DNA from: Terriglobia bacterium
GTDB lineage: Bacteria; Acidobacteriota; Terriglobia; Bryobacterales; Bryobacteraceae
Length of the DNA: 64,000 nucleotides
Reading direction: 5' to 3'
Assembly: GCA_021324615.1 (NCBI GenBank)
Contig: JAJPIT010000030.1
Location: 1 to 64,000 of the forward strand
The notes under the pieces were generated by a model. That model ran no database searches, was not told the origin of the DNA, and worked only from the letters and a program-made list of their open reading frames with translations. A program made the translations under genes and the position numbers. Positions 1 through 64,000 of this stretch are shown here, in pieces (positions within the stretch are counted from its first letter, which is position 1; each line of letters begins with the position of its first letter).

Positions 1-23
1 ATACTCGCGGCAGGAGGTGTCGC

Positions 24-1625
24 TTGCGTTCCCTCTTGAAATGGACCGGAATCGGGCTGGCGGCGGTGCTTGTGATCGCGATCAGCCTGCCGTTTTTCAT
101 CAATGTCGACCAGTTCCGGCCGGCGCTTGAGGCCGATTTATCCTCGGCGCTCGGCCGGCAGGTGAAGCTCGGCAATTTGCATCTGAACATTTTCAAAGGC
201 GAGGTGACGGCGGACGATTTGTCGGTGGCCGAGGACCCGGCGTTCGGGAAACCGGCATTTTTACAGGCGAAATCGCTGCACGTTGGCGTCGAGCTGTGGC
301 CGTTTCTGATTTCCCGGCCACTGATCGTGACGGATCTCGATTTGGATCAGCCGGAGATCGTGCTGGTGCAGAGTCCCACGGGAAGCTGGAATTTTTCCTC
401 GCTGGGGGGAAAGCCGAGCGCGGCCCCAGCGCCGGCGGGGGGCGCGGGCGGGCGGATGCCGCTGAATCTTTCGGTGAAGATGGTGAAGATCAGCGGCGGG
501 CGCCTGACGTTTCGAAGAACGGTGGGGCATTGGAAGCCGCTGGTGCTGGAGAACGCCGATGTGGAGCTGCGCGATTTTTCCGCGGCGTCCGTGTTTCCGT
601 TTTCGCTTTCGACCAAGGTGCGCGGCGGCGGATCGATCCGGCTTGACGGGAAAGCGGGGCCGATCAATCCGTCGGATTCCTCGATGACGCCGGTGAGTTT
701 CAATCTGAATGTGAGCGGGCTCGATCTGGCGGGATCGGGGATGAATGATTTCGCGCCGAAGGTTTCCGGTGTCGCCGCGCTGAAGGCGAGCGGAACATCG
801 GATGGAACGAAACTGCAGATGCAGGGGACGTTTCATGCCGAGCGCGTGAAGCTGGCGAAAAACGGGAGTCCGGCGAATCGTCCGATCGAGCTGGATTTTT
901 CGGTGGATCACGATTTGCGCGCGCACTCCGGGACGCTGCGGCGGGGCGACGTACATTTGGGCAAGGCGCTGGCGCATTTGACGGGCACCTACGCGGAGAA
1001 GGGCGAGGCGATGGTGTTGGCGTTAAAGCTCGACGCGCCGGGGATGCCGGTGCCGGAGCTGGAGGCGTTTTTGCCCGCGCTCGGCGTCGCGCTGCCGGCG
1101 GGCGCATCGCTGCAAGGCGGCACGGCGACGGCGGAACTCACCATGACCGGACCGGCGGACCGGCTGGCGAGCGGCGGATCGTTGTCGGTGGAGAATACGC
1201 GGCTGGCGGGCTTCGATCTGCCGGCGAAGATGTCGGCGATCGAGAAGCTGGCGGGGATTAAAGCGGGACCGGATACGGAGATCCGGACGTTGAGCGCGGA
1301 TGTGACGTCGGCCCCGGAAGCTACGACGATTCAGAATTTAAAGCTGGTAGTCCCGTCGATCGGAGAAATGACGGGCGGGGGCACGATCAGCCCGGCGAAT
1401 CAACTTGACTTCAAGATGACGGCTGCGGTCCAGACATCGGGCGCGATGGCGGTGATGCGAGATAAGCCGATTCCGTTCCTGGTGGAGGGCACATCGTCGC
1501 AGCCGGTATTCAAGCCGGATCTGAAGGCGGTCGCGGGCGAGGAGTTGAAATCGGTGGGAGGCGATGTAGGGAAGGCGGCGGGCGGGCTGATCAAGGGATT
1601 TTTGGGAGACACGAAGAAAAAATAG
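24..1625 (+). CDS. AsmA-family membrane-anchored periplasmic protein
   Basis: 533 aa. A single N-terminal membrane segment (about residues 7-27) is followed by an AsmA-like start in which 'VDQFRPALEADLSSALGRQV' matches the family's typical opening, then a long beta-rich periplasmic region. AsmA/YhdP-type proteins are large bridge-like proteins linked to outer-membrane assembly and lipid transport, so a cell-envelope role is inferred rather than seen. Translation starts at TTG, chosen because a strong AGGAGGT lies at 12-18, five bases upstream. The C-terminus ends in a Lys-rich tail. The next gene is convergent. Family call is solid; substrate is unknown. Confidence 0.82.
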   Translation: MRSLLKWTGIGLAAVLVIAISLPFFINVDQFRPALEADLSSALGRQVKLGNLHLNIFKGEVTADDLSVAEDPAFGKPAFLQAKSLHVGVELWPFLISRPLIVTDLDLDQPEIVLVQSPTGSWNFSSLGGKPSAAPAPAGGAGGRMPLNLSVKMVKISGGRLTFRRTVGHWKPLVLENADVELRDFSAASVFPFSLSTKVRGGGSIRLDGKAGPINPSDSSMTPVSFNLNVSGLDLAGSGMNDFAPKVSGVAALKASGTSDGTKLQMQGTFHAERVKLAKNGSPANRPIELDFSVDHDLRAHSGTLRRGDVHLGKALAHLTGTYAEKGEAMVLALKLDAPGMPVPELEAFLPALGVALPAGASLQGGTATAELTMTGPADRLASGGSLSVENTRLAGFDLPAKMSAIEKLAGIKAGPDTEIRTLSADVTSAPEATTIQNLKLVVPSIGEMTGGGTISPANQLDFKMTAAVQTSGAMAVMRDKPIPFLVEGTSSQPVFKPDLKAVAGEELKSVGGDVGKAAGGLIKGFLGDTKKK

Positions 1626-1684
1626 GGCAGATGCGGGCGCGCGCTTCCGGCGTGAATGCCGGCGCTGGTTGGGCGTGCGAAACA

Positions 1685-1703
1685 GCGGAGCGGGGATCTC
1701 CGC
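1685..1703. terminator. possible hairpin between convergent genes
   Basis: GCGGAG and CTCCGC form a 6-bp stem around a 7-base loop, in the 100-base gap between the convergent AsmA-like and porin genes. There is no T-run, so this is at best a weak terminator candidate. Confidence 0.25.
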
Positions 1704-1727
1704 GCAGGAGGCATCCCGCCCTTCCCA

Positions 1728-3743
1728 TTAGAACGACCACAGGAGGCTGGTGTAGCCGGTGTTGGCGCGATAATTTTCCAGATTGCCGAGCAAGCCGAAA
1801 TCTTCGCGATATCCGTAATACTGGTAACCCGCGTTCCATTTGAGCCTGGACATGATCGGAACGGTGAGCCGCGCCAGGGGAGACTGGAAACTGAGCGGAA
1901 AGGTTTGCACATTGTAAAGCGCCGCCGGGACGCTTCCCGGCGCGAGGAGCGAAGAACGGCCGTCGCCGGGGTCGCGCGTGATGCTGTAGCCCAGATACAG
2001 ATCCGCGCGTTTGCCGAGCGCCAGCCGCAGCCCGAAATTTCCGGCGTGAATATTGCTGACGTAGATCGATTCGCCGGTTTGCAGGCGCTGGCGCGGCAAT
2101 CCGGCGAAGAAGGCGATGCCGCCGGCGGTGTCCAGATGCAGATGCTGATAGCCGGCGTCGAAGGCCAGCCAATCGCGCGCCGCCCAACTGAGGTTGGCGA
2201 AAGAGTCGCGGGCGTGCGCGCTATAGGCGGTGAGTACGGTGGAGTTGTTGTTGTAGTTTTGCCGGTATCCCGCCGAGGCGGCGAGCGATTTGCGGCGGTA
2301 TTGCAGCCGCGCGTCGATGGAGTGGTAATTTTTCTCCGCGATCGGATCGAAGGGATTATCGCTGCGGCCGATTTCGGCTTCGGCGTGCAGGCGCAGCGGC
2401 GCGGCGAGAATCCAGTTGAATCCGGCGGCGCCGGCCTGGACGTGATCGTACTGCGAATAGGCGGTGTTGGTGAACGGCGCGCCCGGCGTGGTGACCGATT
2501 GAATGGAGCGGATCTGGCGGTCCGAGTAGCGGTATCCAGCGAAGAAATCGAACCGGCGCGAGACGCGGTAGCGCGCATCGGTCGAATTGGTGAGAAGGCG
2601 AATCCCGAGGAATTGAAAATTGAGAATGTCCGCGGAGAGCGTGGCCAGATCGATCTCCTCAAAGAACGAATTGCCGGAGATGCGCGTGTTGCTGTAAGAA
2701 GTGTTGTTGGTGATGGTCAGGCGATCCCAGGGAAAATAGCTGACGTTCAGATCGCCGGTGGTCATGGGGCGCTCGGCGTTGCCGTAGGTCATCACCAGGC
2801 GGTTTTCGGCGCCGATGAGTCCGGATCCGGCGGCGGCTTCATCGAGCAGAAAATTGTCTTTGGCCTTGGAGTAGGTGAATCGCCCGTTGACGGCGAATTT
2901 CTTGCGATCGGCGAGCAGCGCCGCCATCCACGCGGGCGTGGTTCCATGGACGGGCTGGGCGCGGTTGAAACCGCCGAGGGTGGTGAGGCCCGGAACGAAT
3001 CCCGCGGCGCCGCCGGGTGCGAGCGTTTGCGGCGAATCCTGCTCGGCGTAAAATTCCCAGCGCCGCATCACCGATAATTTGATTCCGGAAAATTCGGCTT
3101 CGCCGCCGATGCGGTAATCGTTGAACAGGCGGTGCACATTGCTGAAGAGCGCGAACACGTTGCCGGATTCGCCCTCGAACAGATCTTCGCTGGAAAGCGC
3201 GGGGCCGTTTTCGGAGTTGCGGCCGTAGCCGGCGATGAGGCGCAGCTTGCTTTGCGGAAACAGGACGAGGTTGTGATCCTGCCAGCGGCGCGTGAAATTT
3301 TCGACGTGGTAGCCCGCCGAGGTGACCAATCCGGGGTCGAAGTAGTCATTCTGGCGCCATTGCAGGTCATATTGATAGAGGCGACTCTTGCGAATCCGCA
3401 GCACGGCCGATTCATAGGGATCGTTGCCCAGGCCGGAGGCGGTGAGGACGATTTCATCAAACCACGCGCCGCGGCCGGTTCTCGAATGGACGCTCAAAAA
3501 TCCGCTGAACAGGCGGACCCCATTGTGATAGTTCACGTCGGCGTCGTATTTTTGAACATCGCCGCCGGCTGTGGCGAAGCGGTAGCCCAGTTCCCAGTTT
3601 TGGACGATGTTATATTCGCCGGCGTTTTCTCCCGCGGCGGGTCCGGCGGATTCGCCGGAGGCCGGCGCGACGGCCGGCTGGGCGGAGGCGGGAATCCACA
3701 GGAGGAATACAAGGGCGGGCGCGATTTTTTGAGCGGCGATCAT
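1728..3743 (-). CDS. MtrB/PioB-like outer-membrane beta-barrel porin
   Basis: 671 aa. A signal peptide (about residues 1-21, ending PASAQ) precedes alternating amphipathic strands rich in Tyr/Arg/Asn, and the chain ends in aromatic Phe ('LLWSF'), as in beta-barrels inserted by BAM. The length is close to MtrB-type porins (about 700 aa). The start ATG overlaps the decaheme cytochrome's TGA by four bases (ATGA, 3740-3743), so the two are translationally coupled. In known porin-cytochrome complexes the barrel sheathes the decaheme cytochrome and lets electrons cross the outer membrane. No N-terminal CXXC as in Shewanella MtrB is present. The same frame is open further upstream, but that part lies inside the cytochrome gene. 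Function is inferred mainly from the barrel and its partner. Confidence 0.8.
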   Translation of the reverse strand: MIAAQKIAPALVFLLWIPASAQPAVAPASGESAGPAAGENAGEYNIVQNWELGYRFATAGGDVQKYDADVNYHNGVRLFSGFLSVHSRTGRGAWFDEIVLTASGLGNDPYESAVLRIRKSRLYQYDLQWRQNDYFDPGLVTSAGYHVENFTRRWQDHNLVLFPQSKLRLIAGYGRNSENGPALSSEDLFEGESGNVFALFSNVHRLFNDYRIGGEAEFSGIKLSVMRRWEFYAEQDSPQTLAPGGAAGFVPGLTTLGGFNRAQPVHGTTPAWMAALLADRKKFAVNGRFTYSKAKDNFLLDEAAAGSGLIGAENRLVMTYGNAERPMTTGDLNVSYFPWDRLTITNNTSYSNTRISGNSFFEEIDLATLSADILNFQFLGIRLLTNSTDARYRVSRRFDFFAGYRYSDRQIRSIQSVTTPGAPFTNTAYSQYDHVQAGAAGFNWILAAPLRLHAEAEIGRSDNPFDPIAEKNYHSIDARLQYRRKSLAASAGYRQNYNNNSTVLTAYSAHARDSFANLSWAARDWLAFDAGYQHLHLDTAGGIAFFAGLPRQRLQTGESIYVSNIHAGNFGLRLALGKRADLYLGYSITRDPGDGRSSLLAPGSVPAALYNVQTFPLSFQSPLARLTVPIMSRLKWNAGYQYYGYREDFGLLGNLENYRANTGYTSLLWSF

Positions 3744-4639
3744 CGAAGAAAATTCGCGTCGGCGTTGGAGCCGTGGATGCGCACGTGACACATGGTGCAG
3801 TGTTGAAACTGCGGCAGCAGCAGATTGTGCAGCGCGGTCTGCATCGGCACGCCGCTGTTCTGAAGTCCGAAAGCGCCGGCGCCGTTGTGGCATTCCAGGC
3901 AAAGCGTGTAGGTCACCGGGCGGCGCAACAACTGGGGATTGGACGAGCCGTGCGGAGTGTGGCAGGCCTCGCATCCGCCGATGCGGACGGCGGCATGCTC
4001 GAAGACGAACGGCCCGCGCTTATCGACGTGACATTTGAGGCAGGGCTCCTCGTCAAACAGACGCTGATCGACCATGCGGGGGCGGATCCCATTGCGCCAG
4101 GTTGGAGCGAAGGCGCCGTGCGGATTGTGGCAATCGGTGCAGTCGATGACGCCCTCGTTCACGCGATGCTTCACCGGCAGATCGAACTGCGCGCGGACCT
4201 CGGCGTGGCAGCCGTAGCAGAGCTCGCGCTGGATTTTCGCCAGCAGGAAGCGCGGCGCCGTGGACTTGTGAATGGAATGGCAGTTGTTGCATACCACGCC
4301 GGCTTCGGTGTGCGCGGAGCGGCGGATGTTGGCGCGGGAAAGCGTTTTAGAATGACAGGCGAGGCAATCCGCCAGAACTTCCTGGGGCGGCATTTTCGAA
4401 AAGGCGCGCGGGATGGGAGTGGCGCCGTGGGAGGCGACGTGCAGGGAGCCGGGTCCGTGGCAGCTCTCGCAGCCGGTTTTTTCCGGAGGCAGCTTGCCCG
4501 AAGCGACGTTAATATAATGAGGATTTTTATAGAAATCGGCCCAGATATCGCCATGGCAGGTGCGGCAGGCGTCGCCGCCGACGTAGCTCTGGGCGGCGGC
4601 GAAGGCGGGCGCGAGCAGAAGAAGCTGGAGCAGCTTCAA
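3740..4639 (-). CDS. decaheme c-type cytochrome, MtrA/DmsE-like
   Basis: 299 aa. A short signal peptide (about residues 1-17, AFAAAQ) is followed by exactly ten CXXCH heme-binding motifs, with first Cys at residues 25, 57, 92, 117, 141, 167, 200, 223, 247 and 281. Additional His residues between them can serve as distal ligands. Length and heme number match the MtrA/PioA/DmsE periplasmic decaheme family, which forms a wire through an MtrB-type barrel. The start is TTG with GGAGG about seven bases upstream; the nearby upstream ATG runs into a stop. The porin gene follows with a 4-bp overlap. No inner-membrane quinol oxidase (CymA) or surface decaheme protein is adjacent, so electron direction (respiratory export or iron oxidation) cannot be told from this window. 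Confidence 0.92.
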   Translation of the reverse strand: MKLLQLLLLAPAFAAAQSYVGGDACRTCHGDIWADFYKNPHYINVASGKLPPEKTGCESCHGPGSLHVASHGATPIPRAFSKMPPQEVLADCLACHSKTLSRANIRRSAHTEAGVVCNNCHSIHKSTAPRFLLAKIQRELCYGCHAEVRAQFDLPVKHRVNEGVIDCTDCHNPHGAFAPTWRNGIRPRMVDQRLFDEEPCLKCHVDKRGPFVFEHAAVRIGGCEACHTPHGSSNPQLLRRPVTYTLCLECHNGAGAFGLQNSGVPMQTALHNLLLPQFQHCTMCHVRIHGSNADANFLR

Positions 4640-4755
4640 ACGATCCTCCAGTTCATGGGCGACGCCGCCGGGCGGCGAAACGTTTCTTCGAACGGTTTCA
4701 TCTTTACCGAGATTCTCGCATTTCAGTGGTGTTTACAGGATAGGGTGAGAAAAGC

Positions 4756-6144
4756 TTGAGTTGGAAGAAAATAGCGACCGGTTTTTGCTTGTTTGCGCTG
4801 GCGGTTGTTCCGCCGGTGATTTACAGCTACGAGTACGGCCCCGATCCGGGCTACACGGGCGCGCCCGGCGATAATCCGAAGGGATGCGACGCGGGCGGGA
4901 CGTGTCATGTATCGACGCCGAACACCGCGTCGGGATCGATTACGATCAACGTGGGCGGCGGCGCCACCACGTATGTTCCCGGAGGTCCGGCGCAGACGGT
5001 GACGGTGACGGTGACGGATCCGAACATGAACAAGTTCGGCTTTCAGCTTACGGCGCGGCAGGACAGCAACGCGCAGAAAGACGCGGGTACGCTGACGGCC
5101 GGATCGGACGGATTCACGCAGGTGATCGATTGCAGCAGCAGCCCGAGCGGGGGATTTTTTAAGGGAGTATGCCCGAGCACCCTCCATTGGATTGAACACA
5201 CGCTGATGGCCTTCGATTCCCCGTCGAACAAGAAGCCGGGATTCACCTACACCTTCAGTTGGACTCCGCCGGCGACCAATGTGGGAACCGTCACGCTGTA
5301 TGCGGCGGGCAATGCCGGAGCGGGGGGCGCGGGTGGTCCGGCTGTCACGCCGACCGACACCTATCTGACGAAGCTTCAGCTTTCGCCCGCCGCGCCGGCC
5401 AGCCCGCCGGCAATCAACTCCGGCGGCGTTACCGAAATTTTCGGATCGGGCGGGTTGATTCAGCCTGGCTCGTGGATTTCAATCAAAGGGAATAACCTAA
5501 TCACCGGCTCGACGCCGGCGATGTGGAACGCCGACTTTCCGCAGACGCTCGGCGGCACCAGCGTGACGATCAACAACAAGCCCGCCTATCTCTGGTATGC
5601 GAGTCCGACGCAGCTCAATGTGGAGGCTCCGGATGACACTTCACGAGGCACGGTGAACGTGACGGTGACGACTTCGGCGGGAAGCGGCAGCGCCACGGTC
5701 ACGCTGGCCGACGCCTCGCCGTCCTTCCAATGGATCGACGGCAATTCGCACGTGCTCGGCATCATTCTGCGGCCCGATGGCAGCGGCTCGCAGGGATCGG
5801 GGGCGAACAGCTATGATCTGCTGGGTCCGACGGGAACTTCCCTGGGATTTCCGACGGTGGCGGCCAAGGCGGGGGATACGGTGGTGCTGTACGGCGTGGG
5901 TTTCGGCCCGACGAATCCCGCGGTCCCGGCCGGCCAGATTTTTTCCGGCGCCGCTCCCGCCGCCGACTCCGTCACGCTGACCATCAACGGCAAAACGGTC
6001 AAGCCGAGCTTTGCCGGGATCTGGTTCACCGGAGCCTTTCAGATCAATCTGACGATTCCCTCCGGGCTGGGAACGGGCGATCAGACCATGACGGCGACGG
6101 TGAACGGCGTCACGTCTCCGCCGGTGCTGATTTCGCTGCAATAG
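4756..6144 (+). CDS. secreted Reeler-like (choice-of-anchor V) protein with TIGR03437-type C-terminus
   Basis: 462 aa. An N-terminal signal segment (about 5-22) is followed by 'GYTGAPGDNPKGCDAGGTCH', the opening of the Reeler-like/choice-of-anchor V domain, which usually carries a CXXCH heme motif. Here the cysteines are C44 and C50 with H51, giving CX5CH. Residues of about 225-462 form the TIGR03437-type immunoglobulin-like domain pair known from Solibacter ('IQPGSWISIKGNNL' and 'VLYGVGFGPTNPA'). The start is TTG, preceded by AGGGTGAG. The gene is divergent from the decaheme/porin operon with a 116-base intergenic region, so a related extracytoplasmic redox or surface role is possible but unproven. 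Confidence 0.75.
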   Translation: MSWKKIATGFCLFALAVVPPVIYSYEYGPDPGYTGAPGDNPKGCDAGGTCHVSTPNTASGSITINVGGGATTYVPGGPAQTVTVTVTDPNMNKFGFQLTARQDSNAQKDAGTLTAGSDGFTQVIDCSSSPSGGFFKGVCPSTLHWIEHTLMAFDSPSNKKPGFTYTFSWTPPATNVGTVTLYAAGNAGAGGAGGPAVTPTDTYLTKLQLSPAAPASPPAINSGGVTEIFGSGGLIQPGSWISIKGNNLITGSTPAMWNADFPQTLGGTSVTINNKPAYLWYASPTQLNVEAPDDTSRGTVNVTVTTSAGSGSATVTLADASPSFQWIDGNSHVLGIILRPDGSGSQGSGANSYDLLGPTGTSLGFPTVAAKAGDTVVLYGVGFGPTNPAVPAGQIFSGAAPAADSVTLTINGKTVKPSFAGIWFTGAFQINLTIPSGLGTGDQTMTATVNGVTSPPVLISLQ

Positions 6145-6161
6145 CGCGGGGTGTTTGCGAA

Positions 6162-8540
6162 TTACTGGGCCCGCGACAGCGTGCTGCCGAGGGCGGCCTT
6201 CAAGGGCGGCTGCCTGAAGACGGCCGAAAACGCGGCGCCGTCGTTGGAGGTTCTGACCCAGATGGTCTGGGAGCCCTTGGCGAAATGAATTTCGATGGGC
6301 ACATCGGCGGAGAAGTCGTCGTCCACCGCGGTCTGCGAGACCGATCCGGAGATGCGCGTTCCGCGGACGGTGTATTTGAGCTTCAAGCCGGGGATTCCGG
6401 TGGCGTACACCCAGTTATCGAAGAACACGCCGATAGCGGATTTGTCCGCGCCGGGCGGCGCGAATTCCTCCGCCAGCGCCTGAAAATCCGACGTCGACAG
6501 GGATCGAAATTCGTAGCGGCGGCGCATTTCGGAGAGCATTTTTAAGAATCGTTCATCGCCCAGGCGGCGCCGCAGCATGTGCAGAATCCAGGCGCCTTTT
6601 TCGTAGGTGATGGTGCGCCATGCCGATTCGCTTCCCACCGACTCCAGGCGCGGTCCCCAGGTGATGGGACCCGCCGATTCGAGCGTCCGGCCTTGCAGAT
6701 CCTTGGCCAGCAGATGGTCGCGGTAGGCGGCCAGGACTTCGTCGACAGCCCGGGCTCCTTTTTTTTGCTCCAGCCACAGCAGCGCCGAGTAACTGGCCAG
6801 GGCCTCCGGCAGCCACTGATCCTGATAGCTTTCCGAGGTGATCACGTTGCCCCACCACTGATGGGCGACTTCATGGGCCTCGATCAACTCGGAAAAGAAG
6901 AGCTGATGGGTGGAGTCGCGCAGCGCGGCCGGGCGCTGGCTTGGATTGAGGTAGGAAATGGTTGACAGATAAACCAAGCCGGGGAATCCCTGGCCGAAGG
7001 CGCCGGGGATGGGGGAAACGGTGAGGGTGTTCAAGGCCGGCGGACCGAAACGCGCCGCGAAAAATTCCAGCGCGGAGGAAACATCGCCGGCGACGGCCTT
7101 CAGCCGCGCGCTCGGATCGGGCGCCAGATCGACCGGCGTCGCCGCGGCCTGGGTGATCCGTTCCAGCGGCGAGCGGCGGCCGGACTGCGGAATTTCGGGC
7201 GGTGGCGGAGGCTTTGGCTGAAGCGCGGCCTGAAGGTGGCGATTCCCGTAGACGTCGATGGTGAAGCCGGGCGCCGATCCGGAGACTTTTTCGTACTCGC
7301 CGAGATTGAATCCGGCCATGCGAATCGGATTGGGCGTGCGCCAGCGGGTGATTCTCACGTCGCCATCGGTGCGATCGTCCACCTGCTCGCCGGGGGCGAC
7401 CAGCGTCAGGCGCTTCGGATAACGGAACGTCAAATCGTAGGTGGCGAAGGCGTCGGCCGAGCGCGGGTACCAGGTGGCGCGCGCGGCGACGAAGTAGACG
7501 CCGTTGCCGGCGGTGGAGACGACGGCGCCGTGATGCTCGAACTCGAACTCATGCTCGCTTGCGGCGGCGAGCGCGGCCGGCGCGACCACTAAAAACACGT
7601 CGTTATCGCTGCCGCGCAGCGCGCGCCCGCGCAGCGAATCGTGCACAAAAACCTCGGCCGGCGCGCCGTCGATTTTCACCGAATCGATTTGCATGGCGCC
7701 GGAAATTTCGAAGGGAAACACGCGCAGCGGTTGGCCGCCGACGTGCAATTTGACGCGTGTCGAGACCTTCATGCCCAGGTCCGCGTCAAGCGAGGCGTCG
7801 ATGCGAAACGCCGAGGGAACAAACCACGGCTTTTCCGGCTTGAGCAGCCCCTTGCGCGCGTCGCGGGAAGCGAAACTGGTCCAGACATCGTAGCCGAGGC
7901 GGCCGTTGCGCTCCTTCAACTGCCCGGCGGCGATCTGCTCGCGGGCCCGCGGATCGTAGAGCACGTCGAAATTACCGAGGTCCCGGCCGGCGATGGCCAT
8001 GAAGAAGACGCCTCTTCCCTGCTCCGGCGCGAGCAGATCCTCGATCATGCGCAGCTCGAAGCCGGTTTCGATGTTCAGCAGCACGGGCGACCATTTTCCG
8101 GCGAGGATGGCGCCCATCTCTGGGGCTTTTCTGGCGGCCGAATCGCGGATCTGCCCGGTCAGCGCGGCCGGCGCGCCGCCGGAAAAAATCATCAAAGCCT
8201 GGCGGAAATGCTCGTCGAGATTGGCGGACTGCGTAAAATACGCGAGAGACTGGCGCTCGCCGCGATTGGGCGCGATCATCAGGACCTCGCCGTCGCCACC
8301 CTCGACGTCGCCGGTGAACACGGCGGCGCGGCGCGCTCCCTGCACCGGCTTGGAAAAGATCAGGTAGCCGTCGTTGAAATAGACGTGAATGTCCTGCTGC
8401 TGATAACTGAGGTCGCGGACGCGGTAGCATTCCGCCGGATCCAGTCCCGCCTCGCGGATTTCGCGGGCCAGATCGGCCGCCGAAGGCAGCGCCGCGAACG
8501 CGCAGGCCGAACAGATCAACGCGGGAAGAAAGCGTGCCAC
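6162..8540 (-). CDS. M1-family (gluzincin) metallopeptidase, exported
   Basis: 792 aa from a GTG start, which gives a classical signal peptide (ARFLPALICSACAFA). The M1 zinc site HEVAHQWWG is at residues 556-564; H556 and H560 are ligands, with the third ligand E579 in 'QWLPEA' (HEXXH-X18-E). The region before it has the family's 'GAFGQGFPGLVYLS' substrate-site segment. It probably trims peptides from their N-terminus in the periplasm. The frame stays open upstream to about 11.3 kb, but that part is antisense to the SBBP gene and lacks coding character, so the start is placed at the signal peptide. The exact start (GTG 8540 or a few codons earlier) is uncertain. Confidence 0.85.
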   Translation of the reverse strand: MARFLPALICSACAFAALPSAADLAREIREAGLDPAECYRVRDLSYQQQDIHVYFNDGYLIFSKPVQGARRAAVFTGDVEGGDGEVLMIAPNRGERQSLAYFTQSANLDEHFRQALMIFSGGAPAALTGQIRDSAARKAPEMGAILAGKWSPVLLNIETGFELRMIEDLLAPEQGRGVFFMAIAGRDLGNFDVLYDPRAREQIAAGQLKERNGRLGYDVWTSFASRDARKGLLKPEKPWFVPSAFRIDASLDADLGMKVSTRVKLHVGGQPLRVFPFEISGAMQIDSVKIDGAPAEVFVHDSLRGRALRGSDNDVFLVVAPAALAAASEHEFEFEHHGAVVSTAGNGVYFVAARATWYPRSADAFATYDLTFRYPKRLTLVAPGEQVDDRTDGDVRITRWRTPNPIRMAGFNLGEYEKVSGSAPGFTIDVYGNRHLQAALQPKPPPPPEIPQSGRRSPLERITQAAATPVDLAPDPSARLKAVAGDVSSALEFFAARFGPPALNTLTVSPIPGAFGQGFPGLVYLSTISYLNPSQRPAALRDSTHQLFFSELIEAHEVAHQWWGNVITSESYQDQWLPEALASYSALLWLEQKKGARAVDEVLAAYRDHLLAKDLQGRTLESAGPITWGPRLESVGSESAWRTITYEKGAWILHMLRRRLGDERFLKMLSEMRRRYEFRSLSTSDFQALAEEFAPPGADKSAIGVFFDNWVYATGIPGLKLKYTVRGTRISGSVSQTAVDDDFSADVPIEIHFAKGSQTIWVRTSNDGAAFSAVFRQPPLKAALGSTLSRAQ

Positions 8541-8558
8541 TCGCTTCAGTTTACCGGA

Positions 8559-8564
8559 TATACT
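8559..8564 (+). promoter_or_regulatory. -10 element for the SBBP-repeat gene
   Basis: TATACT lies 24 bases before the ATG at 8589, with GGAGG in between as ribosome binding site. It sits in the 48-base gap between divergent genes. No clear -35 was found. Confidence 0.4.
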
Positions 8565-8588
8565 ATTCGAGAACCGGAGGGGCCGACA

Positions 8589-11507
8589 ATGAAAATCGCT
8601 TGTGTCTTTTTCTCTCTCCTGATTCCGGCGGCCGCCGCGAAGTGGGAGGGAGCCTCCATTCATTCCTTCAGTTTTGAACCGAATCGGGGGCAGGCGGCGG
8701 ATGGGGCCGATTTTCTGGCGCATGCCGGCGCCGGAACCGTGTTTGTGCGCGGCGCGAAATTCACCATGATGGCGGGAACCAGCGGCGGGTTGCAGGTTGA
8801 GTTTACGGGCGCGAATCGATCCGCGCGCGGCGCCGGCATGGAGCCGCAACAGGGCGTGAGCAACTATCTCATCGGCAACAATTCGAGGACTTGGCTCCGC
8901 GGCGTTCCGCATTATTCCAAAGTTCGCTACGGGGGAATTTATCCGGGCGTGGATCTGATTTACTACTTCAATCAAGCAAACCTGGAGCAGGATTTCGTGA
9001 TCGCGCCCGGCGCCGATGTTTCGCGAATCGTGCTGCGAATCGACGGAGCAAGGCGCGTTGCTCTCGATTCCAACGGCGATCTTTTGATTGAGACCGAGGC
9101 CGGCACGGTGCGCGAGAAGAAACCGCTCACCTATCAGGAATCGGACGGACGCCGCGCGCCGGTCGAGGGGCGATACGTTGTTGACGGCCGGAATGTGCGT
9201 TTCGCAATCGGGAAATATGACGCGCGAAAGCCTCTGGTGATCGATCCGGTGATTCTGTTCTCGACCTATCTTGGCGGAGGCGGCAGCGATCAGCCGCAGT
9301 CGATCGCGGTAGACGCGCAGGGGAATGCGTATGTGACGGGTTGGACGACGTCCATGAATTTCCCCACCAAGGGCGCGCTTCAGCCGGCCAACGGCGGCGG
9401 CAATGACGTGTTCGTCACCAAGATCGACGGCGGCAGCGGCGCGATTCTGTATTCGACCTATCTGGGAGGAAGCGGCGACGACTTCGCCAGCCGCATCAAA
9501 GTGGATAGCGCCGGCGAGGCGGTGATTACCGGCACCACCTATTCGACGAATTTTCCCGCCTCCGGCGGCGTGCAGCGCAACTCCGGCGGCGGGATGACGG
9601 ATGCGTTCGTCGCGAAGCTCAATGCGGCGGGAAACGGGCTGGTTTTTTCCACTTATCTCGGCGGCCGCGGGATGGATGCGTCGTTCGCGCTGGATCTGGA
9701 CGCGCAGGGCAATATTTACGTCGGCGGGACAACGGATTCGCCGGACTTTCCGCTCTCGCATCCGGCGCTCCAGAACACTGTTGTGTCCGGCTTCGTGCAC
9801 GCGTTTCTCACGAAGATCAACCCGGCCGGGACGCAGCTTGTCTATTCCACCTATTTCGGCGGCAACGGTGCGGATGTGATCACAGCGCTCGCGGTGAACT
9901 CGCTTCAGGAGCCTTTTATTGTCGGCTATACGACATCGACGAACTACCCGACATCGCCTGACACCTCGCGTTGGCCTACGGAGTCGGGATTGATGGACGG
10001 CTTCATGGCACGCATCGCGGCGTCGGGATTCGCCATCGAATACATCTCCTACTATGGAGGGTCGCTCGACGATATGTGCACCGGTATCACGATCGAGCCG
10101 GACGACACCTCCACGGTGTATATCAGCGGGGTCACGGAGTCTCCCGACTTTCCGACGGCGACGGGCCTGCCCACCGGTCTTACGACGGGCAATGCGACTC
10201 CTTTCATCACCAAATTCGCGCTTCCGAACGAGATCGGCAGTTCGCTGCGCGCCGCCCAGAGGAACAAGGCCGATGATTACGATTGGTGGGTTCCCATCGA
10301 ACCGGCGCAAGATCCGGATTGGGACCAGTTGATCAAAGACCTCGAAAAGGACATCAAGGACACCGAAACCACCGAGAAGAATCTTCAGAAACTGATCAAG
10401 GACATCGAAGACAATCCACTGATCAAGAAATTGATCGAAACCGGACTCAATATCTGGGACATCATCGTGGATCTCTATCACCTGGTGACCTTCACGCCGC
10501 CGGAGGGTTCGAGCCGCAGCGGACCGCATCCATTGGCGACCTCTTCGGCGCCGCAGTTTCTGTTTGCGTACAGCTCGGTTGATGGAAGCCCGCTGCCCGC
10601 GCCACAATTCCCGTCCGGCGCGGCGGGAGCTTTGACCACGGTGACCGCGGGTGCGCTCGATTCCTCCGGCAATGTTTATCTGGCGGCGCAGACCACCGAC
10701 GCGACGCTTCCGGTTTCTCCCGCGGGAGCGCGGCCGGGCGCGGCCGTGCCCACCGGCTACGTGATCCGGCTGGCGGACACCGGCTCCAGCAACGGCCCCG
10801 TGATTACATCGGTGGCGAACGCGTTCGGCGGCAGCACGGTGATCGCGCCGAATACGTGGGTCGCGGTCAAGGGCGTCAATCTGGCGCCGGCAAATGATTC
10901 GCGAAGCTGGCAGATGTCCGATTTCATAAACAACCAGATGCCGACGTCGCTCGATGGCGTCAGGGTGACCATGAACGGAATCAATGCGTACGTCAGCTAC
11001 ATCAGCGCGGGGCAGGTGAACGTATTGACGCCGCCGAATCTGCCCTCCGGCTCGATTCAGGTGGTGGTGAACAACGGAAGCTCGGCAAGCTCCTCGTTTT
11101 CCACGCAAGGCGCGGCGATCTCGCCGTCGCTTTTCGTCTTCGGCGCCGGTCCGTATGTGGTGGCGACACACGCCAACTACACCGATATCGGACCGACGTC
11201 GCTTTATCCGGGGCTGACGACGCCCGCGCACGCCGGGGAAACGATCGTGGTTTACGCCAACGGATTCGGGCCGACGCTGACGCCGATCGTCGCGGGATCG
11301 GCGACGCAAGGCGGGACTCTGGCGACCATGCCGGTGGTTCAGATCGGCGGGCTCAACGCGAACATCGCCTATGCCGGACTTGCCGCGCCCGGGCTATATC
11401 AGTTCAACGTGCAGATTCCGTCCAACGCGCCGGTCGGGGATCAGACGATCGTGGTGCAGTATCAGGGTGCGAGCACGCAGAGCGGCGTTCTGCTGACGAT
11501 ACAGTAA
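8589..11507 (+). CDS. SBBP-repeat beta-propeller protein with TIGR03437-type C-terminus
   Basis: 972 aa, signal peptide (about 1-17, ending AAAAK). Residues of about 25-215 are the conserved N-terminal region of SBBP proteins ('FEPNRGQAADGADFL'). Five propeller repeats (about 220-505) are marked by STYLGG-type turns followed by 'GNAYVTG' or equivalent strands. Residues of about 560-635 are a highly charged helical insertion that breaks the beta pattern. The end (about 735-972) is the TIGR03437-type domain also found in the gene at 4756. ATG is preceded by GGAGG. Such proteins are secreted or surface-exposed, but no enzymatic role is known. The 10-base gap to the next, convergent gene leaves no room for a normal terminator. 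Confidence 0.85.
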   Translation: MKIACVFFSLLIPAAAAKWEGASIHSFSFEPNRGQAADGADFLAHAGAGTVFVRGAKFTMMAGTSGGLQVEFTGANRSARGAGMEPQQGVSNYLIGNNSRTWLRGVPHYSKVRYGGIYPGVDLIYYFNQANLEQDFVIAPGADVSRIVLRIDGARRVALDSNGDLLIETEAGTVREKKPLTYQESDGRRAPVEGRYVVDGRNVRFAIGKYDARKPLVIDPVILFSTYLGGGGSDQPQSIAVDAQGNAYVTGWTTSMNFPTKGALQPANGGGNDVFVTKIDGGSGAILYSTYLGGSGDDFASRIKVDSAGEAVITGTTYSTNFPASGGVQRNSGGGMTDAFVAKLNAAGNGLVFSTYLGGRGMDASFALDLDAQGNIYVGGTTDSPDFPLSHPALQNTVVSGFVHAFLTKINPAGTQLVYSTYFGGNGADVITALAVNSLQEPFIVGYTTSTNYPTSPDTSRWPTESGLMDGFMARIAASGFAIEYISYYGGSLDDMCTGITIEPDDTSTVYISGVTESPDFPTATGLPTGLTTGNATPFITKFALPNEIGSSLRAAQRNKADDYDWWVPIEPAQDPDWDQLIKDLEKDIKDTETTEKNLQKLIKDIEDNPLIKKLIETGLNIWDIIVDLYHLVTFTPPEGSSRSGPHPLATSSAPQFLFAYSSVDGSPLPAPQFPSGAAGALTTVTAGALDSSGNVYLAAQTTDATLPVSPAGARPGAAVPTGYVIRLADTGSSNGPVITSVANAFGGSTVIAPNTWVAVKGVNLAPANDSRSWQMSDFINNQMPTSLDGVRVTMNGINAYVSYISAGQVNVLTPPNLPSGSIQVVVNNGSSASSSFSTQGAAISPSLFVFGAGPYVVATHANYTDIGPTSLYPGLTTPAHAGETIVVYANGFGPTLTPIVAGSATQGGTLATMPVVQIGGLNANIAYAGLAAPGLYQFNVQIPSNAPVGDQTIVVQYQGASTQSGVLLTIQ

Positions 11508-11517
11508 GCGCGAAAGC

Positions 11518-12978
11518 TCAGCGCAGCCAACTGCTGTTGAACGCGCGTTGGAAGGAACTGGGGTGCGCGGCGGAAGGCTCTGGGGGAGCGGCATTGCCGC
11601 GACGATGGCGGCGGATGGCCGTCACCATCCAGCGGGTTCCTTCATAAGACCGCCAGTAGAGGTTGGCGCGGTAGGAGTCGCTGCGGAAGCTCAGGATTTC
11701 GCGGCGGACCAGCCGCTGGACAAATCTGCCGTGCTCGGGCAGCGGCTCCGAGCTGGCGACGGCCAGGCGCGGGCTGCCGCAGTCGTTCAGGCGGATGACG
11801 GCGAGGCGGCCGTCGGTGGTCATCAGATCGCCGGTGGCGTTATGCGCCGACAGCGGCGCTCCGGGGCGATCCCACCAATCGACCAGGCTGGTGCAGGAGG
11901 TAAACTGCAAATCGTAGGCGATCTTGTCCCGCTCGTGATCGATATCCTGTTCGATGCGGTGGGTCACGCCGGCGCTGTCGGGGCGCAGATAGGCGTAATC
12001 GACGTCACGGGTGGCGGCGCCGAGCCAGATCTCGCTGCCGTTCCAGGTTTGCGGCTGCTTCCAGATCCGCACATGATGGCGCTTGGCGATATCGTTCAGG
12101 TTTTTTTGCCAGGCCATATCGGGCGGGCGGTCGTCCAGGGTCTGGTGCGAGATCGGCGCGGCGGAGTAGCCGAGATTCTCGACGACGGCGCGGGCTCCGG
12201 CCAGGCGAGCGCGCATGGTGGCCGGGCTCGGCGGAGTCCATCCGGCGGCGCGGAAGGCCTGCTCGATCTGCTGGCGGGTGCCCAGGAAAATCACGTTGAT
12301 CAAATCCGAGGGGCGCCCGGCGCGCGAGAGGGTGCGATAGGGCATTTCCGCCACCAGTTGGCGAAGCTGCGCGTCCTCGGCGGGGGTGAGTTGTTCGCGG
12401 TGGTCCGGCCGGGCGAGGGAAAGCAGCGGTCCGGTCAAGGCCAGGGTGAGCTCGGACCCGGCGGGATAGTAAATTTCCGGCTCCGGCACGTGAACCAGAG
12501 CCAGTTTGGCCACCAGCAGCGCGACGTGGGCGTGCAGCTCCCAGGCGAGCACCGTGCGGATGTATCCGCTGACGCGGTAGCCGATGCTGGCGGTGGAGCG
12601 GACGCCTAAAATTCTGCCCTCGGCGGTGACGCGCTCCCGGCTGTTATCGACTTCCAAGACGCGGCTGGCGAGCGGCGAGGCGGCGCCGCCGGGCTGGATC
12701 AGCCGATCGAAAGCCAGCTCGAGCGTGGCGGTCTCATGCTTGAGCCCCAAGCCGACGCGCTTGACGCTTTGCACGCGCCCCAACACCGAACTGCCCTCGG
12801 GCAGGAGGATTTCGCCATCGGGCGCCAACACCGGAGCGATCAGGACTCCGTTCACCGGGTCGCCGGGCTGGCTGGCGTAGGATCCGACGGGGGTGGTGAG
12901 CCGGATATGCAGTTGCGTGCCGGCCGGCATCTGACGCAACCCCATCAGAGTCACGGCGAGCGCCGCCAGCGAATACAT
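11518..12978 (-). CDS. LssY_C-domain exported or membrane-anchored protein
   Basis: 486 aa. A short hydrophobic N-terminus (MYSLAALAVTLMGL) is followed by a beta-rich region (about 20-135, 'GTQLHIRLTTPVGSYASQPG') resembling the TrbI/conjugal-barrel-like domain of acidobacterial exported proteins. Residues of about 215-335 match the LssY C-terminal domain ('DLINVIFLGTRQQIEQAF', then AAGW and a later RHHVRIWK segment). The function of LssY_C is not established. ATG 12978 lies five bases after a TATAGA hexamer with no Shine-Dalgarno. It is divergent from the ACP/KAS genes. Domain assignment is from remembered motifs and should be treated as probable. Confidence 0.6.
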   Translation of the reverse strand: MYSLAALAVTLMGLRQMPAGTQLHIRLTTPVGSYASQPGDPVNGVLIAPVLAPDGEILLPEGSSVLGRVQSVKRVGLGLKHETATLELAFDRLIQPGGAASPLASRVLEVDNSRERVTAEGRILGVRSTASIGYRVSGYIRTVLAWELHAHVALLVAKLALVHVPEPEIYYPAGSELTLALTGPLLSLARPDHREQLTPAEDAQLRQLVAEMPYRTLSRAGRPSDLINVIFLGTRQQIEQAFRAAGWTPPSPATMRARLAGARAVVENLGYSAAPISHQTLDDRPPDMAWQKNLNDIAKRHHVRIWKQPQTWNGSEIWLGAATRDVDYAYLRPDSAGVTHRIEQDIDHERDKIAYDLQFTSCTSLVDWWDRPGAPLSAHNATGDLMTTDGRLAVIRLNDCGSPRLAVASSEPLPEHGRFVQRLVRREILSFRSDSYRANLYWRSYEGTRWMVTAIRRHRRGNAAPPEPSAAHPSSFQRAFNSSWLR

Positions 12979-12983
12979 AGATC

Positions 12984-12989
12984 TCTATA
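12984..12989 (-). promoter_or_regulatory. -10 hexamer for a probable leaderless transcript
   Basis: TATAGA on the minus strand, five bases upstream of the ATG at 12978. No Shine-Dalgarno fits between them. Confidence 0.35.
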
Positions 12990-13037
12990 GTATTCCACTT
13001 CGCGGGCATTTTCGCGCTTCGCCGGCGGCTCTTTTGT

Positions 13038-13043
13038 TAGAAT
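13038..13043 (+). promoter_or_regulatory. -10 element for the ACP-KAS-GT2 cluster
   Basis: TAGAAT ends 11 bases before the ACP start codon. There is no purine-rich ribosome binding site between, so the leader would be only a few bases. Confidence 0.35.
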
Positions 13044-13054
13044 AGCTACACCAA

Positions 13055-13291
13055 ATGACCCTTCAAGAGCGGATCCAGGCGGTGATCCGGAGCGTGGCCC
13101 GGAAGCCCGCCCCGGCGGACCCGGAAGAATCCCTGTTTGAGTCCGGCGTACTGGACTCGTTCGCCCTGCCCGACATGGTGAGCGCGATCGAGAAGGAGTT
13201 CGGCATTCAGGTGCCGGACGCGGACTTAAATCCACGGAAGTTTGATTCGGTGGCGCGTATCGCCGGCTACATCGAAGAGCGCGCGTCCTGA
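13055..13291 (+). CDS. stand-alone acyl carrier protein
   Basis: 78 aa. It has the four-helix ACP layout with the phosphopantetheine attachment motif 'GVLDSFALPDMV', Ser35 being the expected carrier residue (DSF instead of the usual DSL). The protein is acidic around helix II. The KAS III-like gene follows after 3 bases, then a glycosyltransferase, so it most likely carries the acyl chain handled by that synthase homologue rather than being the housekeeping FabF/FabH partner (no fabD/fabG nearby). A PP-binding fold is clear; the acyl group is unknown. Confidence 0.88.
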   Translation: MTLQERIQAVIRSVARKPAPADPEESLFESGVLDSFALPDMVSAIEKEFGIQVPDADLNPRKFDSVARIAGYIEERAS

Positions 13292-13294
13292 TCC

Positions 13295-14218
13295 ATGGCC
13301 TTTTTGAGAGCTGTGGGCCGCTTTGTGCCGGAGCGGGTGGTGGCCAATGCGGAGCTCGCGGCCCGGCTGGGCTGTGAGCCGGCGTGGATTCGCGAGGTTT
13401 CGGGCATCGTGGAGCGGCGCTACGGGTCGGAGAGCGTGGTCGAGATGGCCACGCTGGCGGCGGCGGACTGCCTGGCGCAAGCCGGCGTTGAGGCGTCCTC
13501 GATCGGCTGCGTGATCGTTTCCAGCGGATCGGCGCAGCGGCGATTTCCGGGACCCGCGGCGGAAACGGCGGCCCGGCTGGGAATCGGCGGCGCGCCGGCG
13601 ATCGATCTGCCGGTGGCCAGCGCGGGATCGTTGTTCGCGATGGCGCTGGCGGCGGATCTGGCCGGCCGCTTCGGGCGCGTGCTGGTCATCGCGTCGGAAA
13701 AAATGTCGGCGGTGATGGAAGGGGCCGCGCCCGACCGCAACACGGCGATTCTGTTTGGCGACGGCGCGGGCGCCTGCCTGGTGGATGCGGCGGAGGGTTG
13801 GGCAAGAATCGAGAATTTCAAGCTGCACTCCGACGGAGCCTTCGCCGATCATCTGCGGCTCGACTTCAACCAGGGGCTGCACATGGACGGCCGCACCGTG
13901 ATCCTGCAAGCCGCGCGAAAAATTCCGGCGGCGATCCGCGAAGTTCTGCAAGCCGCGGGCCTTGCGCCCGCGGACGTCTCCGCGTTCCTGATGCATCAGG
14001 CCAATCAGAACCTGATCGTGAAGGTTGCGCAGGCGCTGGAGGCGCCGCCGGAGAAGTTTTATTCCAACATCGCCCGCTACGGCAACACCTCCTCGGCGTC
14101 GATGTTGATTGCGGCGGCGGAGTGGCGGAGGGAAAATCCTCAAGCGGGCGGGCCGGTGGTGTTTGCCGCCTTCGGGGCGGGATTTCACTGGGGCGCGCTG
14201 CTCGCGCTAGGCTCATAG
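13295..14218 (+). CDS. KAS III (FabH)-like protein with Ser in place of catalytic Cys
   Basis: 307 aa, normal FabH length, two thiolase-like halves. The catalytic triad His and Asn are kept: H234 in 'LMHQANQNL' and N264 in 'YGNTSSASM'. The nucleophile position, aligned with FabH 'FDVAAACAGF', reads 'IDLPVASAGS', so Cys is replaced by Ser109 (codon AGC, 13619-13621). Cys-less KAS III relatives include DpsC, which uses Ser, and other members that act as acyltransferases rather than condensing enzymes. With an ACP immediately upstream and a GT2 gene downstream, an acyltransferase or esterification role on a sugar or lipid is a reasonable inference. It could also be catalytically dead. Confidence 0.85.
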   Translation: MAFLRAVGRFVPERVVANAELAARLGCEPAWIREVSGIVERRYGSESVVEMATLAAADCLAQAGVEASSIGCVIVSSGSAQRRFPGPAAETAARLGIGGAPAIDLPVASAGSLFAMALAADLAGRFGRVLVIASEKMSAVMEGAAPDRNTAILFGDGAGACLVDAAEGWARIENFKLHSDGAFADHLRLDFNQGLHMDGRTVILQAARKIPAAIREVLQAAGLAPADVSAFLMHQANQNLIVKVAQALEAPPEKFYSNIARYGNTSSASMLIAAAEWRRENPQAGGPVVFAAFGAGFHWGALLALGS

Positions 14219-14220
14219 GA

Positions 14221-14967
14221 TTGGATTCGGTCTCGATCGTCGTTCCCGCGTATAACGAAGAGCGGCGCCTGCCCTCGACGCTGGCGTCGCTGGCGGCTTA
14301 CCTGGACCGGAAGAAGTTCGGGTTTTCGGAGATCATCGTGGTCGATGACGGCTCGCGCGACGGGACCGCGGCGCTGGTGGAGAACTCGAAATATCGCGGG
14401 CTGCGGCTGCTGCGCAATCCGGGCAACCGCGGCAAGGGCTACACGGTGCGGCACGGGATGCTCGAAGCGGCGGGCGAATGGATTTTATATACCGACGCCG
14501 ATCTGTCGGCGCCGATTGAGGAGCTGGACAAGCTGCTGGAGGCGGTGCGGCGGGAGAGCGCGCAGGTGGCGATCGGGTCGCGCGCGCTGGACCGCTCGCT
14601 GGTGGGGGTGCATCAATCGGCGTTCCGGGAGCTGTCCGGGCGGGCGTTCAACCTGGTGATGCGCGTCGTCACCGGCCTGCCGTTCCTGGACACGCAATGC
14701 GGCTTCAAGCTGTTCCATGCCGAGGCGGCGCGGGCCATTTTTTCCCGCCAGACGCTGGACGGCTTCAGCTTCGACGTGGAAGACCTGGTGATCGCCAAGC
14801 AACTGGGGATCAAGGCCATCGAGGTTCCGGTGGTCTGGAACAACGTCGAAGGGACCAAAGTCGGGGCGTTTTCGGGCGCGGCGTCCTTTGCGGCGCTGAT
14901 TGGAATCCGCTGGAAGGCGCTGTGCGGGGCCTACGCGGAACGGGGGCGGAACGGCCCGCGCCAATAG
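14221..14967 (+). CDS. GT2 glycosyltransferase, dolichyl-phosphate glucosyltransferase (ALG5)-like
   Basis: 248 aa. GT-A fold: 'SIVVPAYNEERRLPSTL' at residues 4-20, nucleotide-sugar DD at 42-43 (VVDDGS) and the metal-binding DAD at 92-94. The C-terminal half has 'DTQCGFKLF' and 'GFSFDVEDL', typical of polyprenyl-phosphate glucose/mannose transferases. It would move a sugar from a nucleotide donor to a polyprenyl phosphate at the cytoplasmic face. No C-terminal membrane helices are present. The start is TTG two bases after the KAS stop; no upstream ATG exists in frame short of the KAS gene. Probably co-transcribed with ACP and KAS. Confidence 0.82.
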   Translation: MDSVSIVVPAYNEERRLPSTLASLAAYLDRKKFGFSEIIVVDDGSRDGTAALVENSKYRGLRLLRNPGNRGKGYTVRHGMLEAAGEWILYTDADLSAPIEELDKLLEAVRRESAQVAIGSRALDRSLVGVHQSAFRELSGRAFNLVMRVVTGLPFLDTQCGFKLFHAEAARAIFSRQTLDGFSFDVEDLVIAKQLGIKAIEVPVVWNNVEGTKVGAFSGAASFAALIGIRWKALCGAYAERGRNGPRQ

Positions 14968-14974
14968 CGGCGGC

Positions 14975-15973
14975 TCAGCGTCCCACGATCACGATTTGAA
15001 AACTGTCGGGAACCGGCTGCGGGCGTCCTTTCTTTCCATCCTTGGCCGGCGCTGGCGGGCCGAACTCCGCCGCCGGGAGATAGAGCTTGTGCGCTTTCTG
15101 GTCGGCGCCGATGGTCCGCGCGCCGCGCATCGTGGGGATGGTGGCCAGGGCGGCGAATTTTCCGGGCGAAGTTTCGCCGACCATGGTGATGGTGCCGTCG
15201 CGGCCGTTGGCGCTGAAGGCGTAGCCGTCGTCGTAGGCGACGCCATCCGGACCCTGGCCGATTTCCACCTGCGCGAGGACCTTGCCGGCGGCCGGATCGC
15301 TGACGATCATCATTTTGTTATCGCAAACCGAATACAGCCGCCCCTTGGGATCGATGGTCAAGCCGCTGGGGCTGTCGCAGGGAGCGATGGAGTAGCGGCG
15401 CGAAACCAGCGCGTTGCGGGCATCCAGCACCACGATTTCGTTGGTGTCCTCGATGTTGGCGTAAACGTTTCCCTTGCCGTCCACCTGTGAAAATTCAGGC
15501 TTGCCGTTCAGCGGGATCGATGAAGTGATGACGTTGCCGGTTTTGGCGTCGATGGCGGTGGAGTCCTTGCTGCGCCCGTTGAAGGTGAAGACGCGGTGGG
15601 TGGCCGGCTCGTAGATGATTGAGTCCGGATTCTGGCCGGTTTTGATCCGGCTCAGCACTTTCAGAGTCTTGATATCGAAGACGGTGACGTCGTTATCGCG
15701 GCCGTTGCTGGTAAATCCCTTGCCGAGGTCGGGCGCGATGGCGATTCCGTGCACGCCGTTGGTATCGGGAATGGTGCCGGCGATTTTGTCCGTGTTGGTA
15801 TCGATCACCTCGGTCTGCGTGCCGTGCGAGACGTAGAGGCGGTGATTGGCGCTGTCGACATAGACGTAGTCCCAACTTCCGGGTCCGCCGACCTTGATGT
15901 GGCCGACGACTTTGTAAGCCGGCGGAGCGGCGATGGCCGCGGCGGCGAAAAGCAGCAAGATGGAGGTTTTCAT
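14975..15973 (-). CDS. exported YncE-like (YVTN) beta-propeller protein
   Basis: 332 aa. Signal peptide (about 1-15, AAAAIAA). Repeated blades contain phrases such as 'NHRLYVSHG', 'ATHRVFTFNGR' and 'GYAFSANGRDGT', the pattern of seven-bladed YncE/NHL-like propellers. YncE proteins are periplasmic and some bind DNA or partner proteins, but none has an agreed enzymatic role. ATG with GGAGCCACCC upstream. It is convergent with the glycosyltransferase (7-base gap). Binding target unknown. Confidence 0.78.
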   Translation of the reverse strand: MKTSILLLFAAAAIAAPPAYKVVGHIKVGGPGSWDYVYVDSANHRLYVSHGTQTEVIDTNTDKIAGTIPDTNGVHGIAIAPDLGKGFTSNGRDNDVTVFDIKTLKVLSRIKTGQNPDSIIYEPATHRVFTFNGRSKDSTAIDAKTGNVITSSIPLNGKPEFSQVDGKGNVYANIEDTNEIVVLDARNALVSRRYSIAPCDSPSGLTIDPKGRLYSVCDNKMMIVSDPAAGKVLAQVEIGQGPDGVAYDDGYAFSANGRDGTITMVGETSPGKFAALATIPTMRGARTIGADQKAHKLYLPAAEFGPPAPAKDGKKGRPQPVPDSFQIVIVGR

Positions 15974-16061
15974 GGGTGGCTCCTTGTCCCGGCCGTTACG
16001 GCGCGTGATGAGACTCTAAATCATAGCCGCGGAAGCTGAAGATTTGCTGAAGGGGGGCGAA

Positions 16062-17465
16062 TCAGCCGGTATTTTCCAGGCGACGGAGCGCCCCAGGCTC
16101 GCAGGCGCCGCCGGCGTGGGAGGCGGGCGCGCCGATTGCGAGGCCCGGGCGCGCAGGGAACTTGACTTGAAACACCGATCCCTCGCCGACCCGGCTGCGG
16201 ACCTCGATTTGGGCGCCGTGCGCCTTGGCGATGCTTTCGGCCAGGGACAATCCCAGGCCGTAGCCGCCGCCGGCGCGGGCGCGGTCGGCGCGGTAGAAGC
16301 GCTTGAAGATATGGGGCAGATCGGCGGCGGCGATGCCCACGCCGGAGTCCTCTACGGCGACCACCACGTGCGCGCCGGAGCGCGCGGCGCGGACCCACAC
16401 CTGCCCGCCGTCGAGGGAATACTTCACCGCGTTATCGACCAGCAGCATGAGCAGGCGGTGCAGGGCGGGCGCGTTGGCGGAGATGAGTAGCGGATCTTCG
16501 CCCGCGATGGGGTCGATCCGGATGCCGCGCAGCCCGGCGAGGCCGGCCATTTCGCCGCACACCGCCTGGATCACCTGGCGCACGTCCACCGGCGACAGGG
16601 GCATTTCCACGGTTCCGGTGTCGCTTCGCGCCAGGACCAGCAGGTCCTCGACCAGGCGCGTGAGGCGCTCGGTTTCGGCGCCGATCTCGCGCAGCGCGCC
16701 GCGGTAGACCTCCGGCTCACGGGCGCGGCGCAGCGCCAGCTCGGCCGTGGTGCGAATGACGGCGAGCGGGGTGCGCAGCTCGTGCGAGGCGTCGGCGACG
16801 AACTGCGACAGCGTGCGCACGGCCGCTTCCAGCCGGTCCAGCATCTGGTTCAAAACGCGACTGAGCCGCGCGATCTCGCCGCCGGCGGCGGGAACCGGGA
16901 GGCGCTCGGACAGATTCTCGATGCTGATGGCGTGCGCCGCCGCGGCGATCTGATCCACCGGCGCCAGCGCGCGGCGGCTGAGCCAGGCGCCGCCGAGGGA
17001 GGCGATGGCGATGACCGCCGGGATCAGGCTGAGCAGAAGCCAGCGCGCCAGATCGAGCGTGTGCAAGACCATTTCGAGCGGCTCGCCGGCGGTGAGGTGA
17101 TAGTGTTCGCCGTGCAGCGTGAAGTCGCGGCTGATGACGCGAAACGGGGCCGCCGCGGGCGCCGGCCGGTCCGGATAATCGAAGGCGAATCCCCGGTCGG
17201 AGCGCAGCCGCAGGTAACTTTCCGGCGGAAGGGCCTGGCAAAACTCCTGGAGTTCGTCCTTGAGAGTGGGACCGGAGAAGTGGGCCGATTCCGCGGTGAA
17301 GTAGCGCTCGAAGCGGTCGGCGCGGCCCGCCAGGTCCTGATCCAGGTCGTGCATCAGGCGCTGGCGCAATCCGAACCACAGCAGCGCGGCGAACAAGGCG
17401 AGCGCCGCGGCGAGGACCGCCGCGTACCAGGCGGTGAGGCGGAAGCGGAGGGAGCGGGCGCGCAC
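16062..17465 (-). CDS. membrane sensor histidine kinase (OmpR partner class)
   Basis: 467 aa. Two membrane segments (about 11-31 and 143-163) bracket a periplasmic sensor of about 110 residues. HAMP (about 165-217) is followed by a HisKA box with H228 ('VADASHELRTPL'), the N box with N345 ('LVDNAVKYS'), and G boxes 'DSGVGIA' and 'GYGLGLSLAE'. The start is GTG, three bases after the response-regulator stop, so the pair is one operon. The sensor domain has no recognisable ligand motif. Position next to the divergent TolC/RND efflux genes suggests that it senses a toxic compound or envelope stress and controls that operon. Confidence 0.9.
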   Translation of the reverse strand: MRARSLRFRLTAWYAAVLAAALALFAALLWFGLRQRLMHDLDQDLAGRADRFERYFTAESAHFSGPTLKDELQEFCQALPPESYLRLRSDRGFAFDYPDRPAPAAAPFRVISRDFTLHGEHYHLTAGEPLEMVLHTLDLARWLLLSLIPAVIAIASLGGAWLSRRALAPVDQIAAAAHAISIENLSERLPVPAAGGEIARLSRVLNQMLDRLEAAVRTLSQFVADASHELRTPLAVIRTTAELALRRAREPEVYRGALREIGAETERLTRLVEDLLVLARSDTGTVEMPLSPVDVRQVIQAVCGEMAGLAGLRGIRIDPIAGEDPLLISANAPALHRLLMLLVDNAVKYSLDGGQVWVRAARSGAHVVVAVEDSGVGIAAADLPHIFKRFYRADRARAGGGYGLGLSLAESIAKAHGAQIEVRSRVGEGSVFQVKFPARPGLAIGAPASHAGGACEPGALRRLENTG

Positions 17466-17468
17466 GGG

Positions 17469-18146
17469 TCAGCCCGCCTCCGGCGCGCGCAGCATGTATC
17501 CGAAGCCGCGCACGGTGTGGATCAGCTTCGGCTCCTGCTGGTCCACCTTGCCGCGCAGCAGGCGCATGAACACCTCCAGGGTATTTTCGTTCACCTCGCT
17601 GGCGAAGCCCCACACCGATTCGAGGATGGTGGCGCGGCTGACGGCGCGTCCGGCGTTCCGCATCAGCAGCTCCAGCAGGCGGTATTCGCGGGGCGTGAGG
17701 CTGAGTTCCTTGCCGGCGCGGGTGACCCGGCGGGCGGCCGGATCGAGCCGCAGATCGGCCACCTCCAGGATCACCGGGCGGGGGATGGCGCCGCGGCGGC
17801 TGACGGCGCGCAGGCGGGCCAGCAGGATTTCGAGGGAAAAGGGCTTGGTCAGGTAGTCGTCGGCGCCGGCGTCAAGGCCGCGGACGATATCGGCGGGAGC
17901 GTCGCGGGCGGTGAGCATCAGCACCGGCGTCTGGTTGTGGCAGGCGCGGAGCTGGCGGGCGATGGAGAATCCGTCCATGCCCGGCAGCATCAAATCGAGG
18001 ACGATCACGTCGAAGGGCGAGCCGCGGGCGATTTCGAGTCCCTGCCGCCCGTCGCGGGCGACGATGACCTGGTGGCCTTCTTCCTGGAGGGTTTTTTGAA
18101 GGAGCTCGGCCATGCGGCGCTCGTCCTCAACCACCAAGATCTGCAT
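17469..18146 (-). CDS. OmpR/PhoB-type response regulator
   Basis: 225 aa. Receiver domain with phospho-acceptor D51 ('VIVLDLMLPGMDG') and conserved K101 ('DDYLTKPF'), then a winged-helix output domain (about 125-222) with 'LTPREYRLLELLMRNAGRAV' and 'HTVRGFGYML'. I start at ATG 18146, right before MQILVVEDE and after GAGG; a TTG six codons upstream is the alternative. It precedes the kinase in the same operon and is divergent from the efflux genes. Two direct TTCAG repeats 11 bp apart in the shared control region are candidate binding sites. Confidence 0.92.
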   Translation of the reverse strand: MQILVVEDERRMAELLQKTLQEEGHQVIVARDGRQGLEIARGSPFDVIVLDLMLPGMDGFSIARQLRACHNQTPVLMLTARDAPADIVRGLDAGADDYLTKPFSLEILLARLRAVSRRGAIPRPVILEVADLRLDPAARRVTRAGKELSLTPREYRLLELLMRNAGRAVSRATILESVWGFASEVNENTLEVFMRLLRGKVDQQEPKLIHTVRGFGYMLRAPEAG

Positions 18147-18202
18147 CTGCCTCGATGTTAACAAAGGGTGCGGCGGCGGGGATACGTGCCGCGCGCGGAT
18201 CC

Positions 18203-18218
18203 TTCAGGGATTTTTCAG
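18203..18218. promoter_or_regulatory. candidate response-regulator operator (11-bp-spaced direct repeats)
   Basis: TTCAG occurs at 18203-18207 and again at 18214-18218, exactly one helical turn apart, in the 97 bases between the response regulator and the efflux operon. Tandem half-sites with 11-bp period are the usual target of OmpR/PhoB-type dimers. Flanking ACGTGC copies (18184-18189 and 18223-18228) may add to it. Confidence 0.4.
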
Positions 18219-18243
18219 AAAAACGTGCTTCACTAGAGTGTTG

Positions 18244-19578
18244 ATGACCTCGCGAATTCTCCTGTGGTGCTGGGCGGCGGCCGCCGCGTGCGCCCAGACT
18301 TCCGCCGGCCGCTCCCCGATCACGCTCCGGGACGCGATTGCGCGCGCGCGTCAATATGGAGGCGTGGTGCAGAGCGCGAATCTCGCCGCCGAGCAGGCGC
18401 GCGAGGATACCAAGCAGGTTCGCGCCGCGCGCCTGCCGCAGGTGAGCTGGCTCAATCAGTACATCAACACGCAGGGCAACGGAACGCCCTCCGGCGTCTT
18501 CGTGGCCAACGACGGCGTGCATGTCTATAACGAGCAGGCCGCCGTTCATCAGGAGCTTCTCTCGGCGGCGCGCCGCGGCGAGCTGAACCGCGCGCTGGCC
18601 GCCGAGGCGGTTGCGCGGGCCAAGGTGGAAGTGGCGGCGCGGGGGCTGAACGCCACCGTCATTCAAAATTACTACGCGATCGTCAGCGCGCAGCGCAAGG
18701 CCGCCAATACGGCTCGCAGCGTTCAGGAAGCGCAGCAGTTTCTGGAGATCACGCAAAAGCTGGAGCAGGGCGGCGAAGCGGCGCACGCCGACGTGGTCAA
18801 GGCCCAGATCGAGGTGCAGGCGCGGCAGCGCGATCTTAAGGAAGCGGAGCTGTCCGTGGTCAAGGCCAAGATCGCGCTGGGGGTGCTGATCTTCCCGGTC
18901 TTCACCGCGGATTTCGAAGTGGCCGACGATCTGTCGCAGCCGCCGGCGCTGCCGCCGCTGGCGGAGGCGCAGGGGCAGGCCGCGGCCACCAGTCCGGATC
19001 TGAAGGCGGCCGAGGCCGGCGTCAACGAAGCGGGCCAGGAGGTGACGGTGGCGAAGTATCAATATCTGCCGTCGCTGGCGCTGGATCTTTTCTATGGCAT
19101 CGACGCCAACCAGTTTGCGATCAACTCGCGCGAGGCGCAGGACACCGGCCGCAGCACGCTGCCCAACTACCAGGTCGCTGAGCGCCATAATCTGGGATAC
19201 GTGGCGCAGGCGACGCTGAACGTGCCGGTGTGGAACTGGGGCGCGATCCGCAGCAAGGTGAAGCAGGCTGAACTGCGGCGGGAGCAGGCGCGCAACGATC
19301 TGGAGCTCGCGCGCCGCACGCTGGACAGCAATCTGGCGGCCGCCTACACGGAGGCGCAGGGCGCGCTGGCGCAGCTCGATTCGCTGCGGCAGTCGGCGGA
19401 TCTGGCGGCTCAGAGCCTGCGCCTGACGCTGCTGCGCTATCAAGCCGGGGAAGCCACGGCGCTGGAGGTGGTGGACGCGCAGACCACGCTGGCCCAGGCG
19501 CGCGGCGCCTATGACGACGGCCTGGCGCGGTTCCGGATCGCGCTGGCGCTGCTGGAGACGCTGACGGGGAGCTTGTGA
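18244..19578 (+). CDS. TolC-family outer-membrane efflux protein
   Basis: 444 aa. Signal peptide (about 1-18, ACAQT). Two tandem TolC repeats with long amphipathic helices rich in Ala/Gln/Glu; the typical 'LRDAIARARQYG' opening and the late 'LRLTLLRYQAGEATALEVVD' repeat segment are visible. It forms the trimeric exit duct of a tripartite pump. ATG 18244 was chosen because it directly precedes the signal peptide; TTG 18241 is in frame too. The stop overlaps the adaptor start (TGATG), so the three pump genes form one coupled operon. Confidence 0.9.
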   Translation: MTSRILLWCWAAAAACAQTSAGRSPITLRDAIARARQYGGVVQSANLAAEQAREDTKQVRAARLPQVSWLNQYINTQGNGTPSGVFVANDGVHVYNEQAAVHQELLSAARRGELNRALAAEAVARAKVEVAARGLNATVIQNYYAIVSAQRKAANTARSVQEAQQFLEITQKLEQGGEAAHADVVKAQIEVQARQRDLKEAELSVVKAKIALGVLIFPVFTADFEVADDLSQPPALPPLAEAQGQAAATSPDLKAAEAGVNEAGQEVTVAKYQYLPSLALDLFYGIDANQFAINSREAQDTGRSTLPNYQVAERHNLGYVAQATLNVPVWNWGAIRSKVKQAELRREQARNDLELARRTLDSNLAAAYTEAQGALAQLDSLRQSADLAAQSLRLTLLRYQAGEATALEVVDAQTTLAQARGAYDDGLARFRIALALLETLTGSL

Positions 19579-20918
19579 TGATCTCTCGAAAAACAATTCT
19601 GACGGCGCTCCTGGCCGGCGCCGCCGCGCTGCTGGCGGGATGCGGAAAGGCCGCCTCCAAGGAGGACGCCGGCGGCGGCGAGCAGGAGCCTCCGGCCAAC
19701 GTCACGGTGGAGACGGCCGCGCTGGGCGCCATCGACCGGGTGATCACCGCCGATGCGGTGCTGTATCCGATCAACCAGGCCAACGTGATGCCCAAGCTGG
19801 CGGCGCCGGTGCGGCGGATGCTGGTCAATCGCGGCGATCATGTGAAGGCGGGGCAGGTGCTGGCCGAGCTGGAAAGCGCCGATCTGGCGGCCGCGGCGAA
19901 CGAGAGCAAGGCGCTGTACGAACAGTCCGAGGCGGCCTACCAGATGCTGACGCGGGCCACGGTTCTGGACGACCGGACCAAAGCCGAGGCGGACGTTCAG
20001 GCCGCGCAGCAGACCTACGATGCCGCCAAAAGAGTCTACGAAAGCCGGGTGGCGCTGCAAAAGGAAGGGGCGCTGGCGCAGAAGCTGGTGGATGACGCCA
20101 AGGTGGCGATGGTGCAGGCACAGAGCGCGCTCGAAACGGCGCAGCGCCATCTGGAATCGCTGAACCAGGTGAGCCAGCGGGAGTCCATCCGCGGCGCCGA
20201 AGCGCAGATGAACGCCGCCCGGGCGCATTATGAAAACGCGGCGGTGCAGCTTTCCTACGCCAAAGTGGTGAGCCCCATCGACGGGATCGTGGCGGACCGG
20301 CCGGTGTATCCGGGCGAGATGCCGCCGAGCGGCTCGCCGATTGTATCGATCGTGGATATCTCCCGCGTGGTGGCGCGGGCCAACGTTCCGGTGAAGGAAG
20401 CAGCGGCGATCAAGGTCGGCAACCCGGCGCGGATCGCCGGTCCGGACGGCGATCTGCCGGGCCGGGTCACGGTGGTGAGCCCGGCGGTGGATCCGAGCAC
20501 CACCACGGTGGAGGTGTGGGTGCAACTGGCCAATCCGGGCGAGCGTCTCAAGCCGGGCGCCACGGTGCGCGTGTCGATCATCGCCGAGACGATTCAGAAC
20601 ACGGTGATCGTGCCGGCGGCGGCGCTGCTGAACTCCGATGAAGGCGGCCAGAAGATCATGATTGTGGCCGGCAACATCGCGCGGGAGCGAAAAGTTTCGG
20701 TGGGCGTCCGCCAGGGCGACCGGGTGCAGATTTTGAGCGGCATTCAACCGGGCGATCAGGTCATCACCGCCGGCGGCCTGGGCCTGGACGACAAGGCGAA
20801 GGTGATCGTGCAGGCGCCGAAGGCGGAAGAGGAGGCGGACGAAGACGAGGACAACAGCGACGAGCCGGAGCCGGGTCCCGGCGGCAAGCCCGCCGCACAG
20901 CCCCAGGAAAAGAAATGA
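19578..20918 (+). CDS. RND periplasmic adaptor (membrane-fusion lipoprotein)
   Basis: 446 aa. Lipoprotein signal with lipobox LLAGC (Cys at about residue 22). Then barrel-sandwich/lipoyl halves (about 40-110 and 225-265) around a long alpha-helical hairpin (about 95-220), the beta-barrel, and an acidic C-terminal tail (EEEADEDEDN, about 417-426) followed by a Pro/Lys end. HlyD/AcrA-type adaptors connect the RND pump to TolC. The acidic tail could bind cations or just be a linker. ATG overlaps the TolC stop, and its own stop overlaps the RND start by 4 bp. Confidence 0.9.
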   Translation: MISRKTILTALLAGAAALLAGCGKAASKEDAGGGEQEPPANVTVETAALGAIDRVITADAVLYPINQANVMPKLAAPVRRMLVNRGDHVKAGQVLAELESADLAAAANESKALYEQSEAAYQMLTRATVLDDRTKAEADVQAAQQTYDAAKRVYESRVALQKEGALAQKLVDDAKVAMVQAQSALETAQRHLESLNQVSQRESIRGAEAQMNAARAHYENAAVQLSYAKVVSPIDGIVADRPVYPGEMPPSGSPIVSIVDISRVVARANVPVKEAAAIKVGNPARIAGPDGDLPGRVTVVSPAVDPSTTTVEVWVQLANPGERLKPGATVRVSIIAETIQNTVIVPAAALLNSDEGGQKIMIVAGNIARERKVSVGVRQGDRVQILSGIQPGDQVITAGGLGLDDKAKVIVQAPKAEEEADEDEDNSDEPEPGPGGKPAAQPQEKK

Positions 20919-23900
20919 TCGGCGAAATTGTCAAGCCCCAGAGCCCCGCGGCCTCCGATCACTGGACGGCGCGCTATTCGCGGCCGCTGATCTTCGTCAT
21001 TCTGACGATGGTGGCCATGGGCGTGTATCTGGCCTTCACCATTCCGGTGGCGGTGTTTCCGGCGACCGACTTTCCGCGGATCATGGTGGGGATCGATAAC
21101 GGCGTGGCGCCCATCAATCAGATGCAGGTGACGGTCACGCGCCCGATTGAGGAAGCGATGAACCGGGTGCCGGGCCTGGAGGCGATCCGCTCCACGACCA
21201 GCCGCGGATCGGCGGAGGTCGACCTTTTCTTCAACTGGAAGGTCGACATGGTGCAGACGCTTCAGTACGTCAACGCCGCCCTGGCCCAGGTTCAGCCGAC
21301 GCTTCCGCCCACGGCGAAGCTGACCGCCAACCGGCTGACGTTCGCGGCGCTGATGCCGATTGTGGGCTACAGCCTGACGTCGGACACCATTCCGCAGACG
21401 CAGCTCTGGGAGCTGGCGCAGTACACCATCAAGCCGCGCCTGAGCCGCGTCAACGGCGTTTCGATGATCATTTTGCAGGGCGGCCAGGTTCCCGAGTTTC
21501 AGATCGAGCCGGACCCGGCCAAGCTCAACCAGGCGCAGGTGACGGTTCCGGCCATCCTGGACGCGGTCGCCCGCAGCAACATGATTGATTCGCCGGGCCT
21601 GATTGAAAACAATCACGAACTTTCGCTCACGCTGGTGACCGGCCAGGCGCACGATCCCTCCGAAATCGCCAACATCGTGATCCGGACCACGCCGTCGGGC
21701 GTGCCGGTCCGGATCGGCGACGTGGCCAGCGTGCATCCGTCGGTGATGCCGGTATACACCATCGTGACGGCGAACGGCAAACCCGCGGTGCTGCTGAACC
21801 TGTTCCGCCAGCCGGACGGCAACACCGTGACCATCGCCCAGGAGGCCGCGCGGGAGCTGGAGGAAATCCGCAAGACGCTTCCCTCCGGCGTGCACATTGA
21901 GACTTTTTACGATCAATCGACGCTGGTGCGCGATTCCATTGCCAGCGTCCGCGACGCGATTCTCATCGGGCTGATTCTGGCCGCGGTCATCCTCGTTCTG
22001 TTCCTGCGCGACTGGGGCAGCTCGCTGGTGGCCGCGCTGGTGATTCCGGCGACCATCGCGATCACGCTGATCGCCCTGCGCCTGCTCGGGCAAAGCTTCA
22101 ACCTGATGACGCTCGGCGGGCTGGCGGCGGCGGTGGGGCTGGTGATCGACGACGCGATTGTGGTGGTGGAAAACATCGTGCTGCACCGCGATTCCGGCCA
22201 ATCGCGCGGGGAAGCGATCCGCAGCGCCATCCGCGAGATTCGCGTTCCGCTGGTGGGATCCACCGTCACGCCGATTGTGGTGTTTGTGCCGCTGATCTCG
22301 ATGGCCGGCGTAGAAGGGACGTTCTTCCGCGCGCTGGCGGTGACCGTCGCCACCGCTCTGCTCACCTCGCTTCTGCTGGCGCTGACCTGGACGCCGACGC
22401 TCAGCCACTATCTGCTCCGGCGCACGGGCGCGCACGGGGCGGAAGGCGGCGGACTGATGGGCCGGCTGAGCCGCGTCTACGACCGCACGCTCCGTTTCGT
22501 GCTGGCCTATCCGCTGGCGCTGGCGCTGGGCTGCGCGGCGCTGATCGCCGCATCGTATGTCTGCTATCGTTCGCTGGGCAGCGATCTGCTGCCGGAGATG
22601 GATGAAGGCGGCTTCGTGCTCGACTACCTGATGCCCGCCGGTTCCTCGCTTGACGACACCAATCAGGTTTTGCTGGGCGTTGAAAAGATCCTGAAGGCGA
22701 CGCCGGAGGTGGAGAGCACCTCGCGGCGCACCGGCCAGCAGCTCGGACTCTTTCCGGTCACCGAAGCCAATCAGGGCGATTTCACGGTGCGCCTGAAGAC
22801 GGACCGGACGCGGACGATCGAAGAAGTCATCTCCGATGTCCGCGCCAAGATCACCAAGGCGTATCCGCAGCTCGACATCGAATTCGTCCAGGTGCTTCAG
22901 GACATGATCGGCGATCTGACCAGCTCGCCGGAGCCGATGGAGATCAAGCTTTTCTCGCAGGATCCCAAGCTGCTGGCCACCTGGGCGCCCAAGGTGGAGG
23001 AGCGGGTCAAGAAGATCAAAGGCGTGGTGGATTTGAAAAACGGCATTGAGAACACCATCAGCGGGCCGGCCATTGTCATGAACGTGGATCCCATTGTCGC
23101 GGCGCGCGCCGGCTTCACCCCGCAGGAAATCGAGCTGGACGCCAGCGCAGTGCTGCAAGGCGAGCCGGCCGCCACACCGGTGGTGGTCAACGACCGCTCC
23201 TACACCATTCGCGTGCGCTTCCCGGACAACACCCGCTCCACGCTGGATCAGATCCGCAACACGCTGATCACCAGCTCCTCCACCGGCAAGACCGCCACCT
23301 TGGGATCGCTGGCCGCCTTCAGCGAGGAAGCCGGCCAGACCGAGGTGGTTCGCGAAAATTTGCAGCGCCGGGTGGCGGTCACCGGGCGCTTTGAGGGAAT
23401 GAGTTTGGGCGAGGGGATGGCCAAAGTGCAGCAGGCCGTCGCGGAAATGAATCTGCCGCCGGAGATCCGGGTGGTTTACGGCGGCCTTTACGAGGAGCAG
23501 CAAAAATCGTTCCGCGATCTGCTGGTGGTGCTGGCGCTGGCGGTGGTGCTGGTGTTCACGGTGCTGCTGTTCGAGTTTCGGTCTTTCGCCGCGCCGATTG
23601 CGATTCTCGCCTCGGCTCTGCTGTCGACGTCCGGTGTGTTCTTCGCGCTGCTGGTGACCGGCACCACGTTCAACATCTCCTCGTTCATGGGGCTCATTAT
23701 GGTGGTCGGAATCGTGGCCAAAAACGGCATTCTGCTGCTCGATGCCGATCATAAATTCCGCGCCGAGGGGGCCAGCCCGCACGACGCCATGATTCAGGCC
23801 GGCGAACGGCGTCTGCGCCCGATCCTGATGACCGCGCTGGCCACCGTGGCGGGCATGATTCCCTTGTCGCTGGCCATCGGCGCCGGCTCGCAGATGCTCC

Positions 23901-23998
23901 AGCCGCTGGCCATCGCCGTGATCGGGGGGCTGCTGGCCTCCATGGTGCTGTCGCTGCTGGTCACGCCGGCGATCCACTACTATCTGACGCGCGGGTAA
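20915..23998 (+). CDS. RND efflux transporter, HAE1-like
   Basis: 1027 aa, normal RND length, twelve predicted membrane segments in two halves (one at about 24-42, then six clustered around 345-545, and the last group around 865-1020), separated by large periplasmic loops. 'GLVIDDAIVVVENI' near residue 410 carries the proton-relay acidic pair in TM4. The DD pair and porter-domain style resemble hydrophobe/drug (HAE) rather than heavy-metal (HME) exporters, but substrate cannot be fixed. It is the last gene of the efflux operon, with ATGA overlap to the adaptor. Likely controlled by the divergent two-component system. Confidence 0.92.
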   Translation: MIGEIVKPQSPAASDHWTARYSRPLIFVILTMVAMGVYLAFTIPVAVFPATDFPRIMVGIDNGVAPINQMQVTVTRPIEEAMNRVPGLEAIRSTTSRGSAEVDLFFNWKVDMVQTLQYVNAALAQVQPTLPPTAKLTANRLTFAALMPIVGYSLTSDTIPQTQLWELAQYTIKPRLSRVNGVSMIILQGGQVPEFQIEPDPAKLNQAQVTVPAILDAVARSNMIDSPGLIENNHELSLTLVTGQAHDPSEIANIVIRTTPSGVPVRIGDVASVHPSVMPVYTIVTANGKPAVLLNLFRQPDGNTVTIAQEAARELEEIRKTLPSGVHIETFYDQSTLVRDSIASVRDAILIGLILAAVILVLFLRDWGSSLVAALVIPATIAITLIALRLLGQSFNLMTLGGLAAAVGLVIDDAIVVVENIVLHRDSGQSRGEAIRSAIREIRVPLVGSTVTPIVVFVPLISMAGVEGTFFRALAVTVATALLTSLLLALTWTPTLSHYLLRRTGAHGAEGGGLMGRLSRVYDRTLRFVLAYPLALALGCAALIAASYVCYRSLGSDLLPEMDEGGFVLDYLMPAGSSLDDTNQVLLGVEKILKATPEVESTSRRTGQQLGLFPVTEANQGDFTVRLKTDRTRTIEEVISDVRAKITKAYPQLDIEFVQVLQDMIGDLTSSPEPMEIKLFSQDPKLLATWAPKVEERVKKIKGVVDLKNGIENTISGPAIVMNVDPIVAARAGFTPQEIELDASAVLQGEPAATPVVVNDRSYTIRVRFPDNTRSTLDQIRNTLITSSSTGKTATLGSLAAFSEEAGQTEVVRENLQRRVAVTGRFEGMSLGEGMAKVQQAVAEMNLPPEIRVVYGGLYEEQQKSFRDLLVVLALAVVLVFTVLLFEFRSFAAPIAILASALLSTSGVFFALLVTGTTFNISSFMGLIMVVGIVAKNGILLLDADHKFRAEGASPHDAMIQAGERRLRPILMTALATVAGMIPLSLAIGAGSQMLQPLAIAVIGGLLASMVLSLLVTPAIHYYLTRG

Positions 23999-24031
23999 CG
24001 GCGCGCCCGCTTCCACAGCCTGGTGATTCGA

Positions 24032-24691
24032 TCACTCGGCGGGCGCCGGGGCGGACGGGCGCGAGCGGAAATAATGGATGATCATCGGCAGCACGCTGGC
24101 TACGGCGATGGCGATGACAACCTTTTCAAAGTTGCGGCGCACCAGGGGAACGCCGCCCAGATAGAAACCGGCCAGCGCCATCGAGGTGACCCATCCGAAG
24201 CCGCCCCAGATGTTGAAGGAAAGGAAGCGGCGGTAGCGCATCTGCCCCACGCCGGCCATGAACGGCGCGAAGGTCCGGACGATCGGCACGAATTTGGCGT
24301 AGATCAGCGTTTTGCCGCCGTGTTTTTCGTAGAAAGCCTTGGTGCGGCGCACGTACTCCTGCTTAAACAGGCGCGAATCGGGACGCCGGAAGATCGCCGG
24401 ACCCGCCCGGCGGCCGAGAAAATATCCGCTCTGATCGCCGGCCACCGAGGTGAGCGCCAGCAGGGCGATGATGCGGCCGATATCGAGCTGGCCCGCGCCG
24501 GCGACCACGCCCACGGTGAACAGCAGCGAATCGCCCGGCAGAAATAAGCCGGCCAGCAGGCCGGTTTCGGCGAAGACCACTCCCGCCAGCAGGGCATAGC
24601 CCCACCAGCCCGTAATCACGGAGGAAAGCAGATGGATCAGTTGCTCCGGATCGGTCAGGCTGCGCCAAACCTCCAGGATCGTCTGGATCAT
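24032..24691 (-). CDS. DedA-family membrane protein
   Basis: 219 aa, several hydrophobic helices. Family motifs: 'FAETGLLAGLFLPGDSLLF' near the N-terminus, and the basic 'KFVPIVRTFAPFMAGVG' with the re-entrant Gly-rich segment. DedA/VTT proteins include undecaprenyl-phosphate and phosphatidylethanolamine flippases and help with envelope homeostasis. The ATG overlaps the TGA of the upstream PpiD-like foldase gene (ATGA, 24688-24691), so both are translated from one message. The substrate is an inference from the family. Confidence 0.9.
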   Translation of the reverse strand: MIQTILEVWRSLTDPEQLIHLLSSVITGWWGYALLAGVVFAETGLLAGLFLPGDSLLFTVGVVAGAGQLDIGRIIALLALTSVAGDQSGYFLGRRAGPAIFRRPDSRLFKQEYVRRTKAFYEKHGGKTLIYAKFVPIVRTFAPFMAGVGQMRYRRFLSFNIWGGFGWVTSMALAGFYLGGVPLVRRNFEKVVIAIAVASVLPMIIHYFRSRPSAPAPAE

Positions 24692-26619
24692 CGACCCTGA
24701 TGGAAGGACGCCGCAAACTGTCGGATGGTATTGGCGTAGATTTTGACTTTTCCCTCGGCCGTGAGCTGATTCACCACCGAGTCCATGAACAGCAGATACT
24801 GCTGCTGGGCCTTGGTCTGTTTCAGGTCGGCAAGAACCTTGGCGCGCTCGGCGGTCAACTTCGACGGGTCGACGTGCTGCTGATCGAGAATCTTGTAGAT
24901 CACCATTCGTCCGGCGATCTCCACCGGGCCGATGACGGAGCCGACCGGCTTGGAGAACGCGTCCGGAACGAGGGCGGCGTGGCCCAGGCCCTCCACCGAG
25001 TCGTTGCGGGTAAAATCGGCGGAGGTGGTCACGTCGAGCTTCATCGATTTGGCGACCTTGCTCAGATCCTCGCCGGCGCGAATTCTGGCGGCTGCCTCCT
25101 CGGCCTTTTTCTTGGCCAGAGAGATCGCATCCATGCTCACGACCGCGTCGCGCACCTTCGATTGCGCCTGTTCGAATGTCGAGGGCGTGGGCGGAACTTT
25201 ATCCAGCAGAATGGCGATGACGAGGCGGTTGGCCGGCAGTTGCAGGACCTGGGAGACTCCGTTCTTTTGCAGCCCGTTGAGCGCGCCGTCGATCTCCGGG
25301 CTGACGCCGAGCGAGGGAATCGCCGAGCCGGGCGCGGCGTCCTTCACGGTGATCAGATCGGCTCCGTTCTGCCGGGCGATCTCGGCGGCCGACTGCGGGG
25401 ATTTTTCGAGCGCCGCGTGGATCTGGTCGGAAAGCTGCTGCATTTTGTCGGAGACCTGCTGCTTGCGCAGGTCGTCGGCGATGGACGCCTTGACCTCATC
25501 GAACGGCTTCACGCGCGCCTGCTCGTGCTCCAGAACCTGCGCGATATCGTAGCCGATGCTGGTGGTGATGACGTCGCTGATCTGGCCCGGTTTCATGCTG
25601 AAGATGACTTTTTCGAATTCCGGAAGGCCCTGGCCGCGGACCAGCCAGCCCAGATCCCCGCCCTTATCGGCGGCGTCGTCGGAGTTCTTCTTGGCCAGCT
25701 CGGCGAAATCGGCGCCGCCGCGGAGCTGCTTCAGCAGATCCTGAGCCTTGGCCAGAAGCTGCTTCTTTTCGGCGTCCGATTTATCCACCGTCTTGAGCAG
25801 GATGTGGCGCACGTGCACGCGCTCCGGCGTGCGGAAATTATCCATGTTGGAGGCGTAGGCGGCGTGCAGTTGCGCGTCGCTGACGTTGATCGTCTGCTGG
25901 ACCTTTTCCTGATCGAGCACCACCACTTCGAAGGTCCGCCTCTCCGGCTCCGTGTACTGGTAGCGATGTGTGTCGAAGTAGGATTTCAGCTCCTCGGGCG
26001 TCGGCTTGACCTGCTCCTGAAATTTGGCCGGCGGAAAGGCGATGTATTCAATTTTCGCCTTGTCGAACCGCCGGGCGATGGCGTCATTGACCTCATTGGG
26101 CGTCACCACCGTCGCTTCGTACTGGAGATTCTGAATTTTCTTGAGGATGATGTCGTTGCGGGTGGCGTCGATTTCGTCCTGAAGCGTCAGGCCGTTCTGC
26201 GCCAGCAACGCCTCCAGTTGATCCTTGTCGACCAGGACGCCATCCTTGAAGAACTGCGGGAACTGGCCCTTGATATTGTCCAGCACCTCCTGGTCCGTCG
26301 CGGTGACGCCGAGCTTCTTGAACTCATAGACGACGGCTCGCTGCTGGATCATGGAGTCGACAAACTGCGGCATGTAGGTTTCGAGCATCGCCGGATCCAT
26401 CTGGCCGCCGAGCATCCGCGAAGCGGCCTGCGCCGCCTCTTCGGCGGTGAGCTTCTGGCCGCCGATTTCGGCCAGCACGATCTGGTCGCCGGTGTTGCCC
26501 GGCGTGCTGGTCCCATAGCCGGGGATCAGGGTCACGACCATGGAGACGGCGATCAGCAGAAGAAGGGCGCTGAGGATGTAGCGGATGGCTTTCTGACGGC
26601 TGCGGAACAAATTGAACAT
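24688..26619 (-). CDS. PpiD/SurA-like membrane-anchored peptidyl-prolyl isomerase
   Basis: 643 aa. One N-terminal membrane anchor (about 14-33), a SurA-N-like chaperone helix bundle (about 45-260), a parvulin PpiC domain (about 265-365; 'RVHVRHILLKTV', 'GGDLGWLVRGQGLPEFEKVI'), and a second less conserved parvulin-like region towards the C-terminus. This is the layout of PpiD, an inner-membrane foldase that helps newly exported proteins. ATG 26619 is preceded by GGAG nine bases upstream, and a perfect TATAAT lies 36 bases upstream. DedA is coupled downstream. Confidence 0.88.
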   Translation of the reverse strand: MFNLFRSRQKAIRYILSALLLLIAVSMVVTLIPGYGTSTPGNTGDQIVLAEIGGQKLTAEEAAQAASRMLGGQMDPAMLETYMPQFVDSMIQQRAVVYEFKKLGVTATDQEVLDNIKGQFPQFFKDGVLVDKDQLEALLAQNGLTLQDEIDATRNDIILKKIQNLQYEATVVTPNEVNDAIARRFDKAKIEYIAFPPAKFQEQVKPTPEELKSYFDTHRYQYTEPERRTFEVVVLDQEKVQQTINVSDAQLHAAYASNMDNFRTPERVHVRHILLKTVDKSDAEKKQLLAKAQDLLKQLRGGADFAELAKKNSDDAADKGGDLGWLVRGQGLPEFEKVIFSMKPGQISDVITTSIGYDIAQVLEHEQARVKPFDEVKASIADDLRKQQVSDKMQQLSDQIHAALEKSPQSAAEIARQNGADLITVKDAAPGSAIPSLGVSPEIDGALNGLQKNGVSQVLQLPANRLVIAILLDKVPPTPSTFEQAQSKVRDAVVSMDAISLAKKKAEEAAARIRAGEDLSKVAKSMKLDVTTSADFTRNDSVEGLGHAALVPDAFSKPVGSVIGPVEIAGRMVIYKILDQQHVDPSKLTAERAKVLADLKQTKAQQQYLLFMDSVVNQLTAEGKVKIYANTIRQFAASFHQGR

Positions 26620-26655
26620 ATTTGGAAGCTCCAGGAGACGGGGCGGATCAGTTTC

Positions 26656-26661
26656 ATTATA
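26656..26661 (-). promoter_or_regulatory. -10 element of the PpiD-DedA operon
   Basis: A perfect TATAAT on the minus strand, 36 bases before the PpiD-like ATG, leaving a short leader containing GGAG. No convincing -35. Confidence 0.5.
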
Positions 26662-26713
26662 CCCTGCCTCCTCCCGCCCCGCGAGCGGCGAGAAGCGCCA
26701 GCGCCTCGGGAAA

Positions 26714-27922
26714 TCAGAACGAGGAGCCGGGTTTCATTTTGGAGCCTGGCTCGGGCGCGGTTTTCAGGGGCACGGCGATGTCGAACCAGCCGATCATCAT
26801 TTCATCCCAGGTCTGCGGGCCCCAGAAAATCGTCTTTCCGGGATCCGGATTGAAGGGATTGTTGGGCGAGTTGTCGAACACCGCGCGCGCCTCGATGCGC
26901 GTGCCTTTCGGCAGCAGCTTCGGCTCCGCCAGGTAATAGTAAGGCTGCCAGTTGAAATCGTACTTGGGAATGCTCAGCAGAACTTCAGTTTCTCCGCTGG
27001 GATAGAGCGCGCGAAATTCGAAGGATTTTCCGCGCAGGTGCATGTGCGCCCGCAAACCCACCAGATAGGCTTCCTGATGCAGCGTCACGCTTGCCGAGGT
27101 GTGATAATCGGGCTCACCCGGCGGAATGGCCAGCCAGTGGGCGGCGGCCTGCCCGGCGATGATCTGGCGCGACGGCGGCTGTTTGGCGAACACCAGACCG
27201 ATTTTGGTGCGGTCCGCCGAAGCCTTCCCGTTGGTCTGGTAGTGCATCTGAAAAACCAGGGTTGAACCGGCCTTGATCAATCGCGCTTCGCCCGGCTTCC
27301 AAATTTGCGGCGACATGCCCGGGGCGTATCCGGCGAGATACTCCTCATTCTGCATTCCGCTGCCATCATCGACCACGACGATGGCGTGATGCACCACGCT
27401 GCGGTCTCCGGGCCGGACTTCCACCGCCTGCACCCATTTATCCTCGGTGAAATTGGTCTTCACCGGGATGTATTGATAATCGATGACGCCGCTGGCCGGG
27501 ACCCGGAAGGCCTCCGGCATCTGGAACACAACGTCGGGTTTGGGGATCCTCCAGCCTTCGGTGAACGGGCGCGGAGGGGGCGCATCGGCGGGATTTCCTT
27601 CCGGCGCGCCGCCGTCCACCCAGGCCACCACAGTCTCTTTTTCTCCGGGCGCCAGCGACAGATCGTTGGAAAACTTGCCATAGCGCGGATCGGCCTGCCA
27701 CGGCGGCATCTTGCCTGAGAGCAGCGCGCTGCGAATCGCCTTCGCCCACGGACGAGCCTGTTGATACGTTAACAGCGGCATCGGCGCGGCTTCGCCCGGA
27801 CGATGGCATTGCTGGCACCGGTTTTGTAAGATTCGTTCAACTTCCCTGTGAAATGTCGGGGTTGCGGCGGAGCAAAGAAGGCAAAAAAAGGGTACGGAAA
27901 CAGCCGTGGCGACGCGAAACAC
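26714..27922 (-). CDS. exported cytochrome c / copper type II monooxygenase-like fusion
   Basis: 402 aa. Signal peptide (about 1-20), a small cytochrome c domain with a single CXXCH at C36-C39-H40 ('CQQCHRPGEAAPMPLLTY') and possible Met ligands (M48, M72), then a PHM-like region from about 120. All copper-ligand positions of the ascorbate-dependent monooxygenase family appear filled: H178-H179, H227, H293/H295 ('AHMHLRGKSF'), and M375 or M376. The heme domain could supply the electrons that ascorbate gives in animals. The substrate is unknown. GTG start gives the best signal peptide; no strong ribosome site is visible. Family call is fairly secure, activity is inferred. Confidence 0.75.
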   Translation of the reverse strand: MFRVATAVSVPFFCLLCSAATPTFHREVERILQNRCQQCHRPGEAAPMPLLTYQQARPWAKAIRSALLSGKMPPWQADPRYGKFSNDLSLAPGEKETVVAWVDGGAPEGNPADAPPPRPFTEGWRIPKPDVVFQMPEAFRVPASGVIDYQYIPVKTNFTEDKWVQAVEVRPGDRSVVHHAIVVVDDGSGMQNEEYLAGYAPGMSPQIWKPGEARLIKAGSTLVFQMHYQTNGKASADRTKIGLVFAKQPPSRQIIAGQAAAHWLAIPPGEPDYHTSASVTLHQEAYLVGLRAHMHLRGKSFEFRALYPSGETEVLLSIPKYDFNWQPYYYLAEPKLLPKGTRIEARAVFDNSPNNPFNPDPGKTIFWGPQTWDEMMIGWFDIAVPLKTAPEPGSKMKPGSSF

Positions 27923-28022
27923 TTCTTTATGAATCCTTGAAAAAACCTAAAGCTACATCATAATGCGAAACCGGCGAATCGTTTCATCCTTTTTTGCGGA
28001 TCAGGCGATTTCCCCGGGCGGC

Positions 28023-28055
28023 TAGGGCGGCGTTTCCGGGCGCGGTAGGGCGGCG
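28023..28055. repeat. short direct repeat TAGGGCGGCG x2
   Basis: Two identical 10-base copies at 28023-28032 and 28046-28055 (23-bp period) lie in the longest gene-free gap, between the monooxygenase-like gene and the ABC permease. Could be a regulator site or chance in GC-rich DNA. Confidence 0.3.
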
Positions 28056-28088
28056 GCCCGCGCGGGAACCGGCGCCGGCGAATCCTTT

Positions 28089-28094
28089 TAAAAT
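28089..28094 (+). promoter_or_regulatory. -10 hexamer for a probable leaderless ABC permease transcript
   Basis: TAAAAT ends six bases before GTG 28101 (nine before ATG 28104), the spacing expected when transcription starts at the start codon. Confidence 0.4.
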
Positions 28095-28100
28095 GGGGAC

Positions 28101-28910
28101 GTGATGCGTTTTCCCGGCCGGCACTTTCTGCGGAATCTGGTGGAGCGGCGGACGCTGCTGGCGCGGCTGGTCCGGCGCGACTTCGAGCAGCGCTATGTCG
28201 GCTCGGCCGGCGGATGGCTGTGGGGAGCGATCCATCCGCTGGTTCTGCTCGGCAGCTATTACTTCATCTTCGAAGTGTGCCTGCACGCGACGCTGCCGCC
28301 GGGCGAGGTGACCAATAATTATCTGATGTATCTGTTCTGCGGATTCCTGCCCTGGCTGCTGTTCCAGGACACGGTGATCCGCTCGGCCGGATCTCTGGTC
28401 GAGCATTCGAATCTCATCACGAAAACCGTTTTCCCGGCCGAAGTCGTGCCGGTGTCGATTTTTCTATCCTCGCTGCTGCATCATCTGATCGCGCTGGCGA
28501 TCGTGGTGGCCTGCGCGGCGATTTTTTTAAAAGCGGTCAGCCTGAAGATTCTGCTGCTGCCGGTCTATATGTTCTTTGTGGGGCTGCTCGCGGTCGGGGT
28601 CGGCTGGATTGTGTCGAGCCTGCAAGTTTATCTGCGCGACACGGCGCAGGTGGTCAGCGTGGTGATGACGCTGTGGTTCTGGGCGACGCCGATCATGATC
28701 ACGGAAAAGCAGATCCCGCCGCGTTTTCACGCGCTGATCGAGTTGAATCCGATGTCCTGGATCGTCAGAGCCTATCGCTACCGGCTGCTCTCGACGCAAT
28801 GGCCAAGCTGGCGGGAACTCTCGATTCTGTTCTTTTACTCCGCCGGCGTTTTTCTCCTCGGAGGACTGTTTTTCCGTCACCTGAAGCGCGGATTCGCCGA
28901 TGTTTTGTGA
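28101..28910 (+). CDS. ABC-2 type polysaccharide/O-antigen export permease (Wzm/TagG-like)
   Basis: 269 aa, six predicted membrane helices. The N-terminal 'LLARLVRRDFEQRYVGSAGG' (cytoplasmic helix before TM1) and C-terminal 'ELNPMSWIVRAYR' are hallmarks of the Wzm/TagG/KpsM permease family, which exports lipid-linked glycans. The paired ATPase (Wzt/TagH) normally sits next to it but is absent here; the flanking genes are rlmH and a monooxygenase-like protein. So the ATPase must be encoded elsewhere or the gene has been separated from its cluster. Start could be GTG 28101 or ATG 28104; the -10 position favours 28101. Confidence 0.85.
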   Translation: MMRFPGRHFLRNLVERRTLLARLVRRDFEQRYVGSAGGWLWGAIHPLVLLGSYYFIFEVCLHATLPPGEVTNNYLMYLFCGFLPWLLFQDTVIRSAGSLVEHSNLITKTVFPAEVVPVSIFLSSLLHHLIALAIVVACAAIFLKAVSLKILLLPVYMFFVGLLAVGVGWIVSSLQVYLRDTAQVVSVVMTLWFWATPIMITEKQIPPRFHALIELNPMSWIVRAYRYRLLSTQWPSWRELSILFFYSAGVFLLGGLFFRHLKRGFADVL

Positions 28911-28913
28911 TCC

Positions 28914-29318
28914 TCACCGCGGGTACGGATGCCCGCGCAGCGACGCCAGGGCGCGATAGATCTGCTCGGCGAGTACGGCGCGCGCGAGCTCATGCGGCAG
29001 GGTGAGCGGCGACAGGGAAATCAGCAGATCCGCGCGCGATTTCCATTCCTCCGGGAGTCCATCGGCGCCGCCGACGACAAATAACAGATCGCGCTCGCCG
29101 ATGAGCCGGGCAAAGCCGCGCGAATCCAGGGCGCGGCCCGCGGGATCGAGCAGAATTTTTTGCGCCGCGGGGTGTTTTTGGAACGGATCGAGGCGGCGCG
29201 GATCGATCTCCCGCATTTCACATTTTGCAAAACGCGAGGATCGTTTGACGTACTCCTCCGCCATGGCGTTGGCGTGCGGATCGCGCGCCTTGCCGATGTA
29301 GTACAAAAAAATCTTCAA
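28914..29318 (-). CDS. rlmH: 23S rRNA (pseudouridine-1915-N3) methyltransferase RlmH
   Basis: 134 aa, slightly shorter than the usual 155. SPOUT-fold motifs are clear: 'LLFVVGGADGLPEEW' (SAM-binding knot) and the C-terminal 'SLSPLTLPHELARAVLAEQI' with the 'YRALASLRGHPYPR' end. It methylates pseudouridine 1915 in helix 69 of 23S rRNA on assembled ribosomes. The start is TTG overlapping the OB-fold gene's stop (TTGA, 29315-29318). Its pairing with a thiolase operon is unusual and probably only transcriptional. Confidence 0.92.
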   Translation of the reverse strand: MKIFLYYIGKARDPHANAMAEEYVKRSSRFAKCEMREIDPRRLDPFQKHPAAQKILLDPAGRALDSRGFARLIGERDLLFVVGGADGLPEEWKSRADLLISLSPLTLPHELARAVLAEQIYRALASLRGHPYPR

Positions 29319-29527
29319 ACTTTGCGGAAGAACGGGATGCCGTCGCGGTATTCGGCCAGCTCGACTTTATCGCCGATCTGAACGCGCCCGCCCGATTTTT
29401 CCGCAATCCGCGCGGTGAGGCGCCTGCCGTCCTCCAGGGTCACGATCGCCAACTGATAGGGCGCATCGTTGACGAACTGCTCCGGCGCGGCGTAGATCAG
29501 CGTTTCGGTGTAGATGGTGCCGCTCAT
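29315..29527 (-). CDS. small OB-fold protein partnering a thiolase (DUF35-like, no zinc ribbon)
   Basis: 70 aa. The sequence 'PYQLAIVTLEDGRRLTARI' and 'IGDKVELAEY' reads as an OB-fold half like the C-terminal part of DUF35/ChsH2-type proteins, which form complexes with SCP-x-type thiolases. The usual N-terminal zinc ribbon (four Cys) is missing; there is no cysteine at all. ATG overlaps the thiolase stop (ATGA, 29524-29527) and its stop overlaps the RlmH start. Tight coupling supports a complex with the thiolase. Role in substrate binding is inferred. Confidence 0.7.
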   Translation of the reverse strand: MSGTIYTETLIYAAPEQFVNDAPYQLAIVTLEDGRRLTARIAEKSGGRVQIGDKVELAEYRDGIPFFRKV

Positions 29528-30687
29528 GCCGCCGCTCCCAGGATGGTCACCACCGCGGTGGCGCCGCTGCCGCCGAGATTCTGCGCCAGGCCGATCGAGT
29601 GGCGCTGGAGCTGCCGCTCGCCGGCTTCTCCGCGGATCTGCGCGACCACGTCGCAGATCTGCGCCACGCCCGTGGCGCCGACCGGATGACCTTTGGACTT
29701 CAACCCGCCGCTGGTGTTGATCGGGCGCGGCCCGTTCAGAGCCGTGCAGCCTTGCAGCGCGTAGGGTCCGCCTTCGCCTTTCTTGACGAAGCCCAGATCC
29801 TCGCTGGCCACGATCTCGGCGATGGTGAAGCAACCGTGCACTTCCGCGAACTGAATATCGTTGGCGGTCACGCCGGCCATTTTGTAGGCTCTTTGCGCGG
29901 CTTCCTTTACGGCTTTAAAAGTGGTGATGTCTTCCTTCTGGTCGAGCGCCACCTGATCGGAGGTCTGGGCGATGCCCAGCACGCGGACCGGCTTATCGGT
30001 GAACTCCGTGGCGCGCTCCAGTGGAACGAGGAGCACCGCCGCCGCGCCGTCGCTGATCAGCGAGCAATCGTAAACGGTCAAGGGATCCGCGATCGGCTTG
30101 CCGCCGAGGGCCTGCTCCATGGTGATCACCTTGCGCATGTGCGCCTGCGGATTTTTGGCGCCGTTGGCGTGATTTTTCACGGCGACGGCGGCCAGCATCT
30201 CGCGCGTGGTTCCGTACTGATACATGTGCCGCCGCGCGATCATCGCAAACAGCGCCGGAAAGGTGGCGCCGGCGCGGCCTTCGCCGCACATATCGCCGGC
30301 CCCGGCCAGAATTTCGGTGACTTTAGGGGTCGGCTGCGAGGTCATTTTTTCCACGCCGCCGACCAGGACCACGTCGTAGAGTCCGGCGCCGACGGCGGAA
30401 ACGGCGTGGAAAAAAGCCGATCCGCTGGAGGCGCAGGCCGCTTCAAATCGCGTGCAGGGGACCCCGGTGATGTCCATGGCGCCGGCGATATAGGGCGCCA
30501 GGTGGTTCTGGCCGACGAAGGAGGGCCCGGCGAAGTTGCCGAGATAGAAAGCCTCGACTTGTGAGGGCTTTACGTGAGCATCTTCCAGGCATTTGAGGCC
30601 CGCCTCGACCGCGAGCGAGCGCAGATCCCGGTCCGGAAACGCTCCAAAGGCGGTCTTGCCGATGCCGATTACCGCAACTGGTCTCAT
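29524..30687 (-). CDS. SCP-x-type thiolase (acetyl-CoA acyltransferase-like)
   Basis: 387 aa. Catalytic Cys85 in 'EAACASSGSAF', H284 in 'EVHGCFTIAE' and H334 in 'KSKGHPVGATG'. The C-terminal loop lacks the third-region Cys of classic thiolases ('NLGGSGATAVV'), which is typical of the SCP-x/lipid-transfer-protein thiolase subgroup. These cleave or process branched or sterol-like acyl-CoAs, often with an OB-fold partner, which here is the next gene (4-bp overlap). Start ATG 30687 follows an AT-rich stretch without Shine-Dalgarno. It is divergent from the sigma-factor operon. True substrate unknown. Confidence 0.88.
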   Translation of the reverse strand: MRPVAVIGIGKTAFGAFPDRDLRSLAVEAGLKCLEDAHVKPSQVEAFYLGNFAGPSFVGQNHLAPYIAGAMDITGVPCTRFEAACASSGSAFFHAVSAVGAGLYDVVLVGGVEKMTSQPTPKVTEILAGAGDMCGEGRAGATFPALFAMIARRHMYQYGTTREMLAAVAVKNHANGAKNPQAHMRKVITMEQALGGKPIADPLTVYDCSLISDGAAAVLLVPLERATEFTDKPVRVLGIAQTSDQVALDQKEDITTFKAVKEAAQRAYKMAGVTANDIQFAEVHGCFTIAEIVASEDLGFVKKGEGGPYALQGCTALNGPRPINTSGGLKSKGHPVGATGVAQICDVVAQIRGEAGERQLQRHSIGLAQNLGGSGATAVVTILGAAA

Positions 30688-30763
30688 ATATGATTAGAAT
30701 AACGCGAGAAGACGATAGATTCATTTGCACGTTTGCGGAGGACGCGGCGTCAGGGTTAGTAAG

Positions 30764-31345
30764 ATGGCGAGCGTCCCGTCGGTTTTTGAGCAAATGAGCG
30801 AAGCTCCCGGCTTTACCCGATACGACGCGGCGGCGCTCGCCAACGAGCAGCAGAGCCGTTTTGTGGCCGACAATCTGCGGCGCGTATTTCTGCTGATCTA
30901 CCGGATTGTCGGCAATGTGGCGGATGCGCAGGACCTGACCCAGGAGGCCTTCATCAAGGCGCTCCAGCGGCAGGATCAGTTGAAGGATCTGGAGAAGGCC
31001 GCGCACTGGCTTTCCCGCATCGCCAGCAACACGGCCATCGATTTTTTGCGCCGCAGCGGGCGGGTGAGTTTTTCCGGCATCGAGGAGGTCCCGGAGCCGC
31101 TGGCCAGCTCGCCGCGGGAAAGTCCGGAGCAACTGGTGCTGCGGGCCGAGCACCGCGAGCGTCTGGAGTCGGCGCTGGGCGTGCTGACGGATCGCGAGCG
31201 CACGGCCCTGCTGTTGCGCGATGTGGAGGGATTGCCGGCCGGGGAAGTGGCCGCGCGGCTGAACTGCTCCAAGGCGACGGTGCGCTCGCATATCGCCAAC
31301 GGGCGGGTGAAGCTGCGCCGCTTCCTTGAAAGAAGGAAAGCATGA
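30764..31345 (+). CDS. ECF-type RNA polymerase sigma factor
   Basis: 193 aa from ATG 30764 (a TTG 39 bases upstream is in frame but has no support). Sigma region 2 at about residues 30-95 ('DAQDLTQEAFIKALQ', then 'AAHWLSRIASNTAIDFLRR') and region 4 at about 135-190 ('LTDRERTALLLRDVEGLPAG', helix-turn-helix 'EVAARLNCSKATVRSHI'). It directs RNA polymerase to a stress regulon. The stop overlaps the anti-sigma candidate by four bases, and that runs on into an exported protein, a rhodanese and a selenoprotein. Such operons are usually auto-activated by their own sigma factor. Confidence 0.9.
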   Translation: MASVPSVFEQMSEAPGFTRYDAAALANEQQSRFVADNLRRVFLLIYRIVGNVADAQDLTQEAFIKALQRQDQLKDLEKAAHWLSRIASNTAIDFLRRSGRVSFSGIEEVPEPLASSPRESPEQLVLRAEHRERLESALGVLTDRERTALLLRDVEGLPAGEVAARLNCSKATVRSHIANGRVKLRRFLERRKA

Positions 31346-31989
31346 TGGGCGCTCGGAACAAGACGGCACACCCGGCCGAAACCGATCTGGCCCTGTACGT
31401 TTCCCGCGATCTGCCCCTGTGGCGGCGGATCCGGGTGGGCTGGCATGTTTCCCGCTGCCGGTGGTGCCGGCAGATGGCGGAGATTTACCGCGGCGTCCGG
31501 ATCCGCCTCCGCGAAACCGCCTCGGAGATGCCGGCTGGGGTGAACTGGAACCAACTGGCGGCGGAGATGACGGCCAATATTCGCGTTGGACTGGCCGCCG
31601 GGGAGTGCGTGGCGCCGCGCAAGCGCAGGACAGCGGCGCTTGGCTGGCGGCCGGCGGCGGCCATGGCGGCGCTGGCGGCGCTGCTGATCTGCGCCTGGGT
31701 TTTGAACATGCCGTCGAGCGCGACCCAGGAGCTGGGGCGCGCCGTGGCGGCGATCTGGAGCGGATCGTCTCTCCGCGGCGGCGCGGCGGCGCGCGAGGGC
31801 CGCGGGCTGGTGGTGGAGTTGAGTTCTTCCGGGATCGAGTTGCGCGAAAACGGCAGCACTGTTCTGGGCGTTTCCCGGGATCAGGCCAGGCTGGTTGGCG
31901 TTTCGGCCAGCGTCGAAGGATCGGCCAGCGCGCGCTACGTCGACGACGACACCGGCCAGATGACCATCACGAGCGTGTATGCGCAATAG
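31342..31989 (+). CDS. putative zinc-binding (ZAS-like) membrane anti-sigma factor
   Basis: 215 aa. The N-terminal cytoplasmic part contains H35-X3-C39-X2-C42 ('GWHVSRCRWCRQMAEIYR'), the HXXXCXXC signature of zinc anti-sigma domains, some of which (RsrA-type) release sigma upon thiol oxidation. One membrane helix at about 100-116 ('AAMAALAALLICAWVL') is followed by a periplasmic part of about 100 residues without recognisable domain. ATG overlaps the sigma stop (ATGA). Coupling to an ECF gene plus the motif makes the anti-sigma role likely; the metal and redox response are inferences. Confidence 0.75.
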   Translation: MMGARNKTAHPAETDLALYVSRDLPLWRRIRVGWHVSRCRWCRQMAEIYRGVRIRLRETASEMPAGVNWNQLAAEMTANIRVGLAAGECVAPRKRRTAALGWRPAAAMAALAALLICAWVLNMPSSATQELGRAVAAIWSGSSLRGGAAAREGRGLVVELSSSGIELRENGSTVLGVSRDQARLVGVSASVEGSASARYVDDDTGQMTITSVYAQ

Positions 31990-33073
31990 AGCCATTCTCG
32001 CCGCGCTGGCCTGCGCCGCCGGCGCGCCTTGGCTGCCGGCGCAGGGCCTCAGCCGCAAAGTGAATCTGCCGGCGGACTCGCCGGTGACGCTGGTTTCGGT
32101 GGATTGGGGCGGAACCGAGGCCACCGCGCGCGGCGGCGCGTTCTTCCTGGACGTGCATGCCTCGCTGGCGCTGCGCAACTCCAGCCAGAAGCGGGTGCGC
32201 GCGATCACCTTCGCGGTGCTTTCGCAGGAAGTGACGCCGGGCGGCAAAGGATCGGTTTCGGTGCCCAGCCTGGATGTCGCTCCCGGCGACGTTTTTCCGG
32301 TGGGGATCGATCTGCGGCTGCTGCGGCCGATCGCCGGAGGCGCCGGAGTCGAGGTGAAGCTGGACGGGGTGCTGTTCGACGATCTGAGTTTTTACGGTCC
32401 CGACAATCTGCAATCGCGCCGCACCATGACGGTGTGGGAGCTGGAGGCCCGGCGCGACCGGCAATACTTCAAGAAGCTGATGGAGACCGCCGGAGCGAAA
32501 GCCTTGCAGCAGGCGATGCTGGAGAATCTGAGCCGGCAGGCGGACCGGCCGCTGGCGGCCATGCAGATGGTGCGCGGCCGCGCGACCAACCTCGAGCCGG
32601 AGCGCGATTTGAGCTTCGCCTTCCTGGAGATTCCCGACGCGCCGGTGCTGGCCATGAACGGCATGGCTCGCGTGGCCGGCAGCGAAGCGCATGCGCCGAG
32701 CGTGGAGGTCCGCAACCGCAGCGAGCGTCCGGTCCGTTATCTGGAAATCGGCTGGATCGTGAAGGATCAGCAAGGGCGCGAATTTCTGGCGGCCTCCATG
32801 CCCGCCGAGGTGAGCCTGGCCCCGGGAAAAACCGGCCAGGTGGGGCAGGACGCGGCCTTGCGCTTCCCCGAACGCACCAGCATTCAAGGCATGAGCGGCT
32901 TCATTTCGACCGTCGGATTCGCCGACGGGTCCTACTGGATTCCCAGCCGCGCCGCGCTGAGCGACGCACGCCTGCGCCGCCTGATCTCCCCGTCGCCGGA
33001 GGAGCAGCGGCTGACGCAGATTTATCAGAAAAAGGGCTTGAGCGGGCTGATGGAGGAATTGAAGAAGTTTTGA
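31979..33073 (+). CDS. exported protein of unknown function in the sigma-factor operon
   Basis: 364 aa. Signal peptide (about 1-22, LPAQG). The mature part reads as beta-sandwich repeats: 'HASLALRNSSQKRVRAITFA' (about 61-80) and a later 'SVEVRNRSERPVRYLEIGW' look like two related domains that comment on how residues pack rather than catalyse. The C-terminal about 30 residues are helical ('RLTQIYQKKGLSGLMEEL'). The ATG lies inside the anti-sigma gene (11-base overlap), and its TGA overlaps the rhodanese TTG. I recognise no characterised family. Its location suggests that it is an envelope target or signalling partner of the sigma system. Confidence 0.7.
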   Translation: MRNRAILAALACAAGAPWLPAQGLSRKVNLPADSPVTLVSVDWGGTEATARGGAFFLDVHASLALRNSSQKRVRAITFAVLSQEVTPGGKGSVSVPSLDVAPGDVFPVGIDLRLLRPIAGGAGVEVKLDGVLFDDLSFYGPDNLQSRRTMTVWELEARRDRQYFKKLMETAGAKALQQAMLENLSRQADRPLAAMQMVRGRATNLEPERDLSFAFLEIPDAPVLAMNGMARVAGSEAHAPSVEVRNRSERPVRYLEIGWIVKDQQGREFLAASMPAEVSLAPGKTGQVGQDAALRFPERTSIQGMSGFISTVGFADGSYWIPSRAALSDARLRRLISPSPEEQRLTQIYQKKGLSGLMEELKKF

Positions 33074-33441
33074 GCGCTTCGACTCCCTGGCCGGACAAGC
33101 CGGTGAAGACGCTTCCGCTGGAGATCACCCCCGGCGAGCTCCGCCGGCGGCTCGACGTCGGCGAAGAGATCCGGCTCATCGACGTCCGCGAGCCGCGGGA
33201 GTACGAAACAGCGCGCATCGAAGGCGGCGAACTGATTCCCATGCGCGGGATTCCCGCGGCGCTCCTCAAGCTGCGGGCGGAATCGATGCACGCAACCCTT
33301 GTCGTCTACTGCCATCACGGTGTCCGCAGCCTCAACGTCGTCCACTGGCTGCGCGAGCAAGGCGTGGAGTCCTGCCAAAGCCTGGCCGGCGGCATCGACG
33401 CCTGGAGTCGCTTGATCGATCCGTCTGTGCCACGATATTAG
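33070..33441 (+). CDS. single-domain rhodanese-like sulfurtransferase
   Basis: 123 aa. Rhodanese fold with 'IRLIDVREPREYETARI' (about 35-50) and the active-site loop 'VVYCHHGVRSLNVVHWL', Cys81 being the persulfide-forming residue; 'SLAGGIDAWS' closes the domain. It would shuttle sulfane sulfur (or possibly selenium) between thiols in the cytoplasm. The start is TTG within the preceding TGA (TTGA, 33070-33073), and no other start fits before the domain. The ArsC/Spx-family selenoprotein gene begins three bases after its stop, so the two are probably functionally linked. Confidence 0.88.
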   Translation: MSASTPWPDKPVKTLPLEITPGELRRRLDVGEEIRLIDVREPREYETARIEGGELIPMRGIPAALLKLRAESMHATLVVYCHHGVRSLNVVHWLREQGVESCQSLAGGIDAWSRLIDPSVPRY

Positions 33442-33443
33442 GC

Positions 33444-33782
33444 ATGACGGTTTACCTGAAGCCCACCTGAACCACCTGCCGCAAGGCGAAGAGTTGGCTT
33501 CGCCAGAAGGGCGTCGACGTCCGGGAGATCGATCTGAGCAAGGGCTTGAGCGAATCGGAGCTGGACCGGTTGATTGGCGCGCGCGACTATAAACAATTCC
33601 TCAACACGCGCAACGAGCTCTACCGCGAGCGCAACATGAAAGCAAATCCGCCCTCGCGCGCGGAAGCGATCAAGCTGATGGCGGCGCATCCCAATCTGAT
33701 CAGGCGTCCGATCCTGGTGAACGGATCGAAAATCGCGGTGGGCTTCGAAGAGGAGGAGTTCCGCAAAACCGCCGGCGTCTAA
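33444..33782 (+). CDS. ArsC/Spx-family thioredoxin-fold selenoprotein (in-frame TGA = Sec)
   Basis: 112 codons from ATG 33444 to TAA 33780-33782, interrupted only by TGA at 33468-33470 (codon 9). Around it the protein reads YLKPT-U-TTCRKAKSW, which aligns with the ArsC/Spx/YffB signature PXCXXCRKA; the TGA sits exactly at the first, catalytic Cys, and C12 is kept (UXXC). The rest is a normal family member: 'EIDLSKGLSESELDRLIG', 'FLNTRNELYRERNM', and 'LIRRPILVNGSKIAVGFEEE'. A 7-bp hairpin beginning 14 bases after the TGA fits a bacterial SECIS. Sec-containing ArsC-like proteins have been reported in environmental sequence, so this is a credible member. The family reduces arsenate or protein/glutathione mixed disulfides; the exact substrate is unknown. 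If TGA were read as stop, only an 8-residue peptide would result and an otherwise intact gene would be lost. selA/B/C/D are not in the window. Confidence 0.88.
33485..33504 (+). promoter_or_regulatory. bacterial SECIS element candidate
   Basis: GGCGAAG (33485-33491) pairs perfectly with CTTCGCC (33498-33504) around the 6-base loop AGTTGG. The loop starts 21 bases after the TGA, within the 16-37 base range of bacterial SECIS models, and has a G in its first two positions as the consensus asks. SelB would bind it to recode the UGA at 33468. Confidence 0.75.
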
Positions 33783-33819
33783 GCGGGCCGCCTGGCGCGG
33801 GAAGGCCGCCCGAAGCGGG

Positions 33820-34176
33820 CTATCCCGGCGCCCGGCCCAGGCCCAGGAAAGCGAGCCCGGCGAAGATCAGCGCCAGCCCGCCCGCCTTTCCCCAGGTGAG
33901 CGGCTCATGGAAAAAGATCCTCGACCAAAGGATGGTCCAAAGATAGCCCAGCGCGACCATCGGATACAACACGCTGAGCTCGCCTTCGGTCATGCCCCGC
34001 ACGAAAAAGACCGACGACAGCGCGTACAGCGCGATGCCGGCCAGCAGATGCCAGTTGGTGGCGAGCGAGGCCAGGCCGCCGCGCAGCCTTCCCGCCGCCG
34101 CCTTCAAAAACGCCGCACCGAAGCTGCCGATGAATCCGGCGGCGAACACGTAGAGCATGGAAGAAAGCGGCGTCAT
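33820..34176 (-). CDS. SMR/EamA-like small membrane transporter, subunit 2
   Basis: 118 aa, four predicted membrane helices. 'EGELSVLYPMVALGYLWTIL' and the C-terminal 'WGKAGGLALIFAGLAFLGLG' match half-size DMT-superfamily (EmrE/ArnE-like) subunits. ATG overlaps the stop of the preceding homologue (ATGA, 34173-34176). Two unequal small subunits in tandem usually form an antiparallel heterodimer that moves drugs, polyamines or lipid-linked sugars. The substrate cannot be told. Confidence 0.82.
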   Translation of the reverse strand: MTPLSSMLYVFAAGFIGSFGAAFLKAAAGRLRGGLASLATNWHLLAGIALYALSSVFFVRGMTEGELSVLYPMVALGYLWTILWSRIFFHEPLTWGKAGGLALIFAGLAFLGLGRAPG

Positions 34177-34565
34177 TTTTGCTGGCCCGATCCGGCGCCC
34201 AGGGCGGCCACTCCGCCGCAGATCAGCGCGATGCCGGCCAGCTTGGCCGCGTTCATCTTATCGCCGAAGACCGCCGCCGACAGGATGGTCACCCAGACGA
34301 AGGTGAGCGCGATGACCGGATACACCGCCGACAACTCGCCATGGCGAAGCGCCACCACCAGCAGCACCATGCTCAGCGCGTAAAGGGAGTAGCCGAGGAA
34401 AAGCTGCGGCGTAGTCAGAATCGCCAGGCCCGTCGCCAGCAACGTCGGATGGCCAAGCGCGTTGGCGCCGTTTTTGATCAACACCTGGGCGCCGGCGTTG
34501 ACCAGCGTCACGCAAAAGACCAGGAAAATCGCAAAGCGCCGCTGCGCCGGGGTGGCTTCGGTCAA
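34173..34565 (-). CDS. SMR/EamA-like small membrane transporter, subunit 1
   Basis: 130 aa, four membrane helices; 'HGELSAVYPVIALTFVWVTI' parallels the same segment in the downstream subunit, showing a duplication. 'KLAGIALICGGVAALGAG' ends the last helix. The start is TTG (34565). It likely forms a heterodimer with the overlapping downstream gene. Neighbours (GH63-like hydrolase upstream, selenoprotein convergent) do not reveal the substrate. Confidence 0.82.
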   Translation of the reverse strand: MTEATPAQRRFAIFLVFCVTLVNAGAQVLIKNGANALGHPTLLATGLAILTTPQLFLGYSLYALSMVLLVVALRHGELSAVYPVIALTFVWVTILSAAVFGDKMNAAKLAGIALICGGVAALGAGSGQQK

Positions 34566-34600
34566 CTTTCAGAATAATCGAACCGCGCCGGCCGCCACAA

Positions 34601-37216
34601 TTACTCGCCGCTTTGCTGGAGCAGTTTGGCGACCAGCGCCGTCCATCCGGTCTGATGGCTGGCGCCCAGGCCGGCGCCGTTATCGCCGTGAAAATATTCG
34701 TAGAACAAAACGTAGTCGCGGAAATGGGGGTCGCGCTGGAACTTTTCCACGGCGCCGAACACCGGACGCCGCCCGGAGCTGTCACGCAAAAACAGACGCG
34801 CCAGGCGCCGCGACAACTCCGCCGCCGCCTGGCCCAGCGTGATGCGATGGCCGGAGCCGGAGGGAAACTCCACCAGCAGATCCTGGCCGTAATAATGGTT
34901 ATACTTCTGCAAGGATTCGATCAGCAGATAGTTCACCGGGAACCACACCGGGCCCCGCCAGTTGGAATTTCCGCCGAACATCGCGGTGCTCGATTCGGCG
35001 GGCTCATAGCGGATGCTGTGCTGCTGCCCGTCCAAGGCCACGGTGAAGGGGAACCGCTCGTGAAACTTCGAAAGCGAGCGGATCCCGTAGGGCGACAAAA
35101 ACTCGCTTTCATCGAGCATCCGCTCCAGCACCCGCGCCAGACGCGGCCGCACCAGCACGCTGAGCAGCCTCCGCGACTGCACCCCCTCGCGGGTCAGCGA
35201 AGCCACGTTGGAGGCCAGGTTGGGGCGGTGCCGGAGAAACCACTCCATCCGGCGCCGGAAGCCCGGCAGTTTTTCGATCACTTCCGGCTCCATGGTGTCC
35301 ACGGCGAACAGCGGAATCAGGCCGACGATCGAGCGCACCCGCAGCAGCGTGGAACGGCCGTCGGGAAATCTCAGGCGGTCATAAAAGAATCCGTCGTTTT
35401 CATCCCACAGCCCGCCGTCGCCCAAGGCGTTCATGGCCGCGGCGATGTACAAAAAGTGCTCAAAAAACTTGCTGGCCACATCCTCGAAGATGGGATCGAC
35501 CTGGGTGGCCAGTTCCAGAGAAATTTTGAGCATATTGAGGCAGAACATCGCCATCCAACTGGTGCCGTCGGACTGCTCGATGTAGCCTCCGCCCGGCAGC
35601 GGCGCGCTGCGGTCGAACACGCCGATGTTATCCAGGCCGAGGAATCCGCCCTCGAAGATATTGCTTCCGGCCGAATCCTTGCGATTGACCCACCAGGTGA
35701 AGTTCAGCAGCAGTTTGTGAAACACGCTTTCCAGAAAGGAATAATCGGCGCGCCCGGAGAGTTTGCGGTCGATCTGAAACACACGCCAGCAGGCCCAGGC
35801 GTGCACCGGCGGGTTCACGTCGCTGAAATTCCATTCGTAGGCCGGGATCTGCCCGTTGGGATGCATGTACCATTCGCGCAGAAACAGGCGAAGCTGCCCC
35901 TTGGCGAAATCCGGGTCCACCAACGCCATCGGGATCATGTGGAAGGCCAGATCCCAGGCCGCGTACCAGGGATACTCCCAGGTGTCCGGCATCGACACGA
36001 TGTCTTTGTTGAACAAATGGATCCATTTGGCGTCGCGCCCGCGAAGGCGCGTTGGGGGCGGCGGCGGCTGGGCCGGATCTCCCTTCAGCCAATCCTCGAT
36101 CACGAAGTGATAAAACTGCCTGGACCACAGCAGCCCGGCGAACGCCTGTCGCTGCACGCGTTTGCCGTCCTCGGAAAGATGCGGAGGAGAAAAGCCGTAA
36201 AACTCGTCGGCTTCGGCGATGCGTTCCGCCATGAATCCGTCGAAGTCCCGGATCAGCCGCGTTGGTTCGGCGGCTTCGTAAAGGCGCATGCGCAAAATGC
36301 GCGGCTCGCCCGGATTCAAATCCAGCCGGTGCCAGGCGCAAGCCTTGGTGCCGCGCCGCGCCGGATTCACCGCGTCCAGCCGGTTGTGAATCACCCGCTG
36401 GTGAAACGCGTCTTTGGTGTAGCTGGCGTCGCCGCATCCCCACAGGGCGCGCGTGTTGGTGTCGTTTTCGGTGAACAGAAGCTCGGCTTCCCCGTCCACC
36501 TGGAAGCGATACCAGCCAAGCGAGGGATGCCGCGCCTCGATTCCCTCGCCGCCGGCCGCCAGCGAGGGCCGGTTCGGGTCTCCGTTCCACGACCAGGTGT
36601 TGCGGAACCACAGCGTCGGCAGCAGGTGCAGCGTGGCCGGCTCCGGCCCGCGATTCACCACCGTCAGGCGAATCAGAATGTCGGCGACGTCGGCTTTGGC
36701 GTACTCGATAAAAATGTCGAAGTAGCGGTCGTTGTCGAACACGCCGGTGTCGATCAGCTCATATTCGGGATCGTTCCGGGTGCGCCGCCGGTTGACTTCG
36801 ATCAGTTGCGCGTAAGGAAACTCCGCCTGCGGGTATTTGTACAGGCACTTCATATAGGAGTGCGTTGGCGTGGAATCGAGGTAGTAGTAAAGCTCCTTGA
36901 CGTCCTCGCCGTGATTCCCCTGCGTGCCGCTGAGGCCGAACAGGCGCTCTTTGAGGATCGGATCGCGTCCGTTCCAGAACGCCGGCGCGAAACATAACCG
37001 CTGATGATTGTCGCAGATGCCGCCGATGCCGTCTTCGCCCCAGCGGTAGGCGCGAAGATGCGAATGCTCGAAGGGAAAATAATCCCAGGCGTCTCCGTCG
37101 GCGCTATAATCCTCGCGGACCGTGCTCCATTGCCGCTCCGACAGGTACGGCCCCCAGCGCCGCCAATGCGCCTCCCGCCGCGCGGTGGAGATCAGGCGCC
37201 GTTTTTCCGCGTCCAC
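34601..37216 (-). CDS. GH63-like (MGH1-type) glucosidase
   Basis: 871 aa, cytoplasmic (no signal peptide). An N-terminal beta-sandwich region opens with '[17 protein letters not shown]', and the (alpha/alpha)6 catalytic barrel has '[20 protein letters not shown]' and '[20 protein letters not shown]' (near residue 750), both family hallmarks of GH63/MGH-type inverting hydrolases. It would hydrolyse an alpha-glucosyl or mannosyl-type bond, perhaps of a compatible solute or storage glycan. GTG start lies seven bases after a TACAAT hexamer with no Shine-Dalgarno. Sugar specificity is not readable. Confidence 0.88.
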
Positions 37217-37223
37217 TCAAATG

Positions 37224-37229
37224 ATTGTA
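37224..37229 (-). promoter_or_regulatory. -10 hexamer for a probable leaderless GH63 transcript
   Basis: TACAAT on the minus strand, seven bases upstream of the GTG at 37216. No ribosome binding site between. Confidence 0.4.
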
Positions 37230-37270
37230 CCGGCTGTTGGCCTGGGAGGCTCGGCAGCCAGATCTGCGCG

Positions 37271-37681
37271 CTAAGCTTTAATAGCATCGCGGAACAATTG
37301 GAATTCCGGCGGATCGGAGAGCAGCACCGCCACGACGTCGAAGCGCACCCGCTCCCACGGCGTTCCCGTCCTTCGCGCAAACGCCCGCGCAACGCGGATC
37401 AAATGACGGCGCTTCTCCTCGTCGATGGCCCGTTCCGGCGGGCCGAAATCCGCCGCCTCGCGCGTCTTCACTTCCACGATCACCAGAGCGTCGCCCTCGC
37501 GGGCGATCAGATCGGCCTCGGCCGCGCCGGCCAGACGGTAGTTGCGCGCGACGATCACGAATCCTTCCGCTTGCAGAAAGCGATGCGCCAGATCCTCGCC
37601 GCGCCGCCCGCTCGCCGCCGTTGGACTCCACAATTTGCGCCGGCGCACATCACGCAGCCGGTCCAGAATCTTTCCGATCAT
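37271..37681 (-). CDS. YraN/UPF0102-family nuclease-like protein
   Basis: 136 aa. The family core is complete: 'GRRGEDLAHRFLQAEGFVIV' then 'NYRLAGAAEADLIAREGDAL' and 'VIVEVKTRE', the E-(X)n-D-(X)n-EVK arrangement of a PD-(D/E)XK nuclease fold. YraN is widely conserved but its function is poorly known. ATG overlaps the stop of the upstream methyltransferase by 4 bp (ATGA, 37678-37681), so they are co-translated. Confidence 0.88.
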   Translation of the reverse strand: MIGKILDRLRDVRRRKLWSPTAASGRRGEDLAHRFLQAEGFVIVARNYRLAGAAEADLIAREGDALVIVEVKTREAADFGPPERAIDEEKRRHLIRVARAFARRTGTPWERVRFDVVAVLLSDPPEFQLFRDAIKA

Positions 37682-38205
37682 TTAACGACAGCCAGCCGCC
37701 ATTCGATCACCTTGCCGCGGACGATGTAGCACAAATAATATTCCCAGAAGCGGCGAAAACGGGGAAAGCGATTCACCAGCAGCTCGAATCCCAGCCACTT
37801 CCAGAAAGCTAGTAGCTTTACGCGGACCAGAATCTCGCGGAACTTCACCGGCGAATAATAGCCGAAACCGCCGTGATCCTCGCCGAAGTAGCGCAGCGAA
37901 AAACTGTTCAGGTGCCAGCGATGAGTGGGATCGCAGAACGAGCTGAAGTCGGTGTAGTGCGGCGTAACAATGAAAACTTCGCCCCCGGCCCGCACCAGCC
38001 GGTGAAATTCCTCCATCGACCGCACCACGTCGGAGACATGTTCAATCACGTGAACGGCCTGCAAGGCGTCGAAACTGGAATCGCGGAAGGGATAAGGAAA
38101 ATGATCCAGATCGCAGAGGACGTCGGCGCGGCTGGCGGGATTGCGGTCGATGCCGATCGCGCCCTTTTTCTTATTTATCCCGCAGCCGACGTCGAGAATT
38201 CGCAT
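37678..38205 (-). CDS. class I SAM-dependent methyltransferase
   Basis: 175 aa. SAM-binding 'MRILDVGCGINKKKGAIGID' opens the protein, followed by 'FDALQAVHVIEHVSD' and 'LVRAGGEVFIVTPHYTDFSS', typical of the Methyltransf_11/UbiE-like group. The N-terminus begins directly at motif I, so a normal N-terminal helix is missing; this is seen in small family members. The C-terminal Arg/Trp-rich part could bind a lipid or glycan. Its ATG overlaps by two bases the first ATG of a divergent radical SAM gene. Substrate unknown. Confidence 0.85.
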   Translation of the reverse strand: MRILDVGCGINKKKGAIGIDRNPASRADVLCDLDHFPYPFRDSSFDALQAVHVIEHVSDVVRSMEEFHRLVRAGGEVFIVTPHYTDFSSFCDPTHRWHLNSFSLRYFGEDHGGFGYYSPVKFREILVRVKLLAFWKWLGFELLVNRFPRFRRFWEYYLCYIVRGKVIEWRLAVVK

Positions 38206-39385
38206 GGATGAGGAAATTTTCGCACCACGCCGCGCCCGAACGCATCTAACGGTTCAGGTGAGGACGGTCCGCAGACTGCATCGCCGGCTTCGCGAGACGC
38301 GGATGTTCGCGCGCGCCATGCAATCGGCGTCGCACCCGATTGTGGCGCAGGTCGTGCCCATCCGCCGCTGCAATCTGGATTGCGCCTACTGCAACGAATA
38401 CGACAAGACATCGGCGCCGGTGCCGCTGGCGGTGATGTTGCGGCGCATCGACCGGCTGGGCGAGCTGGGCGCCGCGATCATCACCTTAAGCGGCGGGGAG
38501 CCGACGCTGCATCCCGATCTGGACGCCATCATACGCCGCATCCGCCAGCGGGGCGCCATCGCCACGCTCATCACCAACGGCCTGCTGCTGACCCCGGAAC
38601 GCATCCGCGCGCTCAACCGGGCCGGGCTGGACTACCTGCAAATCAGCATCGACAATCTGCAACCCGACGACGTCTCGAAAAAGAGCCTGCGCGTGCTGGA
38701 GCGGAAGCTGGAGTGGATGGCGCGCTACGCCGAGTTCGAGGTGACCATCAACTCCGTGCTGGGAGCGGGCGTCCGCCATCCGGAAGACGCGCTCGCCATC
38801 GGCCGGCGGGCGCGCGGGCTGGGCTTCACCAGCACGGTGGGGATTTTGCACGATCACAGCGGCCAACTGCAACCGCTCGCGCCGGAGCACAAAAAAGTCT
38901 ACGAGCAGTTCCGCCGGCTCCAGAACGGCCTGTTTTCCTTCGCGCACTTCGATCATTTCCAGGACAACATCGCCCGCGGGCTGCCCAACGATTGGCACTG
39001 CCGCGCCGGCGGCCGTTTTCTTTATATTTGCGAAGACGGCCTGGTGCATTACTGCTCGCAGCAGCGCGGGCGGCCGGGAATCCCGCTCGAGGAATACACC
39101 GTCGACGACATCCGCCGCGAAGCGGCGCGGCCCAAGGAGTGCGCTCCGTTCTGCACCATCTCCTGCGTGCATCAAACCGCGATGCTCGACGAGTTCCGGG
39201 AGCGCCCGCGGGAGACTGTGGCGGCGATTCTGGACCGCCGGCGGGCGCTCGATCCGCAGTTCCGGCCGCCCGCGCTGGTGAACGCGCTCTCCTGGATGTT
39301 TCTCGATCCGCGCCGCCGCGGGTTTTTCGGCAAGTGGCTGGCGGCGATGCTCGGGAGCAAGGACGGAATGCGCCTTCAGCGCTGA
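38204..39385 (+). CDS. radical SAM/SPASM-like protein
   Basis: 393 aa from ATG 38204. Radical SAM cluster C56-X3-C60-X2-C63 ('RRCNLDCAYCNEYD'), SAM-binding 'TLSGGEPTLHPDLD', and a C-terminal Cys-rich part ('DWHCRAGGRFLYICEDGLVH', 'CAPFCTISCVHQ') suitable for an auxiliary SPASM-like cluster. Such proteins modify peptides, lipids (HpnH-like hopanoids) or sugars; no substrate peptide gene is seen nearby. The N-terminus is Arg-rich and poorly conserved; GTG 38258 or ATG 38303 are alternative starts that would leave promoter room from the divergent methyltransferase. It overlaps the tricorn-like gene tail-to-tail by 10 bases. Confidence 0.85.
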   Translation: MDEEIFAPRRARTHLTVQVRTVRRLHRRLRETRMFARAMQSASHPIVAQVVPIRRCNLDCAYCNEYDKTSAPVPLAVMLRRIDRLGELGAAIITLSGGEPTLHPDLDAIIRRIRQRGAIATLITNGLLLTPERIRALNRAGLDYLQISIDNLQPDDVSKKSLRVLERKLEWMARYAEFEVTINSVLGAGVRHPEDALAIGRRARGLGFTSTVGILHDHSGQLQPLAPEHKKVYEQFRRLQNGLFSFAHFDHFQDNIARGLPNDWHCRAGGRFLYICEDGLVHYCSQQRGRPGIPLEEYTVDDIRREAARPKECAPFCTISCVHQTAMLDEFRERPRETVAAILDRRRALDPQFRPPALVNALSWMFLDPRRRGFFGKWLAAMLGSKDGMRLQR

Positions 39386-42300
39386 TTGGCCCCGCCCCCG
39401 CTGGCGCCCGCCGGCGCGCTCATCGGCAGCTTTCTCTTTCCCCAGGTCGGCGGCGGCGGCTCATGATCCATGCGGTTGACCGGATGCTCCTTCAGCATCC
39501 GCAGCGCCTCGGCTACGGCCCGCTCCAGTTGCGGATCGTGGCCCGCGATCACATCCTTGGGCCAGTTCTCCACATCGATATCCGGCGCGACGCCCTCGTT
39601 TTCGACCGCCCAGTGGCCTTCCTTGGCGAAAAATCCGCCGCGCGGCGCAATCATCGATCCGCCATCGACGAACACCGGCGTATCGGCGGTGTGCACCAGC
39701 CCGCCCCAGGTCCGCTTGCCCACCAGCAGGCCGACCTTGCGGTATTTGAACATGTACGGCATCAGGTCCCCGCCGGAGCCCGCCATTTCATTGATGATCA
39801 TCACCTTGGGCCCCCAGATGCCGGCCTCCGGGCTGGTGAACGGATAGCGGTCGCCGGCGGCGTTGTTGAAGTAGCCGTCGAAGGTCCGTTGCAGCGCGTC
39901 GATAATGTAGTCGGCGGCGGAGCCTCCGCCGTTGTACCGCTCGTCGATGATCGCGCCGAGCTTATCCTGCTGGGCGAAGTAGTAGCGGTTGAAGCTGGCG
40001 TATCCGGGCTGCCCGGTATTGGGCAGATAGACGTAGGCCAGTTGCCCGTTCGACAACTTATCCACCAGCCTGCGGTTGGATTCGACCCACGCCCGCGTGC
40101 GCAGCGCCTGCTCATTGGCCACCGGCACCACCGTAATCTGATGGGCGCCGTCCATCGATGGCCGGCTGTTGACGGTCAGCACGGTTTGCTTATTCGCGGT
40201 TCCGTCGAGCAGGCGGTAGATGTTATCGGGGGCGCGCAGTTCCTGGCCGTTGACCGCCAGAATATAATCGCCCGCCGCGACGTTCACGCCCGGCGCGGCC
40301 AGCGGGGCGTGCAGATCCGGATTCCAGCTTTCGTTGTCGTAGATCCGGGTGATTTTATATCTGCCGTTGTCGATGGTGAAATCCGCCCCCAGCAGGCCGC
40401 CTGGCGAGGGAGGCACCGAGGGCATATCGCCGCCCCGCACGTAGGAGTGCCCGATGGCGATCTCCGATCCCATCATGTCGAGCAGATAATTCAAATCGGC
40501 GCGGTGATTCACGTAGGGCAGCAACTGCCCGTACATTTCCTTCATGCGCGGCCAGTCGGCCCCATGCATGTTGGGGACGTACAGATAATCGCGCTGATTT
40601 CTCCAGCCCTCGTAGAAGATCTGCTTGAACTCCTCTTTGGGCTCCAGATACATGGTCAATTTGACGTTGAGTCTTCCCTGCCCCGCTTGCGGCGGCTGGC
40701 GGTCGGCGTCGACCAGGAAGATCTGGGGAACCGGCGGCGGCGTTCCGGCAGCGGGCGGCGCTCCGCCGCGGCCGCCTCCGGCGCCGGCCGTACGATAAAC
40801 CAGTTTGTGGCCGTCCGCGCTGAGGTCGTAGGTGGCGACGCCATTGGCGAAGACGGCCGCGCGCCGGTCGCTCAGGCGATAGCGCATTAAAGTGTTTCCG
40901 CCGCCGCCCTGGCCGCGCCCGCCGCCGGTTTGCAGATAATAAACGGTTCCCGCCGCGCCGGCGCGAAGCTGCGAATAGGGCCGCTCCGGCACGCTCTGAA
41001 CATTGATGATTCTCGATTGGATATTGTCGAAATCGATCTCCACGTTCACCGGAGTCCTGGGGGCGCGCGCCGCCGGCGCTTCACCGCCCTCGGCCGCCGC
41101 CGCGCCCCGGCCGCCCCGGCCGCCCGCCGGGGCCGCGCCGACGCCCTTATCCTCGTCGCTTTCCGGCAGCAGCGGGCTGGCCTCGCCCTTCTTGAGCACC
41201 GCCAGATACAATCCGAAATTTTCCTCGTGATCATACGACGTCATATCCAGCCATTGCGACCGCAGCCCGAAATCGGTGGACGCCAAAAACCACAGATACT
41301 TTCCGCTGGCATCCCAGGCCGGCCAGACCGCGTCGGCCAATCCGTCGGTGATCTGCTTGGTCTCCCCGGTCTCGACATTGGCGACGAAAATGGCGTGATA
41401 GAGCGATTTCAGATGGCTGGCGTAGGCGATCCATTTGGAATCCGGACTCCACACCGGATTTTCCGTCCTCTGCGGCACCATGAAGGGGTCCGATCCGACG
41501 ACCTTCGCCTTTCCGCTCGCCACGTCCATCACCCAAATTTTCAGATCGGTGTCGGTGTAGACGATCTTTTTGGAGTCCGGCGACCAGGACGGCGTGTAGT
41601 AGTGCTTGGGATGCTCCAGCGGGATGGCGCGCGGCGGCGTGATTCCGTCCTGCGCCTCGATCATCAACTGATATTCGCCGGATTTGTCGCTGAAATAGGA
41701 GATAAACTTCCCGTCCGGGGACCAGGCCGGATCGTGCTCGGCCGATCCGCTGGAATGGCTCAGATTGCGTACGTCGCCGTGTTCGGCCGGGATGGTGAAA
41801 ATCTCACCGCGGGCTTCGGCCAGCACGCGGGCGCCGGTCGGCGACAGGGCGAGCGAAGTCATCCGGCTGGTGACGTCTTCCCAGCGCGGCATCATCCACG
41901 GGAAATCGCCGCTGGCGGTGATGTTGACGATGTGATGCCGTCCGGTTTTCGGATCCAGTTCGTGGACGTATCCGGCCTGCTCAAAGACGATCGCTCCGGC
42001 GCCGGAATCGAGCGTTTTGACGTCAAAATCGGTGAAATGGGTCACCTGGGCGAGCTTTTTGGACTTTAAATCGTAGGACCAGATATTGGCGACGCTATCG
42101 CGGTCCGAGATGAAATATACGGTGCTGCCGACCCACACCGGGTCCATATCCTTGGAGTCGGTCCAGGGCGGCGAAACCAGGTCGTAGGTTTTCAAATCGA
42201 CGATCCAGATGGGGCGATTCTGGCCGCCGCGGTAGTTTCTGCGCTCCTCATCCCAGGAGTTATTCATGCGGTAGGCGATGTATTGGCCGTCCGGCGAGAT

Positions 42301-42774
42301 TTTTCCTTGATAGCCGCGCGGGATGGGCAGCGGCTCTTCCACGCCGCCCTCGACCGGGACCTCCCAGAAGCGCGGCGCCGGGCTGGGAGCCCAACTGGCC
42401 CGCGAGGAGGTGAAAATAATTTTCTTCCCGTCGGGAGTCCAGCCCTGCACGGTGTCGGCGCCCGGATGCCAGGTGAGGCGTTTGGGCTCGCCGCCCTCGG
42501 CGGGGACGACGTAGACATCCTCGTTTCCGGCGTAGGAGGCGCTGAACGCGATCAACTTGCCGTCCGGCGAAAAATGAGGATTGCCGGTTTGTCCCTGAAA
42601 ACTGGTGATCCGCCGGGCGGCGCCGCCGGCGCGGTCCACCACCCAGATATTCTGCGCGTAGGCGAACGCGATTTTATCGGCGCTGACCGTCGGCTGGCGA
42701 AGCATTCTTGTCGAATCGGCGGACAAAGCGGCGGGAATCAGAAGAACAAGAGGCAGAAGGATGCGCGTGAACAT
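39376..42774 (-). CDS. tricorn-like protease with S41 domain, exported
   Basis: 1132 aa. Signal peptide (about 1-18, AALSADS). Residues of about 25-590 form WD40-like beta-propellers with repeated 'SPDGKLIAFSA' and 'SPDSKWIAYAS' blades. Gly/Ala-rich linkers (about 550-575 and 620-640) follow, then a PDZ-like segment (about 830-910) and an S41 serine protease core with Ser1000 in 'EMAGSGGDLMPYMFKYRKVG'. Tricorn-type proteins degrade peptides. Export to the periplasm is unlike archaeal tricorn but common in Acidobacteriota. ATG 42774 has GGAG seven bases upstream; an upstream in-frame extension of 23 codons lacks support. Confidence 0.9.
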   Translation of the reverse strand: MFTRILLPLVLLIPAALSADSTRMLRQPTVSADKIAFAYAQNIWVVDRAGGAARRITSFQGQTGNPHFSPDGKLIAFSASYAGNEDVYVVPAEGGEPKRLTWHPGADTVQGWTPDGKKIIFTSSRASWAPSPAPRFWEVPVEGGVEEPLPIPRGYQGKISPDGQYIAYRMNNSWDEERRNYRGGQNRPIWIVDLKTYDLVSPPWTDSKDMDPVWVGSTVYFISDRDSVANIWSYDLKSKKLAQVTHFTDFDVKTLDSGAGAIVFEQAGYVHELDPKTGRHHIVNITASGDFPWMMPRWEDVTSRMTSLALSPTGARVLAEARGEIFTIPAEHGDVRNLSHSSGSAEHDPAWSPDGKFISYFSDKSGEYQLMIEAQDGITPPRAIPLEHPKHYYTPSWSPDSKKIVYTDTDLKIWVMDVASGKAKVVGSDPFMVPQRTENPVWSPDSKWIAYASHLKSLYHAIFVANVETGETKQITDGLADAVWPAWDASGKYLWFLASTDFGLRSQWLDMTSYDHEENFGLYLAVLKKGEASPLLPESDEDKGVGAAPAGGRGGRGAAAAEGGEAPAARAPRTPVNVEIDFDNIQSRIINVQSVPERPYSQLRAGAAGTVYYLQTGGGRGQGGGGNTLMRYRLSDRRAAVFANGVATYDLSADGHKLVYRTAGAGGGRGGAPPAAGTPPPVPQIFLVDADRQPPQAGQGRLNVKLTMYLEPKEEFKQIFYEGWRNQRDYLYVPNMHGADWPRMKEMYGQLLPYVNHRADLNYLLDMMGSEIAIGHSYVRGGDMPSVPPSPGGLLGADFTIDNGRYKITRIYDNESWNPDLHAPLAAPGVNVAAGDYILAVNGQELRAPDNIYRLLDGTANKQTVLTVNSRPSMDGAHQITVVPVANEQALRTRAWVESNRRLVDKLSNGQLAYVYLPNTGQPGYASFNRYYFAQQDKLGAIIDERYNGGGSAADYIIDALQRTFDGYFNNAAGDRYPFTSPEAGIWGPKVMIINEMAGSGGDLMPYMFKYRKVGLLVGKRTWGGLVHTADTPVFVDGGSMIAPRGGFFAKEGHWAVENEGVAPDIDVENWPKDVIAGHDPQLERAVAEALRMLKEHPVNRMDHEPPPPTWGKRKLPMSAPAGASGGGANQR

Positions 42775-42917
42775 AGGCGGCTCCGTTTCGTAATAGTGTA
42801 CTACCGCGGGGGAACAGACGCCGCGGCCGGCGGGAATCTTCATAATAGAAGTATGCGGGCGGAAATCCGCGGAACGTTCCTTCCGCCGGCGAGTCTAAAT
42901 CTCGTAGAGGAAGTGGT

Positions 42918-43157
42918 ATGCAGTGCCCAGAGCGAACCAGACGTCTTGATCACTTCGAGCGGACCGCGCGAGCCTACGCGGAAGCCATCGGCGGCCTGCG
43001 CGACCTGCAAGGGTACGAACTGATCGCGCAGGAGCGTCTTGTCAATCACATCCGCGAGGCTTGCGACGCTGCGGCGGCGGCCCTGGCCGAGCACCAGCAG
43101 TCCCACGGCTGCGCGCGCGCCGGGGTTGCCCAGAACCTGGAAAACAAAGTCGCCTGA
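42918..43157 (+). CDS. small helical protein of unknown function
   Basis: 79 aa. One alpha-helical stretch (about 8-60) rich in Ala/Glu/Arg with a heptad-like pattern ('YAEAIGGLRDLQGYELIAQE', 'HIREACDAAAAALAEHQQ') and two or three Cys (C3, C49, C65). ATG is preceded by GAGGAAGTGG. It lies between the divergent tricorn gene and convergent LptD. I do not recognise a family, and other frames overlap it, so it is only probable. The coding pattern and ribosome site favour this frame. Confidence 0.5.
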   Translation: MQCPERTRRLDHFERTARAYAEAIGGLRDLQGYELIAQERLVNHIREACDAAAAALAEHQQSHGCARAGVAQNLENKVA

Positions 43158-43164
43158 ATTTGTT

Positions 43165-45567
43165 TCAGAAGATACTTTGCTGGCGCTTCAGGGTTCCGAA
43201 GGTGCCGATATTGGAGATCGCAAAGGAGGCCTGCCACTGGCTGTCGTCGCGCAGCCCGACGTTGAATCGCCGGTATTGAACGCTGAAGCCGCAGCAGTCG
43301 GTGTTATACGTCACCTGGGCGTCCCACCATTGCAGCGTTGCTGCCTTCAGATCGTAATAGATGTCGAAGCCGGTGTTCCATCCGCGGCTGTTGGGATTGC
43401 CGTAGCCGATGCGGGTGTGGAACTGATTGGCGCGCGGCTCCAGAAACGAGGGCTCGTCGATATCGGTATGGCCGAACATCCAGAACCACTTCTGGATTCG
43501 CCCGTCGATCGAGACGCTGCTGTTGGCCAGCCTGCGGAACAGCGGATCGTAATCCAGGCGCCATTCGAAGTTCACCCGCGACTGCACCCGCAGCTCGCTG
43601 GAAACCGGCGAGTAGGAGCGCGGCGCGTTCAAAAAATCGAACCCGGTGAGATCGATGGCCGGCAGGATCACGTTGCGCTGGCCGGCGATGACCGCGCCGC
43701 CGAAGGTCGGATCGAAGTATTTGTCCCAGCGAACCTGCCAGGTGAGAAAGTCGGAGATGGCGCCGTTGCGGTCCTTGGTCATCAGGCGGTTGGTGATGGA
43801 GAACTCCACCTGGTTGGTGTTGGCCAGGATATCGGTGGAGTCGAACCGGATGATGTCGTTGAAGTTATCGATTCCATTGACGTATTTGTACGTCACCCGC
43901 GGCTCGATCACGTGCTTGACCTTTTCTCCCATCCACTTGGGCGGATGGTTGAAAATCCGTTCCAGCGCGGGCAGCACCAGATCGACGGTGACGTCCCGCT
44001 CATTCCGCAACAGCGGGCTTCCGTGGATCACGGGAAGTCCGGTTTGCGGATTTTCGTCCAGGCTCTGGCCATACTGCGTCTCCCGGATTCCAAAGGTCGG
44101 GATCACCTGAATGTCGTGCCAGCGGAAGGCCGTGCTGATGTGGGGCGAAAAATCGACGCGGTCGACAAAACGGGCGGTTTGATAAAGCGGCTCGGTGCGG
44201 TCGAGCAGGCCGATGCTGCCTTCGAAAGACACCCAGAACGGCCACTTGTCCAGGTCCAACTGGTGTTCGCTTAGGTTGGCTTCGACCGAGGGCAGCTTGC
44301 GGATCTCGATGGTCTGGCCGGGGGTGGTGCTTTGAAACTCGACGTCGCGGGCGGCGGCGAAATAGAGTCCGAGATCGTTCCAGTGCTTGGTGAGAAAACC
44401 TACGGATTGTGTTTCAGAAAAGACGGCTTCATTAAAGGATTGCGTGAAGTCCTGAAGGAAGGCGAACGAGGACAGATAATCGAGCTGGCCGCGCGCCTGC
44501 CAGCCGTTGCCGAGTTCGTATTTGGCGAAGGCATCGACCCGCACCCCGCTGGAGGCGAGCGGTCCGCTCTGGGTGGCGTCGACGCCGAAAACGTTCAGGT
44601 CGAAGCCGTCGTTTTCGTTGAACTTTCCGCGCAGTTCGAGATAGTTGGCAAGGCCGGCGGAGGTGTAATACAAGCCGCGATACGTCAGGTCCATGCTGCG
44701 GTCGATGGCCCAATAGTAGCCGAAGCCGACCATTTTTCCATGCTGCGAGCTGTTGCCCACGTCGGGCAGAAGGAAACCGCTTTTGCGCGGCTCTTTTTTG
44801 AGCGATTTGTAAAACCAGGGGACATAAAAGACCGGCAAATTACGCAGATAGAACCAGGCATGATGCGCCACGGCGTTATCGCCGGGGACCATGTCGAACT
44901 CGGGCGCGCGCAGGATCCACCAGGGGTTGGGCAGCATGCAGTCGGTGAGGAAGCCGTCGTGCAAGATGTAGCGGTCGCCCACGCGTTCCGCCCATTTGGC
45001 CCGAAAATAGAAGGGATTTTGGGTGGTCAGGAGACCCGGCCGGGCCTGGACTTGCGATTGGGAGGTGCCGCTGACATTAAAAAATACGCCGGTTTCCTGG
45101 TCGATATTGTACTCGGCGCGGTCGCAATCGAGCATCTCGCCGCGGTTGTAATTGACGTAATGGACATGCCCGCGCGCCTCGACGTCGCTGGTTTCGGTGT
45201 TCCAGTCGAGTTCGTCGGCCTGCAAGAGCATATCGCTCGATTCCACGCGCACGCTGCCGCGCAGATGGCGCCAGGGGCCGTCCACAGTCTCATGATCCGC
45301 ATCGACGTTGTAGTCGCCGGGGGCCGGGGCGTTTTCGTGCGGAATCCGGATTTTCTGGTTTACGTTGGGGCTTGGGGCGGGCTGCGCCGGGGGCGCGGGT
45401 AAAGCGGGACTGAATGTCTGGGCGGACAAGGCGAAGGGGAAAATGATGGTTATCAGGACAAAAAAAGCGCCTCGTAAAGCATAAAGTTCGTGACAAACAT
45501 CACCGAATATGATAGGAAGGAGTGAGAGGGTAGTACTACAACGGCTGGAGTCTTGGCGAACGCTCAA
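43165..45567 (-). CDS. lptD: LPS-assembly protein LptD
   Basis: About 780-800 aa. A beta-taco domain comes first ('DVEARGHVHYVNYNRGEMLD', 'VFFNVSGTSQSQ') and then a large beta-barrel ('LYLRNLPVFYVPWFYK'-like LptD core reads 'WFYLRNLPVFYVPWFYKSL'). LptD inserts LPS into the outer leaflet. The C-terminus ends in 'LKRQQSIF' with aromatic Phe. The N-terminus is problematic: in the main frame no ATG exists before the hydrophobic signal 'GAFFVLITIIFPFALSA'. I give TTG 45567 as the unshifted start. An ATG at 45500, eight bases after TATCAT, fits better, but needs a -1 shift at a T7 run (45460-45466 on this strand) to enter the frame. Identity is secure, start is not. Confidence 0.88.
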   Translation of the reverse strand: MSVRQDSSRCSTTLSLLPIIFGDVCHELYALRGAFFVLITIIFPFALSAQTFSPALPAPPAQPAPSPNVNQKIRIPHENAPAPGDYNVDADHETVDGPWRHLRGSVRVESSDMLLQADELDWNTETSDVEARGHVHYVNYNRGEMLDCDRAEYNIDQETGVFFNVSGTSQSQVQARPGLLTTQNPFYFRAKWAERVGDRYILHDGFLTDCMLPNPWWILRAPEFDMVPGDNAVAHHAWFYLRNLPVFYVPWFYKSLKKEPRKSGFLLPDVGNSSQHGKMVGFGYYWAIDRSMDLTYRGLYYTSAGLANYLELRGKFNENDGFDLNVFGVDATQSGPLASSGVRVDAFAKYELGNGWQARGQLDYLSSFAFLQDFTQSFNEAVFSETQSVGFLTKHWNDLGLYFAAARDVEFQSTTPGQTIEIRKLPSVEANLSEHQLDLDKWPFWVSFEGSIGLLDRTEPLYQTARFVDRVDFSPHISTAFRWHDIQVIPTFGIRETQYGQSLDENPQTGLPVIHGSPLLRNERDVTVDLVLPALERIFNHPPKWMGEKVKHVIEPRVTYKYVNGIDNFNDIIRFDSTDILANTNQVEFSITNRLMTKDRNGAISDFLTWQVRWDKYFDPTFGGAVIAGQRNVILPAIDLTGFDFLNAPRSYSPVSSELRVQSRVNFEWRLDYDPLFRRLANSSVSIDGRIQKWFWMFGHTDIDEPSFLEPRANQFHTRIGYGNPNSRGWNTGFDIYYDLKAATLQWWDAQVTYNTDCCGFSVQYRRFNVGLRDDSQWQASFAISNIGTFGTLKRQQSIF
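45460..45466 (-). other. T7 slippery run near the LptD start
   Basis: Seven T on the coding strand (an XXXYYYZ-compatible heptamer). A -1 slip would join the frame of ATG 45500 (MFVTNFMLYEAL) to the LptD signal peptide; an assembly error of one T would look the same. Confidence 0.35.
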
Positions 45568-45644
45568 TCGAGCACCGTAGCAGACGTCAGTCACGAGAGT
45601 CAAGCAATCGGGATTCCAGGCCAAAGGAGCGGAGAAAGAGCTCG

Positions 45645-46460
45645 ATGCGTTGCCGATACTGCCAGGCGGTAAACGAAGCCGAGGAAAGGCGCTGCGTCCG
45701 CTGCGGGCGCCGGATGCAGTCTTCCGGCCCGCTTCCTGTTTCCCCGGGATATCTTTCGACCTCGGCGGCGCCCGCGCTGGACGATCTGCCGTGGCGCGAG
45801 CCGGCGCCGGTCCCCCCGCCGGCGGCGCGCGAGCAGGCAAGCTATCAGCCGCCGCTGTTCCGGGACGCGCCGGGAGGGCCGAAAGTAATTCCCATTCCGA
45901 CGCTGACGCCGGTGAAGCCGCGGGCCCGTGAAGATTTCTCACAGGTGAAGCGGAACCGGCCGCGGCGGCGCCCGCCGGAAGGTCAGCAGACCCTGGATTT
46001 CAACGGCCAGAAGGCGTTCGAACCGGAATTGCAGGCGGTGATTTATTGCGATGCGCGGGTGGCCTCGCCGACGCACCGTCTGCTGGCCGCGGCCATTGAC
46101 GCGAGCATGATCTTCACCGCCGTGGGCATATTTCTGGCGATCTTCTTCATCTCCGGCGGCGTGATGGCGTTTTCGAAACAGAACATCCCGTTCTTTTTGT
46201 GCGTGGTTGTTCTGATCACGGCGCTCTATCGCAGCTTCTGGTATCTGGCCGGCGGCGATTCTCCGGGAATGCGCCTGGCTGGACTGCGGCTGGTGGATTT
46301 CGACGGCCGCCGTCCGGACCGCGATCAGCGCGGCATGCGGCAGATCGCCAGCCTGTTGAGCATCGTTTCGGCCGGGCTCGGTTTAGTCTGGGCGCTGGTG
46401 GACGAGGAAAGCCTCACCTGGCACGATCATATTTCGAAGACGTTTCCCACCGCGGGCTGA
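45645..46460 (+). CDS. zinc-ribbon RDD-family membrane protein
   Basis: 271 aa. N-terminal zinc ribbon with C3, C6, C17 and C20 ('CRYCQ' and 'CVRCGRRMQ'), a long Pro-rich disordered linker (about 25-120), then an RDD domain (about 138-265) of three membrane helices. The RDD motifs are 'THRLLAAAIDASMIF' and 'SPGMRLAGLRLVDFDGRRP'. RDD proteins include Na+/H+ or solute transporters, but most are uncharacterised. ATG follows GGAG-rich sequence. It is divergent from lptD. Confidence 0.83.
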   Translation: MRCRYCQAVNEAEERRCVRCGRRMQSSGPLPVSPGYLSTSAAPALDDLPWREPAPVPPPAAREQASYQPPLFRDAPGGPKVIPIPTLTPVKPRAREDFSQVKRNRPRRRPPEGQQTLDFNGQKAFEPELQAVIYCDARVASPTHRLLAAAIDASMIFTAVGIFLAIFFISGGVMAFSKQNIPFFLCVVVLITALYRSFWYLAGGDSPGMRLAGLRLVDFDGRRPDRDQRGMRQIASLLSIVSAGLGLVWALVDEESLTWHDHISKTFPTAG

Positions 46461-46512
46461 ACTCCTTTGCAGTCATAATGCTTCCGGAGCCATCGGCCGA
46501 TTTTCTCAACTG

Positions 46513-48117
46513 ATGCTCCCGCGCTGGCTTCGCCTGCTGCTTCTGCTCGCCCTGCTCTTCCCGGCCACTCGATTTCTGTACCTGAATCGCGAGATGCCGA
46601 GCTTCGGCCGCGCGCACGACGACGGGCTTTTCTTCGTCTCGGCAAAAGGACTGGCCGAAGGCCGGGGCTATCGCATTCTGAGCCTGCCGGGCGCGCCGCC
46701 GCAGACGAAATATCCGGTTCTTTATCCGCTTTATCTCTCCCTGATCTGGCGGATCAATCCAAATTTCCCCGACAATCTTCATTTGGCCGCGCTGTTTTGC
46801 TGGATGCCGCTGATGGCCGCGCTGGTGCTTGCGTTTTTCTATTACCGGTTGGCGCGCTGGCCGGAGCCGCGCCTGTGGGTGACGTTCGCGCTGCTGGCGC
46901 TGAATCCCTGGATGGAGATGATCGGCTCCACGCTGTTTTCCGAGATGCTGTTCCTGGCGTTTTTGCTGGCGGCGCTGATCGCGCTGGAAAAGGCGGGGAT
47001 TCGAATGGCTGCTCTGGCGGGCGTGCTTGCCGGATGCGCCTACCTGACGCGTTCGGCCGCGATCGCGCTGCTGGTGTCGGCGCCGGCAGTGCTGCTATGG
47101 AAACGCGAGCGCGCGCGAGCCGCGGCGTTTCTTGCGGCGATGCTGCCGTTCGCCGCCGCGTGGATGACGTGGACGCATTTCCATACTCCCACCGCGACCG
47201 ATCCGACCACCATTTATTACACGAATTATTTCGCGCTGGAGCGGGCAAACGTCGATTTCGGAAATATCGGCCTGGTCGTCTGGAAGAACCTGGACAGTTT
47301 TCTGAGCGCGGCGGGCGGCTTCTTTCTTCCTAACGTGATCTCCGGACCGGCGATGAAGATGCTGACGGAGGCGCTGGCTGTAGGGGCTGTGGCGGGCGCG
47401 GTGCGGCTGGCGCGCCGCGGCGTGTTCGTCCAGTATGCCCTGTTTTCGCTGATTTCCACGCTGATTGTCCTGGTCTGGACCGAATGCAATGAGCGGCTGA
47501 TCCTTCCGATGCTCCCGCTGCTGGCGGCGGGCGCGGTCGAGGAGGCGCGTCATTTCTGGAGGCTGATTGGCGGCGCGTTCCGGCATCGCGACCGTTCGCA
47601 GCGCGCCGCAGCTTATGTGACGATGTCGGCGGCCTCGATGCTGGCGGTGGCGGGAATCTCGGCGCAGCTTTGGATCTCGCTATTCGTCCTGCCAGGATCC
47701 ATTCCGAAGAGCTCCGCCGCGGATCTCGCCGCCGCCGGGGCGTGGCTCAAGTCGAATACGCCGGAATCGGCGCGGGTGCTCTCCGGCGACGATCCCGTGC
47801 TATACCTTTATTCCGGCCGGCAGGGCAACGATCTGCCGTTCATGTACCGCTGGATTTACGCCGAAGAGAACGAAAAGTTTCTCGAATCGTACCGCAATAT
47901 TGTGTCTTACTGCGCCTCGCACGGCTTCGCTTACGTCCTGGTGGCCGGCGGACAGGATACGGCGCTGCTCACCAATGACCGGGATCGCGCGCAAATCCTT
48001 CGCGAAATCGCGGAAAACCCCGGGTTGAAGCCGGTTTTTCACGCCGGGCAGGCGACCATTTACAGAGTTGCGCCGCAAAAAATCACCGAAGCGGCGCAGG
48101 CGCGAGCCGAGGAATGA
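46513..48117 (+). CDS. GT39-like (PMT/ArnT fold) membrane glycosyltransferase
   Basis: 534 aa, about ten to eleven membrane helices in the N-terminal 400 residues and a soluble periplasmic domain at the end (about 405-534). 'GRAHDDGLFFVSAKGLAEGR' places acidic residues D37-D38 in the first periplasmic loop, as in the catalytic loop of GT-C polyprenyl-phosphate-sugar transferases, and 'TKYPVLYPLYLSLIW' follows. Such enzymes transfer sugars from polyprenyl phosphate to lipid A, proteins or glycans. The GT2 enzyme at 14221 could make its donor, which is an inference. Acceptor unknown. Confidence 0.72.
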   Translation: MLPRWLRLLLLLALLFPATRFLYLNREMPSFGRAHDDGLFFVSAKGLAEGRGYRILSLPGAPPQTKYPVLYPLYLSLIWRINPNFPDNLHLAALFCWMPLMAALVLAFFYYRLARWPEPRLWVTFALLALNPWMEMIGSTLFSEMLFLAFLLAALIALEKAGIRMAALAGVLAGCAYLTRSAAIALLVSAPAVLLWKRERARAAAFLAAMLPFAAAWMTWTHFHTPTATDPTTIYYTNYFALERANVDFGNIGLVVWKNLDSFLSAAGGFFLPNVISGPAMKMLTEALAVGAVAGAVRLARRGVFVQYALFSLISTLIVLVWTECNERLILPMLPLLAAGAVEEARHFWRLIGGAFRHRDRSQRAAAYVTMSAASMLAVAGISAQLWISLFVLPGSIPKSSAADLAAAGAWLKSNTPESARVLSGDDPVLYLYSGRQGNDLPFMYRWIYAEENEKFLESYRNIVSYCASHGFAYVLVAGGQDTALLTNDRDRAQILREIAENPGLKPVFHAGQATIYRVAPQKITEAAQARAEE

Positions 48118-49032
48118 TCAGTTGATTTTTTGATAAACCTCGGCCGCGGCTTTCGCGGTATTGGAGTGGATGGTCACGGTGTCCTCCAGTTGCAGCGCGT
48201 AACCTCCGGCGAGCGTCACCACCGCCGGCGCGCCGTTTTGGCGGGAAAAGTCGAGCACCAGCCGGTCCCGTTCCTTTAATCCTTCGATGGACAGATTGAG
48301 GCCGCCGAGCTGGTCGCCGCGATAGGGATCGGCTCCGGCGACATACATCACGAGCTGCGGATGAAATTCGGCAAAAGCCTTGCGGCAGGCCGCGCGGAGC
48401 AGATCCAGATACTCCTGGTCGCCCACGCCGTCTTCCAGGTCCACGTCGAGGTTGGAGGGCGGCTTGATGCTCGGGTAGTTGCGCCATTGGTGGAGGGAGA
48501 GCGTGAACACGGACGGATCGGAGGCAAAGATCGCCGCGGTGCCGTTGCCGTGGTGCACATCGCAATCGATCACCATGGCGCGTTCGATCAATCTTTCCTG
48601 CTGCAATTTGCGAATCGCGACGGCCACATCGTGAATCGCGCAAAAACCTTCGCCGTGGCCGGGGAAGGCGTGATGAAATCCGCCGCCGACGTTGAATCCG
48701 AGGCCATGCTCCAAGGCCAGCCGCGCGGCGAGCGTCGTGCCGCCGGCGGCGAGCCAGAATGCGTTCACCATCTGCGGCGAATAAGGGATTTCGAGCTTCA
48801 TCAGTTCCAGGGCGCCGAGCGTGCCCTGCTTCAACCGCGTGACCCATCCGCGCTGATGCACCAGCAGGATGTCTTCGTCGGCGGCTGGCGGAGGCTCGAC
48901 GAAATCGCCGGCTTCGGCGAATCCTTCGGCCAGCAGACGTTCGCGAATCAGGCGGTATTTTTGGGAGGGAAACACGTGCGAACCGAGGTTCAGGTCGTAG
49001 CCGTCGTGATAAACCAGCTTAAACGGAAGCAC
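48118..49032 (-). CDS. histone-deacetylase-family protein (AcuC-like)
   Basis: 304 aa. Zn-dependent deacetylase residues are all present: the His pair in 'GGGFHHAFPGHGEGFCAIHD', Asp/His ligands in 'IDCDVHHGNGTAAI', and Asp in 'YVAGADPYRGDQLG', plus late 'GGYALQLEDTV'. It removes acetyl (or acyl) groups from lysines, small amines or acetoin-pathway enzymes. GTG 49032 was chosen because GGAGG lies nine bases upstream; a TTG 33 bases earlier lacks one. The start lies within the last codons of the phosphotransacetylase gene (14-base overlap), which suggests coupled control of acetyl metabolism. It is adjacent to the convergent GT39-like gene with no gap. Confidence 0.88.
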   Translation of the reverse strand: MLPFKLVYHDGYDLNLGSHVFPSQKYRLIRERLLAEGFAEAGDFVEPPPAADEDILLVHQRGWVTRLKQGTLGALELMKLEIPYSPQMVNAFWLAAGGTTLAARLALEHGLGFNVGGGFHHAFPGHGEGFCAIHDVAVAIRKLQQERLIERAMVIDCDVHHGNGTAAIFASDPSVFTLSLHQWRNYPSIKPPSNLDVDLEDGVGDQEYLDLLRAACRKAFAEFHPQLVMYVAGADPYRGDQLGGLNLSIEGLKERDRLVLDFSRQNGAPAVVTLAGGYALQLEDTVTIHSNTAKAAAEVYQKIN

Positions 49033-49975
49033 AGGCGCATTCCTCCGATTGCAGAGCGGTGACAATGGCGGCGCCGTAAATTTCCTCCTCCGACGAGCCG
49101 CGGGAGAGATCGTTAAAGGGCTTGGCCAGGCCTTGCAGGAACGGGCCGAAGGCGGCCGCGCCGCCCAGGCGCTCGACCAGTTTATAGGCGATATTGGCGC
49201 TGGCCAGGTCGGGGAAGATGAGGGCGTTGGCGCGGCCGGCGACCGGCGATCCGGGAGCCTTCCGCCGGGCGACGTCAGGCACCAGCGCGGCGTCGCCCTG
49301 CAATTCGCCGTCGGCCTGCAAATCGGGAGAGGACTCGCGCAAGATCCGCAGGCTTTCGGTCACCTTACCGATCGAAGGATGCGCCGCGCTGCCTTTGGTG
49401 GAGAAGCTGAGCAGCGCCAGACGCGGCTCGGCGCCCATCACCGCGCGGACGGACCGGGCGGTAGCCAGGGCGATGGCGGCGATCTCCTCGGCCGAGGGCT
49501 GCACCACCACGGCGGCGTCGGCGAAGGCGAGCACTCCATCCTCGCCGAAGCGGGAATCGGCGGCGCACATGAAGAAGACTCCGGAGACGGTGCGAATCCC
49601 GCGCGCGGTTCCGATGGCGTGCAGCGCGGCGCGAACCGTTTCGGCGGTGGTGTTGACGGCTCCGCCCACGCCTCCATCGGCATCGCCGGCGGCGACCATC
49701 AGGGCGGCGCGATATAACGGATTGCGGGCGATCCCCGACGCTTCCTCGCGGGTGACGCCTTTTGCGCGGCGGCGTTCGAAATAGAGTTCGGCGTATTTCG
49801 GGGCGTCTTCTTCCCGGTCCAGCAGAACCGGCTCGATGAGCCCTTCCGCGGCCAGCCGCCTTGCTGCGGCGATCACGCGGGGATCGCCGCCTTCGGGAAA
49901 AACGATGCGTTTTTTGCCGAGGCGGCGCAGCCGTTCGATCTGGCGCGAAAGAAAGCGCGCTGCGGAGCCGTTCAT
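49019..49975 (-). CDS. pta: phosphate acetyltransferase (Pta/PTB family)
   Basis: 318 aa, the length of the short, single-domain Pta. 'KRIVFPEGGDPRVIAAARRL' opens it, 'GDADGGVGGAVNTTAETVRA' is the CoA/acetyl-phosphate site, and 'ALIFPDLASANIAYKLVERL' is a Pta hallmark. It interconverts acetyl-CoA and acetyl phosphate, feeding acetate metabolism or non-enzymatic protein acetylation. ATG 49975 lies seven bases after TAAAAT, without a Shine-Dalgarno. The overlapping downstream HDAC-like gene is its likely partner. A butyryltransferase cannot be ruled out, and ackA is not in the window. Confidence 0.88.
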   Translation of the reverse strand: MNGSAARFLSRQIERLRRLGKKRIVFPEGGDPRVIAAARRLAAEGLIEPVLLDREEDAPKYAELYFERRRAKGVTREEASGIARNPLYRAALMVAAGDADGGVGGAVNTTAETVRAALHAIGTARGIRTVSGVFFMCAADSRFGEDGVLAFADAAVVVQPSAEEIAAIALATARSVRAVMGAEPRLALLSFSTKGSAAHPSIGKVTESLRILRESSPDLQADGELQGDAALVPDVARRKAPGSPVAGRANALIFPDLASANIAYKLVERLGGAAAFGPFLQGLAKPFNDLSRGSSEEEIYGAAIVTALQSEECACASV

Positions 49976-49982
49976 CGCTTCA

Positions 49983-49988
49983 ATTTTA
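49983..49988 (-). promoter_or_regulatory. -10 hexamer for the probable leaderless pta transcript
   Basis: TAAAAT on the minus strand, seven bases before the ATG at 49975; no ribosome binding site between. Confidence 0.4.
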
Positions 49989-50019
49989 GACGGTCATGCG
50001 CCGGCGGCCGAGGGCGGCG

Positions 50020-50742
50020 CTATCTGCCATGAAACAGGCGGACCGCCAGAGAATCCGGCAGGCCCGCGGCGCGGATCTTCGCCGCCGCCTTTTCGACGTC
50101 GTAAGGCGTCCGGCGGTATTCGATGCGCCGTTCCTCGGTCCAGTAGATGGCGTAGGCCGCGCGCGGATCGCCATCGCGCGGCTGTCCCACCGCGCCGGGA
50201 TTCAGCAGAAAAAAATGGCGGGGCTCCAATTCGAGCATGCCTTTCGGAGCGATGGCCCGCACTCCGCCGCGCGCCACCAGGAAACCGCCCTGCAAATGGG
50301 TATGCCCGAAAAACGTCGCCTGCGCCTGGAGAAAGGGCAGCATGTGGGACGCCTCAAATGCGGTGGCCAGATACTCGTCTTCGTCGGCCGGGGAACCGTG
50401 GGTCAGGTCGTAATCTTCATAGCGCAGGGGCCCGCGGGGAAGGTTGCGCAAAAATTCTGCGTTTTCTTCGGCCAGAACCGAGCGCGTCCACTCCGCCGCC
50501 CGGCGGGCAGAGCCGTTGTACTCTTCCAGCGAATCGGCGGAGGCGCAGGCGCGGTCATGATTGCCGCGGACCGTGACGGCCACATGCGCGCGGGCCCACT
50601 CGACCACGGCGTTGGGATCGGCGCCGTAGCCGACCAGATCGCCCAGGCAAATAATGCGGTCATATTGGCCCTCGGCATCGGCCAGCACCGCTTCGAGCGC
50701 CTCCAGATTGCCGTGAATGTCGCTGAGGATCAGGCGCGGCAC
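50020..50742 (-). CDS. YfcE-like metallophosphoesterase
   Basis: 240 aa. All calcineurin-like motifs: 'LILSDIHGNLEAL' (D8, H10), 'ICLGDLVGYGADP', 'VRGNHDRA', 'LTHGSP' and 'FFGHTHLQGGF'. It would use two metals to hydrolyse phosphodiesters or monoesters; the substrate is unknown. Start GTG 50742 lies 13 bases inside the preceding metallophosphoesterase gene; no ATG is available before the first catalytic motif. Coupled to the upstream gene. Confidence 0.87.
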   Translation of the reverse strand: MPRLILSDIHGNLEALEAVLADAEGQYDRIICLGDLVGYGADPNAVVEWARAHVAVTVRGNHDRACASADSLEEYNGSARRAAEWTRSVLAEENAEFLRNLPRGPLRYEDYDLTHGSPADEDEYLATAFEASHMLPFLQAQATFFGHTHLQGGFLVARGGVRAIAPKGMLELEPRHFFLLNPGAVGQPRDGDPRAAYAIYWTEERRIEYRRTPYDVEKAAAKIRAAGLPDSLAVRLFHGR

Positions 50743-51899
50743 AATTTTAACAGCGCCACCTCGGGAGCGCACGCCAGCCGGATGGGCGCGCCGATGGTCC
50801 CGATGCCGCGCGAGACAAAAATGGTCTTGCCGTCCTTCCGGTAGATTCCATCGATGTAGCGGGTGAAGAACGTGGCGATGCTCAAGCTCGCATCCAGGAT
50901 TTCGACGCGCACCTGGCCGCCGTGGGTGTGCCCGGAGATGGTGAAATCCCATCCTTGTTTGACGGCCGCGGGAAACACGTCGGGGTTGTGCGACATCAGC
51001 ACGTTCAGCGCGCCGGGCGCGATCAGTTGCCCGGCGCCGGAGAGATAGTGCGAGTGCATGCGCTGATAATCAACGCCGGCAAGATTGATCACCGCGCCGC
51101 CGAAGCGCAGCGTCTCGGCTCTTTGGCGGAGAAAGCGCATGCCCAGGTCCGCGCCCCGCTTTTCGACGTAGTCCTCCACGCCGGCGTAGCGTTCGTGATT
51201 GCCGAGGCAGCCATAGATTCCCGCGCCGGCGCGCAGGTAGCGGAGGCGGTCCAGGCATTCGTCCAGAGGATCGGCGGCGGTTGAGATGAGGTCGCCGGTG
51301 ACCAGCGCCAGATGGGCGCGCGTTTCGTTGGCCATGGCCACGGCGCGGTCCAGGTCCCGCGCGGAGAGAAACGGGCTCAAATGGATATCGGTCAACTGGA
51401 CGATTCGCAGGCCTTCCAGGTCCGGATGCAGGTTGGGAATCGCGATATTTTCCTCGCGCAGCCGCAGATCGAGCCGCTCGATAAAGACTCCGTAGCCGAT
51501 GGCCGCCGCGGGGGCGGTAAACAGGGCCGCATGGGCGGCGCGCAGGAGGTTCCGGCGCGCCGGGCTGAACTCCGGACGTGCGCGCGGCAGCAGGTGCGAG
51601 GTGAGGAAAGCGACCAGAAACAGCATGGTGAACAGCGCCCAGGCGAGCATCAATCCGCGCCCCCAGCCGTACCACCACGGCGAAACGTGCCTCATCACGC
51701 GATGGGCGCGCAGGGCGAAAGCGAGCACGGTGGTTAAAGCTGAAATCGCCGCCAGAGCGACGACGCCGCGGCGCGCCCAGCGGGGCCAGCGCGTTCCGGG
51801 AACCCGCAAAATCCAGAACGCCCCCGCCGCCTGCACCAGCAGGATAATCGTCAAACCGATCATGTCGGCGAGATTGCTCAGGACGTAGCGAAGCAGCAC
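50730..51899 (-). CDS. membrane-anchored metallophosphoesterase (YkuE/LpxG-like)
   Basis: 389 aa. Four N-terminal membrane helices (about 10-30, 44-64, 85-104 and 118-140) lead to a metallophosphoesterase domain with 'LTDIHLSPFLSARDLD', 'VTGDLIS', 'CLGNHERYAG', 'LMSHNPDVFP' and 'SGHTHGGQ'. The fold is shared by YkuE and LpxG, a UDP-2,3-diacylglucosamine hydrolase of lipid A synthesis, so a lipid phosphatase/pyrophosphatase role is possible. GTG 51899 lies seven bases after TAACAT; GTG 51902 is the neighbour alternative. The C-terminus overlaps the next phosphoesterase. Confidence 0.85.
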   Translation of the reverse strand: MLLRYVLSNLADMIGLTIILLVQAAGAFWILRVPGTRWPRWARRGVVALAAISALTTVLAFALRAHRVMRHVSPWWYGWGRGLMLAWALFTMLFLVAFLTSHLLPRARPEFSPARRNLLRAAHAALFTAPAAAIGYGVFIERLDLRLREENIAIPNLHPDLEGLRIVQLTDIHLSPFLSARDLDRAVAMANETRAHLALVTGDLISTAADPLDECLDRLRYLRAGAGIYGCLGNHERYAGVEDYVEKRGADLGMRFLRQRAETLRFGGAVINLAGVDYQRMHSHYLSGAGQLIAPGALNVLMSHNPDVFPAAVKQGWDFTISGHTHGGQVRVEILDASLSIATFFTRYIDGIYRKDGKTIFVSRGIGTIGAPIRLACAPEVALLKLCRA

Positions 51900-51906
51900 C
51901 ACTTCT

Positions 51907-51912
51907 ATGTTA
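51907..51912 (-). promoter_or_regulatory. -10 hexamer for the metallophosphoesterase pair
   Basis: TAACAT on the minus strand, seven bases before GTG 51899. It is back-to-back with the hexamer for the divergent kinase gene. Confidence 0.35.
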
Positions 51913-51926
51913 ACCCGCGCATCTTC

Positions 51927-51932
51927 TACAAT
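51927..51932 (+). promoter_or_regulatory. -10 hexamer for the probable leaderless PfkB kinase transcript
   Basis: TACAAT ends six bases before the ATG at 51939. No Shine-Dalgarno fits. Confidence 0.4.
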
Positions 51933-51938
51933 CTAGAA

Positions 51939-52856
51939 ATGTCCCTTGTCGTTGTCGGCTCGGTCGCCTATGACGGAGTCGAAACCCCGCATGGCCGCGT
52001 GGAGCGGATGCTCGGCGGCGCCGCAACCTATATTTCTCTTGCTGCGAGCTTTTTTACCCGGCCGCGCCTGGTGGGAGTGGTCGGCGACGATTTCGCCGAA
52101 CAAGACCGGCAACTGCTGGCCGGCCGCGGCGTCGATCTGGAGGGCCTGGAACGCGTTCCCGGCAAGACGTTTTTTTGGGCCGGAAGATACTCGGCGGACA
52201 TGAACGACCGCGAAACGCTCGCTACGGAGTTGAACGTTTTCGCCGATTTTCATCCGAAATTGCCGGAAAGCTACCGCAAGGAGCCGTATTTGCTGCTGGG
52301 CAACATCCAGCCGGCGCTCCAGCGCAGCGTTCGCGCGCAGATGAACGGCCTGCGCCTGGCCGGCGGCGACACCATGAATTTCTGGATCAAGGACTACCGC
52401 GAGGAGCTGCTGGCGACCATCGCCGAATGGGATTTCCTGCTGGTCAACGACAGCGAGGCGCGCCTGCTTTCCGGCGAAACGAACCTGCGCAAGGCCGCGA
52501 CACGGATTCTGGCGATGGGTCCGCATACTTTGGTGATCAAGCGCGGGGAGTACGGTGCGATTCTGTTCCGCAAGGATTCCTATTTCATCGTGCCGGGGTA
52601 TTTATTGGAAGATGTTTTCGATCCCACCGGCGCGGGCGACTGCTTCGCCGGCGGCTTCATCGGATATTTAGCCGAACAGGGTTTTGATCTGCGAGCGGAT
52701 CACATCGGCCGAGGCGATTTAAGCCGCGCGGTGATTTACGGATCGGTGATGGGCAGCTTTTGCTGCGAGCGTTTCGGCGTGGGCCGCTTCCGCGACCTGA
52801 CGCGGGCCGAGATCGATGCGCGTTTCGAGGAGTTTCGCCGATTCACGTCGTTTTAA
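51939..52856 (+). CDS. PfkB-family sugar/nucleoside kinase
   Basis: 305 aa. Ribokinase fold with the N-terminal 'LGGAATYISLAASFF' glycine pair motif and the C-terminal signature 'DPTGAGDCFAGGFIG' (D228 and catalytic D234). The insertion 'ADMNDRETLATELNVF' forms the substrate lid; no single sugar type is diagnostic. It phosphorylates a sugar, nucleoside or similar compound using ATP. Isolated between divergent phosphoesterases and an unknown exported protein, so no pathway context. Confidence 0.88.
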   Translation: MSLVVVGSVAYDGVETPHGRVERMLGGAATYISLAASFFTRPRLVGVVGDDFAEQDRQLLAGRGVDLEGLERVPGKTFFWAGRYSADMNDRETLATELNVFADFHPKLPESYRKEPYLLLGNIQPALQRSVRAQMNGLRLAGGDTMNFWIKDYREELLATIAEWDFLLVNDSEARLLSGETNLRKAATRILAMGPHTLVIKRGEYGAILFRKDSYFIVPGYLLEDVFDPTGAGDCFAGGFIGYLAEQGFDLRADHIGRGDLSRAVIYGSVMGSFCCERFGVGRFRDLTRAEIDARFEEFRRFTSF

Positions 52857-52883
52857 GACGCGGCGGCATCCGCCTGTGCGGAA

Positions 52884-53444
52884 CTAACGCTTCATCGTCG
52901 CGATGACGGCGCGCGGCGTGATGTCGATGCGGTCGACGCCATAGCCGAGATCGAAGGGCTCGTTGATCCTGGCCTCCGGGTACAGCGGCAGGAAAAATGT
53001 CCGGACCAGGAAATCGAGCACGGTTTCGGTCATGACCACCCCGGATAATTCCACGCGCGTCAAATAAACCGTGCAGCGGCCGCCGCCGGATTCCACGCGC
53101 ACCCAGACCTTCAGCGGACGCTCCCCGGCGAGCAGCCGCGACAGGAACCAGTTCGGCTGCGCGCCCTTGGCCTGGCGCATTTTCAATAGATCGACCAGGG
53201 CGAAGCCGCTGGCGGAGCCGTCGAAAAGCTCCACGTGCTCGCCGCGGATTCCTTCGGGCACCACCTCCGGCACCGCCACGCGCGCCCACGCGTCGATTTC
53301 CTCGGGCGTGAAGGACACCGCCGAGCCCGGCTTGACGCGCCGGCCCTCGATGGCCTGCAGCTTGCGCTCGGCGCGATCGTACAACGAATCGGCGGCGGAG
53401 GCCAGCAGCGGCCCGGCAATCACGATCGCGATGAGGGTCCGCAT
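52884..53444 (-). CDS. small exported protein of unknown function
   Basis: 186 aa. Signal peptide (about 1-18, ASAAD), then a compact domain with 'YDRAERKLQAIEGRRVKPGS', 'EEIDAWARVAVPEVVPEG' and 'VWVRVESGGGRCTVYLTRVE', seemingly a lipid- or ligand-binding beta fold common in Acidobacteriota but without a named family that I recognise. ATG 53444 lies eight bases after TAAACT. A 15-codon upstream extension to 53489 overlaps the divergent YjbR gene's start and is unlikely. Confidence 0.68.
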   Translation of the reverse strand: MRTLIAIVIAGPLLASAADSLYDRAERKLQAIEGRRVKPGSAVSFTPEEIDAWARVAVPEVVPEGIRGEHVELFDGSASGFALVDLLKMRQAKGAQPNWFLSRLLAGERPLKVWVRVESGGGRCTVYLTRVELSGVVMTETVLDFLVRTFFLPLYPEARINEPFDLGYGVDRIDITPRAVIATMKR

Positions 53445-53476
53445 CCATCCCCAGTTTAGTCGAGCGCCCGGCGGGG

Positions 53477-53482
53477 TATGAT
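53477..53482 (+). promoter_or_regulatory. -10 hexamer for the probable leaderless YjbR transcript
   Basis: TATGAT ends five bases before the ATG at 53488. Confidence 0.4.
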
Positions 53483-53487
53483 GAAGC

Positions 53488-53817
53488 ATGACTGCGGCGC
53501 AGTTTCGCAGCCTTGCGCTGAAGATGAGCGGCGCAAGCGAGCACGCCCATCACGGCCACCCGGATTTCCGCGCGGGCGGCAAAGTGTTCGCCACGCTCGG
53601 CTATCCGGACGAAAATTTCGCGATGATCAGGCTCACGCCGGAGCAGCAAAGCGAATTTTGCGCCGTTCATCCCGAGGCGCTGGCGCCGGTAAAGGGAGCC
53701 TGGGGCTTGCGGGGAGCGACGCAGGTGCGCCTGGCGAAAACGGACGCGGAGATTGCGGGCGCGGCGCTGAGCGCCGCCTGGCGCAACATCCAGCCGAAAG
53801 AGCGGTCAAGACGCTGA
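53488..53817 (+). CDS. MmcQ/YjbR-family protein
   Basis: 109 aa. 'FRSLALKMSGASEHAHHGHP' and 'DFRAGGKVFATLGYPDENFA' with the late 'GAWGLRGATQVRLAKTD' are the YjbR core; the family has a cystatin-like or double-wing fold and may bind DNA. The function is unknown. ATG is positioned for leaderless transcription. The C-terminus is followed by a 53-base gap before the convergent DUF255 gene. Confidence 0.85.
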   Translation: MTAAQFRSLALKMSGASEHAHHGHPDFRAGGKVFATLGYPDENFAMIRLTPEQQSEFCAVHPEALAPVKGAWGLRGATQVRLAKTDAEIAGAALSAAWRNIQPKERSRR

Positions 53818-53870
53818 TCCCTGCCAGCTTGCCCGCGCCTTTTGCGCCTGCGTGGTGCGGGCGATTTCCG

Positions 53871-55916
53871 CTAGAGCAGCGCTTCAAGGGCCGCGGCTTC
53901 GGTGACCGGCGCACGGCAGGTGTAATTCTCACAGACGTAGGCCGTGGCGCGGCCGTCCACCGGGGGCATCGGCTGCGGCGCGTCGCGCGCGAGCAGAATC
54001 ACCGCCGAAGGGAGGAAATGCCGGCGGATTGCGGCGAGCATCTCCGGGTCGGTGCTGGTGAGAACGATTTCCTTGGGATCGGCCAGGGCGAATTCGAGGG
54101 CCGCCAGCATCTGCGGCAGGCCCGGCGCGCCGGAGTCGAGCTGCGCAGCGAAAGCCTCCAGCGTGCGGTCGGCGGCGCGCCGGAGATCGGCGCGGCCGGT
54201 GATGCGGGCCAGCCGCAACAGCGCCAGCGCGGCCGCCGAATTTCCCGAGGGTTCGGCTCCATCGTAGTCGTCTTTCAGGCGCAGGATCAGGGAATCGGAG
54301 GGCGGCGTGCTGAAAAACGCTCCGTTCTCGCGATCCTCGTACAACTCCAGCGACCGTTCGGCCAGGCGCAGAGCGAACTCCAGATCTGCGGCTTCAAAGG
54401 AGGTCTCATATAAATCGAGCAGGGCGTTGATCAGGAAGGCGTAATCGTCGAGAAACCCGTCGATGGCCGCTTCCCCGCCCCGGAAACGGCGCAGCAGGAC
54501 GGCCCGGCCGGAGTCCCACAGATTCCGGCGCAAAAAGGCGGCCGCGGCGCGCGCCGCATCCAGGTAGCGGGTCTCGCCGAGGATCTGGGCGCCTTTGGCC
54601 AGCGCCGAAATCATCAGGGCGTTCCAGGAGGTAAGGATTTTATCGTCCAGGTGGGGCCGCGGGCGGCGCGCGCGTATTTCAAACAATTTGGCCGAGGATT
54701 GTTCCAGCCGTTGGCGCGCCTCCTCCGGCGGGATTCCGAACCGCCGGGCCGTTTCTTCCAGGCCGCGGGCCTGATAAAGAATGTTGCGGCCGATAAATTC
54801 GCCGTGCGGGTCCTGCTCCACGTTGCCGTTTTCCTCCACGCCGAAGCGGTAGCAAAAGAGATCGGCGCCGGCTCCCAGTGCGGCGCGGATCTGCGCGGCG
54901 GTCCAAAGGTAAAACGCGCCTTCCCGCTTTTCGCGCGGATGTTCGGGATCCTCGGCGCTGTCGGCGTCCTCGGCCGAATAGAACGCGCCGCCGGGATCGG
55001 CCAGATCGCGCTGAACGTAGGAAAAAATATCGCGGGCGACGGCGGCGAACCGCTCCTCGCGGGTAATTTGGAAGGCCTCCAGATAAGAGACGGCGAGCTG
55101 CGCCTGGTCGTACAGCATTTTTTCGAAATGCGGGACGAACCAGCGCTCGTCCACCGAGTAGCGATGGAACCCGCCTCCCAATTGATCGCACATGCCGCCG
55201 CGGGCCATTTCGCGCAGGGTCAACAGAACCATATCGAGCGCGTCGCGATTGCCGGTGCGGGCATAATACCGCAGCAGAAAATTGTGGACGCTGGGGCGCG
55301 GGAATTTCGGCGCGCCGCCGAAGCCGCCCCACTGCGGATCGAACATGCGGCGGAAGGCGAAATAGCCGCGGTCGAGCGCATCCTTGCCCGGCATGCGGCC
55401 GGCCTCGCGCGAGTTGGCGTATTGTTGCAGGCGGGAGAGAATCTGCGCGCCGGAGGCTTCGACGCGCTGCGGATCCTCGCGCCAGGCCCGCGCCAGGCTC
55501 TCCAGAATCGCCGGAAAACCGGGCCGGCCGTAGCGATTGTCGGGCGGGAAATAAGTCCCGCCGAAAAACGGCCGCCCCTCCGGCGTCAAAAAGACGGACA
55601 TAGGCCATCCGCCGCTGCCGGTGGAGGCCTGCACGAACAGCATGTACACCCGGTCGATATCGGGCCGCTCCTCGCGATCGACCTTGATTGAAACGAAATT
55701 CCGGTTGAGGATCTCGGCGATGGAGGGATCTTCGAAGGACTCGCGTTCCATGACGTGGCACCAGTGGCAGGTCGAGTATCCGATGGAGAGAAAGATCGGC
55801 TTGTTTTCGCGCCGGGCTTTGGCAAAGGCTTCTTCGCCCCAGGGATACCAGTCGACCGGATTTCCGGCGTGCTGGAGCAGGTAGGGACTTTTTTCGCGGG
55901 CCAGACGGTTGGGCAT
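53871..55916 (-). CDS. DUF255/YyaL-type thioredoxin-domain protein
   Basis: 681 aa, full family length (SSP411/SPATA20-like). The opening '[20 protein letters not shown]' is diagnostic; the thioredoxin-like site is C50-H-W-C53 ('[18 protein letters not shown]'). The rest is an (alpha/alpha)6 six-hairpin barrel like glycosidases or AGE epimerases ('[20 protein letters not shown]', '[20 protein letters not shown]'). The combination suggests a redox-linked carbohydrate enzyme, but the activity is unknown. ATG 55916 lies 11 bases after TACAAT. Divergent from the fumarylacetoacetase gene. Confidence 0.9.
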
Positions 55917-55993
55917 GCGGCAGTTTGATTGTATCGCCCCGGCGGCCGGGGAGTCCGGGTGACGGCGGTGCGGCGATGTAGCACAATCGAGGA

Positions 55994-57241
55994 GTGGCTC
56001 TTGATGAAACGCACGACCCGTCGCTGGAAAGCTGGGTCGAGTCCGCCAATTCGCCGGACTCCGATTTTCCGATACAGAATCTTCCGCTCTGCGTTTTCCG
56101 GCACGGTCAGGCCGCGCCGCGGGTGGGGGTCGGAATCGGCGATTCGATTCTCGATGTTCCGGATTATCCCTCCATCGAGGCGCTGATGGAGCGCGGGCGC
56201 GCGGCCGCCTCCGAGCTGCGGCTGAAACTCAGCCGCGTTCTTCGCGTCGGCAATCCCTATCCGCCGCGCTCCTTATTGTTCAAGCAGTCCGAATGCACGC
56301 TGTTGATGCCGGTGCGCATCGGCGATTTCAGCGATTTCTACGCCTCGATCTTTCACGCCACCAACGTCGGCAGCATGTTCCGGCCGGAGAATCCGCTGAT
56401 GCCGAATTACAAGTGGCTCCCGGTCGGCTATCACGCGCGCGCTTCGTCGGTGATCGTCAGCGGCGAGCCGGTCCGCCGGCCGCGCGGGCAGATTCAGGAG
56501 GGTTCGAATCCGCCGGTGTTCGCTGCCTCGCGCCAGCTCGATTACGAATGCGAGGTCGGCTGCTTCATCGGTCGGGGCAACCCGTTGGGGCGCCCGATTC
56601 CCATCGAGGAGGCCGAGCGGCACATGTTCGGCGTGTGCCTGTTGAACGACTGGTCGGCGCGGGATTTCCAGCGCTGGGAATATCAGCCGCTGGGCCCGTT
56701 TCTGGCGAAGAGCTTCGCCAGCACGATTTCGCCGTGGATTGTGACGATGGACGCCCTGGAGCCGTTCCGGGTGCCGCGCTTTGAGCGGCCGGCCGGCGAT
56801 CCGGCGCCGCTGGCTCATCTGGACTGCGCGGCGGACCGCGAACGCGGCGGCATCGCGCTGCGCGTCGAAGTGTGGTTTTCCACGGCCCGGATGCGGGAGG
56901 AAAAAATCGCGCCGGTGCGGCTGAGCCGCGCCCGGTTCGAACAGATGTACTGGACGCTGGCCCAGATGGTGGCGCATCATGCCAGCAACGGATGCAATCT
57001 TCGCCCCGGCGATCTGCTGGGCAGCGGGACCATTTCGGGTCCCGCCAAGGAGGAGCGGGGCTGCCTGCTCGAATTGACCTGGCGCGGCAGCGAGCCGCTG
57101 GAGCTGCCCACCGGAGAATCGCGGAAATTTCTCGAGGACGGAGATGAAGTGATCCTGCGCGGCTTTTGCGAGCGGGAGGGCGCGCGGCGGATCGGGCTGG
57201 GCGAATGCCGGGGAATCATCGCGCCCGCCGGGGAGTCTTGA
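55994..57241 (+). CDS. fumarylacetoacetase
   Basis: 415 aa, close to the eukaryotic-type FAH length. '[20 protein letters not shown]' (metal Asp, catalytic His) and '[20 protein letters not shown]' closely follow human FAH; '[11 protein letters not shown]', '[20 protein letters not shown]' and '[17 protein letters not shown]' are the remaining core. It cleaves fumarylacetoacetate to fumarate and acetoacetate, the last step of tyrosine degradation. The start GTG 55994 is preceded by GAGG but very closely. Next downstream are a dihydropteridine-reductase-like SDR and PCD, which fits phenylalanine/tyrosine catabolism. Confidence 0.92.
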
Positions 57242-57275
57242 GCAGCAGGTCTCCGCTACAATTGGGATTTTAAAG

Positions 57276-57935
57276 ATGAGCGTCATCATCACCGGCGCGG
57301 GAGGCGGACTGGGGACGGCGGTTTGCCGCGCGTTTCTGGAGCGGGGCGCGCCGGTGATCGGCGTGGAGCGGTCCTGGCGCGAAGCTCCGGCGTTTCCCGC
57401 CGTCTCCGCCGATCTGAGCACGAAGGAGGGATGCGGCGCGATGATCGCTGAGGCCCGGAAGCACGGGCCCATCGACGCGCTGGTTCACCTGGTCGGCGGA
57501 TTCGGCGGAGGCTCGCCGGTGGCGGAAACCTCGGATGAAACATGGGACCTAATGATGACCGTCAATCTGCGCGCCGCGTTTCTGGCCATCCGCGCGGCGC
57601 TGAAGCCGATGCTGGAGGCCGGGCGCGGCAGGATCGTGGCCATCGGATCGCGCGCGGCGGTGGAAGCTTCGCCGAATTTCGCCGCCTATGCCGTTTCCAA
57701 AGCGGCGCTGGTGGCGCTGGTGAAAAACGTCGCGGCGGAGGTGAAGGACCGCGGAATCGCCGCCAACGTGATTCTTCCGGGCACGATCGACACGCCGGCC
57801 AACCGCCGGGCAATGCCGGACGCCGATTTTTCCAAGTGGGTGGCGCCGGATTCGATCGCGAACCTGATCGTGTGGCTGGTCCTGGACGCGGCCGGCGTCT
57901 CCGGCGCCGCAATTCCAATCTACGGGAGGGCGTGA
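57276..57935 (+). CDS. short-chain dehydrogenase, dihydropteridine-reductase (QDPR)-like
   Basis: 219 aa. Rossmann 'IITGAGGGLGTAVCRAFLER', active-site S125, Y138 and K142 ('YAVSK'). The C-terminal 'LPGTIDTPANRRAMPDADFS' is strikingly like mammalian dihydropteridine reductase in the same region (LP..LDTP.NR..MP.ADFS.W), and the 'VGGFGGG' loop parallels QDPR 'AGGWAGG'. It most likely reduces quinonoid dihydrobiopterin with NADH. The ATG of the pterin dehydratase overlaps its TGA by one base, which supports a pterin role. A TACAAT hexamer lies 13 bases before ATG. If not QDPR, then a general SDR. Confidence 0.8.
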   Translation: MSVIITGAGGGLGTAVCRAFLERGAPVIGVERSWREAPAFPAVSADLSTKEGCGAMIAEARKHGPIDALVHLVGGFGGGSPVAETSDETWDLMMTVNLRAAFLAIRAALKPMLEAGRGRIVAIGSRAAVEASPNFAAYAVSKAALVALVKNVAAEVKDRGIAANVILPGTIDTPANRRAMPDADFSKWVAPDSIANLIVWLVLDAAGVSGAAIPIYGRA

Positions 57936-58219
57936 TGAAAAAATTATCGGAGGCCGAGATTCAGGCGGCGCTTCCGCCGGAATGGCGGTTGAAGGACGGC
58001 AAGCTGCATCGCGAATACAAGTTCGCCGATTTTCCGCACGCCTTCGGATTTATGGCTACGGCCGCGCCGGTGATCGAGAAGATGAATCATCACCCGGCGT
58101 GGTCCAACGTTTATAATCGCGTGCTGGTCGAGCTGTGGACGCACGATGCGGGCGGGATCACGCAAAAAGATCTGGATCTGGCGGCCGTGCTCGAAAACAC
58201 CGCGAAAAAACTCTTATGA
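57935..58219 (+). CDS. pterin-4a-carbinolamine dehydratase (PCD/PhhB-like)
   Basis: 94 aa. H52-H53-P in 'EKMNHHPAWSNVYNRVLVEL' and the end 'WTHDAGGITQKDLDLAAVLE' give the full PCD signature. It dehydrates the 4a-hydroxy-tetrahydropterin made by phenylalanine hydroxylase. A strong GGGAGGG lies four bases upstream of ATG. It follows the QDPR-like SDR with one-base overlap and shares ATGA with the NamZ-like fusion gene downstream. phhA is not in the window. Confidence 0.92.
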   Translation: MKKLSEAEIQAALPPEWRLKDGKLHREYKFADFPHAFGFMATAAPVIEKMNHHPAWSNVYNRVLVELWTHDAGGITQKDLDLAAVLENTAKKLL

Positions 58220-60516
58220 AATATGCCGTGGCTCTTGCGCTGACGTCGTTGGCGCTTGCCGGTGATTTTCCGGGAGGCCCGGCGATTGACGCGGCGATCG
58301 GGCAGGCCGTCTCCGATCAACTGATCCCCGGCGCGGTGGTGATCGTCGGCCATGACGGAAAAATTTTGTACCGCAAGGCGTACGGCTATCGCGCGCTGGT
58401 GCCGGCGCGCGAGGAGATGACGCCCGACACCATCTTCGACGCGGCGTCGCTGACCAAGGTGATCGCGACCACTTCCTGCGTGATGAAGCTGTTCGAACAG
58501 GGCAAAATCCGCATCGCCGATCCGGTGACGAATTATCTTCCCGATTTTCAGGGCGGCAAGAGCGACATCACGATCCGCGATCTGATGACGCACTTTTCGG
58601 GGCTGCGGCCGGATTTGGACCTGACGCCGGCCTGGTCCGGTTACGATATCGGCATTGGCCGCGCGCTCGCCGATAAGCCCACCGGGCCGCCGGGCAGGCG
58701 ATTCGTCTACAGCGATATTAATTTCGAGCTGATGGGCGAGATCGTGCGCCGGCTGAGCGGCAAACCGCTGGACGAGTACGCGCGCGAAGTGATTTTCGAG
58801 CCGCTGGGAATGCACGACACGATGTTCAACCCGCCGGCTTCGCTGCGCCCGCGGATCGCGCCCACCGAGATCGATTCCGCGACGGGGAATCCGCTGCGCG
58901 GCGTGGTGCACGATGAGACGGCGCGCTTCATGGGCGGCATCGCCGGGCACGCCGGATTGTTCACCACCGCCGATGATCTGGCGAAGTTCGCGGAGATGAT
59001 GCTCGGCGAAGGGCCGCGGATCTTTTCGCCGCTGACCATCCGCAAATTCACCTCGCCGGAATCGCCGCCGGATCAGCCGGTGCTTCGCGGGCTCGGCTGG
59101 GACATCGATTCGCCGTATTCCTCCAACCGCGGCGAATTATTTCCCATCGGCTCTTATGGGCACACCGGCTTTACCGGAACCTCGATCTGGATCGATCCGT
59201 CGACGAAATCCTTCGTCATCCTGATGGCCAACTCGGTTCATCCGCATCGCGGCAAAAATCTGACGCCGCTGCGCGCGCGCGTGGCGACCATTGCGGCCGC
59301 GGCGATCGGCATCGACGCGCCGGGCGTGACCGTAGTCGGCTATAACGAATCCGGCGGCTCGCGCCGCATGATCACGCCCAACCACGACGTGCAGACCGGG
59401 CTCGATGTGCTGGAGTCACAAAAATTCGCGCCGCTTCAGGGTCATCGCATCGGATTGATTACGAATCAGACGGGCGTGGATCGAAACGGCAGGCGCAACG
59501 TCGACGCCATGATTGCCGCCGGCGTGAAGGTGACGGCCCTATTTTCGCCGGAGCACGGCATCACCGGCAAGGAGGATCGTCCGGATATCGCCGATACGAA
59601 AGACGCCGCCACCGGCCTGCCGGTTTTCAGCCTGCACGATAACGGGCGCTACCGCCTGACGCCGGAGATGCTGCGCGATGTGGACACGCTGGTTTTCGAT
59701 ATTCAAGACGCCGGCGCGCGTTTTTACACTTACTCCTGCACGCTGCTGTACGCGGTGGAGGAAGCGGCGAAAGCAAAGCTGCCGATTTATGTGTTGGACC
59801 GGCCGAACCCGGTCACCGGCGCGCACGTCGAAGGTCCTCTGCTGGACGCCAATCTGCAAAGCTTCGTCGGATGCTACGCGATGCCGATCCGCCACGGGAT
59901 GACCTTCGGCGAGCTGGCAACGATGGCCAACAAAGAGCGGAGCCTGAACGCGGATCTGCACGTGATCCAAATGAAAAACTGGCAGCGCGGCGACTGGTTC
60001 GATTCCACCGGCCTGAGCTGGATCGATCCATCGCCGAATATGCGCAGCTTGAACGCGGAGGCGCTGTACAGCGGCGTGGCCATGATCGAGGCGGCCCGCA
60101 ACATTTCGGTCGGCCGCGGCACGGACTCGCCATTTGAGCAGATCGGCGCGGATTGGATCCGCGGCCAGGATCTGGCGCGTTATCTGAACTCGCGGATGGT
60201 TCCGGGAGTGCGCTTCTATGCGACGCGCTTCACGCCGGCGTCTTCGAATTTCAAAGGCCGCCAGATCGAGGGCGTTCGCTTGGTGATCGTCAATCGCGAG
60301 CAGCTAAATTCCGTGCGGCTGGGGCTGGAGATCGCCGCGGCGCTGCTGAAGCTGTATCCCGGAAAACTCGATCTGGAGCCTTGCCGTTTTCTGATCGGGA
60401 GCCGCAAAGTGATCGATCAGCTCAAATCGGGCGCGGACCCCGGGGCCATCGAGCAGAGTTTTCAGGACGAGACCGCGGGGTTTCTGGAGAAGCGGCGGGC
60501 ATATTTGCTGTACTAG
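58216..60516 (+). CDS. serine beta-lactamase-like + DUF1343 (NamZ-like) fusion, exported
   Basis: 766 aa. Signal peptide (about 1-16, LALAG). Residues of about 20-370 are a class C/esterase-type serine hydrolase: S78-L-T-K81, Y165-S-D167 and 'GHTGFTG' (KTG-like). Residues of about 395-766 form DUF1343: 'RIGLITNQTGVDRNGR', 'ALFSPEHGITGKED', 'DIQDAGARFYTYSCTLLYAV' and 'YVLDRPNPV' with catalytic-type acidic residues of NamZ, an exo-beta-N-acetylmuramidase of muropeptide recycling. A protein that both edits and hydrolyses peptidoglycan fragments in the periplasm is inferred. ATG overlaps the PCD stop (ATGA). Confidence 0.9.
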   Translation: MKYAVALALTSLALAGDFPGGPAIDAAIGQAVSDQLIPGAVVIVGHDGKILYRKAYGYRALVPAREEMTPDTIFDAASLTKVIATTSCVMKLFEQGKIRIADPVTNYLPDFQGGKSDITIRDLMTHFSGLRPDLDLTPAWSGYDIGIGRALADKPTGPPGRRFVYSDINFELMGEIVRRLSGKPLDEYAREVIFEPLGMHDTMFNPPASLRPRIAPTEIDSATGNPLRGVVHDETARFMGGIAGHAGLFTTADDLAKFAEMMLGEGPRIFSPLTIRKFTSPESPPDQPVLRGLGWDIDSPYSSNRGELFPIGSYGHTGFTGTSIWIDPSTKSFVILMANSVHPHRGKNLTPLRARVATIAAAAIGIDAPGVTVVGYNESGGSRRMITPNHDVQTGLDVLESQKFAPLQGHRIGLITNQTGVDRNGRRNVDAMIAAGVKVTALFSPEHGITGKEDRPDIADTKDAATGLPVFSLHDNGRYRLTPEMLRDVDTLVFDIQDAGARFYTYSCTLLYAVEEAAKAKLPIYVLDRPNPVTGAHVEGPLLDANLQSFVGCYAMPIRHGMTFGELATMANKERSLNADLHVIQMKNWQRGDWFDSTGLSWIDPSPNMRSLNAEALYSGVAMIEAARNISVGRGTDSPFEQIGADWIRGQDLARYLNSRMVPGVRFYATRFTPASSNFKGRQIEGVRLVIVNREQLNSVRLGLEIAAALLKLYPGKLDLEPCRFLIGSRKVIDQLKSGADPGAIEQSFQDETAGFLEKRRAYLLY

Positions 60517-60531
60517 CGGGCGCCGCCGGCT

Positions 60532-61584
60532 TCAGTTCTTCTGCCGGAAGCCGGCGGGAATCGCCACCTCCGACGCGCCGACCTGGGTCGCGATCTGAAG
60601 CACTTCATTGTTGAACGTCATCACCGTGGCGCGTCCCGGCGTCGAGTTTTCCTGCTGCTGCTGTTGCTGCTTTTGCGCGCGATTACGAATCGCGCGGCGG
60701 CCAAGACCGCCGATCAGCCCGCCGACCGAGGTCGGAATGCCGCCCGAATCGTTCGACTGCGCGCTTTGCTGTTGCTGCTGTTGTTGCTGCTGCTGGATCT
60801 GCTCGGGACTGGCCACCGCCTCGGTCACCATCGTGGTCAGGATCGCCGTTCCATCCATATTGACCTTCTCGGTGTTAAACTTGCCGAGAGCCTGGGTGAG
60901 CATCGGATACGCGGCGGCCGCGGCGGCCATCTGATCGGCCGAAGGCATGGCGGCGAACGCCGGCCCGCGCAGTTTTTCGGCATAGCGGCGGTCGAAATCA
61001 GCGATCTCTTTCATCGCGTCGATCTTCCTGGTCAGCCATTCGTGCGTGGTCATGACCATTCCGCCGGATTGCTCCAGCGTTTTCCCCTTTTCGTGGACGG
61101 TGATGGTCATTACCACTTCCCGGCAGTCGTATCCGTTGATGTTTCGCGTCTGGCCGGTCTGCTTCAGGTCAAAGTCGATCTGCATCTGCTTGGCGTCGCT
61201 CGGCGGGGGCGCTGCCTTTTTCGGCTCACCCGAGGACTCCTGCTTCTGCTGAGCCTGCCTGGCTCGCTCCTGCGCCTGTTCCATCTGCCGGCGGACGTCG
61301 TCGAAGGTCTGCACCTTGTAGGTCTTCGACCGCATGTCGAGGTCGTAGATCTTTTCCTCGTCCAGATCGATGATCTGGCCGGTCGTATCATTCAGCGTGA
61401 TCTTGCGGTTGCCTTTTACCGCGACCGTATCGACCACGCCTTCGCGCATGGCTTTGCCGCCGAAGAAATTCATCATGCGCCCCAGCATTCCCGGAAACTG
61501 GACCTGGCTTTTTTCCTGCGTCTTGATCTCGGCTCTGAGCGAAACTGCCGAAAAAACAAGCACCGCGCCCGCTACGAATTTCAT
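60532..61584 (-). CDS. exported protein with polyglutamine tracts (unknown function)
   Basis: 350 aa. Signal peptide (about 1-18, SLRAE). Mature N-terminal region is beta-strand rich ('VKGNRKITLNDTTGQIIDLD', 'DMRSKTYKVQTFDDVR'), followed by a charged helix with Gln/Arg and, near the end, two Gln tracts of ten and six residues encoded by mixed CAG/CAA codons (about 60768-60797 and 60652-60672). The short C-terminal part is 'VMTFNNEVLQIATQ'. The first half resembles the truncated gene at 63783, so the two are paralogues on both sides of the transglutaminase gene. ATG 61584 has GGAGG five bases upstream. Confidence 0.72.
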   Translation of the reverse strand: MKFVAGAVLVFSAVSLRAEIKTQEKSQVQFPGMLGRMMNFFGGKAMREGVVDTVAVKGNRKITLNDTTGQIIDLDEEKIYDLDMRSKTYKVQTFDDVRRQMEQAQERARQAQQKQESSGEPKKAAPPPSDAKQMQIDFDLKQTGQTRNINGYDCREVVMTITVHEKGKTLEQSGGMVMTTHEWLTRKIDAMKEIADFDRRYAEKLRGPAFAAMPSADQMAAAAAAYPMLTQALGKFNTEKVNMDGTAILTTMVTEAVASPEQIQQQQQQQQQQSAQSNDSGGIPTSVGGLIGGLGRRAIRNRAQKQQQQQQENSTPGRATVMTFNNEVLQIATQVGASEVAIPAGFRQKN

Positions 61585-61648
61585 GGGGATCCTCCAAGTA
61601 AAGCAATGGGACAATTTTATGACATGCGGGCTCCCAAGGAAAGCGCCT

Positions 61649-61654
61649 TAAAAT
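61649..61654 (+). promoter_or_regulatory. -10 hexamer for a probable leaderless transglutaminase transcript
   Basis: TAAAAT ends six bases before the ATG at 61661; an AAAGGA lies directly at the ATG, too close for a normal ribosome site. Confidence 0.4.
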
Positions 61655-61660
61655 AAAGGA

Positions 61661-63775
61661 ATGGAGTCGCGATCGGCGGCGGCCCGCGTCATCGACCGGT
61701 TTTTCGAGTTTTCGCTGCTGGGCATGCTGGCCGCCGGATACTTCGCTGTGGCCGGCTCCGGTTATCTGGACTGGCCCACGGCGGCGCTCACGCTGATGGG
61801 CCTGTGTTTGCGCGGCCTGATGGTGGCGGGCGTGGTCGAGCTGGAGTTCTCCAACCGCCTGGTGGCGCTGGTCACGCTGGGCTACATTCTGTTTTATCCG
61901 CTCGATTACCTTTTCGTTTCCGGGACGTTTTTGCAGGCCACGGTGCATCTGGTCTGCTTCCTCGCCGTTCTGAAGATTCTGACGGCGAAGACGAACCGCG
62001 ACTACACTTACGTGAAAATGATCGCCGTGCTGGAGCTGCTGGCGGCGGCGGTCTTATCGATCCGCCTGAGCTTCTTCGCCTATCTGGCGCTGTTCTTATT
62101 GCTGGCGATCGCGGCGTTTTCAAGCGGCGAAATCAGGCGGTCCGCGCAGTTGCGGCGCGCGGTGGTGCGCGGCGGACTGGCGGCGTTTCCGCGAAGGCTC
62201 GCCGCGCTGACGGTTTTCCTGTTCAGCGGGATTCTGGTCCTCACCACCGGAATGTTTTTCGTTTTACCGCGCACCGCGCGGGCCGCGCTTGACCGCTTCG
62301 TGCCCCAAAAATACCATCTGCCCGGCTTCACCAATGGAATCACGCTGGGCCAGATCGGCGAGATCAAACGCAGCAGCGCGCCGGTGATGCACATCAAGGC
62401 CTGGCCGGAGAGCGAAGGGCTGCTGGATGTGAAATGGCGCGGCGCCGCGCTTTCGCGCTTCGACGGCAGGCGCTGGGACAATCCGCCGGGGCGGGCCGAT
62501 CTGGAGCTGCCCATCGAGCACGGCGTGCTGATGGTGAACCGCAACTACTATCGTGCGCCGACGCGGCCCGGGCGGACGCTGGTCTACACCGTTCATCTGA
62601 ACGATATCGCCTCCGACACGCTGTTTATCGCCGGCACTCCGCAGACCATCAGCATTGACGTGCCCTTCGTGGAGTTGACGCGCGCCGGATCGTTCACCGT
62701 GCCGGAGCTGGGCGGCAGAGGAGCGGGGCTGACCTACGGAGTCTACAGTTTTCTCGAAGACGAAACCGCGGCGGTGCAGGCCACGCCGGAGCCTTTGTCC
62801 CCCCGCATGCGCGCCGAGCTGCTGCAACTGCCGGCGATCGATCCGCGGATCGCCGCCCTGGCGCGGAACATGACGGCGGGCGCGCGCGAGGAGGCGGAAA
62901 AAGCCGAAAAAATCGAGTATCATCTGCGCCACGACTACGGCTACACGCTGGAGCTGCTGCCCAAAACCGTTCCCGATCCGCTGGCGAATTTTTTGTTCGA
63001 TCGCAAGAAGGGGCACTGCGAGTACTTTGCCTCGGCCATGGCAGTGATGCTGCGCACGCTGGGGATTCCTTCGCGCGTGGTCACCGGATTTCAAAGCGGC
63101 GTCTATAATCCGATCACGCACCTTCAGGTGGTCCGCGCCTCCGACGCCCACAGTTGGGTGGAAGCCTGGATCCAAGGCCATGGCTGGATGACGTACGATC
63201 CGACCCCGCCCGATCCGCGCGCCGCCGTCATGGGACTGATGGCGCGGATGTCGCTGTTTTTCGACGCGGCCGAGCAGTTCTGGCAGGACTGGGTGGTCAG
63301 CTACGACCTGGACCGGCAGATTGTCCTGGCCTCCCGCATGGATGCCGGCGCGCGCAGGATCAGTTTTCACTGGTTCTCCCGCGACTGGCTCGATCCGGCG
63401 GTGCGCGCCGCCGCGCCGTGGGCGCCGGCCGCCGGATTCGGAGGAGCGCTGGCGATCTTATCCTTCGTTTTCGGCCGCGAAGCCGTGGCGCGCTGCAAGC
63501 GCCGGATGCGGGTGCGGCGCATGGCGCGCGGCGAAGGCCAAGCCTCCGACGCGACGCTGCTTTATGAGCGGATGCTCGGCAGTCTGGCGCGCCGCGGTTT
63601 TCAAAAGCCGCCGTGGCTCACGCCGGGAGAGTTCGCGCGGGTGCTGCCGCCCACCGAAGTCCGCGGCCTGGTGCAGGAGCTTACCGCCTTCTATAACGAA
63701 TTTCGCTTCGGCGGGCGCCGCGAGGTGGCACCGCAGATGATGGAGCTGTTGGAGCGCCTGGAAAGGACCCATTGA
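61661..63775 (+). CDS. TgpA-like membrane protein with transglutaminase domain
   Basis: 704 aa. Five to six N-terminal membrane helices (DUF3488-like, about 15-215), a periplasmic domain, a transglutaminase-like core with Cys453 ('KKGHCEYFASAMAV'), His497 ('DAHSWVEAW') and Asp513 ('YDPTPPD'), a late membrane helix (about 590-610), and a cytoplasmic DUF4129-like tail ('GEFARVLPPTEVRGLVQELT'). TgpA-type proteins are essential envelope proteins with unknown targets. ATG is at leaderless spacing from TAAAAT. A gene of the polyQ family follows after 7 bases. Confidence 0.9.
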   Translation: MESRSAAARVIDRFFEFSLLGMLAAGYFAVAGSGYLDWPTAALTLMGLCLRGLMVAGVVELEFSNRLVALVTLGYILFYPLDYLFVSGTFLQATVHLVCFLAVLKILTAKTNRDYTYVKMIAVLELLAAAVLSIRLSFFAYLALFLLLAIAAFSSGEIRRSAQLRRAVVRGGLAAFPRRLAALTVFLFSGILVLTTGMFFVLPRTARAALDRFVPQKYHLPGFTNGITLGQIGEIKRSSAPVMHIKAWPESEGLLDVKWRGAALSRFDGRRWDNPPGRADLELPIEHGVLMVNRNYYRAPTRPGRTLVYTVHLNDIASDTLFIAGTPQTISIDVPFVELTRAGSFTVPELGGRGAGLTYGVYSFLEDETAAVQATPEPLSPRMRAELLQLPAIDPRIAALARNMTAGAREEAEKAEKIEYHLRHDYGYTLELLPKTVPDPLANFLFDRKKGHCEYFASAMAVMLRTLGIPSRVVTGFQSGVYNPITHLQVVRASDAHSWVEAWIQGHGWMTYDPTPPDPRAAVMGLMARMSLFFDAAEQFWQDWVVSYDLDRQIVLASRMDAGARRISFHWFSRDWLDPAVRAAAPWAPAAGFGGALAILSFVFGREAVARCKRRMRVRRMARGEGQASDATLLYERMLGSLARRGFQKPPWLTPGEFARVLPPTEVRGLVQELTAFYNEFRFGGRREVAPQMMELLERLERTH

Positions 63776-63782
63776 GCCGGCG

Positions 63783-64000
63783 ATGAGAGCCGCGGTTTTG
63801 ATGCTCGTCCTGGCGGGGCTTCTGCGGGCCGACTTCGAGTATGAAAGCCGGCTGGAGATGACCGGCGCTGGAGTCATACACTCCGCGGCCGCGCACTACA
63901 TCAAGGGCAGCCGCATGGCCACCATTAGCAAGGCTCACGCGACCATCGTCAACCTGGATAACGGCAGCGTCGTGGAGATCGACTTTTCGAAAAAAACATT
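63783..64000 (+). CDS. exported protein, paralogue of the polyQ protein (truncated by window end)
   Basis: The first 72 codons are present. Signal peptide (about 1-16, LLRAD). Mature start 'FEYESRLEMTGAGV', then 'YIKGSRMATISKAHATIVNL' and 'DNGSVVEIDFSKKT', which align with 'AVKGNRKITLNDTTGQIIDL' and 'DEEKIYDLDMRSKT' of the gene at 60532. It begins 7 bases after the transglutaminase gene. The rest lies outside the window. No function assigned. Confidence 0.7.
   Translation, partial: MRAAVLMLVLAGLLRADFEYESRLEMTGAGVIHSAAAHYIKGSRMATISKAHATIVNLDNGSVVEIDFSKKT

Follow-up and report, generated by a model that had tools for sequence, protein, structure and literature searches.

An acidobacterial ArsC/Spx-family gene very likely encodes selenocysteine at its active site

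Introduction

The reading frame at positions 33444–33782 of the window (the whole 64,000-nucleotide stretch of DNA analyzed here) is interrupted by an in-frame TGA close to its start codon, at the place where homologous proteins carry a redox-active cysteine. Is this gene damaged, or is the TGA translated, and if so, into which amino acid and in what kind of protein? A first-pass annotation made from the DNA had proposed an ArsC/Spx-family selenoprotein. The selenocysteine (Sec) machinery of the genome, the TGA and Cys codons of the orthologues, and a hairpin seen across relatives all support that proposal, and we consider it very likely that the frame is a genuine selenoprotein gene.

The reading frame and its TGA codon

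The gene comprises the following features:

33444–33782, + strand: coding sequence of the proposed ArsC/Spx-like selenoprotein, 112 residues, from ATG at 33444 to TAA at 33780–33782 (assigned with PF03960, TIGR01617 and an AlphaFold model)
33468–33470, + strand: TGA, putatively read as selenocysteine U9, the first residue of UxxC (from orthologue codons and the Sec machinery of the genome)
33477–33479, + strand: TGC, Cys12, the predicted resolving residue, which is the only Cys of the protein and is invariant in a 30-row alignment

When the TGA is read through, the translation is MTVYLKPT-U-TTCRKAKSWLRQ...KTAGV, and the active site takes the form U9-T-T-C12, with the UGA aligned to the redox Cys of homologues. 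The TGA is the lone internal stop of the frame and the remainder is intact, just as the first-pass annotation had described it. The same annotation had predicted that an automatic gene caller would either truncate the gene or start it 102 bases late, and the mechanical list of open reading frames indeed begins this frame at a TTG at 33546.

We scanned the whole window for open frames in which a TGA is accompanied by a hairpin of at least 6 bp and by a Cys at a distance of two or three codons. Four places passed, and the stem behind the TGA at 33468, at 7 bp, is longer than those at the remaining three. These lie at 31308 (+), 57865 (+) and 16852 (–), have hairpins of 6 bp close to a TGA and a Cys, and probably reflect chance.

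Selenocysteine machinery in the genome

The genome assembly that contains the window is a draft of 3.94 Mb in 127 contigs and is 99.3% complete. A search of it for selA, selB, selC and selD returned all four: selA at 489 bits (cut-off 268), selB at 350 bits (cut-off 242), selD at 375 bits (cut-off 125) and tRNA-Sec at 72.9 bits (cut-off 47), the last with the anticodon tca by ARAGORN. A genome lacking selB or selC had been named at the outset as the case that would overturn the proposal; because both selB and tRNA-Sec are present, this objection does not apply. The selD gene (locus L018, contig C113) has an in-frame TGA of its own (AAG-U-ASKL) and is likely a second selenoprotein gene of the genome. 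The sequence behind the selD TGA folds into a hairpin, a fold taken without a control.

Codon alternation among relatives

Among 101 genomes (the window's own and 100 relatives), 63 gave a match to the protein. Matches of >100 bits, found in 48 genomes, were taken as orthologues, and the remaining matches were all <36 bits. Of the 48 orthologues, 34 carry TGA at the codon in question and the other 14 a Cys codon, TGC or TGT. We added 51 loci from the best 80 of 473 relatives, after setting aside 29 duplicates of earlier loci and retaining near-identical ones; 30 of these have TGA and 21 have a Cys codon. Every orthologue and every added locus from the best 80 of 473 accordingly has TGA, TGC or TGT at this position, as expected from the claim that the TGA occupies the catalytic Cys site, and the alignment of close homologues that had been suggested as a check gave this same alternation of Cys and Sec. 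All 99 protein sequences (48 plus the 51 from the best 80 of 473) are distinct. An informal comparison of the window gene with four Sec relatives showed a mixture of synonymous and non-synonymous codon differences.

The TGA codon follows the Sec machinery. A selA gene over the cut-off was found in 34/34 TGA genomes versus 5/14 Cys genomes (Fisher's exact test, P = 1e-6), and within the window's genus in 5/5 TGA versus 0/7 Cys genomes (P = 0.0013); both P values are generous, because related genomes are counted several times and relatedness is uncorrected. For selB over the cut-off the counts were 33/34 TGA and 7/14 Cys genomes, and for tRNA-Sec (E up to 1e-10) 33/34 and 6/14. The TGA genomes that depart from this pattern are both drafts: G034 gave no selB at E 1e-50, and G004 no tRNA-Sec at E 1e-10. 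On the Cys side, G051 has selB and tRNA-Sec, G021 has selB only, and five genomes (G024, G068, G072, G073 and G074) have selA, selB and tRNA-Sec together, so possession of the machinery does not force the use of Sec.

The family is not confined to the genus. Of 297 genomes drawn evenly from the phylum, 15 matched at E up to 1e-25, 13 of them outside the genus; 12 of these 13 contain one TGA, counted wherever it falls within the match, and the thirteenth match starts past the site.

These data bear on the possibility that the gene is a pseudogene, in which a random nonsense mutation or a sequencing error struck the active-site Cys codon by chance. The draft state of the assembly, in 127 contigs, and an extra TAG in one relative (L025) leave some room for such errors. 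Nevertheless, TGA recurs at the same codon in 34/48 and 30/51 loci (the latter from the best 80 of 473) drawn from many assemblies, it tracks both selA and the hairpin described below, and conservation of the protein extends to either side of the codon (mean column identity of 66% over the 30-row alignment). We therefore rejected mutation and sequencing error alike, on the cross-species pattern of TGA and Cys, the machinery and the hairpin, and regard the chance that either accounts for the TGA as negligible. The first-pass annotation had already called a random nonsense mutation at the redox Cys very unlikely, a judgment that the cross-species TGA pattern bears out.

The TAG of L025 (genome G015) lies in frame 30 codons past the TGA of a Sec orthologue that is otherwise intact, and is either a sequencing error or the beginning of decay.

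The hairpin behind the TGA

The proposed recoding signal is the following:

33485–33504, + strand: putative bacterial SECIS hairpin within the coding sequence, stem 33485–33491 / 33498–33504, loop 33492–33497 (AGUUGG), identified by comparison across Sec and Cys genes

A SECIS-like hairpin behind the TGA had been part of the original proposal, and the sequence GGCGAAG-AGUUGG-CUUCGCC indeed forms one with a 7-bp stem. Judged by folding energy in this one sequence, the hairpin does not stand out (z = –1.58, with 18 of 200 shuffles folding equally well); its rise above chance appears on comparison across relatives. In the first set of 48 orthologues, a stem of at least 5 bp occurs in 33/34 Sec genes and 2/14 Cys genes, and in the 51 further loci (best 80 of 473) in 29/30 and 3/21, respectively. 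When the two sets were pooled (48 plus the 51 from the best 80 of 473), 62/64 Sec genes had such a stem, compared with a mean of 7.1 and a maximum of 16 in 1000 synonymous shuffles, while for Cys genes the count was 5/35, compared with a shuffle mean of 2.4 and a maximum of 9. Taken one by one, 23 of the 34 Sec genes of the first set have stems beyond 95% of their own synonymous shuffles.

The manner of conservation also points to the RNA. Relatives rebuild the stem with other bases (GGCUAGG/CCUAGCC, GGCCAGG/CCUGGCC, AGCAAGA/UCUUGCU), and the stem pairs covary; for example, pair 18–30 in one register appears as CG, TG, TA, GC and GT. The stem is found in three registers, shifted by one base from one another (that of the Sec genes L051, L057 and L059 being the middle one), and the G-U loop stays in place. 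Loop residue G23 is kept in 63/64 Sec genes of the pooled set (48 orthologues plus loci from the best 80 of 473), and a conserved apical G of bacterial SECIS elements is named in figure legends of PMC1088965 and PMC1794560. A stem of at least 5 bp together with this G is what we looked for in the SECIS element of a bacterial selenoprotein gene, and the pooled genes display both. The exceptions among Sec genes as regards the stem are L095 (3 bp) and L023, of the same genus (4 bp). L095, with its TGA and 3-bp hairpin, is placed among Cys genes in the tree described below.

The codon at +8 provides a further trace of such a constraint. It is AGT or GGT in 61/64 Sec genes, and of the 35 Cys genes at least 24 have a Lys or Ala codon there, 3 have GGT and 2 have AGT (both counts from the 48 orthologues plus loci from the best 80 of 473). 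Because AGT represents 2.9% of Ser codons elsewhere in the pooled genes, it seems that the RNA dictates the amino acid at this codon.

Could the UGA instead be translated through natural suppression or a reassigned code, as Trp or Cys? We found nothing in the analysis in favor of this idea. The genome has tRNA-Sec, SelA, SelB and SelD, the hairpin accompanies the TGA genes, and the 364-aa gene lying upstream (see below) itself terminates in TGA. Code reassignment was rejected on the cross-species TGA/Cys pattern, the machinery and the hairpin, and we give suppression or reassignment practically no credence. The DNA itself shows the gene, the Sec machinery and the hairpin, and from these we infer that the UGA is decoded as Sec.

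Gene neighborhood

The genes upstream of the selenoprotein gene are as follows:

33103–33441, + strand: rhodanese-domain protein with a CHHGVRS loop and a GTG start (PF00581, 58.1 bits)
31979–33073, + strand: 364-aa protein with no Pfam or NCBIfam match, recognized by synteny
31342–31989, + strand: probable anti-sigma factor, from position and synteny (weak NCBIfam match of 24.3 bits against a cut-off of 100; no Pfam match)
30725–31345, + strand: ECF sigma factor (Pfam Sigma70_r2 and r4_2; also in four other genomes of the genus), taken as same-genus neighborhood and not as a functional part

The end of the rhodanese gene is separated by 2 bases from the ATG of the selenoprotein gene, and the two genes are likely co-transcribed. 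A motif scan found a rhodanese active-site motif immediately upstream at 12 of the 48 orthologue loci (10/34 Sec and 2/14 Cys); these loci span the window's genus and other families in the class. On the other side, two adjacent small EamA-type genes at 33820–34565 (–) face the selenoprotein gene, one of which scores slightly below the Pfam cut-off.

We checked upstream synteny at 12 of the 47 other orthologue loci. Homologues of the sigma factor, the anti-sigma factor and the 364-aa protein occur in the same order in one Sec genome (G010) and three Cys genomes (G003, G011 and G021), all of the window's genus; in G022, a partial 364-aa homologue is present where the contig ends. At E 1e-4, none of the three was found upstream in four Sec genomes with at least 6 kb of upstream sequence (G016, G049, G052 and G053) or in the Cys genome G012, and none was found in G004, G006 and G015, in which the upstream sequence is <3 kb. 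Because Sec and Cys loci of the same genus share the sigma neighborhood and the four other Sec genomes are without it, we interpret it as local synteny, and we rejected the idea that these genes are in general functionally linked to the sigma factor. The first-pass annotation had considered a Sec gene within a sigma-factor operon unusual; sigma genes do lie upstream, but 'unusual' overstates what is a genus-level synteny that includes Cys versions.

Family, structure and possible function

With the TGA read through, the protein scored 77.1 bits with Pfam ArsC (PF03960, cut-off 24) and 82.1 bits with TIGR01617, the Spx/MgsR-related subfamily (cut-off 75.05). In contrast, NF041106 (ArsC_rel_Se_1) gave 40.3 bits against a cut-off of 85, and membership in that family was considered but fails on this score; a six-frame search of the genome with the same model gave 32.6 bits at this locus, likewise below the cut-off. 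Within the 30-row alignment, TIGR01617 matched 30 rows and NF041106 matched 26, both as judged by an E-value threshold of 1e-5 and not by the curated cut-offs. An AlphaFold model built with Cys in place of U9 has a mean pLDDT of 95.7 and sets residue 9 just before a helix (10–21). The best structural match by VIA-align was the ArsC-related protein 3gkx (Z 17.4, rmsd 1.8, 110 aligned residues), followed by ArsC, YffB and Spx structures, mostly at Z 14–16.

SelB and Sec-tRNA(Sec), directed by the hairpin at 33485–33504, would recode the UGA at 33468–33470 to yield a 112-residue protein of the ArsC/Spx fold with the active site U9-T-T-C12. Motif and fold together suggest how this protein could work. 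The U9 selenolate, placed ahead of helix 1, would attack an oxidized substrate, and the intermediate would be resolved by C12 through formation of a U9-C12 selenenylsulfide, which a thioredoxin-type donor would reduce again. As C12 is the sole Cys, this selenenylsulfide would be the natural resolved state. We think that the protein probably acts as a reductase, and a persulfide, disulfide or oxyanion substrate would fit the rhodanese neighbor and the basic residues R56 (R or K in the 30 rows) and R88 (invariant).

A more specific assignment would be a classical glutaredoxin-coupled arsenate reductase with Sec in place of the catalytic Cys, in keeping with the Pfam ArsC score of 77 bits and with an ArsC fold bearing R56 and R88. 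The dedicated model TIGR00014 (arsenate reductase, glutaredoxin) gave only 49.8 bits against a cut-off of 106.05, the motif is UxxC with an internal Cys, and the immediate neighbors scanned in the window include no ars genes; we regard this assignment as unlikely.

It is also conceivable that the protein is a Sec-based regulator of the Spx type, whose U9-C12 pair would serve as a redox switch and which would bind the α-CTD of RNA polymerase, possibly together with the co-located ECF sigma factor. Such a switch would sense peroxide or persulfide and alter RNA polymerase, and in the window's genus it would adjoin an ECF sigma gene; among the titles and abstract openings searched in the open-access literature, none describes a Sec-based switch of this type. 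Spx proteins make up the top six sequence matches among known structures, TIGR01617 is passed (82.1 versus 75.05), R56 and R88 align with R60 and R92 of Spx (Spx residues counted by hand in the HMMER alignment), and sigma-factor genes lie nearby. Against these points, Spx G52, which PMC2801614 describes as required for the α-CTD contact, has no partner in the HMMER alignment to our protein, where a gap of two residues covers it; three dedicated Spx models remain below their cut-offs (74.7 versus 123, 55.2 versus 159 and 42.7 versus 152); an ArsC-related protein ranks first in the structural comparison, with Spx close behind; and the sigma context belongs to one genus and is common to Cys forms. 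On balance a regulatory role of this kind appears very improbable, and the reductase remains our preferred reading.

Changes between Sec and Cys

A tree of the 99 sequences (99 columns with the active-site and hairpin columns excluded; 51 rows from the best 80 of 473) implies 12 Sec/Cys changes, of which at least 9 are forced by well-supported branches; it includes L025 with 24% of columns, its bootstrap is unsettled, and only the number of changes is used here. On these sequences, Sec and Cys have been exchanged repeatedly, mostly within Acidobacteriota. In one clade the direction can be proposed. The Cys gene L113 has a nearly intact hairpin (GCAAGA-GGUC-UUUUGC), and its Cys sisters L105, L133 and L144 keep mismatched copies; because Cys genes here retain copies of the hairpin, the clade probably converted from Sec to Cys, likely recently. 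PMC1794560 contains precedents for SECIS remnants in Cys genes.

Among the best 80 of 473 relatives, the locus titles are acidobacterial in all but three: L091 (Arcobacter, Sec), L092 (Betaproteobacteria, Cys) and L097 (Acidimicrobiia, Sec). L091 and L092 nest within acidobacterial clades of the tree, and may represent misnamed bins or gene transfers.

Discussion

ArsC-like selenoproteins with a UxxC motif are already known, and the gene studied here is a further member. Several described groups resemble it. The domain cd03032, which appears in the naming of one of these groups, we take to be the Spx-type ArsC domain. PMC2398784 reports 42 Sec sequences of 'Arsenate reductase 2' (cd03032, UxxC) in the Global Ocean Sampling; this is probably the nearest described group, sharing UxxC with our protein, though it consists of metagenome sequences and is likened to it by description alone. 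That report agrees with the earlier remark that Sec-containing ArsC-like proteins are known from environmental data. An 'Arsenate reductase-like protein, UxxC' is listed under NF041106 in PMC13188914 and under COG1393 in PMC9312934. The NF041106 selenoproteins belong to the same ArsC-type family and have Sec first in UxxC, but the window member falls under the cut-off of that model. According to PMC1794560, ArsC-like selenoproteins occur in Desulfotalea psychrophila and Desulfuromonas acetoxidans; these cases are likewise genomic, but from Deltaproteobacteria.

More distant is the UxxS 'Arsenate reductase' of PMC1088965, which is placed under TIGR00014 in PMC13188914: it has Sec at the same ArsC active-site position, but no Cys follows at the second position of the motif. 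Spx (6ghb, 1z3e, 3l78) and YffB/ArsC (1rw1, 1i9d) share the whole-chain fold and have Cys, not Sec; the CxxC of Spx aligns to the UxxC of our protein, and its G52 is without a counterpart. For Acidobacteria, the PMC1794560 survey gives three selenoprotein families (four proteins), and for the acidobacterium Occallatibacter riparius PMC12013277 gives three known selenoprotein genes. In the searched portions of the open-access literature we found no acidobacterial ArsC-like selenoprotein.

The present results add a conserved selenoprotein group in Acidobacteriota. Its member in the window scores below the cut-off of the NCBI model for ArsC-type selenoproteins, and plain ORF calling truncates it. 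With its repeated alternation of Sec and Cys, its hairpin remnants in some Cys genes and, in one genus, Cys genomes that lack selA, the group offers a useful natural series on why environmental bacteria keep or drop selenium.
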